Origin: Bdellovibrio svalbardensis
GTDB taxonomy: Bacteria > Bdellovibrionota > Bdellovibrionia > Bdellovibrionales > Bdellovibrionaceae
NCBI RefSeq assembly: GCF_029531655.1
Contig: NZ_JANRMI010000002.1
Location: 496,001-560,000 of the forward strand
Length of the DNA: 64,000 nt
Direction: 5' to 3'
Under the pieces are notes generated by a model. It was not told where the DNA came from and searched no databases. It saw nothing but the letters and a program-made list of their open reading frames with translations. How positions within the stretch are numbered: position 1 is the first letter of the stretch; each line of letters starts with the position of its first letter. Of the stretch, positions 1 to 64,000 are shown piece by piece. The translations under genes were made by a program, and so were the position numbers.

Positions 1-315
1 CCAGAGAGTGTTTTTGAATCGCTCCTTAATAAGAAGGTATGAAATCCAAACCTCGAAAGTTTCTATCAGACCAAATAAAGGATAGAATTCGACCTTATTG
101 AGTCCCCAGAGTCCTGCAGAAAGCACCGAATTAATATAGAGAGCTGGGAGAACTCGGTAGCCCCACCATCGGATCAAAACAAAACCAAGTGCTACCGGAA
201 AATAAAAAGTCGAAACGCCCGGTGCAATCTGATAAGTCAGACTGAGTCTTGTACCAAGATGAAAGATGGCGAGGGGAAGGACCCAGGTCCACCAAGGTAG
301 TTTCTGTTTTTCCAT
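1..315 (-). CDS. MASE1-like membrane sensor, N-terminal part, cut by the window edge
   Basis: An open minus-strand frame runs from an ATG at 313-315 off the left edge without a stop (105 codons). The translation begins MEKQKLPWWTW and is strongly hydrophobic, with a segment PGVSTFYFPVALGFVLIRWW followed by aromatic-rich membrane helices. This resembles the MASE1 integral-membrane sensory domain, which sits at the N-terminus of many histidine kinases and diguanylate cyclases. The output domain lies outside the window, so the enzyme class cannot be told. An unrelated multi-pass membrane protein is the alternative. Confidence 0.55.
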   Translation of the reverse strand, partial: MEKQKLPWWTWVLPLAIFHLGTRLSLTYQIAPGVSTFYFPVALGFVLIRWWGYRVLPALYINSVLSAGLWGLNKVEFYPLFGLIETFEVWISYLLIKERFKNTLW

Positions 316-381
316 GGATTTAGTTTAGAAAAAATAAGAACGTGGGGCTAAGGATGTCTCGCGAAATTGCCGAAGCACAAA

Positions 382-855
382 TTACTTCTTAAGACCCGTG
401 ACTTGGCCATTAATAACTAAAAAGCCATCTTCATGTTTGTTTTTATTTGCGTTGGGATTGCTGTGCAGCCAATGCACAACTGCTCCCAGTGGTGACCAGG
501 AGTCGACGATAAAATCTCCGCAGGCAATAAGTTCGTCACCGACTCGAAAATCAGGAAGCTCGCCAAATTCGACGTTATAAATGACTTCGACGCGATCGTT
601 GTTGGTTGTCAGGTCTTTGTCGAAATCCACCTCAAAGTGAATGTGACCTTGGCGATTTTCAATAATCCCCACGATGCTGCCTTTAATGAAGGCGCGCGAC
701 AGGAATTTACTTTTTTCGCTAAATTTCCAACCCAGCACCTGCTCATTGTTATACGAAATAACGGTGTTTTTATTTTTACAAGCAGGGATGTGCTCAGAAG
801 CTAAAACTGCTTGAGAGCTAAGAAGTAAAATCAGAAGAAAAATAGAATTTCTCAA
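382..855 (-). CDS. Secreted DUF3465-family protein
   Basis: 157 residues with an N-terminal signal peptide (about residues 1-19, ending AVLA/SE). The body shows the DUF3465 pattern: a Gly/His-rich strand (RQGHIHFEVDF, about 64-74), then VEVIYNVEFGELP, then GDELIACGDFI, and an HWLHSNPN...HEDGFLVINGQ end that matches the conserved C-terminal block of that family. The function of DUF3465 is not known; the pattern suggests a small beta-barrel (OB-like) domain in the periplasm. The start overlaps the stop of the upstream cytochrome gene by four bases (ATGA, 852-855), so the two are probably co-translated and may act together. Confidence 0.75.
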   Translation of the reverse strand: MRNSIFLLILLLSSQAVLASEHIPACKNKNTVISYNNEQVLGWKFSEKSKFLSRAFIKGSIVGIIENRQGHIHFEVDFDKDLTTNNDRVEVIYNVEFGELPDFRVGDELIACGDFIVDSWSPLGAVVHWLHSNPNANKNKHEDGFLVINGQVTGLKK

Positions 856-1610
856 AGGGTGTCTTCCTTGGCGCCCTTATCGATCCAAGTTTTCAAAAAA
901 ACCTGTTCGTCGACGGTCAATCTTGGCAATCCAGATTTGAGCGGAGGCATCTGACGCTTCGCTGTCGGTAAGACGATTTGATAGATCTTACTTTCCTCTG
1001 CCGTCTCGGCAAGAACACCGGCATCATGCATGCCTTGAACTGAATCTAAAACTGTTTCCACATCTTCAACGTCATGAGCGTGGCAGCTCAAGCATTTTGG
1101 AGCGATGATATACTTTTGCAGGTTTGCAAAAGTGACTTCAAGTTTTGAAATATCAGGCTTTTCTTCTTTTGGCGGAGCGACTGCGCCCTGACACTTGGGA
1201 AGATCTTTGATTTTTACACTTTTGCGAGATTTCGCCTGATCTTCAAGCCATGTTTCAACGATTTGCTTTTCACAATCCGTCAAGGTTTTGTATCCGCTTG
1301 ATTTTGGTGGCATGGCATTGCTGCTGATTTCGCTTAAGATCTTTCCACTTAAAGCCAGTGCCTCTGCGGGTGTGCCCATCGCGTTTCGACCTGTCGTATG
1401 GCATTCCATGCAGGTTCTCATGGCTGTCGATTTCAAAACATCAAAGGTAATTTCTTGATTTGCGTAAGCCAAAGTACCCAGCTCAGGCAGACCCGAGTTG
1501 GAACCCTTGAAGAGACCTGCTTCTTCCATTGCGAAACTGCATCCGCCTAAAGAGAATATCGTCAGGGAGGTTGAGAGGAGAAAAATAAGGATTTTGGCAG
1601 GATTTTTCAT
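852..1610 (-). CDS. Di-haem cytochrome c lipoprotein
   Basis: 252 residues. The N-terminus is a lipoprotein signal with lipobox SLGGC near residue 24. There are two c-type haem motifs: CMECH (in RTCMECHTTGR, about residue 68) and CLSCH (in PKCLSCHAHD, about 176). Each is followed 35-50 residues later by an MPP motif (AMPPK and QMPPL) that can supply the axial Met ligand, so the protein looks like two fused cytochrome c domains. It is probably a membrane-anchored periplasmic electron carrier. It is the first gene of a pair with the DUF3465 protein (four-base overlap). The redox partner is not evident nearby. Confidence 0.85.
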   Translation of the reverse strand: MKNPAKILIFLLSTSLTIFSLGGCSFAMEEAGLFKGSNSGLPELGTLAYANQEITFDVLKSTAMRTCMECHTTGRNAMGTPAEALALSGKILSEISSNAMPPKSSGYKTLTDCEKQIVETWLEDQAKSRKSVKIKDLPKCQGAVAPPKEEKPDISKLEVTFANLQKYIIAPKCLSCHAHDVEDVETVLDSVQGMHDAGVLAETAEESKIYQIVLPTAKRQMPPLKSGLPRLTVDEQVFLKTWIDKGAKEDTL

Positions 1611-1672
1611 TCCGTTGTTGTATCAGAATAGGTGATTTTGTCCTGTAAAAAACCTATTGAAAGCTAAAAAGT

Positions 1673-2467
1673 TCAGGGCCGTTTAAGTTTTTGACAGTCA
1701 GGAGTCTGCACTGCGGTGAGAGGTTGTAGAATGATACTCAGATTAAAGACTTCATTGCTGGGGCTGTCTTCGCTAATTGATGAGATCTTACCCATCAAAC
1801 GTTTCATAAGTTGTTTAACTTGCGGAATTTTGGCGCGATCAATGGCAAAGGTAAGGGTTCCTAGGGCCGAAACCTCCCGAGGGAGGTCCCAGATGTATGG
1901 GAGTGTTTGCTCCAGAAGTTCTTGGTAGCTCTTCGCAGCCAGTGACGGTTGTGGGGAGGGGACAGCACTAGCTAGATTTGCGGCTAAGATAACATGCTGG
2001 TCATCTTGTATATGAATCACACCACAGGCACACAATTCTTCCAAGGATTCTTTCGCAGTCGTGACAGGGATGCAGAGGCGATTTGCGACCCAGAGAGGGT
2101 CTGCTTTTGCATTTTGATTTTTTAGCAAACTCAAAATGGCGTGGGTTTCCCAGCGAAAAAGATGTTTCAAATTTGATGAATCAAGGACTTTGCTGTAATC
2201 ATTTTCAGGTAAGGGAATGTGCCGATGTCCTCTGGTTGCGGTCTGCAATAGTTTTCTTTCTGATTCGGAAAGTCTTGAAGAATTCATCAGTTTTTTAAGC
2301 AGGCGTGAGCCCACCGCTGTTTTGCCGCTAAGGACTGCGGAAATCTTTCCCGCAGAGCAATTCAGGTCACGGGAAAATGCTCGTAATGAGTATCTTCGGC
2401 TGCGTCTTTGTCGCTCCAAAAAAATTGTTTTCAAGGTTTTTTCAAATGTAAGGAGTTCGCTGTCCAC
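1673..2467 (-). CDS. TIGR02147-family regulator
   Basis: 264 residues. The N-terminal part (RYSLRAFSRDLNCSAGKISAVLSGK, about 24-48) reads as a helix-turn-helix, followed by LKKLMNSSRLSESER. The middle contains a winged-helix-like stretch (LWVANRLCIPVTTAKESLEEL, about 124-145). This order is that of TIGR02147, a family known as paralogues in Bdellovibrio and Fibrobacter, often carrying a DUF4423 C-terminal domain. Target genes are unknown. Its divergent plus-strand side holds no convincing gene, so it may be autoregulated. This gene is one of the better taxonomic hints in the window. Confidence 0.8.
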   Translation of the reverse strand: MDSELLTFEKTLKTIFLERQRRSRRYSLRAFSRDLNCSAGKISAVLSGKTAVGSRLLKKLMNSSRLSESERKLLQTATRGHRHIPLPENDYSKVLDSSNLKHLFRWETHAILSLLKNQNAKADPLWVANRLCIPVTTAKESLEELCACGVIHIQDDQHVILAANLASAVPSPQPSLAAKSYQELLEQTLPYIWDLPREVSALGTLTFAIDRAKIPQVKQLMKRLMGKISSISEDSPSNEVFNLSIILQPLTAVQTPDCQKLKRP

Positions 2468-2568
2468 AAGGCCTCCGCGAAGGCATTATTGAAGAATGAA
2501 AATTTATATCAAGTTGCGAAGGAGTAATTACGTAAACACTGTTTCTGAGCTTCTCGCAAACAAAGAAA

Positions 2569-2612
2569 TTCCCCGAATCCTTAGTGGAAAGAATCCGGGG
2601 AAATGTCATTTA
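2569..2612 (-). terminator. Probable intrinsic terminator of the Gly/Asn-rich secreted protein gene
   Basis: Arms TTCCCCG (2569-2575) and CGGGGAA (2596-2602) pair perfectly, with further partial pairing inside. On the minus strand the hairpin directly follows the stop codon of the gene starting at 3011 and is followed by a T-rich run. Confidence 0.5.
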
Positions 2613-3011
2613 GTGATGACCGCCGCTATTGCCGTTGGCTCCGCCTGCGCCATTACCGTTGCCACCCGCGCCGTTGCCATTCCCACCGGTTTGCCCGCCA
2701 TTTCCAGCATGATCATGTCCACCATGATTGCCGCCACTGCCTGGGTTTTCATATTTGCTGCAGATGTAACCGCATTTATAGAAGCCGTTGCCACCCCAGC
2801 AGTATCTGACTCGTTGATCCCATCCTGTTGGACATTCACATTCTGAGTCGTACTGACGTTGCATTTTCATTTCTTCACTGATGGGACCTGTTTGCGGGAA
2901 CATTTCAGAAAGCGGTTGGGGCGTCTCGTAAGAGCAGTTGTCGTGAGCCAGGGCAGCCGTTGAAAATGACATGGCCACGGTCGCGATGAAAGCGGCAAGT
3001 ATAGTCTTCAT
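2610..3011 (-). CDS. Secreted Cys-containing protein with Gly/Asn-rich tail
   Basis: 133 residues. A signal peptide (MKTILAAFIATVAMSFSTAALA) is followed by a Cys-rich section with seven cysteines (CSYETPQ..., CECPTGWDQ, CWGGNGFYKCGYICSKY) and a C-terminal tail built from repeats of the type GGNGNGAGG ending GGHH. The cysteines suggest disulfides in the periplasm or outside the cell. The tail is low complexity and was found in neighbouring frames only as shadows. I do not recognise a family. The gene stands alone, with an intrinsic terminator behind it and a promoter-sized gap in front. Confidence 0.75.
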   Translation of the reverse strand: MKTILAAFIATVAMSFSTAALAHDNCSYETPQPLSEMFPQTGPISEEMKMQRQYDSECECPTGWDQRVRYCWGGNGFYKCGYICSKYENPGSGGNHGGHDHAGNGGQTGGNGNGAGGNGNGAGGANGNSGGHH

Positions 3012-3183
3012 AAAAAATCCTCCTTGTATAGTTGTTGCGTGAATTACGCAGGCTGGAGAATAGGAAGACTTTTTTTGAATCGCTACGAAGGACTGGTAAA
3101 ACTGATGGGAGGCATTGAATAAATGTTTTTGTGTTTCGCGAACACGAAGATGACAAAGTATTCGACGGCTTTACTCGTCTATT

Positions 3184-3876
3184 TTATTCGTCGGTGATGG
3201 TTTCGCTGATAAGAGCTGCCTCGAAAGTGGAGCGATGTCTTAAATAATAGAGAACTCCATAAAGAAGTCCTGTGAGGAAGCCAATGAGGTGGGCTCCATA
3301 GCTGATGGTAGGATCAAAGGCAGTGGCAGGCATAAAGACCCCCAAGGCCACGCCACCAATACGAAGACTTCTTTGCAGATAGGTTTTGCGTTTATCCAGA
3401 GCGAAATACAGAGCGAGCCAGGCTCCTCCCATCCAATACACCACGCCAGAAACTCCAATCAAAGAAATGTCAGGAGGAGAGTTCAATAAGACAAAGAAAT
3501 TGGTGATACCTCCGAAGGCAAAGGCTGCGAGCGGAAAAAGCAGAGCTCCGAAGTATCCCGTAAGGAAATAACCCAGAATAAAAAATAAAATGGAATTTGA
3601 AATCAAGTGGCCTAAATCAGCGTGAGCAAAAAGGGTTGTCCATAAACGCCACCACTGATGATGTTCAAATACTTTGATTCGGGATGCATCCATCCAGGTG
3701 TGTGCCTGAAAGAAATCTTGCTGATAAACAATGCTGCCCAGAACCAAAATGAAGGTGCTAATAGCGGCAATAAAGCCCGCGTGAGGGGAGGGTTTGCGGG
3801 TGAGCCAGGTTTGTACAACCCGATGCCATATAAGTGGGGGGCGGGTGACTGTTTCTTCGGGGGCAGATGGCTCCAT
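3184..3876 (-). CDS. Rhomboid-family intramembrane serine protease
   Basis: 230 residues with about six membrane segments. The rhomboid signature is clear: the WWRLWTTLFAHADLGHLISN block (about 75-94) for helix 2, GVSG with the nucleophile Ser143, and YGAHLIGFLTG with the catalytic His196. Rhomboids cut transmembrane substrates within the inner membrane. The length suits a minimal bacterial rhomboid with a short cytosolic N-terminus. No substrate gene is recognisable next to it. Both catalytic residues are present, so it is probably active. Confidence 0.9.
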   Translation of the reverse strand: MEPSAPEETVTRPPLIWHRVVQTWLTRKPSPHAGFIAAISTFILVLGSIVYQQDFFQAHTWMDASRIKVFEHHQWWRLWTTLFAHADLGHLISNSILFFILGYFLTGYFGALLFPLAAFAFGGITNFFVLLNSPPDISLIGVSGVVYWMGGAWLALYFALDKRKTYLQRSLRIGGVALGVFMPATAFDPTISYGAHLIGFLTGLLYGVLYYLRHRSTFEAALISETITDE

Positions 3877-3927
3877 GAGAGACCTCCGCCCAGAAGATGT
3901 GTACAGTATTTAAACTGTCAAGATGGA

Positions 3928-4305
3928 CTACTTGGTGATCTTTAGAGCTTGGAAAGTCGCAGATGAAGCTGGTTCGCGACCGGCACGAGCGGAGACGATG
4001 CATTCTTGTCTTTGCGCATCTGTCAGATCTTTATCTTCACCACAATGATCCAAAGAAGCAGGGTTGAAGCTTTGTCCCTTGATGCTATCCCAGCACGACC
4101 AGAACGCCGAATCCTCTTTCTGTAAATTGCACACAGTGGCTGCGTACCAATCCACTTCTTCTTTTTGCGTGCGCTCTTTGCATTTGACGACGTCTTTTTC
4201 GCCTAAGAAGCGATCACAAAATCCTTGGGGATTGGTGGGTTCAAGGGCGAGAGCGATGAGTGGGATGACGGCGATGAGCAACAATGTGTGCAAAACATTT
4301 TTCAT
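3928..4305 (-). CDS. Small secreted protein with conserved-looking cysteines
   Basis: 125 residues; signal peptide MKNVLHTLLLIAVIPLIALA. The mature part has six cysteines (FCDRFLG, VVKCKER, TVCNLQ, WSCWDS, DHCGEDK, QECIVSA), consistent with disulfides in a helical periplasmic domain. I do not recognise a family. The gene begins only a few bases after the stop of the HD-GYP gene (stop of that gene at 4307) and runs in the same direction, so they are likely co-transcribed. Confidence 0.7.
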   Translation of the reverse strand: MKNVLHTLLLIAVIPLIALALEPTNPQGFCDRFLGEKDVVKCKERTQKEEVDWYAATVCNLQKEDSAFWSCWDSIKGQSFNPASLDHCGEDKDLTDAQRQECIVSARAGREPASSATFQALKITK

Positions 4306-4306
4306 T

Positions 4307-5275
4307 CTATGCGGCCTTTATCTTAAACAGAACTGAGTACATTGCTTTTAACATGTCGGGATCATAGCGACCCGCGAGTTTTTCTTTCATCATAGCGACA
4401 GCGTCCAGGGGTTTCATTGGAACATTGTAAGAACGCTGAGTGGTCATTGCATCGTAAGTGTCTGTGATCGCGACAATGCGTGCAAAAGGGTGAATCTCAT
4501 CGCCAACAATTTGCTGAGGGTAGCCATTGCCGGCCCATGATTCATGATGCTCAAAACAAGCTGCTTTGATGGCATCGCTGATATTGGGGTGATTGTTCAA
4601 AATAACCAAGCCGTACTGAGGATGCATTTTCATTTGCTCCCACTCGGCATCACTCAGTCCGCCTTTTTTACAAAGAATATCCAGGCTGACATTGCGTTTG
4701 CCGATGTCGTGGAAAAGCGCACCGACACCCAGTTCTTCCAAAGTCGTCGGGTCATATCCGAGCGCTTTGCCAAGACCTAAAGAGTAAATGCTGACATCCA
4801 AAGAGTGATTGTAAGTGTAGAAGTCATGACCTGACAGTGAAATCATAAAGCCCATGGCTTCAGGAGCGTTTTCCATCAAATCAATAAAGTCCTTGATGAT
4901 CGGACGTGATTCATCCAACGCAGTATTCACATCTGGATTTTCGAAAAGGTCTTCCATCAAGGCCACGGAAGATTCACGCAAAATTGCAGCTTTCGAAAAA
5001 GGATCAATCAGGGAAGAATTCATCTCTTCACGAACCCAGTCACGATAAGCTTGTTTGTCTTCGTCACGCACGAAGAAAGAATCCCCCGTATCGCGGGAGT
5101 GAAGTCGCTCAATTTTTCCGTCCGAGAGTTTATCCCCAGCGCGCAAATAGAGAATGTACTTGTTATCCACAAGGATAAAAATATCGAAACTCGTCACTTT
5201 GTCGGGACGAATTGTCGTGAGGCGTATTCTAAAATAGTTGGCGGACTCCATAGGGAAATTCTGCCATGAATACAT
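4307..5275 (-). CDS. HD-GYP domain protein, probable cyclic-di-GMP phosphodiesterase
   Basis: 322 residues. The N-terminal 130 residues have no recognised domain. The HD-GYP core follows with metal ligands visible: His157 (NHSLD), His189-Asp190 (LFHDIGKRN), His218 (MHPQYG), His243-His244-Glu245, and the GYP triplet at 251-253, then ARIVAITDTYDAMTTQRSY. HD-GYP enzymes hydrolyse c-di-GMP. The Asp usual in WDGxGYP is replaced by Ala248 (WAGNGYP). An internal start at the second Met (MESANYF, nine residues in) is possible. Bdellovibrio uses c-di-GMP in its predatory cycle, so a role there is an inference. Confidence 0.88.
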   Translation of the reverse strand: MYSWQNFPMESANYFRIRLTTIRPDKVTSFDIFILVDNKYILYLRAGDKLSDGKIERLHSRDTGDSFFVRDEDKQAYRDWVREEMNSSLIDPFSKAAILRESSVALMEDLFENPDVNTALDESRPIIKDFIDLMENAPEAMGFMISLSGHDFYTYNHSLDVSIYSLGLGKALGYDPTTLEELGVGALFHDIGKRNVSLDILCKKGGLSDAEWEQMKMHPQYGLVILNNHPNISDAIKAACFEHHESWAGNGYPQQIVGDEIHPFARIVAITDTYDAMTTQRSYNVPMKPLDAVAMMKEKLAGRYDPDMLKAMYSVLFKIKAA

Positions 5276-5310
5276 TGACTTAGAAATAAAATCCGCAATA
5301 CTGCCTAAGT

Positions 5311-7398
5311 ATGGCCCTTCGTCTAGATACTCAAATAATGTACCTCAAAGGAGTCGGTCCCAAGCTGGGTGACCTCTTTAATCGCAAAGGTTTGAAAACC
5401 TTGCGGGACCTCTTTGAGTTCTATCCTAGAGCTTATGAAGATCAAAGGGCTGCTCGCAACATCGCAAGTCTCAAAGTGAATGATATTGTAAGTATGAAAG
5501 CGACTGTTGCTGCCGTTCACAGTGTCAATATGGGGCGCTCGACTCGCAAAATGTATGACGTGGTTTTGAGAGACGCTTCGGGACAAATTCACTGCAAATA
5601 TTTCCGCGTTCCTTATAAGGGCTATTTCGAGCGTTTCAAGCCTTTTACCGAAGTCCGAGTGGTCGGCAAGGTGATTGAATATCGTGGTCGATTGGAATTT
5701 CATCATCCCGATATTCGTGACATTGAGCCCGATGAGGAAACTCAAGATGCTTTGATCCCGCTCTACACAGAGATCGAGGGTCTGGCGACTTCAAAAATCA
5801 TGAAGCTGGTAAGGCACGCCTTCGCACAGATCGAAGAGTGGCCACCTGAAGCTTTACCGAAATGGATGCTTGAGAAATACAATCTGAAGCCACGCAAAGA
5901 TGCCCTCAAAGAGATGCATTATCCCGATCCGGCAAAAGCAGCGGAATATACTGAATTTAGAAACGCTTCACAAAGACGAATCATTTTTGAAGAGTTCTTC
6001 TGGTTGGAGTTGTTCTTGGCCTCTCGAAAAGCCGGATTTCAAAAAGGTGTCGCGGCAAAGATTGAGAATAGTGGAGAGAAGCTTCAGGCCTTGGAAAAGT
6101 CTTTGCCTTTTGAAATGACCGGCGCGCAAAAAAGAGTTTTTGCTGAGATTAAGGCCGATCTTGAAAAAGGTCATCCCATGCATCGTTTGGTTCAAGGGGA
6201 TGTGGGAAGCGGAAAGACTTTGGTGAGCTTTATGGCGGCTATTTATGTCGCTGAAAGTAGCTTTCAATCCTGTCTGATGGCGCCCACCGAGATTCTCGCG
6301 GAACAGCACTTTAAGAATGCCAAAAAGGTCCTAGAACCTTTGGGGATTCGTCTTGCAATGTTGGTGGGAAAAACAAAAGCGGCCGAGAGAAAGCAAATTC
6401 TAGCAGATCTTGCCGCTGGCGAAATTGATTTGATCATTGGTACTCATGCCTTGATTGAGGATGAAGTGCAGTTTGCCAATCTGGGGCTGGTCATTATCGA
6501 CGAACAGCATCGCTTCGGAGTTGAGCAACGCGGGGTTTTAAAGAACAAAGGCAAGTCGCCTCATTTCCTGGTGATGACGGCAACGCCCATTCCAAGAACT
6601 TTGGCCATGACTGTATATGGCGATCTGGATGTTTCAATCATTGATGAGATGCCAGCAGGAAGAAGTCCGATTCAAACTCGCGCCATCTATGACAGCAAGC
6701 GACCGCAAGCTTTGCAGTTTATGCTCGAGCAATTACAAAAGGGCCGCCAAGCCTACTTCGTTTATCCTTTGGTTGCGGAAAGCGAAAAGATTGATCTCAA
6801 AAATGCGGTTTCTGAATTTGAAAAGCTGCAGGCTCAATTCCCGAAAGTCACTTTTGGTCTTCTTCACGGGAAGATGAAGCCCGACGAAAAAGAACAAGTG
6901 ATGGAAAAATTCCGCCGCCAGGAGATTCAGGTTCTGGTCTCGACAACAGTTATTGAGGTCGGCGTCGATGTGCCGAATGCCAATATCATGATCATTGAAC
7001 ATGCCGAACGGTTCGGATTGTCGCAGTTGCATCAGTTGCGTGGACGTGTTGGCCGGGGTGAACACAAGAGTTTCTGCATCTTAATCATGGGCTATGCTGT
7101 GTCTGAAGAAGGCAAGCAACGCACTGAAATGATGGAGAAAACATCAGATGGCTTTAAGATCGCCGAATTCGATTTAGAAATGCGCGGCCCGGGTGAGTTT
7201 ATGGGGACTCGTCAATCCGGCTTGGCTGGATTTAAACTCGCAAATTTAGTGCGCGATATGCAGCTCTTGCAAAGCGCGAGGGAAGCGGCGTTTGAGGTGT
7301 TGAGGAAAGATCCGAAGTTGGCATTCGCTGATCACAAGGGTTTGAAAGAAGAGCTTCTTCGCGAGCATGGCCCCGCTGCTTTAGCTGGCATCGCCTGA
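5311..7398 (+). CDS. recG: ATP-dependent DNA helicase RecG
   Basis: 695 residues, normal length for RecG. The N-terminal wedge domain begins with the helix-hairpin-helix-like YLKGVGPKLGDLF (11-23) and an OB fold (about 55-130). The SF2 helicase core has Walker A GDVGSGKT (296-303), DEQH box (397-400), TATPIPRTLAM (motif III region) and QLRGRVGRGEHKS (motif VI). RecG remodels stalled replication forks and branched recombination intermediates. It is transcribed away from the HD-GYP gene, with about 35 bases between the two starts. No downstream gene is close enough to be certain of co-transcription. Confidence 0.97.
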   Translation: MALRLDTQIMYLKGVGPKLGDLFNRKGLKTLRDLFEFYPRAYEDQRAARNIASLKVNDIVSMKATVAAVHSVNMGRSTRKMYDVVLRDASGQIHCKYFRVPYKGYFERFKPFTEVRVVGKVIEYRGRLEFHHPDIRDIEPDEETQDALIPLYTEIEGLATSKIMKLVRHAFAQIEEWPPEALPKWMLEKYNLKPRKDALKEMHYPDPAKAAEYTEFRNASQRRIIFEEFFWLELFLASRKAGFQKGVAAKIENSGEKLQALEKSLPFEMTGAQKRVFAEIKADLEKGHPMHRLVQGDVGSGKTLVSFMAAIYVAESSFQSCLMAPTEILAEQHFKNAKKVLEPLGIRLAMLVGKTKAAERKQILADLAAGEIDLIIGTHALIEDEVQFANLGLVIIDEQHRFGVEQRGVLKNKGKSPHFLVMTATPIPRTLAMTVYGDLDVSIIDEMPAGRSPIQTRAIYDSKRPQALQFMLEQLQKGRQAYFVYPLVAESEKIDLKNAVSEFEKLQAQFPKVTFGLLHGKMKPDEKEQVMEKFRRQEIQVLVSTTVIEVGVDVPNANIMIIEHAERFGLSQLHQLRGRVGRGEHKSFCILIMGYAVSEEGKQRTEMMEKTSDGFKIAEFDLEMRGPGEFMGTRQSGLAGFKLANLVRDMQLLQSAREAAFEVLRKDPKLAFADHKGLKEELLREHGPAALAGIA

Positions 7399-7562
7399 GT
7401 TTTCGCTAACTGTTAACTGTCATCGAAAGTCTTTTTAGGAGAAGTTCTGTGAAGAAATTTTCCAAGAACCTTCATAGAGTCCAAAAATAAATCTTTAGAT
7501 TGTGCTTGTAGGTGTTTCTTTTTTTTGTCATCCTTTTAGAAGTTCACAAGGATGTGTTCAAA

Positions 7563-7979
7563 ATGAAAAAGAGTTTCTTCAGCGTTGTTGCGGCAGCAGT
7601 CTTATCTTCTATAGTATCTAGCCAGGCCTTTGCGGCTGTTCCTTCCTATCAAGTTAATATGCGCGTGGGTCTTAAAGGCCAATCTCCGATTGCCATCAAT
7701 ACAGTGGCAAAATCAGGTAAAAAATCTTTCGTGAGTGAGATTTCTGATGACGGTCAAAGCGAAACTTTGGTGGAAGTTTTTGCGAAAAAATCTCAGGTCA
7801 ATCGCCGCGACGGCATCTTCATGGATGTGACAGTCACGAAGCGTGTGCGCGGTGTGAAGAAAGCTTCAGAGCGTGCTCAAGTTTTTGCTCCTGAAAACCA
7901 AGAGGCTGAATTCGGCGTAGGTGCGAAGGGTCGCACAGCCGGCAATTTGTCGCTTGCTGTCATGGCGCATCAACTCTAA
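7563..7979 (+). CDS. Small exported protein of unknown function
   Basis: 138 residues from the ATG at 7563. An upstream in-frame start exists at 7512, but the 7563 start has an AAGGA ribosome site ten bases ahead and directly gives a signal peptide (MKKSFFSVVAAAVLSSIVSSQAFA). The mature part is basic and beta-rich, with KRVRGVKKASERAQV near the end. No family is recognised. It lies just upstream of, and in the same direction as, the subtilase gene, separated by about 65 bases. A role as an inhibitor or chaperone of that protease is possible but not shown. Confidence 0.7.
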   Translation: MKKSFFSVVAAAVLSSIVSSQAFAAVPSYQVNMRVGLKGQSPIAINTVAKSGKKSFVSEISDDGQSETLVEVFAKKSQVNRRDGIFMDVTVTKRVRGVKKASERAQVFAPENQEAEFGVGAKGRTAGNLSLAVMAHQL

Positions 7980-8045
7980 GTCATTGATAGAAGTCGTTGA
8001 TAGAAACTATGGCCTATGATCTAAACCTCTATAGGGAGGGGCGTC

Positions 8046-10211
8046 ATGGGTCATGGATTCAATCGCAGATTTCTGACTTTTGTAATCGTATTTTTCGCCT
8101 TCCTATCTTGTGCCGAGGCCGGCACGTCCTTGAAGTTAAATTTCACAACAATCAATACTTTGAATTCCTCAACAATGATGGACGCATCTGTTGATTTGAG
8201 CGCTAATTTGGACTCAACGGTTCGCGAATACATTGTTCAATATACGCGTCCGATCCGACCTGCCGATAGAGTGGCTTTAAATCACCAGTTCAAAGTTTTT
8301 GGTTATCTTCCTGATGATGCTTTGGTTGTGCGCGGCACTTTCCCGCAGTTGCTGAAGTTTAAAGCCTCTCATTCTGCGGTTCGCACGATCTTAAAGTACG
8401 AGGCAAGATTTAAAGTAAGTTCTCAACTTTCAGCTTTAAGTGTTTTCAATAAGGACGAGCTCGCTGATCTTGTTGTGCGAATCTTTGATGCCAACGAAAT
8501 TCAAAAAATAGCGCAAGCCATTCAGATCCTAAATCCTCAAGTAATCTTTCAAGATATTAGCGAAAAGCATTTAATGCTGGTGACTTCGAAGGGTTTTATT
8601 CCGCAGATCGCGGAATTGCCCGGGGTTGAGCACGTGGCGCCGGTGCCTGAGATGAAGCTCTTTGATTTCAATCCGACAGATTCAGTAAGTCTGGGAATTG
8701 ATGAGTACGCGAATCTCACTGGTTATGAATCCGGAACCAAAATTATGAAATTTGAAGCGGCCTGGGCTCAAGGTTATGCCGGCCGCAATCAGGTTTTGGC
8801 CATGGCCGATACGGGAGTTGATTCCGGAGATCTCGCAAATTTAGTTCCCGATCTTTCTGGGGCTGTTTCCAGTGGTTTTGCTTTTGGACTTCGTTCAACA
8901 TCTTGGGCGGATCCAATGGGGCATGGAACTCATGTCGCCGGTTTGATGGTCGGCCGAGGAACTGCTTCTCGAGGTCAACTTCTGGGTGGTGCCCATGAGG
9001 CAGAGTTGGTTGTGGGCAGTATGTGGTCGCCCCTTGTGAGGAATATGACCGTGCCCTCACGATTGTCAGTTTTGTTCGATCATGCCTTTCAGGCAGGCGC
9101 GCGCGTTCATTCCAATTCCTGGGGTTCTAACAAAGATCCCGGGGCCTATGATGACTCCGCCGTTCAAGTGGATGAGTGGGTGTTTAATAATCCGGATTTG
9201 TTGGTGGTTTTTGCCGCCGGAAACAGTGGCGCGGATTTGAACAAAGACGGGCGCATTGATGCGATGTCTTTGGGAACTCCGGGGACGGCAAAGAACTGTC
9301 TGACGGTGGGGGCTTCAAAAAACCGAATCTCTCAAGGTGGCGTCCAAGGGGCGATTGGCAAACTTCGGGATGGGCAGGCACTGTGGCCTTCAGAGCCTTT
9401 GTTCTCCTCAGGTATGTCAGACACCGAAACAGGATTGGCTCCTTTTTCATCTCGTGGTCCCACAAAAGATGGGCGTATCAAGCCGGATGTCGTGGCGCCG
9501 GGAACAAATATCTTAGGCACCAAGTCTCATCAAGGTGGAGCTTCAAGCCTTTGGGGCTTTTTCAATAAAGATTACACCTGGTCAGGCGGTACTTCGATGG
9601 CGGCTCCTCTGGCTGCTGGTGCTGCGGGGGTCGCAAGACAAATTCTGGTTGAAAAGTGGGGAGTAGAGTCTCCTTCCGCTGCTTTGGTGAAGGCCACATT
9701 AATTCACTCGGCGGAAGATCTTTTCCCAGGGCAATTTGGCTTGGTGGGGGAAGCACAGGGACAGGAGCTTCTGACTTTGCGACCAAACTCTGACGAGGGT
9801 TACGGGCGCGTGAACATGGAAAATTTAGTTCAGTGGAGCGCCGAAGATACCAAGGTCATTGATAACCGTGAGGGTGTTGCTCAAGATCAGGCAGTCTCTT
9901 ACTCATTCACTCTTGAAGAGTGTGCGAATACCAGTGCGTGCTCGCGATCTCTTTACGCCAACTTGGTGTGGACGGATGCGCCCGGTTCGGTCAACGCAGC
10001 TGTGGCACTGGTGAATGATTTGGACTTGGAGCTCACTTTTCCTGATGGAAGAGTTTTGCGCTCCGAAGACCACGTCAATAATCTAGAAAAGATCGAGGTT
10101 TCAGGCCTTCTGCCCGGAACTTACCAGCTGACAATTAAGGGCCACCGGGTTCCTCAAGCCCCGCGCGGAGGACAGGCTTTCGCGTTGATCTATACAATCT
10201 TTAGACACTAG
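8046..10211 (+). CDS. Secreted S8-family (subtilisin-like) serine protease
   Basis: 721 residues. The start has a strong ribosome site (GGGAGGGG, four bases before ATG) and a signal peptide (1-25). A propeptide-like region (about 26-200) precedes the catalytic domain. Triad residues are in place: Asp255 (MADTGVDSG), His293 (GHGTHVAG) and Ser517 (GGTSMAAP); the oxyanion Asn393 is in AAGNSG. A beta-sandwich C-terminal domain (about 600-721) follows, with the pattern YANLVWTDAPG...LVNDLDLEL seen behind KP-43-type subtilases. Probably exported and used on prey or external protein, which is inference from the likely lifestyle. Confidence 0.93.
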   Translation: MGHGFNRRFLTFVIVFFAFLSCAEAGTSLKLNFTTINTLNSSTMMDASVDLSANLDSTVREYIVQYTRPIRPADRVALNHQFKVFGYLPDDALVVRGTFPQLLKFKASHSAVRTILKYEARFKVSSQLSALSVFNKDELADLVVRIFDANEIQKIAQAIQILNPQVIFQDISEKHLMLVTSKGFIPQIAELPGVEHVAPVPEMKLFDFNPTDSVSLGIDEYANLTGYESGTKIMKFEAAWAQGYAGRNQVLAMADTGVDSGDLANLVPDLSGAVSSGFAFGLRSTSWADPMGHGTHVAGLMVGRGTASRGQLLGGAHEAELVVGSMWSPLVRNMTVPSRLSVLFDHAFQAGARVHSNSWGSNKDPGAYDDSAVQVDEWVFNNPDLLVVFAAGNSGADLNKDGRIDAMSLGTPGTAKNCLTVGASKNRISQGGVQGAIGKLRDGQALWPSEPLFSSGMSDTETGLAPFSSRGPTKDGRIKPDVVAPGTNILGTKSHQGGASSLWGFFNKDYTWSGGTSMAAPLAAGAAGVARQILVEKWGVESPSAALVKATLIHSAEDLFPGQFGLVGEAQGQELLTLRPNSDEGYGRVNMENLVQWSAEDTKVIDNREGVAQDQAVSYSFTLEECANTSACSRSLYANLVWTDAPGSVNAAVALVNDLDLELTFPDGRVLRSEDHVNNLEKIEVSGLLPGTYQLTIKGHRVPQAPRGGQAFALIYTIFRH

Positions 10212-10318
10212 TGCTATTCGTTAAGAGTCTGAAATCATTGCTGCATTAGGACTTCGTGCTGATGGATCATTAATACTGAAATACTCTCTGAAAAATATTC
10301 CTGGAGCGGTGCTCTAGT

Positions 10319-10347
10319 TTGATAACTCGTGTCAAATTTGATACAAC
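10319..10347 (+). promoter_or_regulatory. Probable sigma70-type promoter of the CarD-like gene with a palindrome in the spacer
   Basis: TTGATA (10319-10324) and TACAAC (10342-10347) are separated by 17 bases and match the consensus hexamers at five and four positions. A near-perfect palindrome (GTGTCAAATTTGATAC, 10329-10344) fills the spacer and overlaps the -10 box, as an operator would. Confidence 0.5.
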
Positions 10348-10366
10348 ATTCAAGGTTCGGTCTCTG

Positions 10367-10387
10367 GTAAATCGGTCGACGATTTAC
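10367..10387. promoter_or_regulatory. 21-bp inverted repeat ahead of the CarD-like gene
   Basis: Arms GTAAATCG and CGATTTAC are exact inverted copies around GTCGA. The site lies between the probable promoter and the ribosome site, so it would be in the 5' leader or just inside the transcribed region. It can be an operator or a short RNA hairpin. Confidence 0.5.
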
Positions 10388-10427
10388 ATCTCTGTCAAAA
10401 CTCTAGGTATCTAGGGGAGGTTCACGG

Positions 10428-10922
10428 ATGCAGGCGTTTAATATCGGTGATAATGCAGTTTATCCCGGCTACGGCGTAGTTAAAGTTGTGGCTATTGAAA
10501 CGAAGGAAATGCTCGGTACAAAAACGACATTTTATAACATGCAGTTGGTAGATACGGGTCTTAAGATCATGATCCCGACTACAAACGTAAAGTCTGCGGG
10601 TCTTCGCCCTATTATCTCTAAGACTGAAGCTGCCCGAGTTGTAGGCATTCTTAAGGAAAAAGACATCAAAATTGATAATCAAACATGGAATCGCCGTTAT
10701 CGCGAGTACATGGAGAAGATCAAGACGGGTTCCGTCTTTGAAATTGCTGAAGTTTTGCGCGACCTTTTCTTGTTGAAAGCCGATAAAGAGTTGTCTTTTG
10801 GCGAGCGCAAGATGCTTGATTCTGCGCGCAGTCTTCTTTTGAAAGAGCTCACTTTGGCAACAAGCCAAGAAGAGCTGTTTATGGAAGAAGAAGTGAAGGC
10901 GATTTTCGGAGTGACAGCCTAA
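10428..10922 (+). CDS. CarD-family transcriptional regulator
   Basis: 164 residues. The N-terminal RNA-polymerase-interaction domain is typical: FNIGDNAVYPGYGVVKVVAIE (3-23), then YNMQLVDTGLKIMIP, followed by a helical C-terminal DNA-binding part (LREV-like EVLRDLFLLKADKELSFGERKML, about 105-130). CarD proteins bind the RNA polymerase beta subunit and stabilise open complexes, often at rRNA and stress genes. Ribosome site GGAGG stands seven bases before the ATG. Two palindromes and a good promoter lie upstream, and an intrinsic terminator lies downstream, so it is a single-gene unit. Confidence 0.92.
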   Translation: MQAFNIGDNAVYPGYGVVKVVAIETKEMLGTKTTFYNMQLVDTGLKIMIPTTNVKSAGLRPIISKTEAARVVGILKEKDIKIDNQTWNRRYREYMEKIKTGSVFEIAEVLRDLFLLKADKELSFGERKMLDSARSLLLKELTLATSQEELFMEEEVKAIFGVTA

Positions 10923-11011
10923 GGCTGTACTTGAAGTGGCAGCCTAGAACGGCTAGTCAGTCTAAAAGACTGCGACGTAGTAGACTCCCTCAAAAAAATC
11001 TAATAATGTTA

Positions 11012-11039
11012 AGGCTTGGCTAATCACCAGGCCTTTTTC
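11012..11039 (+). terminator. Intrinsic terminator behind the CarD-like gene
   Basis: Arms AGGCTTGG (11012-11019) and CCAGGCCT (11027-11034) form an eight-pair stem with one G-U pair and a seven-base loop, followed by a T run. It separates the CarD-like gene from gltX. Confidence 0.8.
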
Positions 11040-11055
11040 ATTTTTGGAGTACCTA

Positions 11056-12537
11056 ATGACTTCGCAAATTTCTCCGCATGTTCGTGTTCGTTTTGCCCCT
11101 TCTCCTACCGGATACCTTCACGTAGGTGGCGCAAGAACTGCCTTGTACAATTATCTTTACGCTAAAAAAAATAAAGGCGAATTCATTCTTCGTATTGAAG
11201 ACACAGATGAGGCTCGTTCTACGCAGGAATCTTTGCGTGGTGTGGTTGATGATATGGTGTGGTTGAACCTTCTTTGGGATGAGGGTGTTGACCCTGTGAC
11301 TTTGAAGGATGTGGGACCCAATGGTCCTTATCGACAAAGTGAACGCCAGGCGATCTACAAAGAAATTGCTGAAAAGTTTTTGAACGAAGGCAAAGCTTAC
11401 TACTGCTTTTTAACGGATGCGGAAATTGAAGCGCAACGTGAAGCTGCCATCAAGGCGGGACGTCCTCCGCAAATCACTTCCCCATACCAAGATTGGACTT
11501 TGGAGCAAGCCAAAGAAAAACTGGCGGCCGGTGAAAAAGCGGTTGTTCGTTTTAAAACTCGTCATCTTAAAAAAGACTATATCTTCACGGACCATGTTCG
11601 TGGCGAAGTGAAGTTCCCTTCTGATATGGTGGGTGATTTCGTTATTCTTCGTTCTGGCGGTATGCCGGTTTATAACTTCTGCTGCGTGGTGGATGATCAC
11701 TTGATGAAGATCACCCATGTTTTCCGTGCGGAAGAACATCTGCCAAACACCCTTCGTCAATTGATGATTTACGAAGCGATGGGATGGCAGGCTCCTGAGT
11801 TCGGTCATATGGCTTTGATCCTGGATGAAGATCGTCAAAAGCTTTCTAAACGTAAGGGCGCTGTGGCTTGTGGTCAGTTGAAAGACGAAGGCTATTTGCC
11901 GTCAGCGGTTTTGAATTTCATCGCCCTTCTTGGTTGGTCACATCCAGAAGGTAAAGAGATTCTGACGGTGGATGAAATGATTCAGGCTTTTGATATCTCT
12001 CGCTTGAATTCTGCAGGGGCGATCTTTGACCGTGTGAAATTCAAGTGGATGAATGCGCAACATCTGAGAGCCTTGTCTAACAAAGATCTTTGGAATGCGA
12101 TTCAACCATTCTTGGCGCGTGAAAAAATGGAGCTTCCTCAAGATCCAGCTTGGCAGGAGCAATCCGTGGCAGTTTTCAAAACATCGATGGAAACATTGGT
12201 GGATGCTATTGAATTGTATAAGCCACTTAATGATAAGTCTTATGTGGTTTTGCCAGAGTCTGAAGAGACTTTGAAGTGGGAGCCAACAAAAGCGGTTTTG
12301 ACTGCTTGGCGTGACCTTGTGAAGGCTCATCCTTCGGATTACATGACTGAAGCTGAGTTCTTGAAGATTCAAGATGAGGTGAAGAACGCAACCGGTGCAA
12401 AAGGTAAAAATCTTTTCATGCCGATTCGCGTGGCTGTCATCGGGAAGCCTCACGGAACAGAGTTAAAAATTCTTGTTCCATTGATCAAGAAGTCTTCATT
12501 GATTGCAAGAGCTGAAGAGGCTCTGGCGAAAGCATAG
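11056..12537 (+). CDS. gltX: Glutamyl-tRNA synthetase
   Basis: 493 residues from the ATG at 11056; a TTG four codons earlier is in frame, but GGAG at 11046-11049 is correctly spaced for 11056. Class I synthetase signatures are present: the HIGH-type motif in APSPTGYLHVGGARTALYN and the KMSKS-type motif DRQKLSKRKGA. The rest of the catalytic domain (ARFAPSP, EDTDEARS, VDDHLMKITHVFRAEEHL) and the helical anticodon-binding C-terminus are complete. It charges tRNA-Glu. cysS follows 27 bases downstream, so the two synthetases probably form an operon. Confidence 0.96.
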   Translation: MTSQISPHVRVRFAPSPTGYLHVGGARTALYNYLYAKKNKGEFILRIEDTDEARSTQESLRGVVDDMVWLNLLWDEGVDPVTLKDVGPNGPYRQSERQAIYKEIAEKFLNEGKAYYCFLTDAEIEAQREAAIKAGRPPQITSPYQDWTLEQAKEKLAAGEKAVVRFKTRHLKKDYIFTDHVRGEVKFPSDMVGDFVILRSGGMPVYNFCCVVDDHLMKITHVFRAEEHLPNTLRQLMIYEAMGWQAPEFGHMALILDEDRQKLSKRKGAVACGQLKDEGYLPSAVLNFIALLGWSHPEGKEILTVDEMIQAFDISRLNSAGAIFDRVKFKWMNAQHLRALSNKDLWNAIQPFLAREKMELPQDPAWQEQSVAVFKTSMETLVDAIELYKPLNDKSYVVLPESEETLKWEPTKAVLTAWRDLVKAHPSDYMTEAEFLKIQDEVKNATGAKGKNLFMPIRVAVIGKPHGTELKILVPLIKKSSLIARAEEALAKA

Positions 12538-12564
12538 TAGCTGGTTTATTTTTGGGAGAAATTC

Positions 12565-14016
12565 ATGGCACTTAAGATTCACAACTCGCAGTCAAAACAA
12601 CTTGAAGAATTTGTGCCTTTGGATCCAAAGCACGTGAAAATGTACGTGTGCGGACCGACCGTTTATAACTATCTGCACGTGGGGAACTTCCGCGGCGTGG
12701 TGGTTTTCAATCTTGTGCGCAACTGGCTTGAGTATCTGGGGTACAAAGTCTCTTATGCTCTGAATTTCACAGACGTCGATGATAAGATCATCAACCGGGC
12801 CCATGAAATGAATATGGAACCGGGGGCCTTGGCAGAGCAGTATATCGCCGAATACAAAAAAGATTTTGCTTCCTTGGGACTGCGTCCTCACGACTTCAAT
12901 CCGAAGGTGACTGAGTCGATGGATGAAATCACCGAGATGGTGCAAACCCTGGTGAAAAATGGCAAAGCTTACGAAACGCAAGGCGATGTTTTGTATTCGA
13001 TTGAATCGTTTAAAGACTACGGAAAATTGAGCGGTCGTCAAACGGATGAGCTGCAAGCTGGGGCTCGTGTGGATGTCGATGAAAAGAAACGCAATCCATT
13101 GGATTTTGCGCTTTGGAAAGCGGCGAAGCCAGGGGAAATCTCATGGCCTTCTCCGTGGGGGCCGGGGCGTCCGGGTTGGCATATTGAGTGCTCGGCAATG
13201 ATTCAAAAAATCTATGGTGATCAAATTGATATCCACGGTGGTGGAATGGATTTGATTTTCCCACATCATGAGAATGAAATCGCACAAAGTGAAGGCTGCA
13301 CAGGCAAACACTTTGTGAAGTATTGGATGCACAACAATATGCTGAACTTCGGCGGCCAAAAGATGTCGAAGTCTTTGGGTAATATTGTGACCATGCGTGA
13401 GTTCTTGGAGACAAACAGCGCGGAGCTTTACAAGTGGATGATCCTGTCAGTGCACTATCGCACGATGAGTGACTTCAGTGATGCCGCGATTGATCGCGCA
13501 GTGTCTGGTTTGGCTCGCGTTTACTCTGCAATGTCATTGGCGGAAAGCTATTTGACCGGAGAGGTTAAAATGGCAGACCAAGCTTTCCAAAAAATAACTG
13601 ACGACGCTTGGGTAAAAATCGAAGCTGCTTTAAACGACGACTTCGGAACCCCTGAAGCCTTCGCTACTTTGTTTGAAGTGGTTCGCCAGTTCAATTCACA
13701 AGTTCGTCGCGGAATGAAAACCAATCCGGCGATCCAGGGCAAAGCCGTGGCGTTCATTAACTTCGTCCATAAATTCGGCGCCCTCATGAGCATGTTCCAA
13801 GAACCTGCCCATGACTTCCTCATTAAGCTAGATGATTTATTACTCAAAAAAATGAACATCGAAAGAAATCTAGTGGATTCTATCGTCAACGAACGCACCC
13901 AAGCCCGTTTAACCAAAGACTTCGCCAAATCCGACGAACTCCGCAAAAAACTCAACGACATGGGTATAGCAGTCAGCGACACCACAGAAGGCTCCTTCTG
14001 GGAAGTCGCGAAATAA
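12565..14016 (+). CDS. cysS: Cysteinyl-tRNA synthetase
   Basis: 483 residues, starting behind a GGAGAA ribosome site. The zinc-site cysteine and HIGH-type motif stand together in YVCGPTVYNYLHVGNFRG (about 27-44), further zinc ligands are in GWHIECSAM and the GGMDLIFPHHENEIAQSE block, and the second signature is QKMSKSLGN. The C-terminal helical DALR-like domain ends with SFWEVAK. It charges tRNA-Cys; the only tRNA gene in this window, at 36817, is also tRNA-Cys, which is probably coincidence. Likely co-transcribed with gltX and ended by hairpins at 14015-14095. Confidence 0.97.
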   Translation: MALKIHNSQSKQLEEFVPLDPKHVKMYVCGPTVYNYLHVGNFRGVVVFNLVRNWLEYLGYKVSYALNFTDVDDKIINRAHEMNMEPGALAEQYIAEYKKDFASLGLRPHDFNPKVTESMDEITEMVQTLVKNGKAYETQGDVLYSIESFKDYGKLSGRQTDELQAGARVDVDEKKRNPLDFALWKAAKPGEISWPSPWGPGRPGWHIECSAMIQKIYGDQIDIHGGGMDLIFPHHENEIAQSEGCTGKHFVKYWMHNNMLNFGGQKMSKSLGNIVTMREFLETNSAELYKWMILSVHYRTMSDFSDAAIDRAVSGLARVYSAMSLAESYLTGEVKMADQAFQKITDDAWVKIEAALNDDFGTPEAFATLFEVVRQFNSQVRRGMKTNPAIQGKAVAFINFVHKFGALMSMFQEPAHDFLIKLDDLLLKKMNIERNLVDSIVNERTQARLTKDFAKSDELRKKLNDMGIAVSDTTEGSFWEVAK

Positions 14017-14037
14017 AAGGTACGCCGTACCTTTTTG
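14015..14037 (+). terminator. Intrinsic terminator of gltX-cysS
   Basis: Arms AAAAGGTAC and GTACCTTTT are exact inverted copies around GCC and run into a T tract; the stem begins just inside the cysS stop codon. Confidence 0.7.
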
Positions 14038-14060
14038 AGGCTCGATGCATTATGAAATTT

Positions 14061-14095
14061 AAAGAAAGAGCCGTGGATTCCATGGCTCTTTCTTT
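14061..14095. terminator. Bidirectional intrinsic terminator between cysS and the acylase gene
   Basis: Arms AAAGAAAGAGCC and GGCTCTTTCTTT form a perfect twelve-pair stem around an eleven-base loop. The A/T ends let it work on both strands: for read-through from cysS and for the convergent acylase gene, whose stop codon it touches. Confidence 0.8.
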
Positions 14096-16412
14096 ATCGG
14101 AGGATCAGGTCGTGGGATTGATTCTTTTGGATGTCTTGCAGGTCCATGAGTTGGGGGCGGTATTCGCCTTTGATGAACATGTGGACTTCGTCTTTGTAGA
14201 AAGGCGAGAGGATGTGTTCTGAGATGCCGATGGGGTTGATGCCCCAACTGGTTTGTGGTTTTGCGAAATCGACGATTCTGCGTGTAGAGGCTCCGGCCAG
14301 GACTTTGAAGTCGGCCCCGAGATTTCTTTGTTTGTTGTTGTTGATCTCATTGTAGGCGCCCGGAATAGGATAAGGGCCTAAATTGAAAATCAGATTTAGA
14401 GGAAAGCTTCGTCCTAGCGGATGAACATATTCAATCGTATGAATCTCTCCCCAGGTGGGCAGGGTAGTCCATTTTGTGACGGCCTTTTTGAAGCCCTCGG
14501 TGATCAGATTTTTTTGTGATTTTCTTTGCCACCATTCGGAGTTTTCGTCTTTTAGAACGCGTTTGTAGAACACCCAGGCGTGGGTGGTGTTCAAATAGGC
14601 CTCGCGCTCTTTTTCATTCAGACCACTCAGTAGGAGGGTCATATTTTCTGCATTCCATTGATGGTAGAGGCTTGCTTCAGAAGAGTTTAATTCCGAATGA
14701 AGATCCCACTTTCTTAGTTTCTCAAGTAATGCGCCATATTTCGTTTGCTCTGCCGGGTTCAGACTCAATTGCTTCAAGAGCTTTTCAAGAATAACGGGCG
14801 TGTTTGAATTGTAGTTTAAGGTTTGCAGCTCTTTAAAATCGTCAGACTTCCAAAGATCTTTCTCTGAGAGTGCTCCTATAATTGTCTGGTAGCGATCATC
14901 GGCTTGCCAATCGCCACGCATTTCTGCGGGGGCGGCTGTGGGGCGGGAGTTGGCGGTAACAATGATTCCCGATGGGGGATTCACCAGATGAGGTTTTTCG
15001 TCCCAAGTGAAAAGTCTTTGGTATTCATCATCGCCCGAGCTGCCTTCAAGGATCAGGTCTGAGTTGGGATTGTTTTTAACAGCGTAGTCACCAACACTCC
15101 ACCAGGCAATATTTCGAGGGTCTGCGTACATCACATTCAAGCCAGGAGCAGAGACAGGTTTTAAGGCCTCTTCAAAATCCTTCATGGTTTTGGCTTCGCC
15201 CATCTTATAGAGAGCCGTGATAGGATCGTTTCCTTTGGTATGGAAAGCCCACTTCAATGCAATATTCTTTTCCTCGAGGACTTCGTCCATCAAGGGGCCG
15301 TGGGGAGTTTCTATGACTTGGAAAGATGTGGCTGGCTTGTCTTTAACAAGAATTGTTTCCGATCGCGCGCGATAGGGTTGCCATTGCTTGTTGAACATCA
15401 CCATCTTCTTTTCATGGTCCACTTTCTCGCGGTACAAATCCATATCGTCGGTTTGTGACATTGTAAAGCCCCAGGCGTGATGGCGAGAGTGACCTAAAAC
15501 TGCAAACGGAACCATCGGCAAATAGTGGCCATAAAGCTCAAAAGTAGGCGTGTGAATATGGGCCTCAAACCAAACAGCGGGATGAGAAAATCCAATGTGA
15601 GGATCGTTGGCCAGGATGCTTTTTCCGGATTGAGATCGTTGTGGACCTATCAACCAAGAGTTGCTGCCATCAAAGTACGGAGAAAAATGATTTTCCGTAG
15701 CGATCATCATTGGCTCTAAGATTCTCAAGGCCTCTGTTTTAGCATCTGCAAATTTCAAGGGAGTTTGTAGTTTGTCATTGCGAAGATCTTGAAACAGTCC
15801 TGGCGTGAGGTTTTTTGCCAAAGAGGTCATAAGGATATCGTTTTTCAGTGCGACACCAAAGCTATAGGCCATATGCCCTGTCATAATGTAGGCATCAATT
15901 GGCGTAAAAGGGCGAGGTTTGATACGCAAAAGAGTCATGCCATAAGGGAGCGGATGGGTTGATTGATACTGATTGATGCCATCACAGTAGGCTTCCATCT
16001 CGGCGAACATTTTTTCGTCGAACTCCCCAGACTTCATTTTGTTCGCAAGCATTTCTTCCATGGTGTGGCGAAGGCCCAGGCTGCGATAAAGTTTGTCGCT
16101 TTTCAAAGCGACATCGCCAACAACTTCCGAAAGTGTTCCCTGAGTCATACGGCGCGACATTTCCATTTGAAAGAGTCTTTCGCTGGCCATGACATATCCG
16201 AGGGCGCGCAGAGCGTCTGTTTTGGATTGAGCATAGATGTGAGGAATTCCGTATTCATCGCGAAGGACGCGGATGGGGCCGGAGAGGTTTTTGACGTACA
16301 TAGTTCCATCGAGTGGAGCCAGGGATCTTCTTAAAAAGAAAAAGACTGCAATGGAGAGAATAAAAAGAATTGAGAGGGTGGTAACAAGTATCTTTTTAAG
16401 TTTTTTTATCAT
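14094..16412 (-). CDS. Penicillin acylase (penicillin amidase) family Ntn-hydrolase
   Basis: 772 residues. An N-terminal membrane-spanning signal (about 8-28) directs export. The pre-domain contains RDEYGIPHIYAQSKTDALRA, the family's classical alpha-subunit start. The autocatalytic cleavage site and nucleophile are in DGSNSWLIGP (Ser250), followed by LANDPHIGFSHPAVWFE and the GFTMSQTDDMDLY block. Such enzymes mature into two chains and cut amide bonds of acylated compounds, including N-acyl-homoserine lactones, acyl-peptides or beta-lactams; the substrate cannot be told from the sequence. It stands alone, convergent with cysS and divergent from uvrB. Confidence 0.93.
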   Translation of the reverse strand: MIKKLKKILVTTLSILFILSIAVFFFLRRSLAPLDGTMYVKNLSGPIRVLRDEYGIPHIYAQSKTDALRALGYVMASERLFQMEMSRRMTQGTLSEVVGDVALKSDKLYRSLGLRHTMEEMLANKMKSGEFDEKMFAEMEAYCDGINQYQSTHPLPYGMTLLRIKPRPFTPIDAYIMTGHMAYSFGVALKNDILMTSLAKNLTPGLFQDLRNDKLQTPLKFADAKTEALRILEPMMIATENHFSPYFDGSNSWLIGPQRSQSGKSILANDPHIGFSHPAVWFEAHIHTPTFELYGHYLPMVPFAVLGHSRHHAWGFTMSQTDDMDLYREKVDHEKKMVMFNKQWQPYRARSETILVKDKPATSFQVIETPHGPLMDEVLEEKNIALKWAFHTKGNDPITALYKMGEAKTMKDFEEALKPVSAPGLNVMYADPRNIAWWSVGDYAVKNNPNSDLILEGSSGDDEYQRLFTWDEKPHLVNPPSGIIVTANSRPTAAPAEMRGDWQADDRYQTIIGALSEKDLWKSDDFKELQTLNYNSNTPVILEKLLKQLSLNPAEQTKYGALLEKLRKWDLHSELNSSEASLYHQWNAENMTLLLSGLNEKEREAYLNTTHAWVFYKRVLKDENSEWWQRKSQKNLITEGFKKAVTKWTTLPTWGEIHTIEYVHPLGRSFPLNLIFNLGPYPIPGAYNEINNNKQRNLGADFKVLAGASTRRIVDFAKPQTSWGINPIGISEHILSPFYKDEVHMFIKGEYRPQLMDLQDIQKNQSHDLILR

Positions 16413-16519
16413 GTTCTTACTCTCACAAAGGCAGGTCTAGGAATCAACCTGTGCGAGGATGAATGTCACTCCGCACAAAGTTGCAGGGGCTGCGTCCGTT
16501 AATTCCCTAGAGGGAAACT

Positions 16520-18622
16520 ATGCTTTTTGCTATGCTTAAAAGGATGAGCAAAGCCTATAAAAAGAACTTTCAATTAGTGTCGGACTTTAAACCTTCCGGG
16601 GATCAGCCAAAGGCCATCGAGCAGTTGGTGGGTAATTTTAAATTGGGTTTGAAGCATCAAACTTTGCTGGGAGTGACCGGATCGGGAAAGACTTTCAGTA
16701 TGGCGCATACCATTGCGCAAATGAATCAACCTGCGATTGTTCTTGCTCCGAATAAAACCCTGGCGGCGCAGCTCTATGCAGAATTCAAAGAGTTGTTTCC
16801 TAATAATGCTGTTGAGTATTTCGTCAGCTATTATGACTACTACCAGCCAGAAGCTTATATTCCTTCGACAGATACTTTTATCGAAAAGGACTCTGCGATC
16901 AATGAGCAGATCGATCGCATGCGCCACTCGGCCACTCGTTCTTTGTTTGATCGTCGTGATGTGATCATCGTCAGTTCGGTTTCTTGTATTTACGGTTTAG
17001 GATCGCCAGAAGCCTACGAAGGCATGATGATTCAAATTGTAGCCAATACAGAAATGAAGCGGGATCACTTGCTGCGAGAATTGATTCGTGTGCAGTATCA
17101 GCGTAATAACGTCGACTTCTCTCGTGGAACTGTTCGGGTGCGCGGCGATAATGTTGAAATCTTTCCTCCATATGAAGACTCTAGAGCCGTTCGCGTTGAG
17201 TTCTTTGGAGATTTCGTGGAGCGCTTGTCGTGGATTGATCCATTGACAGGGCAGGTCTTGGAGGAGATCGATCAGATCGGGATCTATCCAGGAAGCCACT
17301 ATGCGACGGGTGACGACAATATTAAGAAGGCCATCGGCACGATTCAAGATGAGTTGCGCGAGCGTCTGCAGACTTTCAATAAAGAATTGAAATTCCTCGA
17401 AGCTCAACGTTTAGAGCAAAGAACCTATTTTGATATTGAAATGATGGAGCAAATGGGCTTCTGTCAGGGGATCGAAAATTATTCGCGCCATCTTACAGGT
17501 CGAGGACCCGGCGAACCACCACCTACTTTGCTTGAGTACTTTCCGAAAGACTTCATCACCTTTATCGATGAGTCCCATGTGACCGTCCCGCAAATCGGGG
17601 GGATGTATCGTGGGGACCGCGCCAGAAAATCAACATTGGTAGAGCATGGTTTCCGTTTGCCTTCGGCTTTGGATAATCGCCCCTTGAATTTCCAAGAGTT
17701 TGAAAAAATGACGGATAAGGTCGTGTATGTTTCTGCGACCCCTGGAAATTATGAACTGGAAAAATCTGAAGGGATCATTGTTGAGCAGATCATTCGACCA
17801 ACAGGTTTGATTGATCCTGTTGTTGAAGTGCGTCCCGTGAAGCATCAGGTTGATGACTTGCTTAAGGAAATTCGTGAACGCATTAAGAACAAAGAGCGTG
17901 TGTTGATCACGACTTTGACGAAGCGTTCCTCTGAAGATTTGACTGAGTACTATGAAAATCTGGGCATCAAAGTGAAGTATCTGCATAGCGATATCGACAC
18001 ATTGGAAAGAACCGAGATTTTGAGAGACTTGCGTTTGGGTGTGTTCGATGTTCTGGTCGGAATCAACTTGCTGCGCGAAGGTTTGGATATTCCAGAAGTA
18101 AGCTTGGTCGGTATCACCGATGCCGATAAAGAAGGCTTCCTGCGTTCCGAGCGTTCCTTGATTCAAACAATTGGCCGCGCGGCTCGTAATATCAATGGCC
18201 GGGTCATTCTTTATGGCGACACCATTACAGACAGCATGCGCAAGGCAATGGGCGAGACCGATCGTCGTCGTCGTATTCAACAAGAATACAACGAAGCCCA
18301 CGGCATAACTCCGCAAACTATTAGAAAGAAAATCAAGGACGGCCTTGGCGAGACTTTCGATGGCAGTTTGGCGGCGACTCCTTTGGCTGGGGAAAATCGC
18401 ACGACTGCGATCTTTAATAAGTACTCGCACCAACCAGATAAGCTTCAAGAAGAGATCGCAAAACTTCGCGATAAGATGAAGAAACTTTCTGCCGATTTGG
18501 AGTTTGAAGAAGCCGCTAAGGTTCGCGACGAGGTGAAACGCTTGCAAATCATCGAGTTGAATATTCGAAACGGTGAGATTGAAAGCGAAAGTGCAGAGGT
18601 TGTGAAGAATGGCCTCAAGTAA
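16520..18622 (+). CDS. uvrB: UvrABC system protein B
   Basis: 700 residues. The ATG at 16520 has GAGGG five bases ahead; an internal ATG at 16544 (MSKAYKK) would match the family start better but has its purine run touching the codon. Walker A is GVTGSGKT (51-58 from the first start). The damage-binding beta-hairpin is seen as [20 protein letters not shown], and helicase motifs include [27 protein letters not shown] and QTIGRAARN. The C-terminal UVR motif ([15 protein letters not shown]) binds UvrC. It overlaps uvrC by 14 bases. Confidence 0.97.
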
Positions 18623-20498
18623 ATTTGAAGAAGTCCGCGACAAGGTAAAAGAATTCCCCACTCAGAGTGGGGTGTACCTCATGAAGGGGCCCGCGGATAA
18701 AATCATTTACATTGGTAAGGCAAAGAATCTGCGCAATCGTGTACGCAGTTATTTTACAGACAGTAAAGACCATTCTCCGAAGACCCGTTTGTTGGTCTCT
18801 CATATCCTTGAAGTTGAATATATTTTAACTAAAACCGAGGTGGAAGCCTTCCTGCTGGAAGCTTCATTGATTAAAAAACACCGCCCGAAATACAATATTC
18901 GACTGCGCGATGATAAGTCCTATCCCTATATTCGCTTTAGTTGGGGGGATGATTTCCCTCGGTTGTATCTGGCTCGAAAAGTTAAGAAAGACGGATCTCT
19001 TTATTTTGGTCCTTACACCTCAGGCTTTGCGGTGCAGGGGACAATCAAGTTTCTAAATAGAACCTTCAAGATTCGTGATTGCACCGATCCCATGTTTAAG
19101 ACTCGCACACGACCGTGCATGACTTATCAAATCGGTCGATGTACGGCGCCTTGTGTGAAATATGTGACCCAAGATGAATATCGCGGGGAAGTCGAGGGCG
19201 CGAAGCTTTTCCTAAAGGGGCAGAACCGCAAGGTTTTAAAAACCATGAAAGAAAAGATGATGGGCGCTGCTGAAGAAGAAAAGTTCGAGGTGGCCGCGCG
19301 CCTGCGTGACTCCATCGAGGCCATAAAATCTATTTTGCAAAAACAAGCCGTGATCAATGACACCACAGAGAAAGACCAAGATGCCGTGGGTTTCTTTGGC
19401 GATGAGCGGGGGTGTTTGATTGAGACTGTCCACGTTCGGGCTGGGCGAGTGATCGGGACGCGTCCTCACTATCTGCCGCATTTTGATCCCAATGATCCCA
19501 CAGAGGATGCACGGGAGTGGATGGTGGACTTCCTGAATCAATACTATGAAGACAACTTTATTCCCGATGATGTATTGCTTCCGGTGGATATCGGTTCGGA
19601 TTTGTCTAAATTGATGGAAGAGGTTTTGAAAGAGCGCTCTGACAATAAGGTGGCGGTACGCTTTGCCACCGATGAGCGCGGGCGCAACTTGGTGGAAATG
19701 GCCAATGAAAACGCCAAAGCTCACTTCCTGAAATACGTTTCTAAATCAGAAGAGAAAATGCGTGGTCTGGAGGAGATCAAAGAGAAGTTGTCTTTGCCGG
19801 AAATTCCCCGTCGCATTGAGTGTTACGATATTTCTACTTTCCAAGGAGCGGAAACAGTCGCTTCGCAAGTGGTGTTTGAGGAAGGGGTTCCCGCAAAGGA
19901 ACACTATCGTCGTTATAAAATCAGAACCGTGGAAGGTATCAATGACTTTGCCTCTATGTACGAAGTTCTATCAAGACGCTTTAAGCACACCGAGTATGAA
20001 GATCCGCAATTGATTGTGATTGACGGTGGTAAAGGGCAGTTATCTCAGGCCATGAAGATCCTCGAGGAAATTGGTCGCAAAGACATCCCTGTGGTTGGCT
20101 TGGCGAAGGCAAGAACGGAAAGCGACTTCCAAAAGGCAGAAGTGGAATCAACCGACGAGCGATTCTTCCTGCCAGGTCGTCAAAACCCGGTGATCTTTAA
20201 AAATAACGCCGAGGCTTTGTATATCTTATCGGGCATTCGCGACGAAGCCCATCGTTTTGCGATTACCTACCATCGCAAGCTCCGCGAAGGGACATCATTA
20301 GAGAGTGAGTTGGATTACGTTGTCGGCTTGGGTGAAAAAAGAAAGAAAGTTCTTTTGACTCAGTACAACTCTATTGATGAAATCAGAATGGCTGAACCAG
20401 CAGATATTGCGAAATTGAAGGGCTTCAACAGAGTCCTTGCTGAACGCATTATTCTTCAGCTCAATGATTCCGAGGAAGAAGAGATAGAAGCAGAATGA
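18609..20498 (+). CDS. uvrC: UvrABC system protein C
   Basis: 629 residues. Order of domains: GIY-YIG nuclease at the N-terminus (SGVYLM...[18 protein letters not shown], about 20-45), the Cys-containing linker ([16 protein letters not shown]), a UVR motif ([17 protein letters not shown], about 220), the RNase H-like second nuclease ([20 protein letters not shown], about 398) and a helix-hairpin-helix pair at the end. UvrC makes both cuts around a lesion in nucleotide excision repair. The start lies inside the end of uvrB, so the two are translationally coupled. Confidence 0.97.
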
Positions 20499-20508
20499 GA
20501 AGCCTGAC

Positions 20509-22074
20509 ATGAAGAATCACGCACTGTTAGTGGGAATAGGTATTTTTTTTAGCCGTATTGCAGGCTTGGTGCGTGAGCGGGTGTTTGCTCACTACTTCGG
20601 GAACTCAGATGCCGGGGATGCATTTAAAGCCGCCCTGAAGATTCCAAATTTTCTGCAAAATCTTTTTGGTGAAGGGGTTTTGTCAGCCAGTTTTATTCCC
20701 GTCTATGCACAATTGTTGGCCAAGAAGCATGATGAAGAAGCTGCCAAGGTGGCTTCAGTTATCGGTAGTTTGCTGTTTCTAATGACTTCCTTGTTGGTGA
20801 TTTCTGGTGTTTTTGCGACGCCATTCTTGATTGATCTTATTGCGCCAGGATTTGTCGGTGCGAAGCGGGAACTAACCATTAAGATCGTTCAGGTTCTTTT
20901 TCCAGGCACAGGCTTTTTGGTTATGTCAGCTTGGTGTTTGGGGATTTTAAATTCCCATAAAAAGTTTTTCCTTTCGTACGTTGCTCCGGTTATTTGGAAT
21001 TTAACCATCATTGCGACACTGGTAATCTGGGGAGCCAAACAGCCTGAACAGTTTGATCTCGCCGTCACAGTTTCCTGGGGGCTTGTCGCAGGAAGCTTTT
21101 TGCAGTTCTTTGTGCAGCTTCCGTCGGCCTTGCGATTGGGTAAGAAAGTGTATCCTTCGTTGGATTTGAATTTGACGAGCGTGAGAACCATTATTCGTAA
21201 CTTCGTTCCAGTGGTTGTCTCTCGTGGCGTGGTTCAAGTGAGTGCTTACATCGACAATATGTTGGCCAGTCTATTGCCAACAGGAGCAGTGTCTTCATTG
21301 GCATATGCCCAGACTTTGTACTTGCTTCCAGTCAGCCTTTTTGGAATGAGTGTTTCTGCAGCGGAACTTCCGACCATGTCCCAAGCGACGGGCAGTGAAG
21401 AAGAAATTCGCGAGTACTTGAAGCAACGCTTGAATCGCGGTCTTGAACAGATCGCCTTCTTCATTATTCCATCGGTTGTGGCCTTCTTGTTTTTAGGTGA
21501 TCTGATTGTAGGAGCGGTTTTTCAAACGGGACAGTTTGATGCAAACAGCACCAAAGCAGTTTGGTTCGTCCTTATCGGATCGACGGTGGGTTTGTTGGCT
21601 TCCACCTTAGGGCGCTTGTATTCGTCGACTTTCTATTCCCTGAAAGACACTCGCACGCCCTTGCAGTTTGCGATTATTCGCGTGATCTTCACGACCTTTC
21701 TGGGGGGGGTGTTTGGTTTCTATCTTCCGAAGGCTTTGGGGCTTGAGGCTTCATGGGGCACGCCAGGATTGACGGCTTCGGCGGGGCTCGCAGGGTGGAT
21801 TGAATTCTATTTCCTTAGAAAAGCTTTGAATAAAAAAATTGGTAAAACAGGATTGTCTTTGAAGTATCAGGCAAAAGTGTGGAGTATTGCCATTGTGAGC
21901 GCAGGCATTCCTGCTTTGCTTGCACATTTTGTTTTAACCACGCCAATGCATGTGATTGTAAAAGCATCGATTGCAGTTGTGATCTATGGGCTGCTCTATT
22001 TTACGCTTGGGTATTTACTCAAGGTTGAACAAGCCCATAGTTTCTTGCAAAAAATCCTCAGACGATTGCGCTAA
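20509..22074 (+). CDS. murJ: MurJ/MviN-type lipid II flippase
   Basis: 521 residues with about 14 membrane helices. MVF-family signatures are visible: SRIAGLVRERVFAHYFG (14-30), AFKAALKIPNFLQNLFGEG, LSASFIPVYAQ and the charged central helices (SRGVVQVSAYIDNMLASLL). MurJ moves the peptidoglycan precursor lipid II across the inner membrane. It starts ten bases after the uvrC stop and is probably in the same transcript, an arrangement without obvious functional logic. The gene name is by family; a paralogous flippase cannot be excluded. Confidence 0.92.
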   Translation: MKNHALLVGIGIFFSRIAGLVRERVFAHYFGNSDAGDAFKAALKIPNFLQNLFGEGVLSASFIPVYAQLLAKKHDEEAAKVASVIGSLLFLMTSLLVISGVFATPFLIDLIAPGFVGAKRELTIKIVQVLFPGTGFLVMSAWCLGILNSHKKFFLSYVAPVIWNLTIIATLVIWGAKQPEQFDLAVTVSWGLVAGSFLQFFVQLPSALRLGKKVYPSLDLNLTSVRTIIRNFVPVVVSRGVVQVSAYIDNMLASLLPTGAVSSLAYAQTLYLLPVSLFGMSVSAAELPTMSQATGSEEEIREYLKQRLNRGLEQIAFFIIPSVVAFLFLGDLIVGAVFQTGQFDANSTKAVWFVLIGSTVGLLASTLGRLYSSTFYSLKDTRTPLQFAIIRVIFTTFLGGVFGFYLPKALGLEASWGTPGLTASAGLAGWIEFYFLRKALNKKIGKTGLSLKYQAKVWSIAIVSAGIPALLAHFVLTTPMHVIVKASIAVVIYGLLYFTLGYLLKVEQAHSFLQKILRRLR

Positions 22075-22088
22075 CTTTAGTAGCTATT

Positions 22089-22547
22089 TTAGTAGCGGTT
22101 GCCCCAACCATAAAGTCTTACGATAAAGTTGCCGGCGCTGGTTGCGAAGACCAGCTGGCCGCTGTAGCTTCCCTCATACCAGGGTCTAAATTCGATCCAT
22201 GCATCACAGGTGCGGCCGGGATTTAATACCCGTGGGCAGTTGCTATTGCCGTAGAACGCTGATCCATAAAGACGAACAGAGTCGATCAGCAAAGGTTGGT
22301 TGCCAGTGCTGCGCAACGTGAAACGAGCATATTGACTGGTATTTACTCTGGTGATTCCAAAGTTGTAGTTATAATACTGATTGCCGCCATGATGGTCGGA
22401 GTTGCCGAGTGTTTGAACATTTTCGACGGAATTGGCAACTGTGATGGTCAGTTGCGATTCCGTAGGTTGGGTCTCCGCAGCGATGCTTGAAACGGAAACA
22501 AAACAAGAAATCAGTGAGCCGGTCAGGGCCATTAGCCAAGTTTTCAT
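22089..22547 (-). CDS. Secreted beta-sandwich protein of the choice-of-anchor/ASH-like type
   Basis: 152 residues from the ATG at 22547, chosen because AAAGGAGA stands nine bases ahead and a signal peptide follows directly (MKTWLMALTGSLISCFVSVSSIAA). A longer frame reaching 22631 has neither. The C-terminal half (FTLRSTGNQPLLIDSVRLYGS..., LNPGRTCDAWIEFRPWYEGSYSG) has the pattern of immunoglobulin-like ASPM/SPD-2/Hydin or choice-of-anchor D domains, with a Cys pair. It probably works as a surface or periplasmic binding module. It is convergent with murJ and divergent from the MFS gene. Confidence 0.7.
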   Translation of the reverse strand: MKTWLMALTGSLISCFVSVSSIAAETQPTESQLTITVANSVENVQTLGNSDHHGGNQYYNYNFGITRVNTSQYARFTLRSTGNQPLLIDSVRLYGSAFYGNSNCPRVLNPGRTCDAWIEFRPWYEGSYSGQLVFATSAGNFIVRLYGWGNRY

Positions 22548-22648
22548 AAGCGTCTCCTTTGAGCGATGAGTGAGTTTATTGGTTGAGAATAATTTTTGTT
22601 GAAGAAGCAATTGGTCGCAAAGAAATTCCATTGTATGCTCTTCTTGTC

Positions 22649-23836
22649 ATGAAAGAATCTATCTGGTCTCCTCTGAAAATTCCTGTTTACCGTGCTTTTT
22701 GGATCTGTGCTTTTTTGTCAAATCTGGGTACTTGGATTCAAGATGTGGCGGCAAGTTGGGTGATGACACATCTATCGACTTCACCTTTGGTGATTTCTTT
22801 GCTTTCTTTTACCAGCAGTTTGCCAGTTGTGTTTTTGAGCATCCCTGCAGGGTTTGTGGCTGATCAAGGACATCGACGTCGAATTTTATTGGCAGCGCAA
22901 TCAGGAATGTTTTTGTCAGCCGCCGTCTTGGCCTTTTTGGTGTGGCGTGGACAAGTGACAGAGTCTTCCTTGCTGTTTCTTTCCTTGGTGATGGGGATTG
23001 GTTTTGCTTTGACCAATCCGGCTTTTCAATCGGTGTTAACAGATCTTGTACCCACGGACAGTCAGGCGCAGGCCGTGCTGGTTTATTATATGGGGATTAA
23101 TATCACCCGGGTTCTGGGGCCTACCGTTGGCGGAGGAATCCTGAGTGGATTCGGACCGGAAGTGGCTTTCTTTGTAAACAGTCTTTCCTTCTTGGGATTG
23201 ATTCTGTTTTTCTGGCGTTGGCCGGTGAAGGAATCAATTGAAGAGAAAAAGGAAGTCGTGTGGACCCAGGAAGAATGGAAGTTTTTATTTTCATTTCACA
23301 ACATGAAGTTGTGGGTTGAGATTTTCATTGTAACCTTCTTTGCAAGCTCACTCTGGGCTTTGTATCCCACACGCGGAAGAGTTGAGTTGGGATTAAGCAG
23401 TTTGCAATACGGATCTCTTTTAGGCTTCCTAGGATTGGGGGCCTGTTTCAGTGCAGTCTATTCGGATAAAATCATGCGGCCCAACAAAACCGATCTTTCC
23501 TTGGCTGGGGCTTACGTCGTTTATGCCGTGGGTTTGTTTTTGATGGCAGTGGCGCCGAGTTTTATTTTTATGTGTGAAGCGATGTTCTTTGCCGGAATTG
23601 GTTGGTTGATTCTTGCGACTCTAATGAACATGAGTTCAAGGCAACTCACTGGGAAGTCGCATCTCAAGGCGACGATGCTCGGAGTTTTTCTGGCAGTATT
23701 TTATGCGGGGATGGCCTTCGGTGCCGTCAGTTGGGGAACCTTCGCAAGATTCAGTTCAAGTTCGAAGGCTCTTCTGGTGGCAGCGGTTGGCTTGTCACTT
23801 GTCGGATTCTATAAGTTTATGCGGGCAAAAGCTTAG
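22649..23836 (+). CDS. MFS transporter of the MFS_3 (EntS-like exporter) type
   Basis: 395 residues from the ATG at 22649. A longer frame from a TTG at 22583 would add residues that match nothing, whereas the family start (WSPLKIPVYRAFWICAFLSN) comes directly after 22649. Twelve membrane segments are predicted by eye. The motif-A-like loop is GFVADQGHRRRILLA (about 69-83). MFS_3 members are usually drug or siderophore exporters; no siderophore genes are near, so the substrate is unknown. There is no strong ribosome site before the chosen start. Confidence 0.85.
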   Translation: MKESIWSPLKIPVYRAFWICAFLSNLGTWIQDVAASWVMTHLSTSPLVISLLSFTSSLPVVFLSIPAGFVADQGHRRRILLAAQSGMFLSAAVLAFLVWRGQVTESSLLFLSLVMGIGFALTNPAFQSVLTDLVPTDSQAQAVLVYYMGINITRVLGPTVGGGILSGFGPEVAFFVNSLSFLGLILFFWRWPVKESIEEKKEVVWTQEEWKFLFSFHNMKLWVEIFIVTFFASSLWALYPTRGRVELGLSSLQYGSLLGFLGLGACFSAVYSDKIMRPNKTDLSLAGAYVVYAVGLFLMAVAPSFIFMCEAMFFAGIGWLILATLMNMSSRQLTGKSHLKATMLGVFLAVFYAGMAFGAVSWGTFARFSSSSKALLVAAVGLSLVGFYKFMRAKA

Positions 23837-23844
23837 GCAAAGAC

Positions 23845-24051
23845 CTAGTGAACACGGTGATGGGCAAGATCTCTTTCTTTTGCGCAAGCAGGGCACTTGG
23901 CTTCTTCCTGTAGGACAGAGCACTCAGTGTCTTGGCGATAGCTGAATTCAACCGGGGCGCAGCAGAGTTCACAATTGTTGACAGCATTTTTAAAGCTCTC
24001 TCTTTTGATGAATTCCTCTGTTGAAATGATATTGAATTTGAAGACTTCCAT
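23845..24051 (-). CDS. Small Cys-rich protein, possible zinc ribbon
   Basis: 68 residues with six cysteines arranged as CELCC, one at TECSV, and CPACAKE near the end, plus His pairs at the C-terminus (HHRVH). CxxC pairs about 25 residues apart suggest a zinc knuckle or ribbon. The start is supported by a GGAGG site just ahead. Function is unknown. It is divergent from the 24196 operon across a 144-base gap that carries a palindrome. Confidence 0.65.
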   Translation of the reverse strand: MEVFKFNIISTEEFIKRESFKNAVNNCELCCAPVEFSYRQDTECSVLQEEAKCPACAKERDLAHHRVH

Positions 24052-24085
24052 AGGATCCTCCCCGTTGATATCTTACTTATCGGTT

Positions 24086-24112
24086 AGATTTGTCCCAGCT
24101 TGAGACAAATCT
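24086..24112. promoter_or_regulatory. Inverted repeat in a divergent intergenic region
   Basis: Arms AGATTTGTC and GACAAATCT are exact inverted copies with a nine-base centre. The centre-to-centre geometry (18 bases between arm midpoints) suits a dimeric repressor; it could control both divergent genes. No T run follows, which argues against a terminator. Confidence 0.45.
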
Positions 24113-24195
24113 GAGGTCATTCAGTCGATTTCGCCAAGCGCCAAAGTTGACGGTTTTGATAGTCTAAGGTCTGGGGCGGGAGTAAACTTCCCGGC

Positions 24196-24717
24196 ATGAA
24201 GGACTATATTCAGTATCTGGAAGAGGTTTTAGGCCTGCAAAAGGTCATGATCGCGAAGGATCCGTCAACATCATCAGCCGTTAAAGCTCAGTTTTTTACT
24301 GAGCAAGGTTCATTTGCTCCCGCAGGGGCAACTTTACAGACACCCACTGATATTCAGCACTATGAATTGATCTTTCTCAATATTCTGACTCAAGCTAAAG
24401 AAAGCATCTTTCTTCCAGAGACCAAAGAGTTGTTTGGCAAGATGAAGGCCGCAATGAAACTGGTGAATCTTCAAGTGCTAGAACTTGATTGCACCGTCGA
24501 AGATCGTTCACAGCTTCCTTCAGAACTTGCAAAAATCTGTGAAAGCAAAGTGGTTGTGGTCTTTAGCTCGTTTCCGAAAGATATTGGCGAGCTGATCTTT
24601 AAAGGCCCGGGAAAATGGATTGAAACATACAGTCCCGCTTATTTGATAGAAGATGCGGGGGCTAAAAAAGTTGTGTGGAATGATCTGCAAAAAGTCATGA
24701 AGGAGCTCAACGTATGA
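24196..24717 (+). CDS. Unknown protein resembling a degenerate family-4 uracil-DNA glycosylase fold
   Basis: 173 residues. I recognise no standard family with certainty. The spacing of elements recalls the uracil-DNA-glycosylase superfamily: HYELIFLNILTQAKESIF at the place where family 4 has its GEAGELL helix, a strand VVVVFSSFP in place of the usual VVxLGxxA strand, and SPAYLIEDAGAKKVVWNDLQ matching the HPSYLLR...W-DL end. The catalytic motifs GExPG and HPS are not there, so enzyme activity is unlikely. It overlaps nfeD by four bases (ATGA, 24714-24717) and is the first gene of the operon. Confidence 0.6.
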   Translation: MKDYIQYLEEVLGLQKVMIAKDPSTSSAVKAQFFTEQGSFAPAGATLQTPTDIQHYELIFLNILTQAKESIFLPETKELFGKMKAAMKLVNLQVLELDCTVEDRSQLPSELAKICESKVVVVFSSFPKDIGELIFKGPGKWIETYSPAYLIEDAGAKKVVWNDLQKVMKELNV

Positions 24718-25991
24718 AGTTTTTAATCTCAGTACTTATTTTGCTACTGGGAGTAAAAGCTTCGGCAGCATGCACCTTGGCGGTGACAATCAATGAGGCG
24801 ATATCCGCTTCGACCTTCGATTATCTTGAGCGCGCAGAGAAACACGCCCTTGATAGCAAATGTGATTCCATTTTAGTGCGAATGAACACTCCAGGTGGAA
24901 GCCTGCAGAGTACGCGCATGATTGTTGAAAAGATGCTTGCGTCCTCCGTGCCATATCTTTGCTTGATCACGCCAAGCGGAGGACATGCTGGCAGCGCCGG
25001 AGCAATCATTCTTCAAGCTTGCCACGTCAACGGTGGATTGAACGCCACCAATGTGGGCGCGGCCACTCCTATTTTGGGTACCGGTGAAAAGATGCCCGAT
25101 GATCTTAGAAATAAGATGATCAACGACACCGTGAGCTGGTTGGAGGGCATTACCAAACTGCGCGGTCGTAGTCAGAAGTTTTCAAAAGAGATTGTGACAG
25201 AGGCAAAGGCTTTAAGCAGTGAAGAGGCTCAAAAAATTGGCGCCTTGGATATTTTGGCAACGAACGAAACCGAGTTCCTGGATAAATCCCAAGGCAAAAA
25301 AGTCTTGCTGGGGGAAGCCAAGGAAATCGAAGTTCAAGTCGGCGACCTTCAGGAGTTCACTCCGGATCTTCGTTACCGAGTTCTTAGTTTTGTTGCCGAC
25401 CCTGAATTTGCCTACTTGCTGTTTATGGGAAGTTTGGGCTTGTTGTATGTCGAAATCACTCATCCTGGTTTGATTGCTCCGGGGGTGATTGGTGGATTGG
25501 GATTGATTCTGTCGATGGTCGCTTTCCATAAGCTCGATGTGATGTGGGGCGGACTGGTGTTGATCATCTTGGGTATTGCCTTCTTGGTTGCTGAATTGTT
25601 CCTGCCAAGTTTTGGAATTCTGGGTGTAGGTGGTTTGGTGGCAGTCTTTATGGGAAGTTTGTTTTTGTTTGATCCGGCGGCAGGATATCAATTGCCGTTA
25701 TCATTAATTATCACTGTAGTTTTAGTCTTAGGGGCCTTCTTCTTGGGAATTGGGTATTTGGCTTTGAGCACCGTGAGATTAAAGCGCAAAGATTGGGACG
25801 ATGATCTTCAGAGAAATGAAGGCCGTGTTGTCTCTGTTGAGCAAAACGGTCATGGCGGCCAGATTCAAATCATGGGTGAGATCTGGAAGTTTGTCTCTGA
25901 AGACTCCCTTGAAGTGAATGATCTCGTCCATGTCACGGCCCGACAGGGGCTGACCTTGAATGTTAAGAAAAAAAATAAAAGGAGTACGTAA
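24714..25991 (+). CDS. NfeD-family membrane protein with ClpP-like serine protease domain
   Basis: 425 residues with a signal peptide. The N-terminal half is a ClpP/SppA-like domain: VRMNTPGGSLQSTRMI (54-70) and PSGGHAGSAGAIIL, where Ser94 is the probable nucleophile. Four or more membrane helices follow (about 225-345), then a C-terminal OB-fold NfeD domain (EGRVVSVEQNGHGGQIQIMG). Long NfeD proteins of this type are membrane proteases paired with slipins. The start has AAGGAG eight bases ahead and overlaps the preceding gene; the slipin gene begins directly after its stop. Confidence 0.92.
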   Translation: MKFLISVLILLLGVKASAACTLAVTINEAISASTFDYLERAEKHALDSKCDSILVRMNTPGGSLQSTRMIVEKMLASSVPYLCLITPSGGHAGSAGAIILQACHVNGGLNATNVGAATPILGTGEKMPDDLRNKMINDTVSWLEGITKLRGRSQKFSKEIVTEAKALSSEEAQKIGALDILATNETEFLDKSQGKKVLLGEAKEIEVQVGDLQEFTPDLRYRVLSFVADPEFAYLLFMGSLGLLYVEITHPGLIAPGVIGGLGLILSMVAFHKLDVMWGGLVLIILGIAFLVAELFLPSFGILGVGGLVAVFMGSLFLFDPAAGYQLPLSLIITVVLVLGAFFLGIGYLALSTVRLKRKDWDDDLQRNEGRVVSVEQNGHGGQIQIMGEIWKFVSEDSLEVNDLVHVTARQGLTLNVKKKNKRST

Positions 25992-26741
25992 ATGGAGTTC
26001 TTAATAGCATTAGTTGTAGTTGGTGGGATCATCATCTCATCCATGGTGAAGATTCTGAATGATTGGGAACGTGGTGTGGTTTTAAGACTGGGCAGAGCCG
26101 TGGGTGTACGTGGGCCGGGCTTGATTCTTTTAATTCCTTTCATCGAACGAATGATCAAAATCGACACACGTACTTTGGCGATGGACGTTCCTCCACAAGA
26201 CGTCATCACAAAAGACAATGTCAGCATGCAAGTGAATGCCGTGGTTTATTTTAAAGTGGTTTCGCCTCTTGAGGCGATCACGAAAATTGAAGACTATTAC
26301 TTTGCAACAAGCCAGCTTTCGCAGACCACTTTGCGTTCCGTGATGGGGCAATATCCTTTGGATGATATCCTCGTTCACCGCGATATGATCAATGGGGCTC
26401 TTCAAGAGATTCTTGATAAGCACACGGAAGCTTGGGGCGTAAAAGTCTCAATGGTGGAAGTAAAACAGATCGACTTACCAAAAGAGATGCAAAGAGCGAT
26501 GGCTCGTGAAGCGGAAGCAGAGCGTGAGCGTCGTGCGAAAGTCATCAGTGCGGAGGGTGAGGTGCAGCGTGCTGAAAGATTGGCCAAGGCGTCAAACACA
26601 TTGGCGGGGTCGCCATCAGCATTACAATTGGCCTATATGCAAACCCTGACTGAAATCGCAGGAGATAAGTCGAATACGATCTTGTTCCCGTTGCCAATGG
26701 ATTTGCTAAAACCGTTCATGCAGTTGGAAAACAAAAACTAG
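25992..26741 (+). CDS. Slipin (SPFH/stomatin-domain protein)
   Basis: 249 residues. One N-terminal membrane segment (about 3-18) is followed by the stomatin signature (NDWERGVVLRLGRAVGVRGPG, then RTLAMDVPPQDVITKDNVSM) and a helical coiled-coil region (AMAREAEAERERRAKVISAEGE). Slipins form oligomers on membranes and are classically the partner and substrate of the NfeD protease; the C-terminal LAYMQTLTEIAG is the region cut in characterised pairs. It starts with no gap after nfeD and has its own AAGGAG site. Confidence 0.95.
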   Translation: MEFLIALVVVGGIIISSMVKILNDWERGVVLRLGRAVGVRGPGLILLIPFIERMIKIDTRTLAMDVPPQDVITKDNVSMQVNAVVYFKVVSPLEAITKIEDYYFATSQLSQTTLRSVMGQYPLDDILVHRDMINGALQEILDKHTEAWGVKVSMVEVKQIDLPKEMQRAMAREAEAERERRAKVISAEGEVQRAERLAKASNTLAGSPSALQLAYMQTLTEIAGDKSNTILFPLPMDLLKPFMQLENKN

Positions 26742-26803
26742 ACTTTCATCAACCTCAAATTCTTAGTCTAATGAGAGAGCGCAGCGCTCTCTCAAAGAGA
26801 GCC

Positions 26804-26838
26804 GGGCAAAGCAAGAAGCTTTGCCCTTTTGTTTTTTT
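26804..26838 (+). terminator. Intrinsic terminator of the NfeD-slipin operon
   Basis: Arms GGGCAAAGC and GCTTTGCCC form a nine-pair stem around AAGAA, followed by a T-rich run. A second inverted repeat with arms GAGAGAG and CTCTCTC lies directly ahead (about 26774-26793) and may strengthen it. Confidence 0.85.
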
Positions 26839-26870
26839 GTGCAATGCAAACTCTACGGACGGAGTCGTTG

Positions 26871-28034
26871 GTGCGAATCATTTGGGCCTTCATTGGTTTT
26901 TTGAGCGTTTTGTTTCTATCCATCCCAGACGCCCAATCTGCGGCATCCCCGCAAAATCAGGAACTTGTCCGTGTTCGCCTGATGACCATCAATAAAAAGA
27001 TTCAACTCACCGGGATGAGTCTTAAGTTTCAAAACTTGGCCCAACCCTTCCGACCTGTTGCCATTCCTCAAAACGGCCAAGCTGAAGTTCGCCTTTTGGA
27101 AAAAAACGGAAAGTATTTTTGGGCCTTAAGATTGAACAATCAAGAGCGTGAGCATCTGTTTACTGAAAAGTATTTGATGGTGCAAGGTGAAGACCTTCGC
27201 GTGGGAGCGCAAAGCCTGCCGGCTAGAGTTCTGCTAACACCCAATGGAAATCAAAAAGTCGATGTGATTGGTGTAGTCCCTTTGGATGAATATATCGTGG
27301 GAGTACTATCCAGCGAAATGCCCACGTCGTGGCCGATGGAAACCTTAAAGGCCCAAGCCGTGGCGATTCGCTCCTACACATTGGCAGTTATCGAGGAACG
27401 CAAAGATCGTCCTTACCATGTTGAAAGCAGTGTGATGGATCAGGTTTTCCGCCATGTTATGGGTGAGGATGAAAACGATGCTAAGGTAAAAAGAGCGATT
27501 CAAGCCGTGGCGGATACGCAAGGTATTCGTCTTTATGGGCCGAACGAGAAAGTACTCAAAGCCTTCTATCATGCTGACTGCGGCGGTAAAACCACCACCG
27601 CAAAAAATGTTTGGAAGGGGGGCGTGGATGCCGGTGTTGCCGTCGACAGCTCTTGTCCGACGGGGCCCCACGCTCAATGGAATTTGAAAATGACCAAAGA
27701 AGATTTGAAAAAGCGTCTTCACCTTGTCGACTTCACTTCGTTGGCGTTGGTAAAAGCAAAAGGGGATTCGCGAGTTCAATCAGTGCAAGTGGCTATGACA
27801 GATGGAACTCGCAAGATGATCTCTGCCAATGATTTTCGCCAAGCCATGGGCTATCAAGATTTGCGCAGCACTTCTTTTGATATCAAGGAAGAAGGGGATC
27901 AAGTGGTCTTTTCAGGACGTGGCTTTGGTCACGGTGTTGGGCTTTGTCAGTGGGGAAGCCGTGTTCTCGGGCAGCGCGGAGCAAAATTTCAAGAGATTCT
28001 AAAACATTACTATCCGCTCGCTAGACTTAAGTAA
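26871..28034 (+). CDS. SpoIID/LytB-domain protein
   Basis: 387 residues from a GTG at 26871, chosen because GGAG stands six bases ahead and the signal peptide (VRIIWAFIGFLSVLFLSIPDAQS) follows at once; earlier in-frame starts lie inside the T run of the terminator. The SpoIID domain is clear: VVPLDEYIVGVLSSEMPTSW, LKAQAVAIRSYTLAV and the terminal FSGRGFGHGVGLCQWGS. SpoIID proteins are lytic transglycosylases acting on stem-peptide-free peptidoglycan, so a role in wall remodelling is likely. The Glu in SSEMP is the expected catalytic acid. Confidence 0.9.
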   Translation: MRIIWAFIGFLSVLFLSIPDAQSAASPQNQELVRVRLMTINKKIQLTGMSLKFQNLAQPFRPVAIPQNGQAEVRLLEKNGKYFWALRLNNQEREHLFTEKYLMVQGEDLRVGAQSLPARVLLTPNGNQKVDVIGVVPLDEYIVGVLSSEMPTSWPMETLKAQAVAIRSYTLAVIEERKDRPYHVESSVMDQVFRHVMGEDENDAKVKRAIQAVADTQGIRLYGPNEKVLKAFYHADCGGKTTTAKNVWKGGVDAGVAVDSSCPTGPHAQWNLKMTKEDLKKRLHLVDFTSLALVKAKGDSRVQSVQVAMTDGTRKMISANDFRQAMGYQDLRSTSFDIKEEGDQVVFSGRGFGHGVGLCQWGSRVLGQRGAKFQEILKHYYPLARLK

Positions 28035-28070
28035 ATTTAGTTTAGTTAAATAAAGCCGATAAGTTTTCAT

Positions 28071-29930
28071 ATGAAAAACATGAAAACTACAGTACTTGTC
28101 GGCATCATTGTTTTATTATCAACTGCATCACTTCAAGTTCAAGCGACGGAAGCGGATGCTCCCTGCTTGGACTGCGCAGCGACTGATGGAAAGGTTCTTT
28201 CAAAGTCCGCCATTGCCATTCAAGAGGCCGTCAAACCGTCAGAGAAAAAATCAGACCAACAATCAGAAATGCATTGGATTGATGCCGCCTTCTTTGTAGA
28301 TACAAAGCCCGTAGGTAAAGAGCTGGATGTCATTTTCAAAAATCCCAGCGATCTCAATATTAATATTTATAAAATGAAAAACGTAAATTCGATTTTTACG
28401 AGTTTCCTAAATCACAAGAGTTTGAAAGAAGCGTTGCAAGACGTCAATAAAAGCGGTGCGAGCTTAGGTCACGAAGAAAAATTATTACTTTTGAGTATGG
28501 TGGGTAGTCGCCTCTCAAGTGGATACAGCGCGACCGGAAAAGAAAATCGAGATATCAACTCTGTCTACCTTAATGCTGTGAAGGCAAAAAAAGAAGGTGG
28601 GATTTGTGGCGATATTCATCAGCTACTGGGAGATGTGGCAAAAAGCCTGGGCTTCGAAGCAGTGGGACGTCATACCGGACAATGGCAGCAGGATCTGACC
28701 AAAGACAATGCTGGTGGCCACGCGATCATGCATTTCCGCGATCCCAAAACCGGTGAGTACTACGTGCAGAACTATTCGCAAATTTACAACACTCGCCAAA
28801 AAACTCTGCAATCTGCTGTCGATGTCTCGACAAAAATTTTAGGAGTGATCACGGGGCAATCATACGTTGAATCACGTCCGGGGAAAACCCATGAGTATGT
28901 TCCAGCGACGGCGCAATGGGTGCAAGAACAGATTAAGAATGCGGCAACAATTAAAAAAGACTCTTCGGTCATGACGATCAAAGCAGGTCAAAATGAGCAG
29001 ACTTTTGCAGTGCAATTGGGCAACGAAAATATCAAAGGCTTCTTAATGAGCAGCCGGATCAATACGAACGAGGGTAACTATCAAGTGGATGTTGCCGGAT
29101 TGTCAACTCGAGGTGAATATTCTCGAGAATTCAAAGATCGTATGGTTGATGAAGTGAAAGTCACAACCGAGGCCTACGGTGGCGCGATGAGAATTTCAGC
29201 TCCGGGCTTTGATGCCATTACTGACACCTATAAACAGGGGGAGCGCAATACGTTGTTCTTTGGCGCTAACATGAAAGGCTCCGCTCGTATTAATGATACG
29301 ACGGGGAAGATTGAAATCAATTCGATCAATCTAGATTTGAAGCCTAAAGGCAGTGAGCAAACCAAGACGACCACCGCAGGAACTCGAACAGAGTTTAAAG
29401 TGGGGGCCGAGCAGGAATGGAAAGATTTGAATCTGAAAGCTTCCGCTGATCGCACTTGGGCCTTTATTCCAATGATTGAGCAGCATCAAAAGTCGAAGCC
29501 GACGACTGCCTATGATCGGGTGGGTGTTATGTACGATACCAGTAAGCCTGATAAGAAAGAAGCCTACTTGGTTGTGGGTTCTGATGTTTATTTCCTGGAA
29601 GGTGTGAATGTCAGTTCAGCAGTGGCCTTGAAGAATTCGATTAAAGCGGTCATTCCAACGGAACAACTGGGAACCTTTACGCTCAGTGCAGATCTGGCTA
29701 AGGTTGTTCAGAACAAAAGCAAAGATCCTTTTTATGACACCGTTCCAACTACTTCAGTGGGGATTGATTGGAACAAGCAGCTGAATAAGTTGGTCGATGT
29801 GGGTTTCAATGTGAATTACACCAAAGGAAATCAGATACAGCCATTTGCGGTTATCGGACCTGTGACTCCAGTGATGGGGGGAACAGAAAAGAAAGTGCAA
29901 GGAATGGTGTATCTGCATGGTCGCTTCTAG
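28071..29930 (+). CDS. Transglutaminase-like cysteine-hydrolase domain with probable C-terminal outer-membrane barrel
   Basis: 619 residues with a signal peptide (about 1-26). A helical region is followed by a transglutaminase/cysteine-peptidase-like core: GGICGDIHQ (Cys179), GGHAIMHF (His217) and YYVQNYSQIY, where Asn234 sits at the usual third-residue distance. From about residue 330 the sequence turns into alternating amphipathic strands and ends VQGMVYLHGRF, a terminal Phe typical of outer-membrane barrels. The combination suggests a hydrolase or cross-linking domain anchored in the outer membrane. The start has no strong ribosome site; MKTT three codons later is an alternative. The barrel assignment is by eye. 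Confidence 0.65.
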   Translation: MKNMKTTVLVGIIVLLSTASLQVQATEADAPCLDCAATDGKVLSKSAIAIQEAVKPSEKKSDQQSEMHWIDAAFFVDTKPVGKELDVIFKNPSDLNINIYKMKNVNSIFTSFLNHKSLKEALQDVNKSGASLGHEEKLLLLSMVGSRLSSGYSATGKENRDINSVYLNAVKAKKEGGICGDIHQLLGDVAKSLGFEAVGRHTGQWQQDLTKDNAGGHAIMHFRDPKTGEYYVQNYSQIYNTRQKTLQSAVDVSTKILGVITGQSYVESRPGKTHEYVPATAQWVQEQIKNAATIKKDSSVMTIKAGQNEQTFAVQLGNENIKGFLMSSRINTNEGNYQVDVAGLSTRGEYSREFKDRMVDEVKVTTEAYGGAMRISAPGFDAITDTYKQGERNTLFFGANMKGSARINDTTGKIEINSINLDLKPKGSEQTKTTTAGTRTEFKVGAEQEWKDLNLKASADRTWAFIPMIEQHQKSKPTTAYDRVGVMYDTSKPDKKEAYLVVGSDVYFLEGVNVSSAVALKNSIKAVIPTEQLGTFTLSADLAKVVQNKSKDPFYDTVPTTSVGIDWNKQLNKLVDVGFNVNYTKGNQIQPFAVIGPVTPVMGGTEKKVQGMVYLHGRF

Positions 29931-29935
29931 TTGGC

Positions 29936-29954
29936 ACTCCGACTTCGTCGGAGT
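29936..29954 (+). terminator. Hairpin just after the transglutaminase-like gene
   Basis: Arms ACTCCGAC and GTCGGAGT are exact inverted copies around TTC, five bases after the stop codon. The following bases are only weakly T-rich, so it may act as an RNA-stabilising hairpin ahead of the stronger terminator at 30005. Confidence 0.5.
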
Positions 29955-30004
29955 AGAGAAGTCTATTTTAGTTAAAATTCTTTGGACTTGAGGTAGGTAA
30001 AATA

Positions 30005-30033
30005 AAAAAAGGGACTGTGAAAGTCCCTTTTTT
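30005..30033. terminator. Bidirectional intrinsic terminator
   Basis: GGGACT and AGTCCC pair, extended by A runs on the left and T runs on the right into a long stem. It can end transcripts from the gene to the left and from the minus-strand small gene to the right. Confidence 0.8.
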
Positions 30034-30057
30034 AGTTCCAGAGTGTGATTCTATTTT

Positions 30058-30135
30058 TTAGAATCCCATAAAGACTCGGGCCGCAAACATAAAAACTGCT
30101 CCCAAGATCAAGGCATTTGTTGCTGTGACTGTCAT
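30058..30135 (-). CDS. 25-residue single-pass membrane peptide
   Basis: The minus strand encodes MTVTATNALILGAVFMFAARVFMGF with a stop at 30058-30060. AAGGA stands eight bases before the ATG. The middle is a hydrophobic helix long enough to cross the membrane, with one Arg near the end. An intrinsic terminator directly follows. This gene-like context (ribosome site, membrane helix, terminator) supports expression despite the small size. A longer overlapping frame on the same strand (to 30421) is a shadow. Confidence 0.6.
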   Translation of the reverse strand: MTVTATNALILGAVFMFAARVFMGF

Positions 30136-30445
30136 ATGTCGTTCCTTTAAGTGAAATGGCTAAAATTTGATACAATTCCCATTTCGGTAAAATCCTAGAA
30201 ATTCTTGAATTTTTCTTTTTTTGACGAAGTATTAGACAGGGTTTTGGTCTGGTGGGTGCCCTTTTTGCGCTCCATCCCCAAGGATTAGACGATGAACAGC
30301 CTTTTGTTTCAGGCTGAGAAAGTGCATTTTTTACCAATGGTATCAATATCTTAAGTGGGTTGTGGAGGGTTGGCACAAGCATCGCAATAGCATCCCTATG
30401 AGAGGTGGCCACTAAAGGCACACCCCTTAAAAGAGAGAGGCTGTT
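30136..30445. other. 310-base intergenic region between the small membrane peptide and a lipoprotein gene
   Basis: No convincing coding frame. It should hold the minus-strand promoter of the small peptide and the plus-strand promoter of the lipoprotein gene; a sigma54-like site is noted separately at 30371-30385. The rest is AT-rich and shows nothing I can name. Confidence 0.5.
30371..30385 (+). promoter_or_regulatory. Sigma54-like promoter ahead of the lipoprotein gene
   Basis: TGGCACAAGCATCGC has GG and GC in the -24/-12 positions with exact spacing and differs from TGGCAC-N5-TTGC at one base. Transcription would start near 30396, fifty bases before the ATG at 30446. It depends on sigma54 being present in the host, which this window cannot show. 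Confidence 0.4.
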
Positions 30446-31210
30446 ATGAAAAATCTCAACACTAAGCTTTTGATCCTTCTTGCTGGGTTCTCACTTATGG
30501 GAGTCGGCTGCGGAAAGAATCAACTACAAGCAAACTCAACTAATGTAGTGAGTGATGGGACTATTCTTCCAGGCGGAGAAATCCCTGGTGCTCCAGACTC
30601 TACAACAACTTCATCGGGTTCATACACGAACACGGCGACATTTGTTCCGGTTTCATTGGCTGAGTTCAACTCTTACGTAGCATCTCATCCATTGAACAAC
30701 CCATCGAACTTTAAAATCACAGTGGAATTGCAAAAAACAGCATCCAGCCGTTACGGTGGAACGGTTAAGTTGTCTTATACCGACACTGGTTACCAATACG
30801 CAGGAACTTTCACGGCGGGCACAGGAACAAACGTATCTATGTCTGGTTTGAAAGATAATGGAACTGAAGAGTCTCAGTTTAACTACTGGTATGCATCTGG
30901 CGGTAAAGCGGTGTTCTCTGGCATGTTCCAGGATTCTCAAGGTGCCATCGTGGTTGTTGTCGACAGCATGATCAACCAAGGTGATGCTCAAGGTGGTTCG
31001 GTTGTGTCTGGTTCAGTTTACTACAAGAACTTCGCACAGTCTTATGCAACTCAATCACCATATAGAAAGTGCTGGTTCATCTACAACGGACCATATAACT
31101 GCCGTGACTCTGCAATCATTAACAAGTCTTCTTTGATCCCTTCTGATGGTGGTTACAGAAAACTTGGAACTTTCACTGGATTGAGCAAGTCACAAGCGTT
31201 CGCACAGTAA
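30446..31210 (+). CDS. Lipoprotein of unknown function
   Basis: 254 residues. The N-terminus (MKNLNTKLLILLAGFSLMGVGCGKN) is a lipoprotein signal with lipobox GVGC. A Ser/Thr/Gly-rich linker (about 30-60) leads to a beta-rich domain with repeated Tyr and Gly (RYGGTVKLSYTDTGYQYAGTF) and two cysteines near the C-terminus (KCWFIYNGPYNCRD). No family recognised. A probable sigma54-like site stands upstream, and a second lipoprotein gene follows 62 bases downstream, starting with the similar MENLNKK. Confidence 0.75.
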   Translation: MKNLNTKLLILLAGFSLMGVGCGKNQLQANSTNVVSDGTILPGGEIPGAPDSTTTSSGSYTNTATFVPVSLAEFNSYVASHPLNNPSNFKITVELQKTASSRYGGTVKLSYTDTGYQYAGTFTAGTGTNVSMSGLKDNGTEESQFNYWYASGGKAVFSGMFQDSQGAIVVVVDSMINQGDAQGGSVVSGSVYYKNFAQSYATQSPYRKCWFIYNGPYNCRDSAIINKSSLIPSDGGYRKLGTFTGLSKSQAFAQ

Positions 31211-31272
31211 GTTTGAGATAGATTTTAAAATAAATAGCTAGAATTAATAAGAAGGAAAAAGAGGAGAGAATT

Positions 31273-31890
31273 ATGGAAAACCTTAACAAAAAGACTTTAA
31301 GTTTTTCTGCAAGACTTTTCACCCATGCAGTCGCAGCTTTGGCCCTGGTCACTTCGGTGGCCGCTTGCGGAAATAATGGTGGCGATGGCAATGGCGGTGG
31401 CGTGGTGGGACCTCAATTGGGAATCACCGGATGTTCAAGTTGCGTAACTTCCATGGCGAATCCCCTTTCTATCGACATTTTTAATGCAAAAAACCCATCA
31501 GGCATTGCAAGTCTTCAAGGCATGCAGTTGATCGTGAATGGTGCGAACTTTGTTCCGGGCACAAGTTCGAGTTATAACTTGTACAGTGGGCCGGTTGCGA
31601 TTCAAGGAAACTTCATTCTTTCGCAAACTGTCGCAGACCCGGCAACGGGGCAATGTGTGATCCCAGCGGGAACTTATGGGATTCAAACAGCGGATGTTGG
31701 TCAAATGTCGTTGGGCACATTGCGAGTTCCAAGATTGGTTTCAACGACCGGCAATATCGTTTTGGAATTGTCTGAAGGTGTTCTTTATAAAGATGTTGCC
31801 ACACAAGCGACTCGTTTGTTCGGAACTTTGATGATTAAAAGCGTGAACGGACAAGTTTGTACAAATGCTTTCTCTGCTGTTTTGAACTAA
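31273..31890 (+). CDS. Lipoprotein of unknown function
   Basis: 205 residues; lipobox SVAAC near residue 36 after a longer signal region, followed by a Gly/Asn-rich linker (GNNGGDGNGGG). The mature domain contains one Cys pair (GCSSC) and a beta-rich end (FGTLMIKSVNGQVC). GGAGAG stands in good position before the ATG. I do not recognise it. It lies in the same direction as the lipoprotein at 30446 and ends at an intrinsic terminator, so the two may form a unit. Confidence 0.75.
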   Translation: MENLNKKTLSFSARLFTHAVAALALVTSVAACGNNGGDGNGGGVVGPQLGITGCSSCVTSMANPLSIDIFNAKNPSGIASLQGMQLIVNGANFVPGTSSSYNLYSGPVAIQGNFILSQTVADPATGQCVIPAGTYGIQTADVGQMSLGTLRVPRLVSTTGNIVLELSEGVLYKDVATQATRLFGTLMIKSVNGQVCTNAFSAVLN

Positions 31891-31918
31891 GTCTTTACTT
31901 AACAGTTTGGAACCACCA

Positions 31919-31946
31919 AACCCCGAGTCACTTCGGGGTTTTTTCT
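31919..31946 (+). terminator. Intrinsic terminator behind the lipoprotein pair
   Basis: Arms AACCCCGA and TCGGGGTT pair around AGTCACT-type loop bases, followed by six T. Confidence 0.85.
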
Positions 31947-32006
31947 TTTGAAAATAGTGACATAATAATTCTTGCGCTTAGAGGAAAGTCTAGGTCTAAT
32001 GAGTGT

Positions 32007-32885
32007 ATGGAATTACCTCTTTGGATCGACTTCTTTGATGAGCTTCAGAATGTACGAGGGCGTTCTCAAAACACGGTGATGGCATATCGTCGTGATTTGG
32101 AACTCTATATCGAGTACTCAAAAACCAACAAATCCGTGCCGGGCTTTTACGAGTTTATGAAAAAGCATAAACTTTCAACTCGTTCACAAGCACGTGTTGT
32201 TTCCTCCCTGCGCACTTATTTTAAGTACTGTGAAACTCGTGGGCAAACTTGTCCTGAGCTTCGCGAATTAAAGCCGCCGAAGGTGAAGGTAGGCCTTCCT
32301 AAAGTTCTGACTCCTCAAGAGTTCCAGCAACTTTTTGATGCAGCAGAAACCAATGATCCAGTGAAGACAGCGCGCAATCAACTGACCTTGCTCTTCTTGT
32401 ATGGTTTGGGTTGTCGTGTGTCTGAGTTGATTTCTTTGAATGTCGCTGACTTTAATGCCACGGATCGTTGGATCAAAGTTTTAGGGAAGGGAAGCAAAGA
32501 GCGTTTGGTTCCTTTGACTGAAAAACTGGCAGAAGAATTGACAAAGTATCTTCGTGACTCGCGCCCAGCTTTGATGAAAGAGAATTCTCCGTCAATCTTG
32601 ATCAATGATCGCGGACATCGCCCTTCACGTGTTGACGTGTGGAGATGGTTGGCGGCTTGGTCATTGCGAGCGGGCTTTGCAGAACCTGTGAATCCACATA
32701 GATTCCGCCATGGTTGTGCGACGGCTTTGCTGGAAAGCGGTGCGGATCTTCGTTCGATCCAGATGTTGCTGGGACATGCTAGTATCCAAACCACACAGAT
32801 CTATACGAATGTAACAACGAATACGATGACTCGCACAATTGAAGAGCATCATCCGTTATCGCAGTTGCAGGAAGTTGATAAATAG
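32007..32885 (+). CDS. Tyrosine recombinase of the XerC/XerD type
   Basis: 292 residues from the ATG at 32007; the frame is open upstream through the terminator, so the earlier start at 31857 is rejected. The N-terminal SAM-like core-binding domain (RSQNTVMAYRRDLELYIEY) is followed by the catalytic domain with Arg137 (GLGCRVSEL), Lys161/164 (GKGSKER), His231 and Arg234 (HRFRHGCATALLE), His257 (LLGHASIQTT) and the nucleophile Tyr266. All are in place. The size and lone context suggest the chromosome-dimer-resolution type rather than a phage integrase; XerC versus XerD cannot be decided here. Confidence 0.93.
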   Translation: MELPLWIDFFDELQNVRGRSQNTVMAYRRDLELYIEYSKTNKSVPGFYEFMKKHKLSTRSQARVVSSLRTYFKYCETRGQTCPELRELKPPKVKVGLPKVLTPQEFQQLFDAAETNDPVKTARNQLTLLFLYGLGCRVSELISLNVADFNATDRWIKVLGKGSKERLVPLTEKLAEELTKYLRDSRPALMKENSPSILINDRGHRPSRVDVWRWLAAWSLRAGFAEPVNPHRFRHGCATALLESGADLRSIQMLLGHASIQTTQIYTNVTTNTMTRTIEEHHPLSQLQEVDK

Positions 32886-32961
32886 TTTTTGAAATAAAAG
32901 TCTTATAGTTTGCGGTCCTCATAGCTTACGGCCCTAATAGCATACGGATAGAGGAGTTCTC

Positions 32962-33735
32962 ATGAAATCTGGGATCTATTGTCTTTTCTATGGTCTTTTG
33001 ACGTTGCTCATGTTCTTCACTGCGGCGTGCACCTCGAAGAAAGACACGTCGCAACCACGTACCATGTTGGTGGGAACGGACGCCGCTTATGCGCCCTTTG
33101 AAAGCGAAGGGCCAAACAAAGAGTTAAAAGGTTTCGATATTGAAATCTTGACTGCCATCGCCGCCAAGGAAGGCATCCCTATCAAGTTTATCAATACTCC
33201 GTGGGAGGGGCTGTTCACTCAGCTTGTTAACGGGGATCGTGATATTTTGATCTCTGCAATCACAATTAATGAAGCCCGCAAACAGCAGATGGATTTCTCC
33301 AGTCCTTATTTTGAAGCTGTTCAGCTTATAGTTGTGCCAATGAAATCCAAAGTTCAGAAAATGGAAGACCTAAAGGGCTTGAAGGTCGGGGTCCAAACAG
33401 GGACCACCGGAGACGATGTGGTTAGCGCTCTTTTAGGAAAAACCAATGCCAATATCAAAAGATTTGAAGGCACTCCTCTGGCGATCAAAGAGCTTGAAAA
33501 CGGCGGAGTTGATGCGGTGGTTGCAGACAATGGCGTGATCAATAACTTCATTGCCAACAACAAAGTCTCTTTCAAAATTGTTTCCGACAAGAGTTTCTCA
33601 AAGGAGAATTACGGAATTGCCGTAAAGAAAGGCAATGTCGAACTTCTTGGAAAAATAAATAAGGGTCTTGAAGCGATCAAAGCCGATGGCACTTACCAGC
33701 GCATCTACAACGGGTATTTCGAAGGAAAGAAGTAG
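32962..33735 (+). CDS. Polar amino-acid ABC transporter, lipoprotein solute-binding subunit
   Basis: 257 residues with lipobox TAAC (about residue 20-23). The SBP_bac_3 fold is clear: VGTDAAYAPFE, LKGFDIEILTAIA, WEGLFTQLVNGDRD, ISAITINEARKQQMDFSSPYF and GVQTGTTG. The Arg and Asp near the SAITIN and FSSPYF blocks are those that hold the amino group and carboxylate of the ligand. It is anchored in the inner membrane and feeds the permease encoded next. GAGGAG stands five bases before the ATG. It leads a three-gene transporter operon. Confidence 0.94.
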   Translation: MKSGIYCLFYGLLTLLMFFTAACTSKKDTSQPRTMLVGTDAAYAPFESEGPNKELKGFDIEILTAIAAKEGIPIKFINTPWEGLFTQLVNGDRDILISAITINEARKQQMDFSSPYFEAVQLIVVPMKSKVQKMEDLKGLKVGVQTGTTGDDVVSALLGKTNANIKRFEGTPLAIKELENGGVDAVVADNGVINNFIANNKVSFKIVSDKSFSKENYGIAVKKGNVELLGKINKGLEAIKADGTYQRIYNGYFEGKK

Positions 33736-33738
33736 AAC

Positions 33739-34482
33739 ATGTTCAGTTGGTTCCGCACGGATATCATCGTCGAATACTGGCCGCTCTTTATGCAGGGTTT
33801 GGTATCTACTTTGGAGCTGACATTGATCGGAGTCACGGGGGGCACCATTCTGGGGTTGCTGCTTGGCTTGGGTAAAATTGCTTTTGTAGAACATGGATTT
33901 TGGAAGTGGCCGGTTCGCTGTTTGATTCGTTGGCCTTCGCAGCTTTATGTCACTTTCTTTCGTGGGACGCCGTTATTTGTTCAGATTCTTTTGATCCACT
34001 TCGCCTTGGTGCCTTTATTGATTCATCCCGATCAGGGGATTTTGATTCGAGGGGATCTGGCAATTTTTTTGAAGCAGGAATATGGGGCTTTCATTTCAGG
34101 GGCCTTGGCTTTGACTCTCAATTCCGCAGCCTATATTGCGGAGATCTTCCGCGCGGGAATTCAGTCCATAGACAATGGGCAGTTCGAAGCCGCGAGGTCT
34201 TTGGGACTTAGCTACTATCACATGATGAAAACTATTATTATTCCTCAGGCTGTGCGCAGAATGCTGCCGCCCTTGGGGAATGAAGCGATCACCTTGTTGA
34301 AAGATTCCTCATTGGTTTCGGCGATCGGTCTTGCAGAGCTCGCTTATGCAGCCAGAACAGCCGCAGGAGCTTACGCCAGATACTGGGAGCCTTATTTGTT
34401 CATTTCGTTCTTGTACCTTGTGATCACGATGATTCTTTCCTACGGAGTCAGCGTCCTTGAGAGAAAGTACAAAACAATATGA
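33739..34482 (+). CDS. Polar amino-acid ABC transporter, permease subunit
   Basis: 247 residues with five or so membrane helices. The EAA loop, which touches the ATPase, is visible ([30 protein letters not shown]). The HisM/GlnP family N-terminus ([21 protein letters not shown]) is present. It begins three bases after the solute-binding gene and overlaps the ATPase gene by four bases (ATGA), so translation is coupled. Single permease gene, so a homodimer is expected. Confidence 0.94.
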
Positions 34483-35201
34483 TTCGCGTAGAAAAACTCA
34501 ATAAGTACTTTGGCAAGAAGCAAGTTTTGAAAGATGTCTCTTGTGAGATCAAAGACAATGAGGTGATTTGCATCATTGGTCCTTCGGGATCTGGGAAAAG
34601 TACTTTCTTGCGTTGTCTCAACGCGCTTGAAAAAGCGCAAGAAGGTGTGATTGAGGTGGATACCTTTCAAGTTCACGATCCGAAGGCGAATCTGAACGAG
34701 CTTCGCTCGCATGTGGGCATGGTCTTTCAAAGATTCAATTTATTTCCTCATATGACGGCGCTCGAAAACATCTGCCTTGCTCCTGAAATCGTGAAAGGTC
34801 AAAGTAAGGCAGAGGTTGAGGTGAAAGCCAAAGAGCTGTTGAAGCGCGTAGGTCTTGAAGATAAAGCCGGTTCCTATCCCAATGAACTTTCCGGGGGGCA
34901 ACAACAAAGAGTGGCAATTGCCAGAGCTTTGGCGATGGATCCCCACGTGATTCTTTTTGATGAACCAACATCGGCCTTGGATCCAGAAATGGTCGGCGAA
35001 GTGTTGGAAGTGATCAAGTCCCTGGCTCATAGTGGGCGCACCATGGTGGTGGTGACGCATGAGATGGGTTTTGCCCGACAGGTGAGCGATCGGGTGTTCT
35101 TTATGGATCAAGGGCAGATCGTTGAGGTAGGATCTCCATCACAAATATTTGATCATCCCAAAACAGACAGAACGAAGTCTTTCTTGAGTAAAATTCTTTA
35201 G
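34479..35201 (+). CDS. Polar amino-acid ABC transporter, ATP-binding subunit
   Basis: 240 residues with Walker [10 protein letters not shown] (about 33-41), Q-loop [13 protein letters not shown], signature LSGGQQQR, Walker [15 protein letters not shown] and the switch His in [10 protein letters not shown]. This is the GlnQ/HisP class that drives uptake of polar amino acids. Predators depend on prey amino acids, so an uptake role fits, but which amino acid is taken up cannot be told. Confidence 0.96.
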
Positions 35202-35260
35202 AGTATTGGTTTCGTTAAGATATCCGGTGTTCGAAAGAGTAAGCTCCTGCTTTTCAAATT

Positions 35261-35286
35261 AAGCCCGCGGCAAGGCGGGCTTTTTA
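35261..35286 (+). terminator. Intrinsic terminator of the amino-acid ABC operon
   Basis: Arms AAGCCCGC and GCGGGCTT pair around GGCAAG and are followed by five T. The next gene starts only about 20 bases later. Confidence 0.85.
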
Positions 35287-35304
35287 TTGCTCTATGGTCA
35301 GAGC

Positions 35305-36756
35305 ATGAAAATTCAATCCCTCATTCGTGAACAAGATCGTTTGGTCCCCGTGGAAGTTGAAATCAATTTCACTGCGGGCCTGCCACAAATTCAATTCCTA
35401 GGCCTTCCAGATCAAGGCATTAAAGAAAGTATTCACAGAATTAAAAGTGCAATTCGCTCGCAAGGTTTTGAGTTTCCCAAAGCTCAACAAGTCCTGGTGA
35501 ATTTGCGCCCGAATCATCTCAAGAAAAGTTCTCGCGGTTTGGAGTTGGCTGTGGCCATGGGGATTTTGTGGGAATCAGCACAAGTTGAAAAACCTTCTGT
35601 AGAGTCTGTGTGCATCTATGGGGAGTTGGGATTACTCGGAGAAGTCTTTGAACCCGAAGATCTCACCGCAGATTTTGATCCGGAAGAAGAAACCATGATT
35701 TGGACTGGGCAAAGCCGGGGCGGTCCCGCCGTGTTTGCTCGTGCAGTCATGCACACCTTACAAGATATTCAAGAGCCCACTTATATTTCAGCTTTACCAA
35801 GAGAGTATGAAGTCGAAAGACCTCAGACGGGGTTGAGCTTGGATTTTCCGGAACGGCAGGCGGAACTTCTAAGTTTGACCGCTCTTGGGGAGCACTCACT
35901 GTTGCTGGCAGGACCTGCGGGGTCAGGTAAGAGCACTATTGCGAAAACTCTGTCCTCACTTTTGCGTGCACCCACTCAAGATGAAATGCATGTGATTGCT
36001 CGTAATAACCGGGACAGCAAAGAGGCACAACTTCGCTGGCGTCCCGTGGTGCACCCTCATCATTCGACCTCCCCCCTGGGGTTGATTGGTGGGGGTGTTC
36101 CCCCTTTTAAAGGGGAGGTCACTCGTGCCCATAAAGGTGTTTTGATTTTAGATGAACTTTTGGAATTCCATCCTCGCGCGCAGGAATCTTTGCGTGAGCC
36201 GATGGAGGAATCCTGTATCCGCATTCGCCGAGGCCGATTCATGGAAGAGTATCCCGCGGAAACTTTGGTGATCGCGACCACGAATCTGTGCCCCTGCGGA
36301 GATTGGGTGCCCGGTGCCCGCATTGTCTGTGGGCGCTCCCTGAAGAAGTGTCAGTCCTATTCAGAGCGCCTTTCCGGGCCCCTGGTGGATCGGTTCCAGA
36401 TGACTTTCTTTACGCATAAGAAGGAAGGGGGAAAGAAAATGAAGGGAAGTGAAATTCTGCAAAGGATTGAGGACGCGAGAAACTTTCGCAAACAGTTGGC
36501 GGAAAAAGATCTGCGCTTCAAAAAGGTCGCTGGTTTCTGGCGTTTTGAGGAATTGACGACAGATTTGCCAAGTTTCTACATGCGCGAACTCTTTCCCCAA
36601 GAGCTGTCATCAAGGCGCCGTGAACTCGCAACGCTTCGTGTCGCAAGAAGCATTGCGGACTTAGATGGCTCTGAAAAGCTTCAGCCTCAACATATAGAGA
36701 GCGCTTTAAAGCTCAGCTATCATCCCTTTGAGGCGCTGAAAAGGCTGGGATGCTAA
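35305..36756 (+). CDS. YifB/ComM-type Mg-chelatase-like AAA ATPase
   Basis: 483 residues from the ATG at 35305 (an upstream in-frame TTG at 35287 lies in the terminator tail). The N-terminal LonC-like domain contains GLPDQGIKESIHRIKSAIRS and PNHLKKSSRGLELAVAMG. The AAA core has Walker A GPAGSGKST and Walker B GVLILDELLEF, followed by CPCGDW with Cys residues that look like a metal site, and a short C-terminal helical part. ComM proteins act as helicases that extend branch migration in natural transformation and recombination. It stands alone. Confidence 0.9.
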   Translation: MKIQSLIREQDRLVPVEVEINFTAGLPQIQFLGLPDQGIKESIHRIKSAIRSQGFEFPKAQQVLVNLRPNHLKKSSRGLELAVAMGILWESAQVEKPSVESVCIYGELGLLGEVFEPEDLTADFDPEEETMIWTGQSRGGPAVFARAVMHTLQDIQEPTYISALPREYEVERPQTGLSLDFPERQAELLSLTALGEHSLLLAGPAGSGKSTIAKTLSSLLRAPTQDEMHVIARNNRDSKEAQLRWRPVVHPHHSTSPLGLIGGGVPPFKGEVTRAHKGVLILDELLEFHPRAQESLREPMEESCIRIRRGRFMEEYPAETLVIATTNLCPCGDWVPGARIVCGRSLKKCQSYSERLSGPLVDRFQMTFFTHKKEGGKKMKGSEILQRIEDARNFRKQLAEKDLRFKKVAGFWRFEELTTDLPSFYMRELFPQELSSRRRELATLRVARSIADLDGSEKLQPQHIESALKLSYHPFEALKRLGC

Positions 36757-36773
36757 GGGAAGTCTGTTAAATA

Positions 36774-36801
36774 TTGACTTAAAGGCCCCTTGCCCTTAAT
36801 T
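36774..36801 (+). promoter_or_regulatory. Probable promoter of tRNA-Cys
   Basis: TTGACT (36774-36779, five of six consensus matches) and a weak TAATTT (36796-36801) are 16 bases apart, about 16 bases before the tRNA 5' end. Confidence 0.4.
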
Positions 36802-36816
36802 TAGACCTTCACTCTG

Positions 36817-36891
36817 GGGTGATGTGGCCGAGTGGCTAGGCTCAGCTCTGCAAAAGCTGCTACAGCGGTTCAAATCCGCTCGTCACCTCCA
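36817..36891 (+). tRNA. tRNA-Cys (anticodon GCA)
   Basis: A full cloverleaf can be drawn: acceptor arms GGTGATG and CGTCACC pair with one G-U; the anticodon arm is CAGCT-CTGCAAA-AGCTG with anticodon GCA; the T arm is AGCGG-TTCAAAT-CCGCT. The discriminator is T, as expected for tRNA-Cys, and CCA is encoded. An intrinsic terminator follows directly. Confidence 0.95.
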
Positions 36892-36895
36892 ACTT

Positions 36896-36920
36896 AAAAC
36901 CCGCTCAACGCGGGTTTTTT
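36896..36920 (+). terminator. Intrinsic terminator of tRNA-Cys
   Basis: Arms AACCCGC and GCGGGTT pair around TCAAC and run into six T, directly after the CCA end. Confidence 0.85.
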
Positions 36921-37476
36921 AGTTTTCAGACCCTTCTTTTTTATTTCTTGCCGACGTGTGATCTACCCAGAGGCGATCTAGTTGAGACTTAGCAGTATTC
37001 CAATAGTATACAGATGCCACGGATCCGCATTTCGTGTACCAGAATCCATCATGCTTCAGTGTTACTTTCTTTGGGGCATCTTCAGTGCAATCGAAGTATC
37101 CCTTGGCGCAGGCGTTTTCGACAGTCTCATTCGCCTTTGCCAAAGAGATGATTTTGCTTCCGGGAGTAGAGATATGATCAAGCTCTAACGGTTTGTAGCC
37201 CTTGGAAGAGAGCCAAACTACCAGAACATCGTGATCTGAGTCTTTCTTGGCGATTCGAGCACGATCGAGTTTGCCGTCGCCATCAAAATCACTCGCAACA
37301 GTAGAGTCAGGATATAATCCATATCTGTCTTGGCAGTCAGGATTGTGGGGGTAGGTGATAGCAACGTATTTGTCGCTATCGATGAATGAGGAATCATGGC
37401 GCGGTTTGGTTCCTTTGAAGCTCCAAACTGCCATTCCAAGGACGCCTACAAGAATAAGTGCGATGACTGATCTCAT
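36919..37476 (-). CDS. Exported protein with an FG-GAP/EF-hand-like calcium loop
   Basis: 185 residues. One N-terminal hydrophobic segment (MRSVIALILVGVLGMAVWSF) serves as signal or anchor. ASDFDGDGKLDRARIA (about 61-76) is a DxDxDG calcium loop of the kind found in VCBS/FG-GAP repeats. Four cysteines follow. No enzyme family is visible. It begins five bases after the stop of the AbrB-like gene in the same direction, so they share a transcript; whether this product is related to the regulator in function is unknown. Confidence 0.7.
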   Translation of the reverse strand: MRSVIALILVGVLGMAVWSFKGTKPRHDSSFIDSDKYVAITYPHNPDCQDRYGLYPDSTVASDFDGDGKLDRARIAKKDSDHDVLVVWLSSKGYKPLELDHISTPGSKIISLAKANETVENACAKGYFDCTEDAPKKVTLKHDGFWYTKCGSVASVYYWNTAKSQLDRLWVDHTSARNKKEGSEN

Positions 37477-37481
37477 GGAAA

Positions 37482-37721
37482 CTAAAGACCGGCTTCTTCG
37501 TCTTTACTTTCTTCTTGGGGGTTCCACTCAAGAAGAGACATCTCAGATGTCTTTGTCCAGTCGATATCCAATTTGCTAATTTTGCGAATGGAGACTTCAT
37601 CGCCATTGATGGTCCAAAGAAGAGTATCGCCCTTGGCGACCCTCAGGGCTCTGCGAACACGGGCGGGAATTGTTGTTTGATTCTTCTTTGAGGCTTTGGA
37701 AGTTGCAGCTTGTTTTGACAT
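37482..37721 (-). CDS. AbrB/SpoVT-fold DNA-binding protein (PrlF/MazE-like)
   Basis: 79 residues from the ATG at 37721; a TTG six codons upstream is in frame, but GGAG lies over that region and suits the ATG. The swapped-hairpin signature reads SKASKKNQTTIPARVRRAL, then RVAKGDTLLWTINGDEVSIRKI. This is the form seen in antitoxins PrlF and MazE and in stage-V regulators. The tail (SLLEWNPQEESKDEEAGL) is acidic. No toxin gene of the YhaV or MazF type is adjacent: the next gene encodes a secreted protein. Confidence 0.85.
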   Translation of the reverse strand: MSKQAATSKASKKNQTTIPARVRRALRVAKGDTLLWTINGDEVSIRKISKLDIDWTKTSEMSLLEWNPQEESKDEEAGL

Positions 37722-37865
37722 AGGTTTGTTGTGCTCCAATATCGCTACACATTGAAATCATGTTCCTTTAAGGATAAGGGGCAAACCGGAGGATGTCGAC
37801 GGGTCTTAAAAGATCCGCTATAAACCGACCTTTGTACCAGCTTTCGGCAGGGGAGTTTAAAAATG

Positions 37866-37895
37866 AAAATGCCCTGAAAGACGTCAGGGCATTTT
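37866..37895 (-). terminator. Intrinsic terminator of the alpha-beta barrel gene
   Basis: Arms AAAATGCCCTGA and TCAGGGCATTTT are exact twelve-base inverted copies around AAGACG; a T-rich run follows on the minus strand. Confidence 0.85.
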
Positions 37896-37941
37896 GGGTG
37901 TCATATCCTGCTATGAAAAACTGGCTGGGCCCTTGAATTCT

Positions 37942-38292
37942 TCAATGAGCGGATGGGCGAGTGCTGGCAGCTTTGTCTTTTCCTTTTAGCATAGCTGGTG
38001 CGCTTTCACTGTGCGCTTCAATCTTTCCCTCCGTGATTTCGGGAGTGCTGAGCTTGAGGCTGCCAAGATTGTTTTTCACAAAGTCAGCGGCAATGCGAGT
38101 GGACTCATCGGCGCCTGCTTTATCCACAAATACGCTCACGGAAGCACCTTCTCCGTGTCCGGTATCCAACCAATAATATGAGATAAAGCCAGGGGCCTTT
38201 TCTATGAGCGGTACAAAAATGTCGTGAATTTTTTTGTCGAGTTCTTGGGCGTTTTTCTTGTCAAACTTATATCTACGTATAGCGGCATACAT
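37942..38292 (-). CDS. Dimeric alpha-beta barrel protein (ABM-like)
   Basis: 116 residues. The pattern YAAIRRYKFDKKNAQELDKKI...PLIEKAPGFISYYWLDTGHGEGASVSVFVDKAGADE is that of the antibiotic-biosynthesis-monooxygenase-like ferredoxin fold: strand, helix, strand with Phe-Ile-Ser-Tyr-Tyr, then a second strand-helix. The C-terminal 25 residues are charged and probably disordered. Substrate unknown; many such proteins are small oxygenases or regulators. AAGGAG stands in good position before the ATG. Single gene with its own terminator. Confidence 0.75.
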   Translation of the reverse strand: MYAAIRRYKFDKKNAQELDKKIHDIFVPLIEKAPGFISYYWLDTGHGEGASVSVFVDKAGADESTRIAADFVKNNLGSLKLSTPEITEGKIEAHSESAPAMLKGKDKAASTRPSAH

Positions 38293-38449
38293 AGGGCTCT
38301 CCTTATTGTTGTAGTTAGAAGCCTATGTTGTTCGAAGGGGGAATATATGGGAAGGCAGGAGTGATGGATTTTGGGGAAATACAGGGGTGAGTATTGTAGA
38401 GCAACATCGCTACCACCTGATGGTGTTGGCGTGAATTGCCCTCGCTAAG

Positions 38450-38920
38450 TTACGGCTGATTGAGGCACTGTTGAATGTATTGAACCCGGCGCGGGCCTGC
38501 TGGATGACTGGCGTCTTCCATCAAGCCTCCAATCATTTGATAAATTTGAGAAACGATCTGCTGGTTCAATAGGTTCTGATTGCGCATTTCTTTGATCGCC
38601 AGGCAGTCCGCATCGAATTCAAAAGTGGGTGGATAGTAGTTATTGAAAGTCAAAGACACGATATGTCCCAGGCGATGGTGCGCGCATTCGTGGGCCAAGA
38701 TAAATTGATTCACTCCGGGAGAGTTGTTTTGCATCAATTGTGGGTTCACTAATATGACTGGGGCGCCATTGATGATTCTGCCTTCGCCAGCTTGCATGAT
38801 TTGAAAGTTAGATTGGTAGATAACGTTGTATTGGTTGGAGTCGACACATTGGTCGATATTCATCAAAGCATGAGACTGACTGCTAAGTGCAAGAATCGCC
38901 AAAAAAAGAAAGTGCCGCAT
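38450..38920 (-). CDS. Secreted HExxH metallopeptidase-like protein
   Basis: 156 residues with a signal peptide (MRHFLFLAILALSSQSHA). The zinc motif is HECAH (His77, Glu78, His81) in QFILAHECAHHRLGHI, and EFDADCLA (Glu101) gives the third ligand in the ExxAD arrangement used by M48-type peptidases. It is short and lacks the M48 membrane helices, so it is probably a minimal periplasmic gluzincin. Four cysteines suggest disulfides. No neighbour explains the substrate. Confidence 0.8.
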   Translation of the reverse strand: MRHFLFLAILALSSQSHALMNIDQCVDSNQYNVIYQSNFQIMQAGEGRIINGAPVILVNPQLMQNNSPGVNQFILAHECAHHRLGHIVSLTFNNYYPPTFEFDADCLAIKEMRNQNLLNQQIVSQIYQMIGGLMEDASHPAGPRRVQYIQQCLNQP

Positions 38921-39197
38921 GTTTATCTCCTAAGGCTCGCAAAGGTAGTTTCTTGGGGGCCGGAGGTAAATAGCTTCGGCGGTTTCTTGAAAATGTTTCT
39001 TGTTTGGCTAAAGGCAGTGCAGTCGCAAATGGGGGCTTTGTCTTATCATTTTTCAGACCTGCCGGGCTTCTAGGATTGAACATGTTCGGCCTGTAATAAA
39101 CAGGAAATCTTTACTAATGGGCAAAGGTCGCTCCCGGATTCTGGGGGAGTTCGCTACAACCTCCAAAAATAACTTTTAGTTTATACGGGACGTTTTA

Positions 39198-42100
39198 ATG
39201 AAACAATTTAGTTTGTCGCTAGTAATTGCGTTTTTTTCGTCGTTCGCATTCGCACAAATGTCTGTTCCTCCGGTGAATGCACCCACGGCGCCAATAAACG
39301 CTGAGGCGGGAGTTTCCGGCACTAAAAGATTTGATATCCTTCATAATATTGATACGTCAGCGTTTCCGGATGTGGGGCCTGTTTCAATCGGCTATGTAAG
39401 TGTTAATTTGCCGCAGGGAGTGAAGGCAGATACCTCTGGATGCAGTAATGGTTCAAGTCCGGCTCCTGGCGCTAAGATTCCAGACTGTGTGATTATCTAT
39501 AGTTGGAGTGGGTTAAAAGAAGGTACCTACACAATCGCCACCGATTTGGTTCTAAATTTGAGTGTTGCTGATATGACAATCCCATTAAAGATTATTATGT
39601 CCACACCTCTTATTGTGAGCGCCTCAAGTGAACATCAGCAGCCTTCGACGCCTCCTTCTACAAAGCTTCCGCCAACAAATACTCAGCTTCCGGGGAAATG
39701 TAATAAAGGAGTCGGAAATCCCAATATTCCGGGTAACTCTATTGTTAACGTAGACAATCTTTCCTTGGCTGAAACAATTCCTCTAGTTGGAGTACCATTC
39801 ACATTGAACTATTCGAGTGATCGATTTAGAGAAGATTCCAAGGTAAATACGAAGTTGATTGGGTTCGGTGGGTGGACACCTTCTCTAGTTCATTCTTTTG
39901 ATAGTAAAAACAACATTGTCTATGAGGGGGCGAATTCTATTCGTAAGCTTTCGGGCGTCAGTAAGACAGCGAATGGTTTCTCTTTAGCGAGCTCTAATGC
40001 TGGCGAAATCTATTTATTTAATAGTGATGGGCTTCATTTGCGGACTGTTGATGCGCTTTCCGGGGTCACTAGATGGTCTTTCGGATACGATCAGCTAAAG
40101 CGTCTGGTTAGTGTTACTGATCAGTTTGGAAATTTGACGGGGATTCAATATTCTAAGGGAGTAGTTGTTGTTACTTCTCCATATGGTTTGATTTCAACCT
40201 TGATTATTAACGACAACGGTTTCCTTTCTCATGTTACAAATCCAAATAATGAAAGCTATAACTTGGTAACAGACTCAAAGGGACTTTTGATTTCATTTCA
40301 AAAACCAGGAGGTCAAGCTACTAAGGTAACTTACGATAGTGACGGATTCATGCTTAGAGATGAGGGAGCTGGAGGAAGTTATATTGAACTTGCTAGAAGT
40401 TTCAACCAGGAGACCCAAACTCAAGTCGTTGTTGCTTCAAATGCGCTCAATCAAAAGACAACATATCAGACATCTTCTGTTCAAGGTGGATTTGAGCGTA
40501 CTATAATTGAATCACATGGAGGATACTCTAAGATTTCAACAAGAGATCAAGATTCTGATGGCTATGTTGATATTTATGGATCAGTTTATCAGTCAAAATT
40601 GATGGGCGATCCACGTTTTTCATTTCATGCCCCTTATGAATCTCAATCAAATCTGAAATTTGCAAATTCAAATATTAACATTATCAAGACAGTTAGTAAG
40701 TCAGCTGAGTTACTTGATGCCAGAGATCCATTAAGTCTAAAGTCTCTTTCGACAGTTGTGATGCTGCAAAATGACCCCAAGCGAGTCTTTACGTCGATTT
40801 ACGATAGTGCAAAACGTCTGATTACTGTGAAGTCTCCACTCAATCGAATTGTATACCAAGCTTTGAATAATGGCGGTCTTGTCGGCTCTGTTCAAATAGG
40901 AAACTTGGTTCCCACAACAATGACTTACGATTCGCGAGGAAGAATAAGCTCGGTTGTTAGGGGAGATCGTGCTCATAACCTATTTTACGATGAGTCTGGA
41001 AATTTAAAATCTAGTGTTGATTCCTTAGGTAGAGCAACAGCGTACCAGTACGATAAATCGGGTCGCATTATTGAAACTCATTTGGCGGATGGTGCTTCAG
41101 TCTTATTCAGTTACGATTCAAATGGAAATGTTTCAAGTATTACTCCTCCCAATAAACAAGCTCACTCTTTTGGATACAATGTATTTGAGTTAATGGGGAG
41201 CTATTTGCCTCCAGCTATAGGGTCTAGAATTTCTGGTTCTACGGTTTACTCGTATAATTTGGCAAAACAACTTTCTCAAATAACACGTCCGGACGGTGTT
41301 GTTGTATCTTTCGAGTATGATGCAAAATCTGGGGCTCTTAATAAGGTTTCTTCGCCAGCTGGCAGTTTTCAGTATGTTTACGCTGAAAAGAGCGATTTGC
41401 CTCTGAAAATTACTTCCCCTGATAATGTTCAACTATCTTATCAATATACAGGCAACTTGCCCTTGGTGGTGAGTACTGCAGGTTCAGTAAGTGGGACTAT
41501 TAGCTACTCTTATAATGTCGATGGAACACTTGCGACAATTCGAGCTGCTGGGGTTGACGGAAAATCTGTACAAGTAGGATTGAGTTATGACCTAGATGGT
41601 CTTCTTACTGGTGTGGGGACTTTGACAATGACTCGCAATAATGTTGGAGCGGTGTCTGCAACGGCGATGGGGAAAGTTACTGAAGGAGTCGGATTCAACA
41701 ACTATGGTGAATTAATCTCGTCGGGGTTTTTCTTTGATAAGAAGCCACTTTTCGGAATGAGCTATAACCGCGATAAAGTGGGCCGTATCACAGCTTCACA
41801 AGACGTTACGGGTGTCAGCAAAGTCGTTTCAACATATGAATACGACGATCAGGGAAGGCTCACAAAGGTCGCTAGGGGAACAGAGTTGAGAACTTATACC
41901 TACGATGCCAATGGCAACCGAGTTGGGTTTAAGAGTGGTTCTAAGTCATATACAGGTATTTATGACGAGCAGGATCGCTTGTTGTCATATGGGGACTCAA
42001 AGTTTGAGTATAATGACAATGGTGATCTTCAGACTCGTACGGATGTGAATCCGGAGACAAAAGAGACGAAGATGACTTCATATACATACGACGTTTTCGG

Positions 42101-42917
42101 AAATCTCCGTAAGGTCGTTCTGCCAGATGGAAGACTGATTGAGTACGTAATCGACGGACAGAATCGCCGCATTGGGAAAAAGATTAACGGGAAAGTCGTT
42201 CAAGCTTTCATCTATCAATCACAATATCAAATTGCGGCTGAGATGGACGGCTCAGGGAGGATCGTTAAATCGTTCGTTTATGCATCTAAGTTCAACGTTC
42301 CTGATTATGTAAACTACAATGGCAGACAATACCGCATCATCTCTGACCAAGTTGGGACGCCAAAGATGATCGTGGATAGTTCAAACGGTCAGGTAGTTGA
42401 AAGTTTCAATTGCGATGAATTTGGTGTTTCTCAAGACGGAAAAGTCAGTAACATAATTCCTTTTGGTTTTGCAGGAGGTCTTTATGATGCGGATACGGGA
42501 TTGGTGCGTTTTGGTGCGAGAGACTATTCTCCAGTGGCTGGTAAATGGACGACAACAGATCCACTCCGGTTTAATGGGGGAGACACGAACTTGTATGGGT
42601 ATGTCTTAAATGATCCGATAAATAAAATTGATCCAATGGGACTGCAGGCTCCGGGATTTAATCCTGTTCCTCCAGATCAAGGGCCAGTCGATCCATCGGA
42701 TTGGTGTGATCTTCATCCAGACATTTGTTCGCCTTCAAAGTATTGTGCGCAACATCCTGATAAATGTAAATCTCCTTATGGAAATGATTCTTCCCCGCCG
42801 TTTGGTACTCCAGTGTCGCCGGTAGCACCAAGTGCTTATTGCTTAATACACCCAGGCGCTTTAGGATGTTCGGAAATGCCAGAACCAGAGCTTCCCAATC
42901 AATGTCCAGCAAACTAA
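39198..42917 (+). CDS. RHS/YD-repeat protein with Cys-rich tail
   Basis: 1239 residues. A signal peptide (1-19) and a small beta domain are followed by a Pro-rich linker (about 145-170), a DUF6531-like opening (LSLAETIPLVGVPFTLNYSSDRF, about 189-211), many YD repeats (YDSDGFM, YDELGRL-type units), and the RHS-associated core ending GLVRFGARDYSPVAGKW...LYGYVLNDPINKIDPMGL. The tail of about 85 residues after DPMGL is rich in Pro and Cys and contains three related motifs: CDLHPDIC, CAQHPDKC and CLIHPGALGC. RHS shells usually encase a C-terminal toxin; this tail shows no known toxin fold. The gene looks more AT-rich than its neighbours. Confidence 0.85.
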   Translation: MKQFSLSLVIAFFSSFAFAQMSVPPVNAPTAPINAEAGVSGTKRFDILHNIDTSAFPDVGPVSIGYVSVNLPQGVKADTSGCSNGSSPAPGAKIPDCVIIYSWSGLKEGTYTIATDLVLNLSVADMTIPLKIIMSTPLIVSASSEHQQPSTPPSTKLPPTNTQLPGKCNKGVGNPNIPGNSIVNVDNLSLAETIPLVGVPFTLNYSSDRFREDSKVNTKLIGFGGWTPSLVHSFDSKNNIVYEGANSIRKLSGVSKTANGFSLASSNAGEIYLFNSDGLHLRTVDALSGVTRWSFGYDQLKRLVSVTDQFGNLTGIQYSKGVVVVTSPYGLISTLIINDNGFLSHVTNPNNESYNLVTDSKGLLISFQKPGGQATKVTYDSDGFMLRDEGAGGSYIELARSFNQETQTQVVVASNALNQKTTYQTSSVQGGFERTIIESHGGYSKISTRDQDSDGYVDIYGSVYQSKLMGDPRFSFHAPYESQSNLKFANSNINIIKTVSKSAELLDARDPLSLKSLSTVVMLQNDPKRVFTSIYDSAKRLITVKSPLNRIVYQALNNGGLVGSVQIGNLVPTTMTYDSRGRISSVVRGDRAHNLFYDESGNLKSSVDSLGRATAYQYDKSGRIIETHLADGASVLFSYDSNGNVSSITPPNKQAHSFGYNVFELMGSYLPPAIGSRISGSTVYSYNLAKQLSQITRPDGVVVSFEYDAKSGALNKVSSPAGSFQYVYAEKSDLPLKITSPDNVQLSYQYTGNLPLVVSTAGSVSGTISYSYNVDGTLATIRAAGVDGKSVQVGLSYDLDGLLTGVGTLTMTRNNVGAVSATAMGKVTEGVGFNNYGELISSGFFFDKKPLFGMSYNRDKVGRITASQDVTGVSKVVSTYEYDDQGRLTKVARGTELRTYTYDANGNRVGFKSGSKSYTGIYDEQDRLLSYGDSKFEYNDNGDLQTRTDVNPETKETKMTSYTYDVFGNLRKVVLPDGRLIEYVIDGQNRRIGKKINGKVVQAFIYQSQYQIAAEMDGSGRIVKSFVYASKFNVPDYVNYNGRQYRIISDQVGTPKMIVDSSNGQVVESFNCDEFGVSQDGKVSNIIPFGFAGGLYDADTGLVRFGARDYSPVAGKWTTTDPLRFNGGDTNLYGYVLNDPINKIDPMGLQAPGFNPVPPDQGPVDPSDWCDLHPDICSPSKYCAQHPDKCKSPYGNDSSPPFGTPVSPVAPSAYCLIHPGALGCSEMPEPELPNQCPAN

Positions 42918-42928
42918 ATGAGGCGTAA

Positions 42929-43990
42929 GTGAGAAAAGTAGCTGTTCTAAGTTTCTTTATTGCAGTATGCATTTGCCTTGTAAGCCAAGCTGAAAATGCG
43001 AATTCACCTGGCTTTGTTCAAACCTTAAAATTGAGCGACTTTGTCTGCAGCGGAGATTTTGAGTCTCTTGTCCGGGAGGGCAAAAAGGTATCATCTGAAG
43101 ACAATCTTTATGTCCTTACAAAATTAACTTTGTTATCGGCGCCAAGCGAATTGGCCAGCACACTTGAAAAAGGTAGTGTGGGTAAAGTCATTGTAAAGGA
43201 ATTGTCAGATATTGATCGGTTGATTTTTGCGAGTGCTTTGATGAGGTCAAATTCAATAGACCATTTGCGGATGATGGAATTGTTGAGTTTTCACTCTTCA
43301 AATTCAATAATAGAGGCCTACCGAAAATATCATGTGGCTAAGCTGGAGTACAATATTTCTCCGACTCAATCATTTGACAAAGTAATACAGGCTTTTTACG
43401 ATCTTCCTTATTTAGATGCTTCACTCTTGCATCAAATTTTCTTACTAGGTTTAAGGGATAAACATCCTGAGCTTGTTCTTAAACAATTTTTTCCCTACAT
43501 TGATCAATTACCTGAAAAATCAGCTGCTCATTATTTGTTACAAGCAGATAAAGACTTTTTGCTGTCTAGGGTTAACCGTAATGAGATCGATATTTCTGCA
43601 ATCCAAGCAGCTTATGGTCTATGCAAATATGACATGGACGTCGCGATTTTCTATGCGTCGTTGTTGGTTAATAAAAAAATGAACGACGAGGCCGAGCGGG
43701 TTCTTTTGGCGTTGGTGGAGAAGTATCCGAAGTACCCAGTTTATGTTGATCTCACTTTGGCAAAGATATTTTTCATTAAGAATGATTTGAAAAATGGAAA
43801 AAAATATTTTGATAGAGCAAATCAAAAGAAAGAATTGCTAGAAAAAGACAACCAAAAAGAGTTGGAAGGTCTTTCTGTGGCTACCCGTAATCGAGATTCA
43901 TACCTTATATGGATTTTGGCTGGGGCGGCATTTTTGGTTGGATGCGCATTTTTGATATATAGAAAACTGAAAATTAAAAAATATATTTAG
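42929..43990 (+). CDS. Membrane-anchored helical-repeat (TPR-like) protein next to the RHS gene
   Basis: 353 residues from a GTG with GAGG in place. A signal peptide (1-21) is followed by about 290 residues of paired helices that look like TPR or Sel1-type repeats (AFYDLPYLDASLLHQIFL, DEAERVLLALVEKYPKYPVYVDL) and a single C-terminal membrane segment (about 328-346) with a Lys-rich cytosolic end. It starts 11 bases after the RHS stop, so it is in the same operon. It might act as partner, carrier or immunity factor for the RHS protein; this is inference from position only. Confidence 0.7.
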   Translation: MRKVAVLSFFIAVCICLVSQAENANSPGFVQTLKLSDFVCSGDFESLVREGKKVSSEDNLYVLTKLTLLSAPSELASTLEKGSVGKVIVKELSDIDRLIFASALMRSNSIDHLRMMELLSFHSSNSIIEAYRKYHVAKLEYNISPTQSFDKVIQAFYDLPYLDASLLHQIFLLGLRDKHPELVLKQFFPYIDQLPEKSAAHYLLQADKDFLLSRVNRNEIDISAIQAAYGLCKYDMDVAIFYASLLVNKKMNDEAERVLLALVEKYPKYPVYVDLTLAKIFFIKNDLKNGKKYFDRANQKKELLEKDNQKELEGLSVATRNRDSYLIWILAGAAFLVGCAFLIYRKLKIKKYI

Positions 43991-44238
43991 TCTTTCAAGA
44001 GAATATTCTGTATTCAAAATGGGCTCTGTCAATTTGGGTGTACTTAACCGTAAAGCGTGATTTTCGAAAGTCGGAATTTAAGTCACACAACTGTATGATC
44101 AGTCTCGCGGGTATTTGTGCATTGATTGTTGCTTTGTCTGGTGTAGCAAGAGTGGTTCAGTAAAGTGACTCGATCCGTGATTGCCGTCAGGGGTTGGTCG
44201 CAACTTTGGAATCTAATTCAGAGTTTTGAGGTCACCCA
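43991..44238. other. 248-base gap with an open frame lacking a start codon
   Basis: The plus frame stays open from 43978 to a TAA at 44161-44163 and reads in part ISLAGICALIVALSGVARVVQ, a membrane-like helix with a basic stretch before it. There is no ATG, GTG or TTG with a ribosome site near its beginning; an internal ATG at about 44095 has none either. It may be a decayed gene end. Nothing else is seen here. Confidence 0.3.
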
Positions 44239-44739
44239 ATGAAGTATTTCTTTAGCACACATAAAAAGAGACGATTTATGCTTTGGATTTGCGTCTTAAG
44301 CATAATGTTCTTTGGTGGTTTGTTGGGTAGTTTCTTTTGGGTGGCAGCGTCAGCAACAGATAAACCGCAAATCATCTTTTTGCTGATCATTTTGGTGTTG
44401 GCATTGATTGAGCTATATAGAGTAGTTGGTGACATTCAAACGGTGAAACTCACCGATGATTCCATCGAACTCAGTATTAAAAAATCTCAGGGTATTGAAG
44501 AGAGAAGGTGCTCTTATTGCGATATTCAAGCGCTCGAGAAGAGATCGCAGGGGCTGCATCTAGTTATTGTTTTTAAGGATGGATATAGATTTCCTCTAAG
44601 CAGTAGGTTAGAGCTTGATTTAGCGAGTGCGGGTGACCGTGAAAAAGAAGTCTTCTTGAAGATTCCTGGATCGGGAGAACAGAAGCATGCGCGCTTATTG
44701 AAAATGCTCATTCAGCAGAAAATTAATGATCCATCGTAA
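44239..44739 (+). CDS. Two-helix membrane protein with a PH-like domain
   Basis: 166 residues. Two membrane segments (about 13-35 and 43-61) are followed by a cytosolic domain of alternating strands (VKLTDDSIELSIKKSQGI..., LHLVIVFKDGYRFPLSS) like bacterial PH domains, and a helical end. No family is named with confidence. The last codons and the stop lie inside the first copy of a 52-bp repeat that also occurs at 46353, so the C-terminus may have been altered by that element. Confidence 0.65.
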   Translation: MKYFFSTHKKRRFMLWICVLSIMFFGGLLGSFFWVAASATDKPQIIFLLIILVLALIELYRVVGDIQTVKLTDDSIELSIKKSQGIEERRCSYCDIQALEKRSQGLHLVIVFKDGYRFPLSSRLELDLASAGDREKEVFLKIPGSGEQKHARLLKMLIQQKINDPS

Positions 44740-44780
44740 ACAATCCTAAAGGTGTGATCGGGTGCCGCAGGCTGATCCGT
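44729..44780. repeat. 52-bp dispersed repeat, copy 1
   Basis: Aligns without gaps to 46353-46404 with 42 identical bases of 52, starting ATCCATCGTAAA and ending ATCCGT. It overlaps the last two codons of the membrane-protein gene. A 14-base palindrome (GTTAAATATTTAAC, 44845-44858) follows about 65 bases later, and a near copy of it also follows copy 2. Confidence 0.7.
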
Positions 44781-44890
44781 TCATTCGCACCACGTAAGCT
44801 TTAACTCTAGGCATTTAGGCAAAGCTTACTAACCATTTTTCTAAGTTAAATATTTAACGATCCCCTCGATGTGTGTGAGGGCTGGAGTTA

Positions 44891-45433
44891 TTATTCAGTG
44901 GCAAGCATCTCATTGAGCTTCATGACAGTTTTCCAGTTTCTCATTGTAACAGGGGATCCAGCGGCCTTGTTGATCCATGTTGGTGTCAGTTTTGATCTTG
45001 CAACGCCATCTGCAAAATCTATCCAAATGGCATCATTGATGATTTTGATACGTTCGTTTGCTGCTGCACGTTCGCTCAATATACTGTCGATATTCGCAGG
45101 TAGCGGTAGTTTAGAAAGGCCGATCATAAGTAAGTTCGGTCGACTTTTGGCAGCATCAGTAAATGGTTCCTTTGAGGCATAGGTTTTCCATTGCTTTTCC
45201 GTTCGGACGACGACGTCAACCGCGAAACCAAAATGCTTCTGAATCGCCTTTTCTAATAAAACCGTTGTATCTGCAGCACTTAACTTGTCGACCTCAAATA
45301 TGAGATTGCCGCTATTGATATAGGTTTTGACTTGTTGAAGTCCGGCTTTGACAGCAATTGAATGCAGTTCCTTCATCGGAACCTTGCGGTTCCCACCAAC
45401 GTTAATTCCCCGTAAAAGTGCTACCATCTTCAT
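44891..45433 (-). CDS. DUF1697 protein
   Basis: 180 residues. MVALLRGINVGGNRKVPMKEL (3-23), the TYINSGNLIFE block (about 37-47) and the C-terminal TRNWKT-type motif (TMRNWKTVMKL) are the hallmarks of DUF1697. Members have two ferredoxin-like domains; function is not established. The gene is monocistronic and lies on the opposite strand to its neighbours, convergent with the membrane-protein gene at 44239. Confidence 0.9.
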   Translation of the reverse strand: MKMVALLRGINVGGNRKVPMKELHSIAVKAGLQQVKTYINSGNLIFEVDKLSAADTTVLLEKAIQKHFGFAVDVVVRTEKQWKTYASKEPFTDAAKSRPNLLMIGLSKLPLPANIDSILSERAAANERIKIINDAIWIDFADGVARSKLTPTWINKAAGSPVTMRNWKTVMKLNEMLATE

Positions 45434-45882
45434 TCAGTGTCTCAATTTTCAAATGCTACGAATTCAAAGGCATAGTTGTTGTTTAATTCTCAAAGAACTT
45501 GACAGGCATGCAGCTGAACCCTTTTGACTCATCCTGTATCAAGCTCCTAAGTAATGCAAATTCAAATCTATCGTAAAACCGCGGACGCGGGGAGTGCCGT
45601 AGAGCACTGCTCGTAAACTGAACCAGCGTTCTTGTTAAAAAGTCTGAGCCGATGGGGTTGAGTGTCGGTGATCTGCATAGAGCGATGCTATGCCGACGCG
45701 TCGCTCGAACTACACCGGCATAGCATGGATGCTATCTCCGGCGCGCAAGTCCGCAGGGTTGAGGACAGGAGTCCGAGACATCTAAAGCACGGTAGCTGGT
45801 TCAACTGTCATTCTCCTCAGCTACCGCTGCCATCGCCAACCATTTTCCTTGCATGTCTTTGGCTGTTAACTACAATTAGTTT
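45434..45882. other. 449-base non-coding region with nested inverted repeats, possible structured RNA
   Basis: No convincing gene. Inverted repeats are dense between about 45578 and 45826: TGAACCAGC (45619-45627) with GCTGGTTCA (45795-45803); ATGCTATGCCG (45685-45695) with CGGCATAGCAT (45716-45726); GGTAGCTG (45791-45798) with CAGCTACC (45818-45825); and smaller CCGC/GCGG and AGTGC/GCACT pairs near 45580-45610. The first and third compete for the same bases, so alternative folds are possible. A short frame inside (45662-45886) is probably a shadow. Confidence 0.45.
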
Positions 45883-46110
45883 ATGAGTGAAAATAACAGA
45901 CCATTCAGTGATAAATGGATGCTTTTGATTCCAATTGGTCTTAGCTTTCCGCTTTACGACTATTTCACGAAGGGGTGTTTTAGGATACCTCGAACGACTG
46001 AAATTTGTGGAGATCAGGCGACTTTGGCAATTGTTGTAGTATGCGTTTTTTGGCTTTCATTTCCAGCTTTGTATTTATACCGACGATTTAAAGGTAAATC
46101 TAATGCATGA
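45883..46110 (+). CDS. Small two-helix membrane protein
   Basis: 75 residues. Two hydrophobic stretches (WMLLIPIGLSFPLYDYF, about 12-28, and TLAIVVVCVFWLSFPALYLY, about 47-66) with a Cys-containing loop between them and a basic end (RRFKGKSNA). I do not recognise a family. The ATG is preceded only by an AT-rich stretch without a clear ribosome site. Confidence 0.55.
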   Translation: MSENNRPFSDKWMLLIPIGLSFPLYDYFTKGCFRIPRTTEICGDQATLAIVVVCVFWLSFPALYLYRRFKGKSNA

Positions 46111-46516
46111 AAAAAATGATCGAGACTCCCTTAGATCTGATTGTTGAAAAGAATCCATCTTCTTCGTTATCGCTGAATTGACTGTGTTGATGGTTCCTGC
46201 CTTCATCCCTTCGGGCTTCGCTTAGAAGTAGCATCCTGCTACTTCTATCCTCGAGTATTCTTAAATACGCCTGTGGGAATCAATCCAGGTTCGCCTCAAA
46301 TCTGAATGCTTTTGATTAATCCCTGGATTCACACCGAGAGACAAAGAAACTTATCCATCGTAAATAATCCGGAAGGTCTGAACGGGTGCTAAAAGCTCAT
46401 CCGTGAACCTGCTCTACAGATATTCATTCTCAAGTCCTAAAAGCGAATTGAAAACCTACCAGGGAGACTGACGCTATATAATTCTAGTTAAATATTTAAT
46501 CGGAGGGGGTTAATAA
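46111..46516. other. 406-base non-coding region with hairpins and repeat copy 2
   Basis: No gene seen. It contains a perfect ten-pair hairpin (arms AGAAGTAGCA and TGCTACTTCT, 46224-46246), an inverted pair AATCCAGG (46282-46289) and CCTGGATT (46322-46329), the second 52-bp repeat copy, and the palindromic GTTAAATATTTAA at 46487-46499. Decayed coding sequence is likely for part of it. Confidence 0.5.
46353..46404. repeat. 52-bp dispersed repeat, copy 2
   Basis: 42 of 52 bases match copy 1 at 44729-44780 in the same orientation. In this copy the bases before TCGTAA also read Pro-Ser-stop in one frame, as in the gene end at copy 1, which hints that the repeat derives from a duplicated gene end plus its 3' flank. 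Confidence 0.7.
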
Positions 46517-47347
46517 CTACTTTCGTTGTTTTGTGGTAGGTTTCTTTCCATTTCCCCTTACTGACGGAAGCTTAAAAGGTGGAACATCAATCCAGCGTTT
46601 TGAGATTGCTCGCACTGGTATAGGATTTGTTTTAATTGGAAATTTCTTTATTAAATAGCGATCCATCTGACTCACAATGTTGACGTGTTTTTCTAGCTCT
46701 TCTTTGGCGTCATTGAAAGTAAAGTTGATGTATTCGAGGTCTTTATATTTTTCCGGAGCTGATATTCTTTTTCTAAACAGGTCATTAATTTTTCCCGAAT
46801 TGTGAACGATGATATTTCGTATCTGATTGCAGTCGCTGATATATTTTATTTTTTCCTCATCTAGAGGTTTAATCCCCCATTTGTCGCCTAGTTCTATAAA
46901 AATAGCGTTCGTATTTTTATAGAAAAGTGATTGAATCTTTTGGTGAACAATATGGTTATGTAATTTCTTTAAATCCGGAAAACTTAATACTGTCTCAAGA
47001 GAGATTTGGCTTTTGTCTTTCAACATTATTGGATTTGATTGAAATACTTCTGTCAGTATCGCGCTTAAGTAGTAATTGAGGCTATCAATTGATTTGACGT
47101 ACATCGTTCCTGCAAAGTTCGGTTCGTGCTGCTGAAGGTGATCTTTATAAATGCTGGTGGAGTCGTCATACGCATATTTTTCAGGCTCTATCTTTGCCAA
47201 GGTTTTTGCAGCGCGATTTCGATCTCCATCAATTTTCGAAGCCATTATTTGAACAAAGTCTATAAGCATAAGGGATTTGATCGTTTCTTCTATGTTATAA
47301 ATTGCTGCTTTTGATGCTTTCGCTGTTTTGGCCATTTTTAGTTCCAT
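46517..47347 (-). CDS. HEPN-domain protein, possible RNase
   Basis: 276 residues, helical. The middle holds DCNQIRNIIVHNSGKIN with Arg177 and His182, the R-x4-H motif that forms the active site of HEPN ribonucleases. The surrounding helices (SIDSLNYYLSAILTEVF, LHNHIVHQKIQSLFY) suit the RiboL-PSP/MAE_28990-type HEPN family. The C-terminus is basic and Pro-rich. HEPN proteins occur as toxins or in anti-phage systems; no MNT-type antitoxin or other defence gene is adjacent. The gene looks AT-rich and lies in the accessory-looking stretch. Confidence 0.65.
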   Translation of the reverse strand: MELKMAKTAKASKAAIYNIEETIKSLMLIDFVQIMASKIDGDRNRAAKTLAKIEPEKYAYDDSTSIYKDHLQQHEPNFAGTMYVKSIDSLNYYLSAILTEVFQSNPIMLKDKSQISLETVLSFPDLKKLHNHIVHQKIQSLFYKNTNAIFIELGDKWGIKPLDEEKIKYISDCNQIRNIIVHNSGKINDLFRKRISAPEKYKDLEYINFTFNDAKEELEKHVNIVSQMDRYLIKKFPIKTNPIPVRAISKRWIDVPPFKLPSVRGNGKKPTTKQRK

Positions 47348-47498
47348 TTTTTCTTAATTAGAATCGCTCGTATTCTATCGGAAAATGATTTGCCGTTGCT
47401 CGTTCTAAATTGAGAAATGTAACATAAACCTTGAACAATTTATTTTGATTAAACTTAGGCCTGTATATGGCCGTTGAGTGATCTCAAAAGAGGGGATC

Positions 47499-47876
47499 AT
47501 GACTTATCAAGATAAAGTGGCCGCCTGGAATGAGTTCGTTAAATCTAAAAAAATGCAACGAGGCTATGCGCAGTTTCCAACACTTACGTATGTTAAGTTC
47601 GGTCATGAACCAGCTCCACTATTATTTTGGGGCTTCTGGGAAATTACTGCACTTCTTGGAATTAACTATGGAGTAGGCTGGGGTATTGCAATGCATTTCC
47701 TATCCTGGAAACAAATGAATGCTCCTCTTTGGCTTCAAGTTGGAGCAGCCGTTTTTGCAGGCCTTTCTTTTGGAGCTGTAATGGCTTGGATGATGAAGCG
47801 ACAACTCAAAAAGTATAATTTAAGTACCTGGGAAAAGTTCGTCGCTGAAATTCAAAACAAAATGAAGTCGGCCTAG
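47499..47876 (+). CDS. DUF6404 membrane protein
   Basis: 125 residues from the ATG at 47499, which has an AGAGGGG site just ahead and opens with MTYQDKVAAWNEFV, the usual start of DUF6404 proteins. The family's aromatic block (PAPLLFWGFWEITALLGINYGVGWGI) and a second membrane helix (about 83-101) are present. The function of the family is unknown. The next gene begins one base after its stop, so they are in one transcript. Confidence 0.8.
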   Translation: MTYQDKVAAWNEFVKSKKMQRGYAQFPTLTYVKFGHEPAPLLFWGFWEITALLGINYGVGWGIAMHFLSWKQMNAPLWLQVGAAVFAGLSFGAVMAWMMKRQLKKYNLSTWEKFVAEIQNKMKSA

Positions 47877-47877
47877 T

Positions 47878-48186
47878 ATGAAGTTATCATTTTTCTTTGC
47901 GCTTCTATTCGCGATCTTCTTATTGGATGACATTTCCTATGCGCGAGGTGGTGGACGATCTCATGGTGGATCTCACTCGTCCAGGTCTTATCACACTTCA
48001 TCTTCTCGGTCCTATCATTCATCGCCTCGCTCAAGCAGTGTCCGAGTTCACGGATATACTAAGAGGAATGGCACTCATGTGCAGGCTCATCATCGTACCC
48101 ATGCAAATGGGACTAAGAGGAATAATTGGAGTACTAGGGGGAATGTGAATCCGTATACGGGAAAAGTTGGTACGAAAGATCCCTAG
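47878..48186 (+). CDS. Small secreted Ser/His-rich protein with a widespread C-terminal motif
   Basis: 102 residues. A signal peptide (1-22, ending SYA) leads into a Ser/His/Arg-rich stretch. The C-terminus (VHGYTKRNGTHVQAHHRTHA...NWSTRGNVNPYTGKVGT) matches a motif found at the end of many small exported bacterial proteins, in which V-x-GY-x-(R/K)-x-GT and NVNPYTGK are conserved. Function is unknown. Coupled to the DUF6404 gene. Confidence 0.75.
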   Translation: MKLSFFFALLFAIFLLDDISYARGGGRSHGGSHSSRSYHTSSSRSYHSSPRSSSVRVHGYTKRNGTHVQAHHRTHANGTKRNNWSTRGNVNPYTGKVGTKDP

Positions 48187-48218
48187 AATTAGGATGCTTT
48201 GTACTGATTAGAATTATT

Positions 48219-48395
48219 GTGTCTGCTATTGGTGGGACAGTCTATTATGGAATTCTAACCATGAGGCCAACTACCGTTTGGAAATACTTTTTAAGTCTTG
48301 GTTTGTTGATATTAGCGCTATTAGTAATTGAGCTGATTGAATCTGCTTTCTGGAAACCCACGAATATTCATGATGAAAATAGTAAGCCTAAATAG
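48219..48395 (+). CDS. Small membrane protein, start uncertain
   Basis: An open frame ends at a TAG at 48393-48395 and encodes two hydrophobic stretches, the second being FLSLGLLILALLVIELIESAF, then a polar tail ending NSKPK. Possible starts are the GTG at 48219 (58 residues) or the ATG at 48261 (44 residues, MRPTTVWKYF). Neither has a clear ribosome site, and the frame is open further upstream, so it may be translated by coupling from the gene ending at 48186 or be partly decayed. Confidence 0.4.
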   Translation: MSAIGGTVYYGILTMRPTTVWKYFLSLGLLILALLVIELIESAFWKPTNIHDENSKPK

Positions 48396-48560
48396 ATCTA
48401 GGAGTTCCATTTGCTGAATTTTGAAAGAGAAATTATCTTTTGTGCCTTGTCCACCAGGGTTGACATAATTGCATAACCTACGATCTGTTAGTTCTGTCTC
48501 CCACCTGTTTCGATTTTCAGTATATTCTGTCCGGGATAGTGTGGACCCCGCCGGGTGATT

Positions 48561-49559
48561 CTATGTCTTGCTTTCGGCGCTCGAGTCAGTATTCAAGGAA
48601 ACCTTTCCAATAGAGACGATGTTTCCCGATTGATCGAAGATAGGGAAAATAGTTGAAAGATGTCTTACCTCTAAGCCTTGAATTGATAAAACTTCGTCAA
48701 AGGTCAATGGCTGCCGAGTTCTTATAACTTGCTGTTCTTTTTCAAGACTTGAGAATTTGAGTTCGGTTGACTGAAGGCGTTTTGCTTTCTGTCCCAATAG
48801 TGAATCTCGTGAGGTCCCGATGGAGCGGGCAAAGGCAGCATTGCAATTGGTGATTGTGCCATCACAGTCTGTCACCAATAGCAGAAAGGGGGCGGAATCC
48901 AATATCTGCTGATTGCGAATTTGGTAATTGCGTTCTTCGGTAATATCGCGGGCAGAGGCGAATCTTACACCGAGTTCGGCATCGGCGGCGGCGCTCCAGC
49001 TTAAGGTTCTATAGGTCTTATCGGCTGCGCGATATCGGTTCTCAAAACCGACGGAGCGTATACCCAGATTCAAGGCTTCGATGTTCTTTAATGTCGACTC
49101 TTGATCGTCGGGGTGAATGAAGTCAACAAACGGGGTGCTGAGCAATACTTTCTCGTTGTATCCCAAAGTGTTAATAAGTGACGCGCTGACTTTCTTTAAA
49201 AGACCATCATTTCCTGCGACGGCCATGAGGTCGGTGGAGATGGAGAAAAATCGATCTAAGGTGATTTGGGAGTGTTCGGCTTCGGACAGGCGCGATTGCA
49301 GCTTCTTATACTCATGCTGTGCTTTGGCGGATTCAAGGCTGGAGGAGTGGCAGGCCGCAATCCCAAAACATGCCAGAGTTGGGGTTAGTACGATAAAGGC
49401 GATAAACTGATTTGTGCTGATCGTTGGAAGCACAACGGCGCCAATCGCAAAGAGAGCGGATAGAAGTAAAATGGCAATCAAAGAAAACAAAGTGATCTTG
49501 TTTTGTAAATGCCAGAAGCTGAAATATTCAATTGTTTTTTTCTTCTCGCTTAGATTCAA
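48561..49559 (-). CDS. Membrane-bound PAS-PAS sensor without an output domain
   Basis: 332 residues. Two N-terminal membrane helices (about 22-46 and 51-70) and a short coiled coil lead into two PAS domains: the first about 102-210 (FFSISTDLMAVAGNDGLLKKVS, GYNEKVLLSTPFVDFIHPDD, then the PAC-type end VRFASARDITEERN) and the second about 218-325 (ILDSAPFLLLVTDCDGTITNCN, IGTSRDSLLGQ). The protein ends soon after the second PAS. No kinase, GGDEF or methyl-accepting domain follows, and the downstream gene is a solute-binding protein. Either it signals by binding a separate partner or it is a truncated kinase. Confidence 0.8.
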   Translation of the reverse strand: MNLSEKKKTIEYFSFWHLQNKITLFSLIAILLLSALFAIGAVVLPTISTNQFIAFIVLTPTLACFGIAACHSSSLESAKAQHEYKKLQSRLSEAEHSQITLDRFFSISTDLMAVAGNDGLLKKVSASLINTLGYNEKVLLSTPFVDFIHPDDQESTLKNIEALNLGIRSVGFENRYRAADKTYRTLSWSAAADAELGVRFASARDITEERNYQIRNQQILDSAPFLLLVTDCDGTITNCNAAFARSIGTSRDSLLGQKAKRLQSTELKFSSLEKEQQVIRTRQPLTFDEVLSIQGLEVRHLSTIFPIFDQSGNIVSIGKVSLNTDSSAESKT

Positions 49560-49697
49560 TCAGGGCCTCACAACCAGTCTAAACGAATCATATATAACGT
49601 GTGTCGATCATTCAAGTAAACTTAGGGTTGTTTGCGAAAAAGGCAAATTTACCCCTGACTTTGTTCAACCGGGCCACGAAGCCACGGATTGGCAAGA

Positions 49698-50459
49698 TCA
49701 TTTTGCAGGTGCGGTTTTGGTTTGATTCTCAAGATATTTTGAAACCCATTGTGTGAATTCCTTTTCGTCGACGACTTTATTGAATTCCTTTAACAAGGTT
49801 TGATTGAGACTATCAGATTTAAATCCAATTCCATATTGATTGAGGGCTATAATCTTGGGATTCACTTTGAGCTGATACGCCAAGGGTTTGATTTCGGGAT
49901 TTGTTGTTGTGATGAAGTTAAAGACATTAAGATCGATAAATATAAAATCCACACGCTTATGAATCAACTTTAAGATATTGATGGAGTCGCTTGCTGCCGA
50001 TTCCAGGTGTTGCATATTGTTTTTGTAGATGGCAGCAACCTGAGATCTTAGAACATATCCGGCAACATTGCCCCCTTTGTACTTCAAAAGGTCACGGGGC
50101 TCTTTCCAGATTATGGGCTTGTCTTTTCTTTCAACAATCACCCAGGGTGTCTTATAAAATAGTTTTGAGAGAATGAGCTTGTGATTAAAATTTTCATCGG
50201 TAAAGGAGGGGAAGAAGCCGTTGATTTTTTTATCACTGAGCCCAACATTCCGAATTCTTGGAACAGGTTCGAACCGAACCTCAAGGTCATATCCTGCTTT
50301 TTTGAATGTTTGCCGAAGCCCATAGATCGCGGCTCCTTGGTCTGGCAGATGGGGACTCATAAATGGTGGAATATCCATTGTGATTAAGGTGATCTTTTTG
50401 GATGATGCCGATGACAATGTGCTTGAAATTAGAATTACAAAAAAGACGAGTAAATTCAT
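49698..50459 (-). CDS. Periplasmic solute-binding protein (SBP_bac_3-like)
   Basis: 253 residues with a signal peptide (1-18). The fold shows as ITLITMDIPPFMSPHLPDQGAAIYGLRQTFKKAGYDLEVRFEPVPR, then FFPSFTDENF, and VDFIFIDLNVFNFI. These are divergent members of the amino-acid-binding family, often found as stand-alone proteins in bacteria with many sensors. No permease or ATPase is adjacent. It lies ahead of the PAS-PAS sensor in the same direction with a gap of about 140 bases, so it could supply the signal to that sensor, which is speculative. Confidence 0.8.
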   Translation of the reverse strand: MNLLVFFVILISSTLSSASSKKITLITMDIPPFMSPHLPDQGAAIYGLRQTFKKAGYDLEVRFEPVPRIRNVGLSDKKINGFFPSFTDENFNHKLILSKLFYKTPWVIVERKDKPIIWKEPRDLLKYKGGNVAGYVLRSQVAAIYKNNMQHLESAASDSINILKLIHKRVDFIFIDLNVFNFITTTNPEIKPLAYQLKVNPKIIALNQYGIGFKSDSLNQTLLKEFNKVVDEKEFTQWVSKYLENQTKTAPAK

Positions 50460-50579
50460 AAAGGCCTCGGGAAGTCTTAGCAGATGTCCGCATGGAATTC
50501 CAAATTACGAATAATTTAAAGAGGTGTTCTCATATGATGATATGTCGTTCGTGTGGCTCGAGAAGTTGGCGCAACGAAA

Positions 50580-50612
50580 AAAAGAGCCCAGTGGTTAATG
50601 GGGCTCTTTTTG
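50580..50612 (-). terminator. Intrinsic terminator of the secreted metallopeptidase gene
   Basis: Arms AAAAGAGCCC (50580-50589) and GGGCTCTTTT (50601-50610) are exact inverted copies; the extended A run to the left gives the T tract on the minus strand. Confidence 0.8.
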
Positions 50613-50619
50613 CTGAAAA

Positions 50620-51978
50620 TTAGTTCATGCCATCCAAGAATTGGTAAGACTGGCGTGGCGCGATTTCGTGAATCTGACCGTCGATGTCGGTTTTTACAGG
50701 TGATGCTTGGGAGCCATTAATTTGGTATAAGTATCCATCCTGAGTCAACGCCATCATAGTATTGCCGACCTTGTGGATGCGCTTATATTTTTGGTCCATT
50801 TTTACAGATGATGGGCGCAATAACGCGCGGCCATTCTGACAACCAAATTCATAAACAGTTCCCGTCGAAGTCATCACATAATTGATGTCGGCAGTTCTCG
50901 TGTAACCGTTGATATACAATATTCCCACGGGAGTTGCACCGTTAAAGCTCAAGTCGCTTGTAGACGGTGAGCGTGGGTCACAGGCAAGAGTGACTCTATC
51001 TGTGTAGATTTTTGCATTCCACTGAGCGGCAATATGCAAATCCACCAAGCGAGATCTTTCCTCTGGTGATTTTGAATTGTATTCAACAACGGCATCACCT
51101 GCAGCTTGTGAAATCTCTCCAGCATTCTTCGTGAAAAGATAGCGCGCCGTTTGTGACTTATCATCTGGGAACAGAATCATGTGCTGAGCTCGTGGAACAA
51201 TGTGACCCAAAGCAGGTGTTTGACCTTGAGATTTCATACGGAAGGCATTGCCAATATCCATCAAATAAAGATCGCGAGACTCTGCCATCAGCAGAAGATT
51301 TTCCTGTCTGTTGACTCGTGTCGGAGTTTCAAAAGCTTCATCTGCGTAAGTCACCGCAGATGCCATCGCATAGGCTCTTAATGCTGGATGAAGATCTGTC
51401 GCATATTTTGCCAGCTGAGCGTAAGTTTCAACTGTGACTGCATAAGATCCGCCATCAGAAATTCTGCTGTCGCAGGCACCTTGAAGATTTTTTCTGGCTC
51501 CACGGGAGCAAGTGATATGAGGGTAACCATCAATATGACGTGCCTCATGCATAAATACACTAGCGCGATCTAAAGACGAAAAACTATCCGTCAACATCAT
51601 AGGGCATACATACATTGTGTTGCCGAAGCCATAAACGTAAGCTCCGACACCCTTCGGACAGCTGCTTTGAACGTTAAGATCATTAATGCGACCGATAAAG
51701 TAGTTGTACCAGCTTTGAGCAAAGCGGCCAGAGAACAATTCATCTGAGCTTGGTTTCATATCCTGCGCGAATGCTGTTTTGCGCATGTACATGATTGTTG
51801 CGATAAGATTCGAAGTTTGTGAACCGTCATAGCAGTATTCTTTGCCAGACAATTTTTTGAACTGAGAAAAATTAGAAGCGATTTCAGCCATTTCTTTTTG
51901 CGAGACACAATCGCCAGCAAATGCAGATGAACCGATACTTCCCAGGAACAAGCCCAAGGCCACTAAAAGTATTTTCAT
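50620..51978 (-). CDS. Secreted HExxH metallopeptidase-like protein with C-terminal repeat region
   Basis: 452 residues; signal peptide MKILLVALGLFLGSIGSSAFA. The zinc motif is HEARH (His144, Glu145, His148) in ASVFMHEARHIDGYPH, and Glu184 in AVTVETYAQLA is a likely third ligand. Several cysteines before and after suggest disulfides. From about residue 345 short repeats appear (NYVMTSTGTVYEFGC, NTMMALTQDGYLYQING) that look like beta-propeller blades of the RCC1 or YncE kind. Not assigned to a MEROPS family by eye. An extracellular or periplasmic protease used on prey is a reasonable but unproven role. Confidence 0.75.
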   Translation of the reverse strand: MKILLVALGLFLGSIGSSAFAGDCVSQKEMAEIASNFSQFKKLSGKEYCYDGSQTSNLIATIMYMRKTAFAQDMKPSSDELFSGRFAQSWYNYFIGRINDLNVQSSCPKGVGAYVYGFGNTMYVCPMMLTDSFSSLDRASVFMHEARHIDGYPHITCSRGARKNLQGACDSRISDGGSYAVTVETYAQLAKYATDLHPALRAYAMASAVTYADEAFETPTRVNRQENLLLMAESRDLYLMDIGNAFRMKSQGQTPALGHIVPRAQHMILFPDDKSQTARYLFTKNAGEISQAAGDAVVEYNSKSPEERSRLVDLHIAAQWNAKIYTDRVTLACDPRSPSTSDLSFNGATPVGILYINGYTRTADINYVMTSTGTVYEFGCQNGRALLRPSSVKMDQKYKRIHKVGNTMMALTQDGYLYQINGSQASPVKTDIDGQIHEIAPRQSYQFLDGMN

Positions 51979-52062
51979 AAAACCCCTCCGTTTTAAAAAT
52001 ACACCAAAAAGTCTAGTACAGAGGGACGGGATGGCACTAAAAAAGTGTGAATGCGGGGCGCA

Positions 52063-52722
52063 TTAATGCAATTCTTTGAGTCTTTTCTGTGCGTAAGCAC
52101 GCAGGGACGGTTCTTTGATTTGAGCGATTCTGGCTGTCAACTCACCTCGAAAATCAGGTGTCTGTCGAACTTTTTCAATCAAAGCATCAATGGTCATATG
52201 ACGCAGAGAGCGCTCTTGGGCTGAAAGAGTTTCATCTGTAGAGTGCACGGTATGATCTCCCGCAAGCTGCAAAGGTGCCTCCATCACTGTGAGGAGGGCC
52301 TCTGCTGTTTTATTGGGTGCTAAGGTTAGCAAATAGGTGCCTAAAATTCGTTGTTTTGCTGGGCCCGACATATTCAGGCTTTGTTGAGTTAAATACTGAA
52401 TTTCTTCGGGGCGCATGTTCTGAACACGCTCTCGCAGTTCCAGCTCCGTATTGCCGGGTTGAGCTGTGGATTTTTCAAGATCTTCGGCCTCTTTGGAAAA
52501 CCACTGCTGAAATTCTGCTGAAACCGTGGAGCTTTCCGATGCCGCAGTTCCTTCAGAGCCTTGGGATGGCGGAGTCAGGGAGTGCGGCGGCGCGGAAGTT
52601 GCGGGAGAAGAGCTCAAGGTTGGCAGTGTCGCATTCAGGGACTCTGAATTTTGGGGGCGAAGAACAAAGATCAACAACCCCAAACAGACAATGATGACTG
52701 AGAACAGCGCCGCTTTCTTCAT
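52063..52722 (-). CDS. Membrane-anchored helical protein of unknown function
   Basis: 219 residues. One N-terminal membrane segment (about 5-21) is followed by a long Ser/Pro/Thr-rich linker (about 25-70) and a helical domain of about 140 residues with HEAT-like pairs (GPAKQRILGTYLLTLAPNKTAEALLTVME, RSLRHMTIDALIEKVRQTPDFRGELTARI). No family recognised. It begins three bases after the stop of the GST gene in the same direction, so the two are co-transcribed. Confidence 0.65.
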   Translation of the reverse strand: MKKAALFSVIIVCLGLLIFVLRPQNSESLNATLPTLSSSPATSAPPHSLTPPSQGSEGTAASESSTVSAEFQQWFSKEAEDLEKSTAQPGNTELELRERVQNMRPEEIQYLTQQSLNMSGPAKQRILGTYLLTLAPNKTAEALLTVMEAPLQLAGDHTVHSTDETLSAQERSLRHMTIDALIEKVRQTPDFRGELTARIAQIKEPSLRAYAQKRLKELH

Positions 52723-52725
52723 GGC

Positions 52726-53334
52726 TTAGAGTTCGCTGTATTTGCGGAATGCTGGGCGCGAATTCATTTTCTCCATCCAATGTTGGACATTCTTGTATGG
52801 AGATACGTCCATATGGAGATGAGTTAAAATGCTTACAACCGAAGCCATGTTGATATCTGCAACGCTGAATTTGCCACCGACCAAATAGTCTTTATTTGTA
52901 AGAGCCTGATTTAGGATGTTCATCAAACCAGGGATCTTCTCTTTGGCTTTCTCAATCACCGAATGATTGCGTTTGTCTTCCGTGACAAAGATCATTTGGA
53001 TTAAGATATCGACAAGAGGTGGTTGAAGTTCAGTCATCGCCCAGACGCTCCACTGGGCCACGTGGCCTTTTTCCTCAGGAGTGGAGCCCAGCATCTCAGG
53101 CATGTATTTTTCCGCAAGATATTGATTGATCGCAATGGATTCCCAAATCACATAATCATTTTCTTTAAGGCAAGGCACTTTACCGTTGGGATTGAGCGCC
53201 AAGAACTCGGGTGACTTATGCTCTTTGTTTTTCATATCCATAGGCATAGTTTTATATTTGAGTCCAAGCTCTTCGAGCATCAGATAAACACGTCCTGCAC
53301 TTGATCTTGGTGAGCCATAAACTTCAATCATCAT
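52726..53334 (-). CDS. Glutathione S-transferase family protein
   Basis: 202 residues from the first of two adjacent ATG codons (53332-53334), with GGAGG just upstream; a longer start at 53355 adds residues before that site and is rejected. The thioredoxin-fold half reads IEVYGSPRSSAGRVYLMLEELGLKYK with Ser in the place of the catalytic hydroxyl, LNPNGKVPCLKENDYVIWESIAINQYLAEKY is the glutathione-binding block, and the helical half ends with KYSEL. Substrate unknown. Divergent from the large secreted protein gene. Confidence 0.92.
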   Translation of the reverse strand: MMIEVYGSPRSSAGRVYLMLEELGLKYKTMPMDMKNKEHKSPEFLALNPNGKVPCLKENDYVIWESIAINQYLAEKYMPEMLGSTPEEKGHVAQWSVWAMTELQPPLVDILIQMIFVTEDKRNHSVIEKAKEKIPGLMNILNQALTNKDYLVGGKFSVADINMASVVSILTHLHMDVSPYKNVQHWMEKMNSRPAFRKYSEL

Positions 53335-53637
53335 ATACCTCCGGTAGAACCTCACACTAAGACCTCGCCCTTAACCTGGCAAGGAGCGCCGTATCTTTAG
53401 GGGATTTGCACGTTTTTGGCTATTGAATCGGGCGAAATTAATCAGATTCTTCAAAGCGAAAATTGTCTGGGCTGTCTAATGTTCTCGAGGGCGCGAGTGT
53501 GGCGTCCAATAGGGCCACAGCATCACTCTGAGACACTAATTTGTGAGTTGGAATTTACCTTAGTTACACCGGTAGTTCTATCGCGCACAGTTCCTTGGCC
53601 TGCCTCTTGCTTTGAATCACTGCAAGTGAGGTGGAAG

Positions 53638-56142
53638 ATGGCTCAAAACAAAATTTTGATGGCGACATCGGTTCTGTTGATGACGTTAAATAGCTACGCA
53701 GGTGAGTCCGGTATGTCATCGGCTTATTCCTTTGGTGGAGCTTGTGCCTCTCAAGGAGTGTGGACTCAAACAGCCCTGGCCAGCACTCAAGAGTTGCGCC
53801 GGATCACACTTCAGCTTCGTGATGACCCTAACTGTAAAGCCTTAGGTGCCTCTGTGCAAAATGCGGTGGCCAGTCTTGAAGATCAGGTAAAAATGATCTC
53901 GGACACACCTCAGCGTGCAAGTCGTCTGGCGCAGCTTCCAAATGAAATCAGCGCTTTAAGAAATTTTCTCGTGAGCTCTCCGGATATGAAAAGTCAGGTT
54001 CTGCAGTTGATGATGAACCGTTCTATTGAAAGTGCGACTTTAGGGGCTCAGGTTCAGCAGGACGCAACGTCCATGGCTTCGGGAATGACTGACTTCAACA
54101 CGCGTTTGCAGCGTGGGGCGAATACGGGCTTGCAATTGACCAATCAAGTAATCGACAGCATTCCTCAGTTGGAGGAATGTTTGACGGATTCATCGTCCAT
54201 GGCCTTTGGTAACTATATTGCGGCGGCGGTGAAAGTGGTTTCATCCTTTGCCTCTTCTGGTGAGGGTGGTTCAGGCAGCAATCTGGCGACAACAATTTCC
54301 AAGATCACAGGAGTGATGAGAAACGGGAAGTACGCGTCGGTTTTGAAGAAATTGAATCAGCAGGAGTTTACTGCTTCCATGGCTTGCTTGATGGAAGTAA
54401 CGACGGACTCATACTGTTATAACCGTGACGGCATGGCGCTATTCCAAAAGGGAATGGAAGATGTTCGCGTTCGAACCGAAGCGGAAGACAAAGTGACGCC
54501 TACCAATCCTTTTGCCGGCTATTACGTTTTAAATACTCATGTCCCTAATGTGACTAAATGGTTGCAGAAGATTCAAATTGGTGTGGATCCAAAGCTTCCG
54601 ACAGACGCGGAATTCCAGAACAAGATCCTGCAAGAGGTTACGGAATTCTATAAAGGCGTTAAGGTCTTGTTGGGTGATTATAATACAGCGGTTATTACCA
54701 TTAAATCCATGCCGACATTGTTGGCAAAACAAAATGCCGTGCTGAAACTGATTGGTCAAATTGAGTCCAGCATGAACGGTGCTTCGCGCTTTGGCGAAAA
54801 CAAGACAAGCTTCTTTACCATGAGCAGAACGCCGGTCACGATTCCGTTTGATTTGATTGGGATGCCAACTCCGGATCAGGTTCTGGGAAAAACGTTCCCG
54901 AAACTTTCTTATGATGAATGGCTGCAAGCCAATATGACGACTTTGCCGATGTTCCAGGATCCGGTGGTTTTGGCAGAAACCATTGGTAACAACATGAAGC
55001 AAATTGTTCAAGAAGCCAATATCTCGGCCATCGAGTATTTCAATAAGTGGTACATTGTTGATAAATCAGCTCTGGTAAATGAGTCCATGATCGACATCAA
55101 CTACACGGTGAAAGACAGCTTGAATGCGATCAATCAATATCTGGAGAATTTTAAAGAGCGGTCTGCCAAGTACAACGGCGATGCCTCTATCATGCCTGCG
55201 GTCGTCGATACTCAAGTTCGTATTAAAAGAATTCTTGATGCCTATGAGCGAGTCGAACAGCAAGGTCGACTTCTGTCGCAAAAGCAGGATTTAACCAAAA
55301 TGACTCCGGCGCAGATTGATGAAATGTCAGCGACTTATGAGACCTTGGTGAATACCGTCTATGCAGAATTTAACGTGATGTTGTCGCGTTCGGGATTCCT
55401 GGCCAATCGCATGGTGAACTTCGTTTATCAGGACTACATCCTTCTGGTGAAGAACAAAGTAAACTTCACTGAATATCAGCAAGAGCTCTTTGTCTCTTCC
55501 GGGATGGCGGCGTTTGATAAGATGCTTCAGACCTACAACGGAAATCCTGCACAGATTCAAAACGACTTGAACATGGGTTTGCGAATCAACTTGGGTAATA
55601 TTGAAGCCCTTGAAGCCCTTCTTAAGAATAACGTGATCTCTGCAGTATCAGATCTTAAGCAGGTTGAAAACGGGCAGCCAGACGGTGTTTTCAGTCGCTA
55701 TGGACGGATTTTACAGGACATGGTGGATGATAAAGAAGTCTCGCCAATGCACAATCTTTTCTCTGTGGTCCCGAAGTCCTTGTATTACTGGTTTAAGAAC
55801 TCAGATCGTTATGCAGCACTCGGAACAGCGGCGGGTCCTCAGAGTGAGTTCAATGATGCTCGGTATGTGCGCTCGCAAATGTGTATCCAAGGATTGGCTT
55901 TCGTAAATCAGACAGGGCTGCAAAACCTTTGTCAGGATGCGGTTTTGAAAAGTCCAATCCCTGGTGCTGATGTAGAGAAATACAACGTCTCATACAGCAA
56001 GGAACTCGATCGCAATTTGAACACTCCGGACGTCAGCAAACAAATGCAGGTTTCTTTGAACCGCTCGAGTCGGATCTGTGCTTTCCGCGACTTCAATCGC
56101 AGAAACATGGTGCTATTCATGACTTTGGGTAAAACGAAGTAA
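53638..56142 (+). CDS. Large secreted helical protein of unknown function
   Basis: 834 residues from the ATG at 53638, chosen because GAGGTGGA stands ahead and a signal peptide (MAQNKILMATSVLLMTLNSYA) follows; the frame is open further upstream, but that part lacks both. The protein is mostly helical with few motifs, has six or more cysteines spread through it, and ends in RRNMVLFMTLGKTK. I recognise no domain. Such long secreted, otherwise orphan proteins are common in Bdellovibrio. A small secreted protein gene follows 55 bases downstream. Confidence 0.75.
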   Translation: MAQNKILMATSVLLMTLNSYAGESGMSSAYSFGGACASQGVWTQTALASTQELRRITLQLRDDPNCKALGASVQNAVASLEDQVKMISDTPQRASRLAQLPNEISALRNFLVSSPDMKSQVLQLMMNRSIESATLGAQVQQDATSMASGMTDFNTRLQRGANTGLQLTNQVIDSIPQLEECLTDSSSMAFGNYIAAAVKVVSSFASSGEGGSGSNLATTISKITGVMRNGKYASVLKKLNQQEFTASMACLMEVTTDSYCYNRDGMALFQKGMEDVRVRTEAEDKVTPTNPFAGYYVLNTHVPNVTKWLQKIQIGVDPKLPTDAEFQNKILQEVTEFYKGVKVLLGDYNTAVITIKSMPTLLAKQNAVLKLIGQIESSMNGASRFGENKTSFFTMSRTPVTIPFDLIGMPTPDQVLGKTFPKLSYDEWLQANMTTLPMFQDPVVLAETIGNNMKQIVQEANISAIEYFNKWYIVDKSALVNESMIDINYTVKDSLNAINQYLENFKERSAKYNGDASIMPAVVDTQVRIKRILDAYERVEQQGRLLSQKQDLTKMTPAQIDEMSATYETLVNTVYAEFNVMLSRSGFLANRMVNFVYQDYILLVKNKVNFTEYQQELFVSSGMAAFDKMLQTYNGNPAQIQNDLNMGLRINLGNIEALEALLKNNVISAVSDLKQVENGQPDGVFSRYGRILQDMVDDKEVSPMHNLFSVVPKSLYYWFKNSDRYAALGTAAGPQSEFNDARYVRSQMCIQGLAFVNQTGLQNLCQDAVLKSPIPGADVEKYNVSYSKELDRNLNTPDVSKQMQVSLNRSSRICAFRDFNRRNMVLFMTLGKTK

Positions 56143-56197
56143 AAAAAAGCGGTGGTGGAAGAACCCGCCAAAGTACAAAAAATAAAGGAGAGATGTT

Positions 56198-56500
56198 ATG
56201 AAAAAAGCAGGAATCATTTTATCGATGGTGTTGGTGGCGAGCTCAGCTTTTGCAAAATCTGGAAATGTCGACAGATCCAATCTTTGTATAGATAAAGCAA
56301 CGGAAGTTGCTCAGTCAATTGCCGATAAAAAATTTGGAAGTGAGATTGTCGATACGAGTTTGGCCGGTGGTCTTGAGAATATCCTGGTCGATATGTATCA
56401 GTATATTTCTTCAGACAATCAGGGAAACCGCGTTTCTATTCTTATAAAAATCGAAGGAAATACTTGCGCAGTTAAGGCCATTGATCTTGGTAACGAGTAG
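56198..56500 (+). CDS. Small secreted protein
   Basis: 100 residues, signal peptide MKKAGIILSMVLVASSAFA and a start behind AAAGGAGAG. The mature part has two cysteines (NLCIDK and NTCAVK) and a strand-rich C-terminal half (RVSILIKIEGNTCAVKAIDL). No family recognised. Same direction as the large secreted protein upstream, possibly co-transcribed. A perfect palindrome follows its stop. Confidence 0.7.
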   Translation: MKKAGIILSMVLVASSAFAKSGNVDRSNLCIDKATEVAQSIADKKFGSEIVDTSLAGGLENILVDMYQYISSDNQGNRVSILIKIEGNTCAVKAIDLGNE

Positions 56501-56511
56501 AGTTACTTAAA

Positions 56512-56537
56512 ATGATAGTATCATTTGATACTATCAT
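56512..56537. repeat. 26-bp perfect palindrome
   Basis: Arms ATGATAGTATCA and TGATACTATCAT are exact inverted copies around TT. It lies 12 bases after the stop codon at 56498-56500. No T run follows, so it is either an operator-like site, an RNA-end hairpin or a remnant of a mobile-element end. Confidence 0.6.
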
Positions 56538-56670
56538 AGGTCGAGATGGCCTTGGCCTCCTGCGGATTCGGCGAAGACAAATAATTTAGATCGAACTTCT
56601 GTTGTAATTTGAGGTCTTCGCGCGTCCATGGAAAAGCGGCCACAAGCCAGTGCCAGACGAATCTGCATAT
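56521..56670 (-). pseudogene. Possible C-terminal remnant of a decayed gene
   Basis: The minus strand stays open and reads WHWLVAAFPWTREDLKLQQK and on to a stop within the palindrome (TGA at 56521-56523). The composition is protein-like, unlike random sequence, but no good start is found before the frame closes at about 56695. It may be the end of a lost gene. A short real gene starting at the GTG in this stretch is less likely. Confidence 0.35.
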
Positions 56671-56711
56671 TTTAATTGTTCTTTGACAGCAATTTCACCA
56701 GAATAGTCTTC

Positions 56712-57650
56712 ATGAGAACTGTAGCAAATATTATGACAGCGAATCCAAAGATGATCGGCTCTGGCGATACTCTGACAGATGTTCTTCGTTTATTCCTGGA
56801 AAACGGAATCACCTCAAGCCCAGTCATCAATCCACTGGGTGAAATCTTGGGGATGCTCTCTGAGCTTACTTTGCTTAAAGCTTATATGCTTCATAAAACA
56901 AAATTTCTTAAGAGCGATAAAGTGGGACATCACATTGATCTATTGGAGCCCGTTTCTTTTGTTAAAGTAAGCGCGACCCTTGCGGAAGTTTTAAAGGATA
57001 TGATCGCCACACCAACCCATCGCCTTCTGGTTAAAGATGATAAAGAAAAGATTGTCGGAATCATCAGTCCAAAGGACTTGATGAGGGCGATGTTAGGAGA
57101 GGCGAACCCCAATCAAAACATTAGGCAAAAGTTGCTAGAGACGCAGGCAGCTCTGGCGCAAAGTTCAAAAAAGATTGAAACCATTGAAAGAAGGTTGGAA
57201 GTTTATCAAAAGGCCTTCCAGGAAACTCCGTACATGATGCATGCGGTGAATGCTGACGGAAAGATATTAATGGCTAATCGTTGTGAACACGAGCTGCTCG
57301 GATACGAAGACGGTGAGCTCATTGGCAAGTCCATTTATGACATCTATCCTGAATCGGTTCACAGTGAGGCCGAGCGAGGGTTGAAAACAGTTATCGAGCA
57401 AGGCTTTCACCACATCACTTATACAACTCTGGTGAAAAAAGATGGCGGACGAATTCGCTGCGACATTGCGAGCTCTTCGTTGCTTGACGAAGGTGGAAAA
57501 TTTCTTTCTACAATCACGGTTCTGCGTGCGATCGATTCAGAAGCTCTTTTACGAAGTCTTCACGGAATCGTCGATGACATTAATGGGCCCCTTGCCAAAT
57601 ATATTTCAATTTCTGAGCACGATAAAAAGGCAAAACCATCCAAAGTATGA
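56712..57650 (+). CDS. CBS-pair and PAS domain signalling protein
   Basis: 312 residues from the ATG at 56712; a start 12 codons earlier lacks support. A CBS pair comes first (VANIMTANPKMIGSGDTLTDVL and LKDMIATPTHRLLVKDDKEKIVGIISPKDLM, about 4-125), then a coiled-coil linker, and a PAS domain (about 166-275: FQETPYMMHAVNADGKILMANRCEHELLGYEDGELIGKSIYDIYP). No catalytic output domain follows. CBS pairs bind adenine nucleotides, so it may sense energy state and pass it on through a partner. No ribosome site is clear. Confidence 0.88.
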   Translation: MRTVANIMTANPKMIGSGDTLTDVLRLFLENGITSSPVINPLGEILGMLSELTLLKAYMLHKTKFLKSDKVGHHIDLLEPVSFVKVSATLAEVLKDMIATPTHRLLVKDDKEKIVGIISPKDLMRAMLGEANPNQNIRQKLLETQAALAQSSKKIETIERRLEVYQKAFQETPYMMHAVNADGKILMANRCEHELLGYEDGELIGKSIYDIYPESVHSEAERGLKTVIEQGFHHITYTTLVKKDGGRIRCDIASSSLLDEGGKFLSTITVLRAIDSEALLRSLHGIVDDINGPLAKYISISEHDKKAKPSKV

Positions 57651-57734
57651 GTGGGAAGTTGAAACTCGTCAAAATAGCGTATACCATGTTCGTTGGGTCT
57701 AATATTTAAGTGCTGATTGTCAGAAAGTAAGTTC

Positions 57735-58031
57735 ATGAAAAAGAGTGTGTTGGTTTTATTCCTTTCCGTGCTGTCGATTGTGGGTTGTTCCGGAATTAAG
57801 GTCATTAATCCTAATGAAGAAAACAATGCAGGAACCTTGGCAGTTGATGCGAGCGGTGGGCAGCTTAAATTGGTAGCGACCTACACTTGCAAACTAGATT
57901 CAATGGGCAATCGCTTTTCGGCCGTCGGAAAAACTGAAGATGAAGCCCGCAAAGAGGTCGTCGCCAGATGCCACGACAGAACACTTTTTTCAGTATGCGA
58001 ATCTGATAAAGTGAAATGCGTGAAAAACTAA
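57735..58031 (+). CDS. Small lipoprotein
   Basis: 98 residues from the ATG at 57735, giving a lipoprotein signal with lipobox SIVGC; the upstream in-frame start adds six residues of no value. The mature part has four cysteines and the pattern ATYTCKLDSMGNRFSAVGKTEDEARKEVVARCHD, similar to small secreted domains where a helix packs on a short sheet. Function unknown. It is convergent with the following DadA-like gene; the stops are two bases apart. Confidence 0.7.
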   Translation: MKKSVLVLFLSVLSIVGCSGIKVINPNEENNAGTLAVDASGGQLKLVATYTCKLDSMGNRFSAVGKTEDEARKEVVARCHDRTLFSVCESDKVKCVKN

Positions 58032-58033
58032 AT

Positions 58034-59281
58034 TTAGAATCTATTTACATCAAGCACGCCAAGATCCACGAATGGTTTTTTGTTCTCCATGAGATCTGCC
58101 ACAAGCAAGCCTGTCCCTGCGCCACTCTGAAGACCCAGCATTTGATGACCTACAGCCAGCATGAGATTTGGAATGTCTTTGTGATATCCAATCAATGGAA
58201 CGCCGTCAGGAGTGCAAGGTCTTAAACCAGCCCACAGTTCCTGCACTTCCAGCGTGTCGGGCAGGCGTAGGAATTCCCGGGCTCCGTTTTTAATATTATC
58301 GACACGACGTTGAGTGATGGAAAAATCCTGATCGACGAGTTCCAAGGTGCCGGCAATGCGCAGGGTATTTTCCCGTGGGGTCACGGCAATCTTCTTTTCC
58401 ACAATCATAATCGGGTAGGTTGGTTGCTTTTCTAATTTGGGCAGTATCATCGCATAGCCCTTTCCACCCAAGATCGGAATGCGCAGACGCAAAAGTTTTG
58501 CCAGGGATTTTGACCAACTGCCTGTGGCAATAACAACTTGCTTGGCTTTTATTTCGCCTTGCGAGGTTAAAACCTTGTCCACCTTGTTGCCGGCCATCTC
58601 AAGATCCAGCAACTCACAGTTCTCTAGAATCTCACCACCATTTTTGCGAATTTCAGAAGCCATGGCTTGCACGACTTGGAAGGGTTCCCCCATTCCCTCT
58701 TGAGAGAAATAAACTCCTCCTAACAAAGGTCCCTTCAAGGCCGGTTCCATTGCCAGAATTTCTTCTCCAGTAAGTTTCTTTCCAGGAACTCCGACATCTT
58801 TAACATACTCGAGTTCTTCAACCGCTGCCGCAACACCGGCTGGAGTGCGACTGGCCATTAAAAGACCTTTTTGTTCAAAACGAATTTCTGGGTATTTTTG
58901 CCCGAGCTTTTCATACTCGATCAAACTTTTTTGAGAAAGTACCACCAGGGCATCCACGGCGCGACGAGCTTGGGTCGCATTCATAGCCTTCATAAAGTGA
59001 AAAAGCCAGGATGCTAAGTCTAAAGAGAAAGAAGGCTTAATATAGAGGGGACCCGCCGGATCGAGCATCCACTTCATGGATTTCATCAACATTCCAGGCA
59101 TAGGCAGCGGCATGGAGAAGCATGGAGTCATCCAGCCAGCATTGCCGTAAGAACAGCCTCGACCCACATTGCCTTTATCAATAACACAAACACTGGCTCC
59201 ACGGCGCGAAAGTTCTGCACCAATAGACGTTCCAATGATTCCGGCACCCACAATCAAAATATCAACTTCTTTTCTTTGCAT
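58034..59281 (-). CDS. DadA-like FAD-dependent amino-acid dehydrogenase
   Basis: 415 residues from the ATG at 59281, chosen because the Rossmann motif (DILIVGAGIIGTSIGAELSRRG) should be close to the start; an ATG 13 codons earlier is less likely. DAO-family blocks continue with GRGCSYGNAGWMTP (the FAD-covering loop) and the C-terminal WAGLRPCTPDGVPLIG...GHQMLGLQSGAGTG. D-amino-acid dehydrogenases of this type pass electrons from D-amino acids to the respiratory chain; D-Ala from prey wall is a fitting substrate, by inference. Confidence 0.92.
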   Translation of the reverse strand: MQRKEVDILIVGAGIIGTSIGAELSRRGASVCVIDKGNVGRGCSYGNAGWMTPCFSMPLPMPGMLMKSMKWMLDPAGPLYIKPSFSLDLASWLFHFMKAMNATQARRAVDALVVLSQKSLIEYEKLGQKYPEIRFEQKGLLMASRTPAGVAAAVEELEYVKDVGVPGKKLTGEEILAMEPALKGPLLGGVYFSQEGMGEPFQVVQAMASEIRKNGGEILENCELLDLEMAGNKVDKVLTSQGEIKAKQVVIATGSWSKSLAKLLRLRIPILGGKGYAMILPKLEKQPTYPIMIVEKKIAVTPRENTLRIAGTLELVDQDFSITQRRVDNIKNGAREFLRLPDTLEVQELWAGLRPCTPDGVPLIGYHKDIPNLMLAVGHQMLGLQSGAGTGLLVADLMENKKPFVDLGVLDVNRF

Positions 59282-59543
59282 ATCCCTATTTGATGAACTT
59301 TTCTGTGGAAATGCAAGCATCCCGAATGGAGTTTGATCGCCAAAGTAGGGGGGGGAATATCAGTTCGGATTTTGCGAAAATTTAAATTATTATGGCTAAC
59401 TTTTGTATGGGCTGGCTAGATTATAAGAATATTGTAATTCACATCTCAGGATCTATTGGAAATTGAAGGCCTTTTAGGTCTGTCTTCGTCCAATATGACA
59501 TAAATTCAAGGAAATATTTATTGGAGTCTTCCGATAAGAGATC

Positions 59544-59888
59544 ATGCAATTAAATAAGTTTTTTCTTATAATTTTCATTGGTGTTTTCTTCACTTGGTCA
59601 GCTTCTGCCGCGACTCATGCAAAGCAGAGCAGTAAGCGCACATCGAAGAAAGTCACTGTTAATAAAAGCCATTCTCGCAAGTCTGTCACAGTTCGAACGA
59701 AAAGTAACAGCAAAGCCAATTATAGCCCGGGCAGACTCAAAGCACAAAGTTACTTCCAGGCAAATCCTCGATCAGTTGCTAGCACGTCCCAGCATTCGAA
59801 GCACTCTCAAGGAAAGACGCGAGATAAAAAGGGGAAAGTTGCTGGTAACAGTAAGGCCAAAAGTAACTTCAAGAAGACTCATCGCTGA
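59544..59888 (+). CDS. Small exported Lys/Ser-rich basic protein
   Basis: 114 residues. A signal peptide (MQLNKFFLIIFIGVFFTWSASA) is followed by a highly basic, low-complexity mature part (TSKKVTVNKSHSRKSVTVRT...), with only a few hydrophobic residues. A protein of this kind is probably disordered and may bind nucleic acid or anionic cell-surface polymer. No family recognised. A second plus frame across the same bases (59578-59910) is treated as its shadow because it lacks a signal. Confidence 0.6.
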   Translation: MQLNKFFLIIFIGVFFTWSASAATHAKQSSKRTSKKVTVNKSHSRKSVTVRTKSNSKANYSPGRLKAQSYFQANPRSVASTSQHSKHSQGKTRDKKGKVAGNSKAKSNFKKTHR

Positions 59889-59950
59889 TCCCCATAGTTT
59901 CACGGGTTAAAGCACTTTCAAAGTTGGATCAAGTCCCATATAATTGCTTC

Positions 59951-60619
59951 ATGTGTGCAAGTTTTGGAGCTGCTAGTGAGTTTAATTTACTTCAGAAGAC
60001 CTACCATGTAGAGCTTCCACCCATTATTGCGCTGCCTCAGCAAATCATCTTTCCACATACCGAAGCTCCAGTCATTGTCCGGAAGGAAGAGAAGTCACAA
60101 GTTCAATTGATGAACTATTCGCTCATCCCCTCATGGTCCAAGGAGCGAAAGCCGAAATTTGCAACCTACAATGCCCGCATTGAGGAAGTTTTGGCCAAGC
60201 CCTCATGGAAAGATCCTTTTAAAACCAGACATTGTCTTGTCCCGATTAAGGAGTTTTACGAGTCGGCTTACAAGGGCCGTTTTGCGGGTCATAAGATTTC
60301 CATCTTTAATGCTCATCAAGCTTTGCTTACCGCCGCAGGTATCTATGATGAGTGGTATGACCAGAAAACCGGAGAAATTGTGCAGAGCTTTGCAATTCTT
60401 ACGACTGAACCCACTCAAGAGATACTGGACGCCGGTCACGACAGATCACCTATTTTCCTTCAAGAAACTGCTTGCAAAGAATGGTTGGACGGAAAAATGA
60501 GTGGGGAACGTTGGATTGAATTTTTAAAAAATCAAAGATGGGTCGGTGAGCTGGGGTTTAGTCAGTTGGAAAAACTGAAGGGCTATACGGGCCAGCTCTC
60601 CCTTTTTGGCGAAGATTGA
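59951..60619 (+). CDS. SRAP (HMCES/YedK) DNA-protein crosslink protein
   Basis: 222 residues. The start was set at 59951 because Cys2 of mature SRAP proteins is the catalytic residue, and MCASFGA appears exactly there; the longer frame from 59924 would bury it. Other conserved parts are WSKERKPKFATYNARIEEV (about 63-81), RHCLVPIKEFYE with the catalytic Glu, and AGHDRSPIFL with the active His. SRAP proteins form a stable crosslink with abasic sites in single-stranded DNA and protect them. Fits the DNA-repair content of the region. Confidence 0.93.
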   Translation: MCASFGAASEFNLLQKTYHVELPPIIALPQQIIFPHTEAPVIVRKEEKSQVQLMNYSLIPSWSKERKPKFATYNARIEEVLAKPSWKDPFKTRHCLVPIKEFYESAYKGRFAGHKISIFNAHQALLTAAGIYDEWYDQKTGEIVQSFAILTTEPTQEILDAGHDRSPIFLQETACKEWLDGKMSGERWIEFLKNQRWVGELGFSQLEKLKGYTGQLSLFGED

Positions 60620-60634
60620 TCTTTCACGTCGAAT

Positions 60635-61351
60635 CTAGTCTTCAAGAAACTTCACATTTCCAGAGGAAATATCGTACATGGCTCCGACCAGGCGAACCTT
60701 GTTTTGAGATTCCAGATCTCTAATGATCTGGCTGTTCTTTCTAATTCTGCCAACGGTGAGCCTTACGTTTTCTTCAGACACATGATCGACATGCTCATAA
60801 GATTCTGGATTGAAATTGGGTGTAGTGCTCTTGACGTTTTTCACAGCAGGCTCAATTTTCTTGAGAAGCTCGGTAAGGTGACCCAGTTTAACGTTGTCGC
60901 AGGCTCCTTTGACTGCACCGCACTTGGTGTGTCCCATGACCACAATCAATTTTGCTCCAACGACCGCTGTACCGTATTCCATGCTGCCTAAAATATCATT
61001 GTTTTCGATATTTCCAGCGACGCGAGCTACGAAGACTTCACCAATTCCTTGATCAAACACAACTTCAACTGGGACTCTTGAGTCCAGGCAACTTAACACC
61101 ACAGCATACGGTTTTTGACCGTCTTTCGTCTTGTTAATTTGATAGTGAAAGTCATGGCCGAGTTGTTGATTGTTGAGGAAGCGCCTGTTTCCGTCCTTTA
61201 AGGCGGCGAGTTCGTCTTGAGGGGTTGCTGGTTCCTTACTGATATAGGCTTGAGGCGTTACCTCCGCAGAGGTGTTTTCCGCTTTCGGTTTCGTAGTTGA
61301 ACAAGAACATAGCAAAGAAGCTAAAACTAAGGAGGCGAGCAATGTTTTCAT
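60635..61351 (-). CDS. Beta-class carbonic anhydrase lipoprotein
   Basis: 238 residues from the ATG at 61351, which has AAAGGAAAT in place; the longer frame to 61405 lacks it. The N-terminus is a lipoprotein signal (lipobox LLCSC). The zinc ligands are Cys88 (SCLDSRVP, with Asp90 and Arg92), His141 and Cys144 (GHTKCGAV), all as in active beta-carbonic anhydrases. The enzyme interconverts CO2 and bicarbonate. Anchoring such an enzyme to a membrane in the periplasm is unusual for the class but known in some bacteria. Confidence 0.92.
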   Translation of the reverse strand: MKTLLASLVLASLLCSCSTTKPKAENTSAEVTPQAYISKEPATPQDELAALKDGNRRFLNNQQLGHDFHYQINKTKDGQKPYAVVLSCLDSRVPVEVVFDQGIGEVFVARVAGNIENNDILGSMEYGTAVVGAKLIVVMGHTKCGAVKGACDNVKLGHLTELLKKIEPAVKNVKSTTPNFNPESYEHVDHVSEENVRLTVGRIRKNSQIIRDLESQNKVRLVGAMYDISSGNVKFLED

Positions 61352-61470
61352 GGCGATTTCCTTTGTTGGGGTATCACCGTCATCGCAGCACAATTTGGAA
61401 TGCAAAGTTAGTTAAGTTGGGGATTTGCGGTATGATACAAAACAGTGCTCGTTGGCAAAGCAATGCGCAT

Positions 61471-61869
61471 TTAGATTTCCTCGAAATTCCCTTTGGGTTC
61501 TGTTTTGCCATCCGTTTTATTTGATTCGTGATCGTCAGTCTTTGGCATTTCGGTAGGGACTTTAATGGTTGACGGAGACGCGGCCGGAGATGTTGTTGGC
61601 GCTGGGGTGGGAGTAGGCGATGCTAATCCCCATTCAGAGCGGCAGGCTTTCACCGACTCATTGATCCCGCCAGAATGAGGCCCTTGCAACTTCGTCACGG
61701 CACAATTAACGACCTCATTGGAGTCTTCGGCGCAAAGCTTTTCAGCATCCGCCGTTGATATTGACATCGATCGCACCCGAACCGTCGTCATGCATTGGAT
61801 TTTGGTCTGAGTTTGAGCAAATGACTGAAGCGAACCCAGAAAAATTAATATTGTGCAGATGGTCCTCAC
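61471..61869 (-). CDS. Secreted protein with Pro/Thr/Ser-rich tail
   Basis: 132 residues from a GTG at 61869, chosen because GGAGG stands five bases ahead; the longer TTG start covers that site. Signal peptide (MRTICTILIFLGSLQSFAQ). The mature part has four cysteines (IQCMTT, KLCAED, VNCAVT, KACRSEW), then a long Pro/Thr/Ser-rich tail (PTPTPAPTTSPAAS) ending in acidic and Lys residues. A small disulfide domain with a flexible tail is likely. No family recognised. Confidence 0.65.
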   Translation of the reverse strand: MRTICTILIFLGSLQSFAQTQTKIQCMTTVRVRSMSISTADAEKLCAEDSNEVVNCAVTKLQGPHSGGINESVKACRSEWGLASPTPTPAPTTSPAASPSTIKVPTEMPKTDDHESNKTDGKTEPKGNFEEI

Positions 61870-62011
61870 GATGGCCTCCAAGTATGTTATCTAATCGGCC
61901 TAAGACTTGAACCGCAATAGGTATAGCAGCTAGCAGATTTTTAATTGGTATTTCTGTAACCTTGTTGGATCAAAATGAGACTGACAATTGAGAAGATCGA
62001 CAGGTTGTGTG

Positions 62012-62194
62012 TTATTTTCCTGGGTGCTCGAAAAGAGTCGGAGTGCTGTGTTTGGAAAGGCTTACTGCGCGTTGAGGTTTGATATCAACATGGCGGCTTA
62101 AATATATTCCAGCTGAAACAGCGATGAAGATGACGATAAATGGAATCGATTCGATGAGGTTCATAATAGTATTTCCGTTGTTTCTTTTTTTCAT
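62012..62194 (-). CDS. Small single-pass membrane protein
   Basis: 60 residues. One clear membrane helix (IESIPFIVIFIAVSAGIYL, about 14-32) with a basic N-terminus (MKKRNN) and a polar C-terminal tail. AGGTGG stands four bases before the ATG. I do not recognise it. It lies alone between two longer gaps. Cytosolic N-terminus is likely by the positive-inside rule. Confidence 0.6.
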   Translation of the reverse strand: MKKRNNGNTIMNLIESIPFIVIFIAVSAGIYLSRHVDIKPQRAVSLSKHSTPTLFEHPGK

Positions 62195-62432
62195 AAATCC
62201 ACCTAGTTAACTTTTAATCTAAGCGGGGTAAAAAAATCCTATTAACTGAAGTGGGTAGGATAAAGAAAAAGTAAAAGATGAGCAGTTTAAAGGCAGGAAG
62301 TGCCGCAAGTTGGTTGGCTGCTCCCAGTTTGTTCTGGCAGGTCCCGTAGTAGGCCAAAAATCCAGTATTGTCCTCAGACTTTGCTTTGAGTCACCGAATT
62401 GTCGAGAATCATTGCTTGGAGGATCCATTCCT

Positions 62433-63029
62433 ATGAAGTTCGCATTTATTCTTTTCGCCTCATTAATTTCACTTCAAGCTCATGCTGGAATTCTATTCGA
62501 ACCGATGGTTTCTTATGAATCAGGCTCCAACAACATCGAATTCACCACGGCCGGTGCCACCATGAGAGGAATGAGCAGTGATAAAAGTACCAATTCGGCT
62601 GTGAACTATGGAGCGAGATTGGGTTACCTTTTTTCTTCAGGTTTTTGGTTCGCGGGTGACTATTCTGCGGCAACCTCAGGTAAATCTAAGTTTGACTTGC
62701 ACGAAGACAGCTTCGATCGCACGGCGATGGGGGTAGATCTGGGTATGTGGAATGGCCGATGGAATTTTTGGCTGGGATATAACATCAGTGACAAATTAGA
62801 ATTCACTCAAGCTACCAATACTGAGAAGGAATATGTTTCTGGGACGTCAATGAAGGTTGGTATCGGCTATCTTCTTTTCAATCATATTGCGTTTAACATT
62901 GAGTACACTTACAGAAATTATACTACCGGGGACGAAAAATCGTCAGACATTGCGTTTTCTGATTTCTCAACTTACACAAAAAGCTTTACTCAGCAAAGTT
63001 ACTCTGCTGGTTTGTCATTTCCGTTTTAA
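62433..63029 (+). CDS. Outer-membrane beta-barrel protein
   Basis: 198 residues from the ATG at 62433, which has GGAGGA ahead and a signal peptide (MKFAFILFASLISLQAHA); a longer frame from 62310 is rejected. About eight amphipathic strands are visible (ARLGYLFSSGFWFAGDYSA, FWLGYNISDKLEF, MKVGIGYLLFNHIAFNIEYTYRNY) and the chain ends SAGLSFPF with the C-terminal Phe used by the barrel-assembly machinery. It looks like an OmpW/OmpA-sized eight-strand barrel; the ligand is unknown. Monocistronic with a strong terminator. Confidence 0.8.
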   Translation: MKFAFILFASLISLQAHAGILFEPMVSYESGSNNIEFTTAGATMRGMSSDKSTNSAVNYGARLGYLFSSGFWFAGDYSAATSGKSKFDLHEDSFDRTAMGVDLGMWNGRWNFWLGYNISDKLEFTQATNTEKEYVSGTSMKVGIGYLLFNHIAFNIEYTYRNYTTGDEKSSDIAFSDFSTYTKSFTQQSYSAGLSFPF

Positions 63030-63050
63030 ATTTGTCTGATGGTCTTATGA

Positions 63051-63082
63051 AAAAAGCCGCTTAAAAGTGCGGCTTTTTTTTT
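63051..63082. terminator. Bidirectional intrinsic terminator
   Basis: Arms AAAAAGCCGC and GCGGCTTTTT are exact inverted copies around TTAAAAGT, followed by further T. It lies between the convergent barrel gene and FKBP gene and can serve both. Confidence 0.9.
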
Positions 63083-63092
63083 TGGTCTGACA

Positions 63093-63434
63093 TCATTCGC
63101 GCGGGCGCACTTCAAGTAACTCCACATAAAATATTAGATTTGAATTCGGCTTGATGAATTTTCCGATTTGTCTTTCGCCGTAAGCTAGATGGGCGGGAAC
63201 GTGCAGTGTGCGTTTGCCGCCTTCTTTCATTCCCATCAGTCCTTGATCCCACCCCTTAATCACACGACCGGACCCAATCACAAATTGAAAAGGGCGGCCA
63301 TGATCAAAGGAAGAGTCAAACTTAGTCCCATCTTCCAAGAATCCTTCGTATTGGCAGATTACCAAAGCTCCCTTCACGGTTTCTTTGCCTGCGCCAACCA
63401 GGGTGTCGGTAATGACTAATTCAGTGATGCTCAT
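63093..63434 (-). CDS. FKBP-type peptidyl-prolyl cis-trans isomerase
   Basis: 113 residues without a signal peptide, so cytosolic. The FKBP core is complete: GALVICQYEGFLEDGTKFDSSFDHGRPFQFVIGSGRVIKGWDQGLMGMKEGGKRTLHVPAHLAYGERQ. Active-site residues of the family (Tyr, Phe, Asp in FDSS, Val-Ile, Trp in KGWD, Tyr in LAYG) are present. Such proteins speed proline isomerisation and assist folding. Its ATG overlaps the stop of the MepB-family gene by four bases, so the two are translationally coupled. Confidence 0.95.
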   Translation of the reverse strand: MSITELVITDTLVGAGKETVKGALVICQYEGFLEDGTKFDSSFDHGRPFQFVIGSGRVIKGWDQGLMGMKEGGKRTLHVPAHLAYGERQIGKFIKPNSNLIFYVELLEVRPRE

Positions 63435-63988
63435 TTTGATCTTTTCCTATAGAGATATTGAGTTCGCTCCAAGTCCACGGCCTTATTATTGGGAATTTCC
63501 AGAAAAAAATCCAGCTGCCATTGCTGAGTTTTTTTGGCTTGCTTGCTAGTGACTTGATCCCAGGGCGGGTAGACTCGAAGGGCCCGTTTGCCTTCCTTCG
63601 ATGGGGTGGACAGGATCCCATGTTCGATCAAAGCCGACTTGGGAAACACAAATTGCCCGAAGCGGGATCCATTTCGAGTACTAATTACAAAAATGTCTAC
63701 GGGGTCTGAGGAGTCATGAGGCTGGATGGGGCCTGAACCATAGCGTTTCCACAAGGTCACAAACTGTCCCACTTTTGTGGGGGTAATTTTGGCGACGCGA
63801 AATTTTATTGAGAGCTTATTAAGTTCAAAAACATAGGCTCCGTATTCGGCACTTTCCAATTCAGCGGTAGGTGCTGTTGCGAGATAGCCACAAGGATCGA
63901 AAATGAGCTCCTTGGCGGCTAGAAGGTCCTTATGGATAGCTGTGGTTTGAGACCAGGAACGTTTATTTGTCAATTTAAGGAACCTCAA
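63431..63988 (-). CDS. MepB-family protein
   Basis: 185 residues. The family blocks are clear: VFELNKLSIKFRVAKITPTKVGQFVTLWKR (about 51-81), GQFVFPKSALIEHGI and RALRVYPPWD...KQAKKTQQWQ. MepB was named from the mepRAB efflux operon of Staphylococcus; its function is not established, and the family is widespread in other bacteria as stand-alone genes. Here it leads a two-gene unit with the FKBP isomerase. The start lies close to the window edge, and an upstream start outside the window cannot be excluded. Confidence 0.9.
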   Translation of the reverse strand: MRFLKLTNKRSWSQTTAIHKDLLAAKELIFDPCGYLATAPTAELESAEYGAYVFELNKLSIKFRVAKITPTKVGQFVTLWKRYGSGPIQPHDSSDPVDIFVISTRNGSRFGQFVFPKSALIEHGILSTPSKEGKRALRVYPPWDQVTSKQAKKTQQWQLDFFLEIPNNKAVDLERTQYLYRKRSK

Positions 63989-64000
63989 GCTACTGGTGCG

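Follow-up and report, generated by a model that had tools for sequence, protein, structure and literature searches.

A probable transglutaminase-like cysteine enzyme domain joined to a predicted outer-membrane barrel in Bdellovibrio svalbardensis

Locus and protein layout

The window, by which we mean the whole analysed stretch of 64,000 nucleotides of Bdellovibrio svalbardensis DNA, contains at positions 28071-29930 of the forward strand a single open frame of 619 codons, while the reverse strand there is riddled with stops. It lies between a SpoIID-domain gene, itself preceded by NfeD-like and Band_7 genes, and a lipoprotein-like gene. The features of the locus are the following:

26829-28034, forward strand: upstream SpoIID-domain gene (PF08486, E 1.8e-22), ending 36 nt before the ATG of the next gene
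28071-29930, forward strand: whole gene for a 619-aa protein, ATG at 28071, stop included; homologues exist
28071-28145, forward strand: probable Sec signal peptide, residues 1-25 (ending in VQA, then TEADAPC), judged by eye
28164-28175, forward strand: CxxC (Cys32, Cys35) close to the mature N-terminus, retained in the alignment only by the SpoIID-adjacent clade
28260-28964, forward strand: predicted transglutaminase-like domain, residues 64-298 (AlphaFold2 of the domain alone, fold matches, hhalign)
28605-28607, forward strand: Cys179, presumed nucleophile, in 23/23 members
28611-28613, forward strand: Asp181 at Cys+2 (of the 23 members, 20 have D, 2 have N and 1 has Q)
28719-28721, forward strand: His217, presumed general base, in 23/23 members
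28770-28772, forward strand: Asn234, presumed third member of the triad (of the 23 members, 18 have N and 5 have D)
28995-29927, forward strand: predicted beta-barrel of the outer membrane, formed by residues 309-619 in about 14 strands, the last being KVQGMVYLHGRF (model, fold matches, amphipathicity, loop pattern)
30446-31210, forward strand: downstream lipoprotein-like gene, which adjoins SpoIID directly where the barrel-enzyme gene is absent

The initial annotation had placed Cys179 in GGICGD, His217 in GGHAIMHF, Asn234 in a following strand and a terminal Phe in this frame, and all of these residues are indeed present, with Asn234 in YYVQNYS and Phe619 as the last residue. The N-terminus, MKNMKTTVLVGIIVLLSTASLQVQA, reads by eye as a Sec-type signal peptide. 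Searches of the protein against Pfam, NCBIfam and the PDB sequences gave no match above cut-off, in agreement with the earlier statement that the family is unnamed. Further upstream in the window lie a reverse-strand gene (22089-22631) whose probably exported product, at most 180 aa long, contains a HYDIN/VesB-like Ig domain (PF22544, E 1.3e-5), and a forward-strand gene (24196-24717) for a 173-aa protein with no Pfam match, a homologue of which is found upstream of SpoIID elsewhere (L066).

Catalytic signature

Conservation was followed in an alignment of 23 divergent members, with identity down to 15-20%. Cys179 and His217 are invariant in all of them, and at position 234 there is Asn in 18 members and Asp in the other 5; because of this the Cys/His/Asn motif is not a product of chance. 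The exchange falls at exactly the third position, where it is one that the papain/transglutaminase triad permits, and the sequence order Cys-His-Asn/Asp found in all 23 members is that of the transglutaminase-like cysteine protease superfamily. Tyr152, Gly177, Ile182 and Tyr235 are likewise invariant and His183 is retained in 21 members, while His201 and His221 are invariant in close relatives and variable in distant ones.

One would argue that the fold is kept for binding only and that the enzyme is dead, as Rad4/XPC and protein 4.2, which are non-catalytic members of the transglutaminase-like superfamily, appear in the list of fold matches. However, every member retains the Cys, the His and an Asn or Asp, and the exchange at position 234 preserves the triad. 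Thus we consider a dead enzyme extremely improbable.

Fold of the N-terminal domain

The AlphaFold2 model of residues 64-298 alone, which like the full-length model was built from four sequences, has a pLDDT of 70.5 and a pTM of 0.71; in it the Cys heads a helix, and the His and Asn lie on successive strands. Foldseek against the PDB returned weak matches for this model (best E 0.025), with arylamine N-acetyltransferases and the amide synthase ShGdmF in the top rows and CPR-C4 lower. VIA-align ranked vasohibin (Z 7.7), CPR-C4 (7.2), LapG (6.6) and 3KD4 (6.1) first, followed by SseI, NTAQ1, TglA, ShGdmF, PNGase, NAT and Rad4; all these Z values are below 8, where unrelated folds can also score, and rows that differ by less than 1 count as tied. 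None of the domain matches from Foldseek or VIA-align is individually significant, and we infer a transglutaminase-like core because so many of the rows fall in one superfamily. The same set of superfamily members is named in PMC4866520.

Comparison of profiles points in the same direction. When the 23-member domain alignment was compared by hhalign with ten Transglut_core domains from the same order, the Cys was aligned on the Cys with a score of 23.7, at a probability of just 6%; the highest score among 60 column shuffles was 18.6. The signal comes from the wider family only: a narrow 11-member profile was not significant against Transglut_core (P 0.097). Three distant members gave sub-threshold matches to the transglutaminase-like domain PF04473 (E 0.017 to 0.13). 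In hmmscan neither the protein nor its relatives reached the gathering cut-off of Transglut_core (PF01841), which has no match anywhere in the genome of the window, and there was no Pfam or NCBIfam match to the curated LapG/BTLCP family. The papain/transglutaminase-like core proposed at first is thus supported by the pTM of the domain model, by the concentration of matches in the superfamily and by the way Asn and Asp replace each other as third residue of the triad.

The same evidence bears on the notion of a true transglutaminase, by which envelope proteins would be cross-linked or attached to amines. The fold is transglutaminase-like, TglA from S. pyogenes is among the matches (Z 5.7) and the Transglut_core profile signal is there, though weak. 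However, the superfamily consists largely of hydrolases and acyltransferases, the nearest folds are mainly proteases and acyltransferases with TglA no higher than the rest, and the sequence carries no mark of an amine-acceptor site. Therefore, this activity is very unlikely.

Relation to known cysteine enzymes

The closest functional parallel is offered by LapG (BTLCP), a periplasmic cysteine enzyme that shares the fold (rmsd 4.5 over 130 aligned residues at the Z of 6.6), the triad and an acid at Cys+2, which is Asp181 in the barrel enzyme; LapG differs in being soluble and devoid of a barrel, and has no sequence match to the barrel enzyme. Of the features tied to Ca-dependent adhesin cleavage, which marks LapG/BTLCP, the barrel enzyme shares only the Asp at Cys+2. 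In PMC4866520 residue E171 of VASH1 is aligned with the Ca-binding D139 of LapG. The offset of Asp181 from Cys179 equals that of VASH1 E171 from Cys169, and control of the predicted enzyme by Ca is an idea that this spacing may suggest.

The top fold matches, the vasohibins and CPR-C4, are small Cys-His proteases within the transglutaminase-like superfamily, but in them Ser/Thr or a Leu carbonyl serves as the third residue (PMC4866520, PMC9108980), where the barrel enzyme has Asn/Asp, and they possess neither export nor a barrel. The arylamine N-acetyltransferases and ShGdmF, which lead in Foldseek, are Cys-His-Asp enzymes of the superfamily; they are, however, cytosolic acyltransferases, and one family member alone has a weak Pfam match to them (E 0.06). 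The Transglut_core domains of Bdellovibrionota show weak profile similarity with the Cys in register, yet their Cys-x3-Ala is Cys-x3-His in most members of our family, their HAW and DPT motifs are replaced by GGHxxxHF and QNYS, and no match is reached at the Pfam cut-off.

C-terminal barrel

The full-length model is of low confidence (pLDDT 48, pTM 0.41) and shows 14 strands from residue 309 to 617. In Foldseek FadL and FhaC head the matches to this model, and of the 50 matches listed nearly all are barrels, lipovitellin being one non-barrel among them; the best 50 rows listed by VIA are bacterial or organellar membrane barrels. The amphipathicity of the strands lies above that of shuffled sequences (mean 3.60 vs 2.30, sd 0.27). 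Odd strands are followed by long gaps (3, 5, 29, 11, 7, 12 and 22 residues) and even strands by short ones (2, 4, 4, 9, 3 and 2; odd vs even p 0.016), and among 11 relatives the strand lengths are near-constant while the changes in length fall between strands. A signal peptide, an even number of amphipathic strands, alternation of loops and turns and a final-strand motif, all hallmarks of outer-membrane barrels, are thus found together, with strand limits taken from the low-confidence model. Because amphipathic strands also occur in soluble sheets and the strand limits come from a weak model, the barrel is supported, but not proven. The core is the more conserved of the two parts (37-84% vs 27-79%).

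These data agree with the initial claim of an outer-membrane barrel joined to the core, as fold matches, amphipathic strands and loop pattern all point to it, and structure prediction yielded neither a model lacking the core nor a soluble C-terminal half. The start of the barrel had been set after residue 330 and has to be moved to near residue 309, with about 14 strands. The terminal Phe, which had been taken as a mark of the barrel, is not a family-wide trait, because most relatives end in F, W, I, L or M inside a typical final-strand motif.

The alternation of long loops with short turns would place both ends of the barrel in the periplasm, and this modeled topology favours a periplasmic side for the enzyme over surface exposure. 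It could also be that the protein is a type V-like autotransporter, whose barrel exports the enzyme domain to the surface or for release, with the helix 279-292 in the pore, so that it acts on prey or surroundings. The order of signal peptide, enzyme, helix and C-terminal barrel is as expected for such a protein, and the NalP translocator (Z 9.5, aligned to 279-424 of the model), EspP and AaaA are among the top VIA rows. However, these rows cover just 119-139 residues of the low-confidence model and tie with porins, FhaC and TamA. The type Va class is defined by a 12-strand barrel of the autotransporter family, whereas our protein has about 14 strands and lacks a Pfam autotransporter match. 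We therefore regard this kind of export as unlikely.

Outer-membrane-barrel enzyme fusions are known with serine-type catalysis. The autotransporters NalP and EstA and the patatin-type PlpD resemble our protein in having the enzyme at the N-terminus and the outer-membrane barrel at the C-terminus; their passengers are of serine type and their barrels have 12 or 16 strands, and the barrel-enzyme family has no Pfam match to barrels of these types. T-Mac of Treponema denticola was considered as a precedent and set aside, as the abstract on it gives Ig-like domains and a cysteine protease, and no barrel.

Distribution and genomic context

The gene occurs in 9 of 24 genomes of the same genus. Five relatives (in G005, G020, G019, G001 and G007) have 62-75% identity across nearly the full length, and more distant ones, at 34-39%, were found in G018, G010, G002, G020 (a second copy) and G038, which belongs to another family. 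The 11-member profile, run within genomes of the phylum Bdellovibrionota, gave matches with E up to 0.01 in 30 of 369, the weakest of which span short stretches only; many of the matches fall in proteins some 580-710 aa long that combine the C, H, N/D motif with a C-terminal half rich in strands. The distribution across the phylum is patchy. A scan of GTDB species contigs, which requires an exact short motif, found no relative with the single protein and three loci, all from Bdellovibrionales, with the profile, while the viral contigs and plasmids searched contained zero relatives.

Of the two members in G020 (L003, L011), the one at the SpoIID site is 63% identical to our protein and the other, at a different place, 34%; the 34% copy is flanked by genes for trypsin-like and astacin-like secreted proteases, as assigned by eye. 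A distant member at L032:409-3287 has a lipoprotein-type signal (LLLLQGC) and shares a few bases with the gene upstream of it, which resembles a lipase or esterase and has no Pfam match.

The gene adjoins SpoIID in five further genomes, and the two genes are possibly co-transcribed. In four genomes of the genus (G002, G008, G018 and G009) SpoIID is followed by the lipoprotein gene with no barrel-enzyme gene in between, and because of this direct succession we regard the gene as a presence/absence cassette. Its site in the window is 26829-31210, and L066, L068, L073 and L077 are the site without the gene in four same-genus genomes. No remnant of the gene was seen at the site in G009, although the SpoIID proteins of G009 and the carrier G019 share 88% identity. 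The divergence of gene and SpoIID from those of the window runs in parallel (75/67, 63/63, 62/61 and 62/59%), which suggests, as far as such sequence comparison goes, vertical descent with losses.

The proximity of SpoIID, 36 nt upstream in the window, raises the notion of a peptidoglycan amidase or endopeptidase acting together with its neighbour SpoIID. However, SpoIID is present in 23 of the 24 genus genomes and the gene in only 9, the lipoprotein gene adjoins SpoIID when the gene is absent, and distant family members occupy other gene contexts. The functional link is therefore weak, as SpoIID is near-universal in the genus and the gene is a cassette, and the partnership was marked down to quite unlikely. 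The literature on Bdellovibrio with transglutaminase or SpoIID offered nothing relevant.

Proposed function

Taken together, the conserved triad, the predicted folds and the domain order, which the analysis shows, are best explained by a Sec-exported protein in which an outer-membrane barrel anchors a periplasm-facing, transglutaminase-like cysteine peptidase or amidase; we give this reading a probability of about 0.6. After export by Sec, residues 309-619 would insert as an even-stranded barrel of about 14 strands with both ends in the periplasm, and would hold residues 64-298 or so against the inner face of the outer membrane. Asn234 would orient His217, which would activate Cys179, and attack of Cys179 on an amide bond would give a thioester acyl-enzyme, resolved by water, as in a peptidase or amidase, or, with lower probability, by an amine. 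The activity itself, hydrolysis over transfer, the periplasmic side and the kind of substrate are all what we infer. The most probable role would be to process, to a limited extent, a protein or peptide located at the outer membrane, similar to the role of LapG, but by an enzyme fixed in the membrane.

The superfamily is already known, but the family and its enzyme-barrel arrangement have no Pfam or NCBIfam model, and no description of a transglutaminase-like cysteine enzyme on an outer-membrane barrel was found in the open literature, a scope that takes in few subscription journals. The phylum Bdellovibrionota includes predators. A bolder notion, which is speculative and on balance improbable, is that of a new class of membrane-fixed transglutaminase-fold cysteine proteases with their own barrel, which would stand at the surface or the inner face, perhaps under Ca control, and process own or prey envelope proteins in Bdellovibrionota. 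C179, H217 and N234 are named handles for direct tests of envelope function in a predator.

A 233-aa frame at L038:1228-1929 shares with the family its H and N motifs (GHSMGRIRDPNTGEYYTVNYSQI), reads GVCTDYA around the Cys, and has no barrel; it may be a soluble relative and a link to ordinary transglutaminase-like domains.
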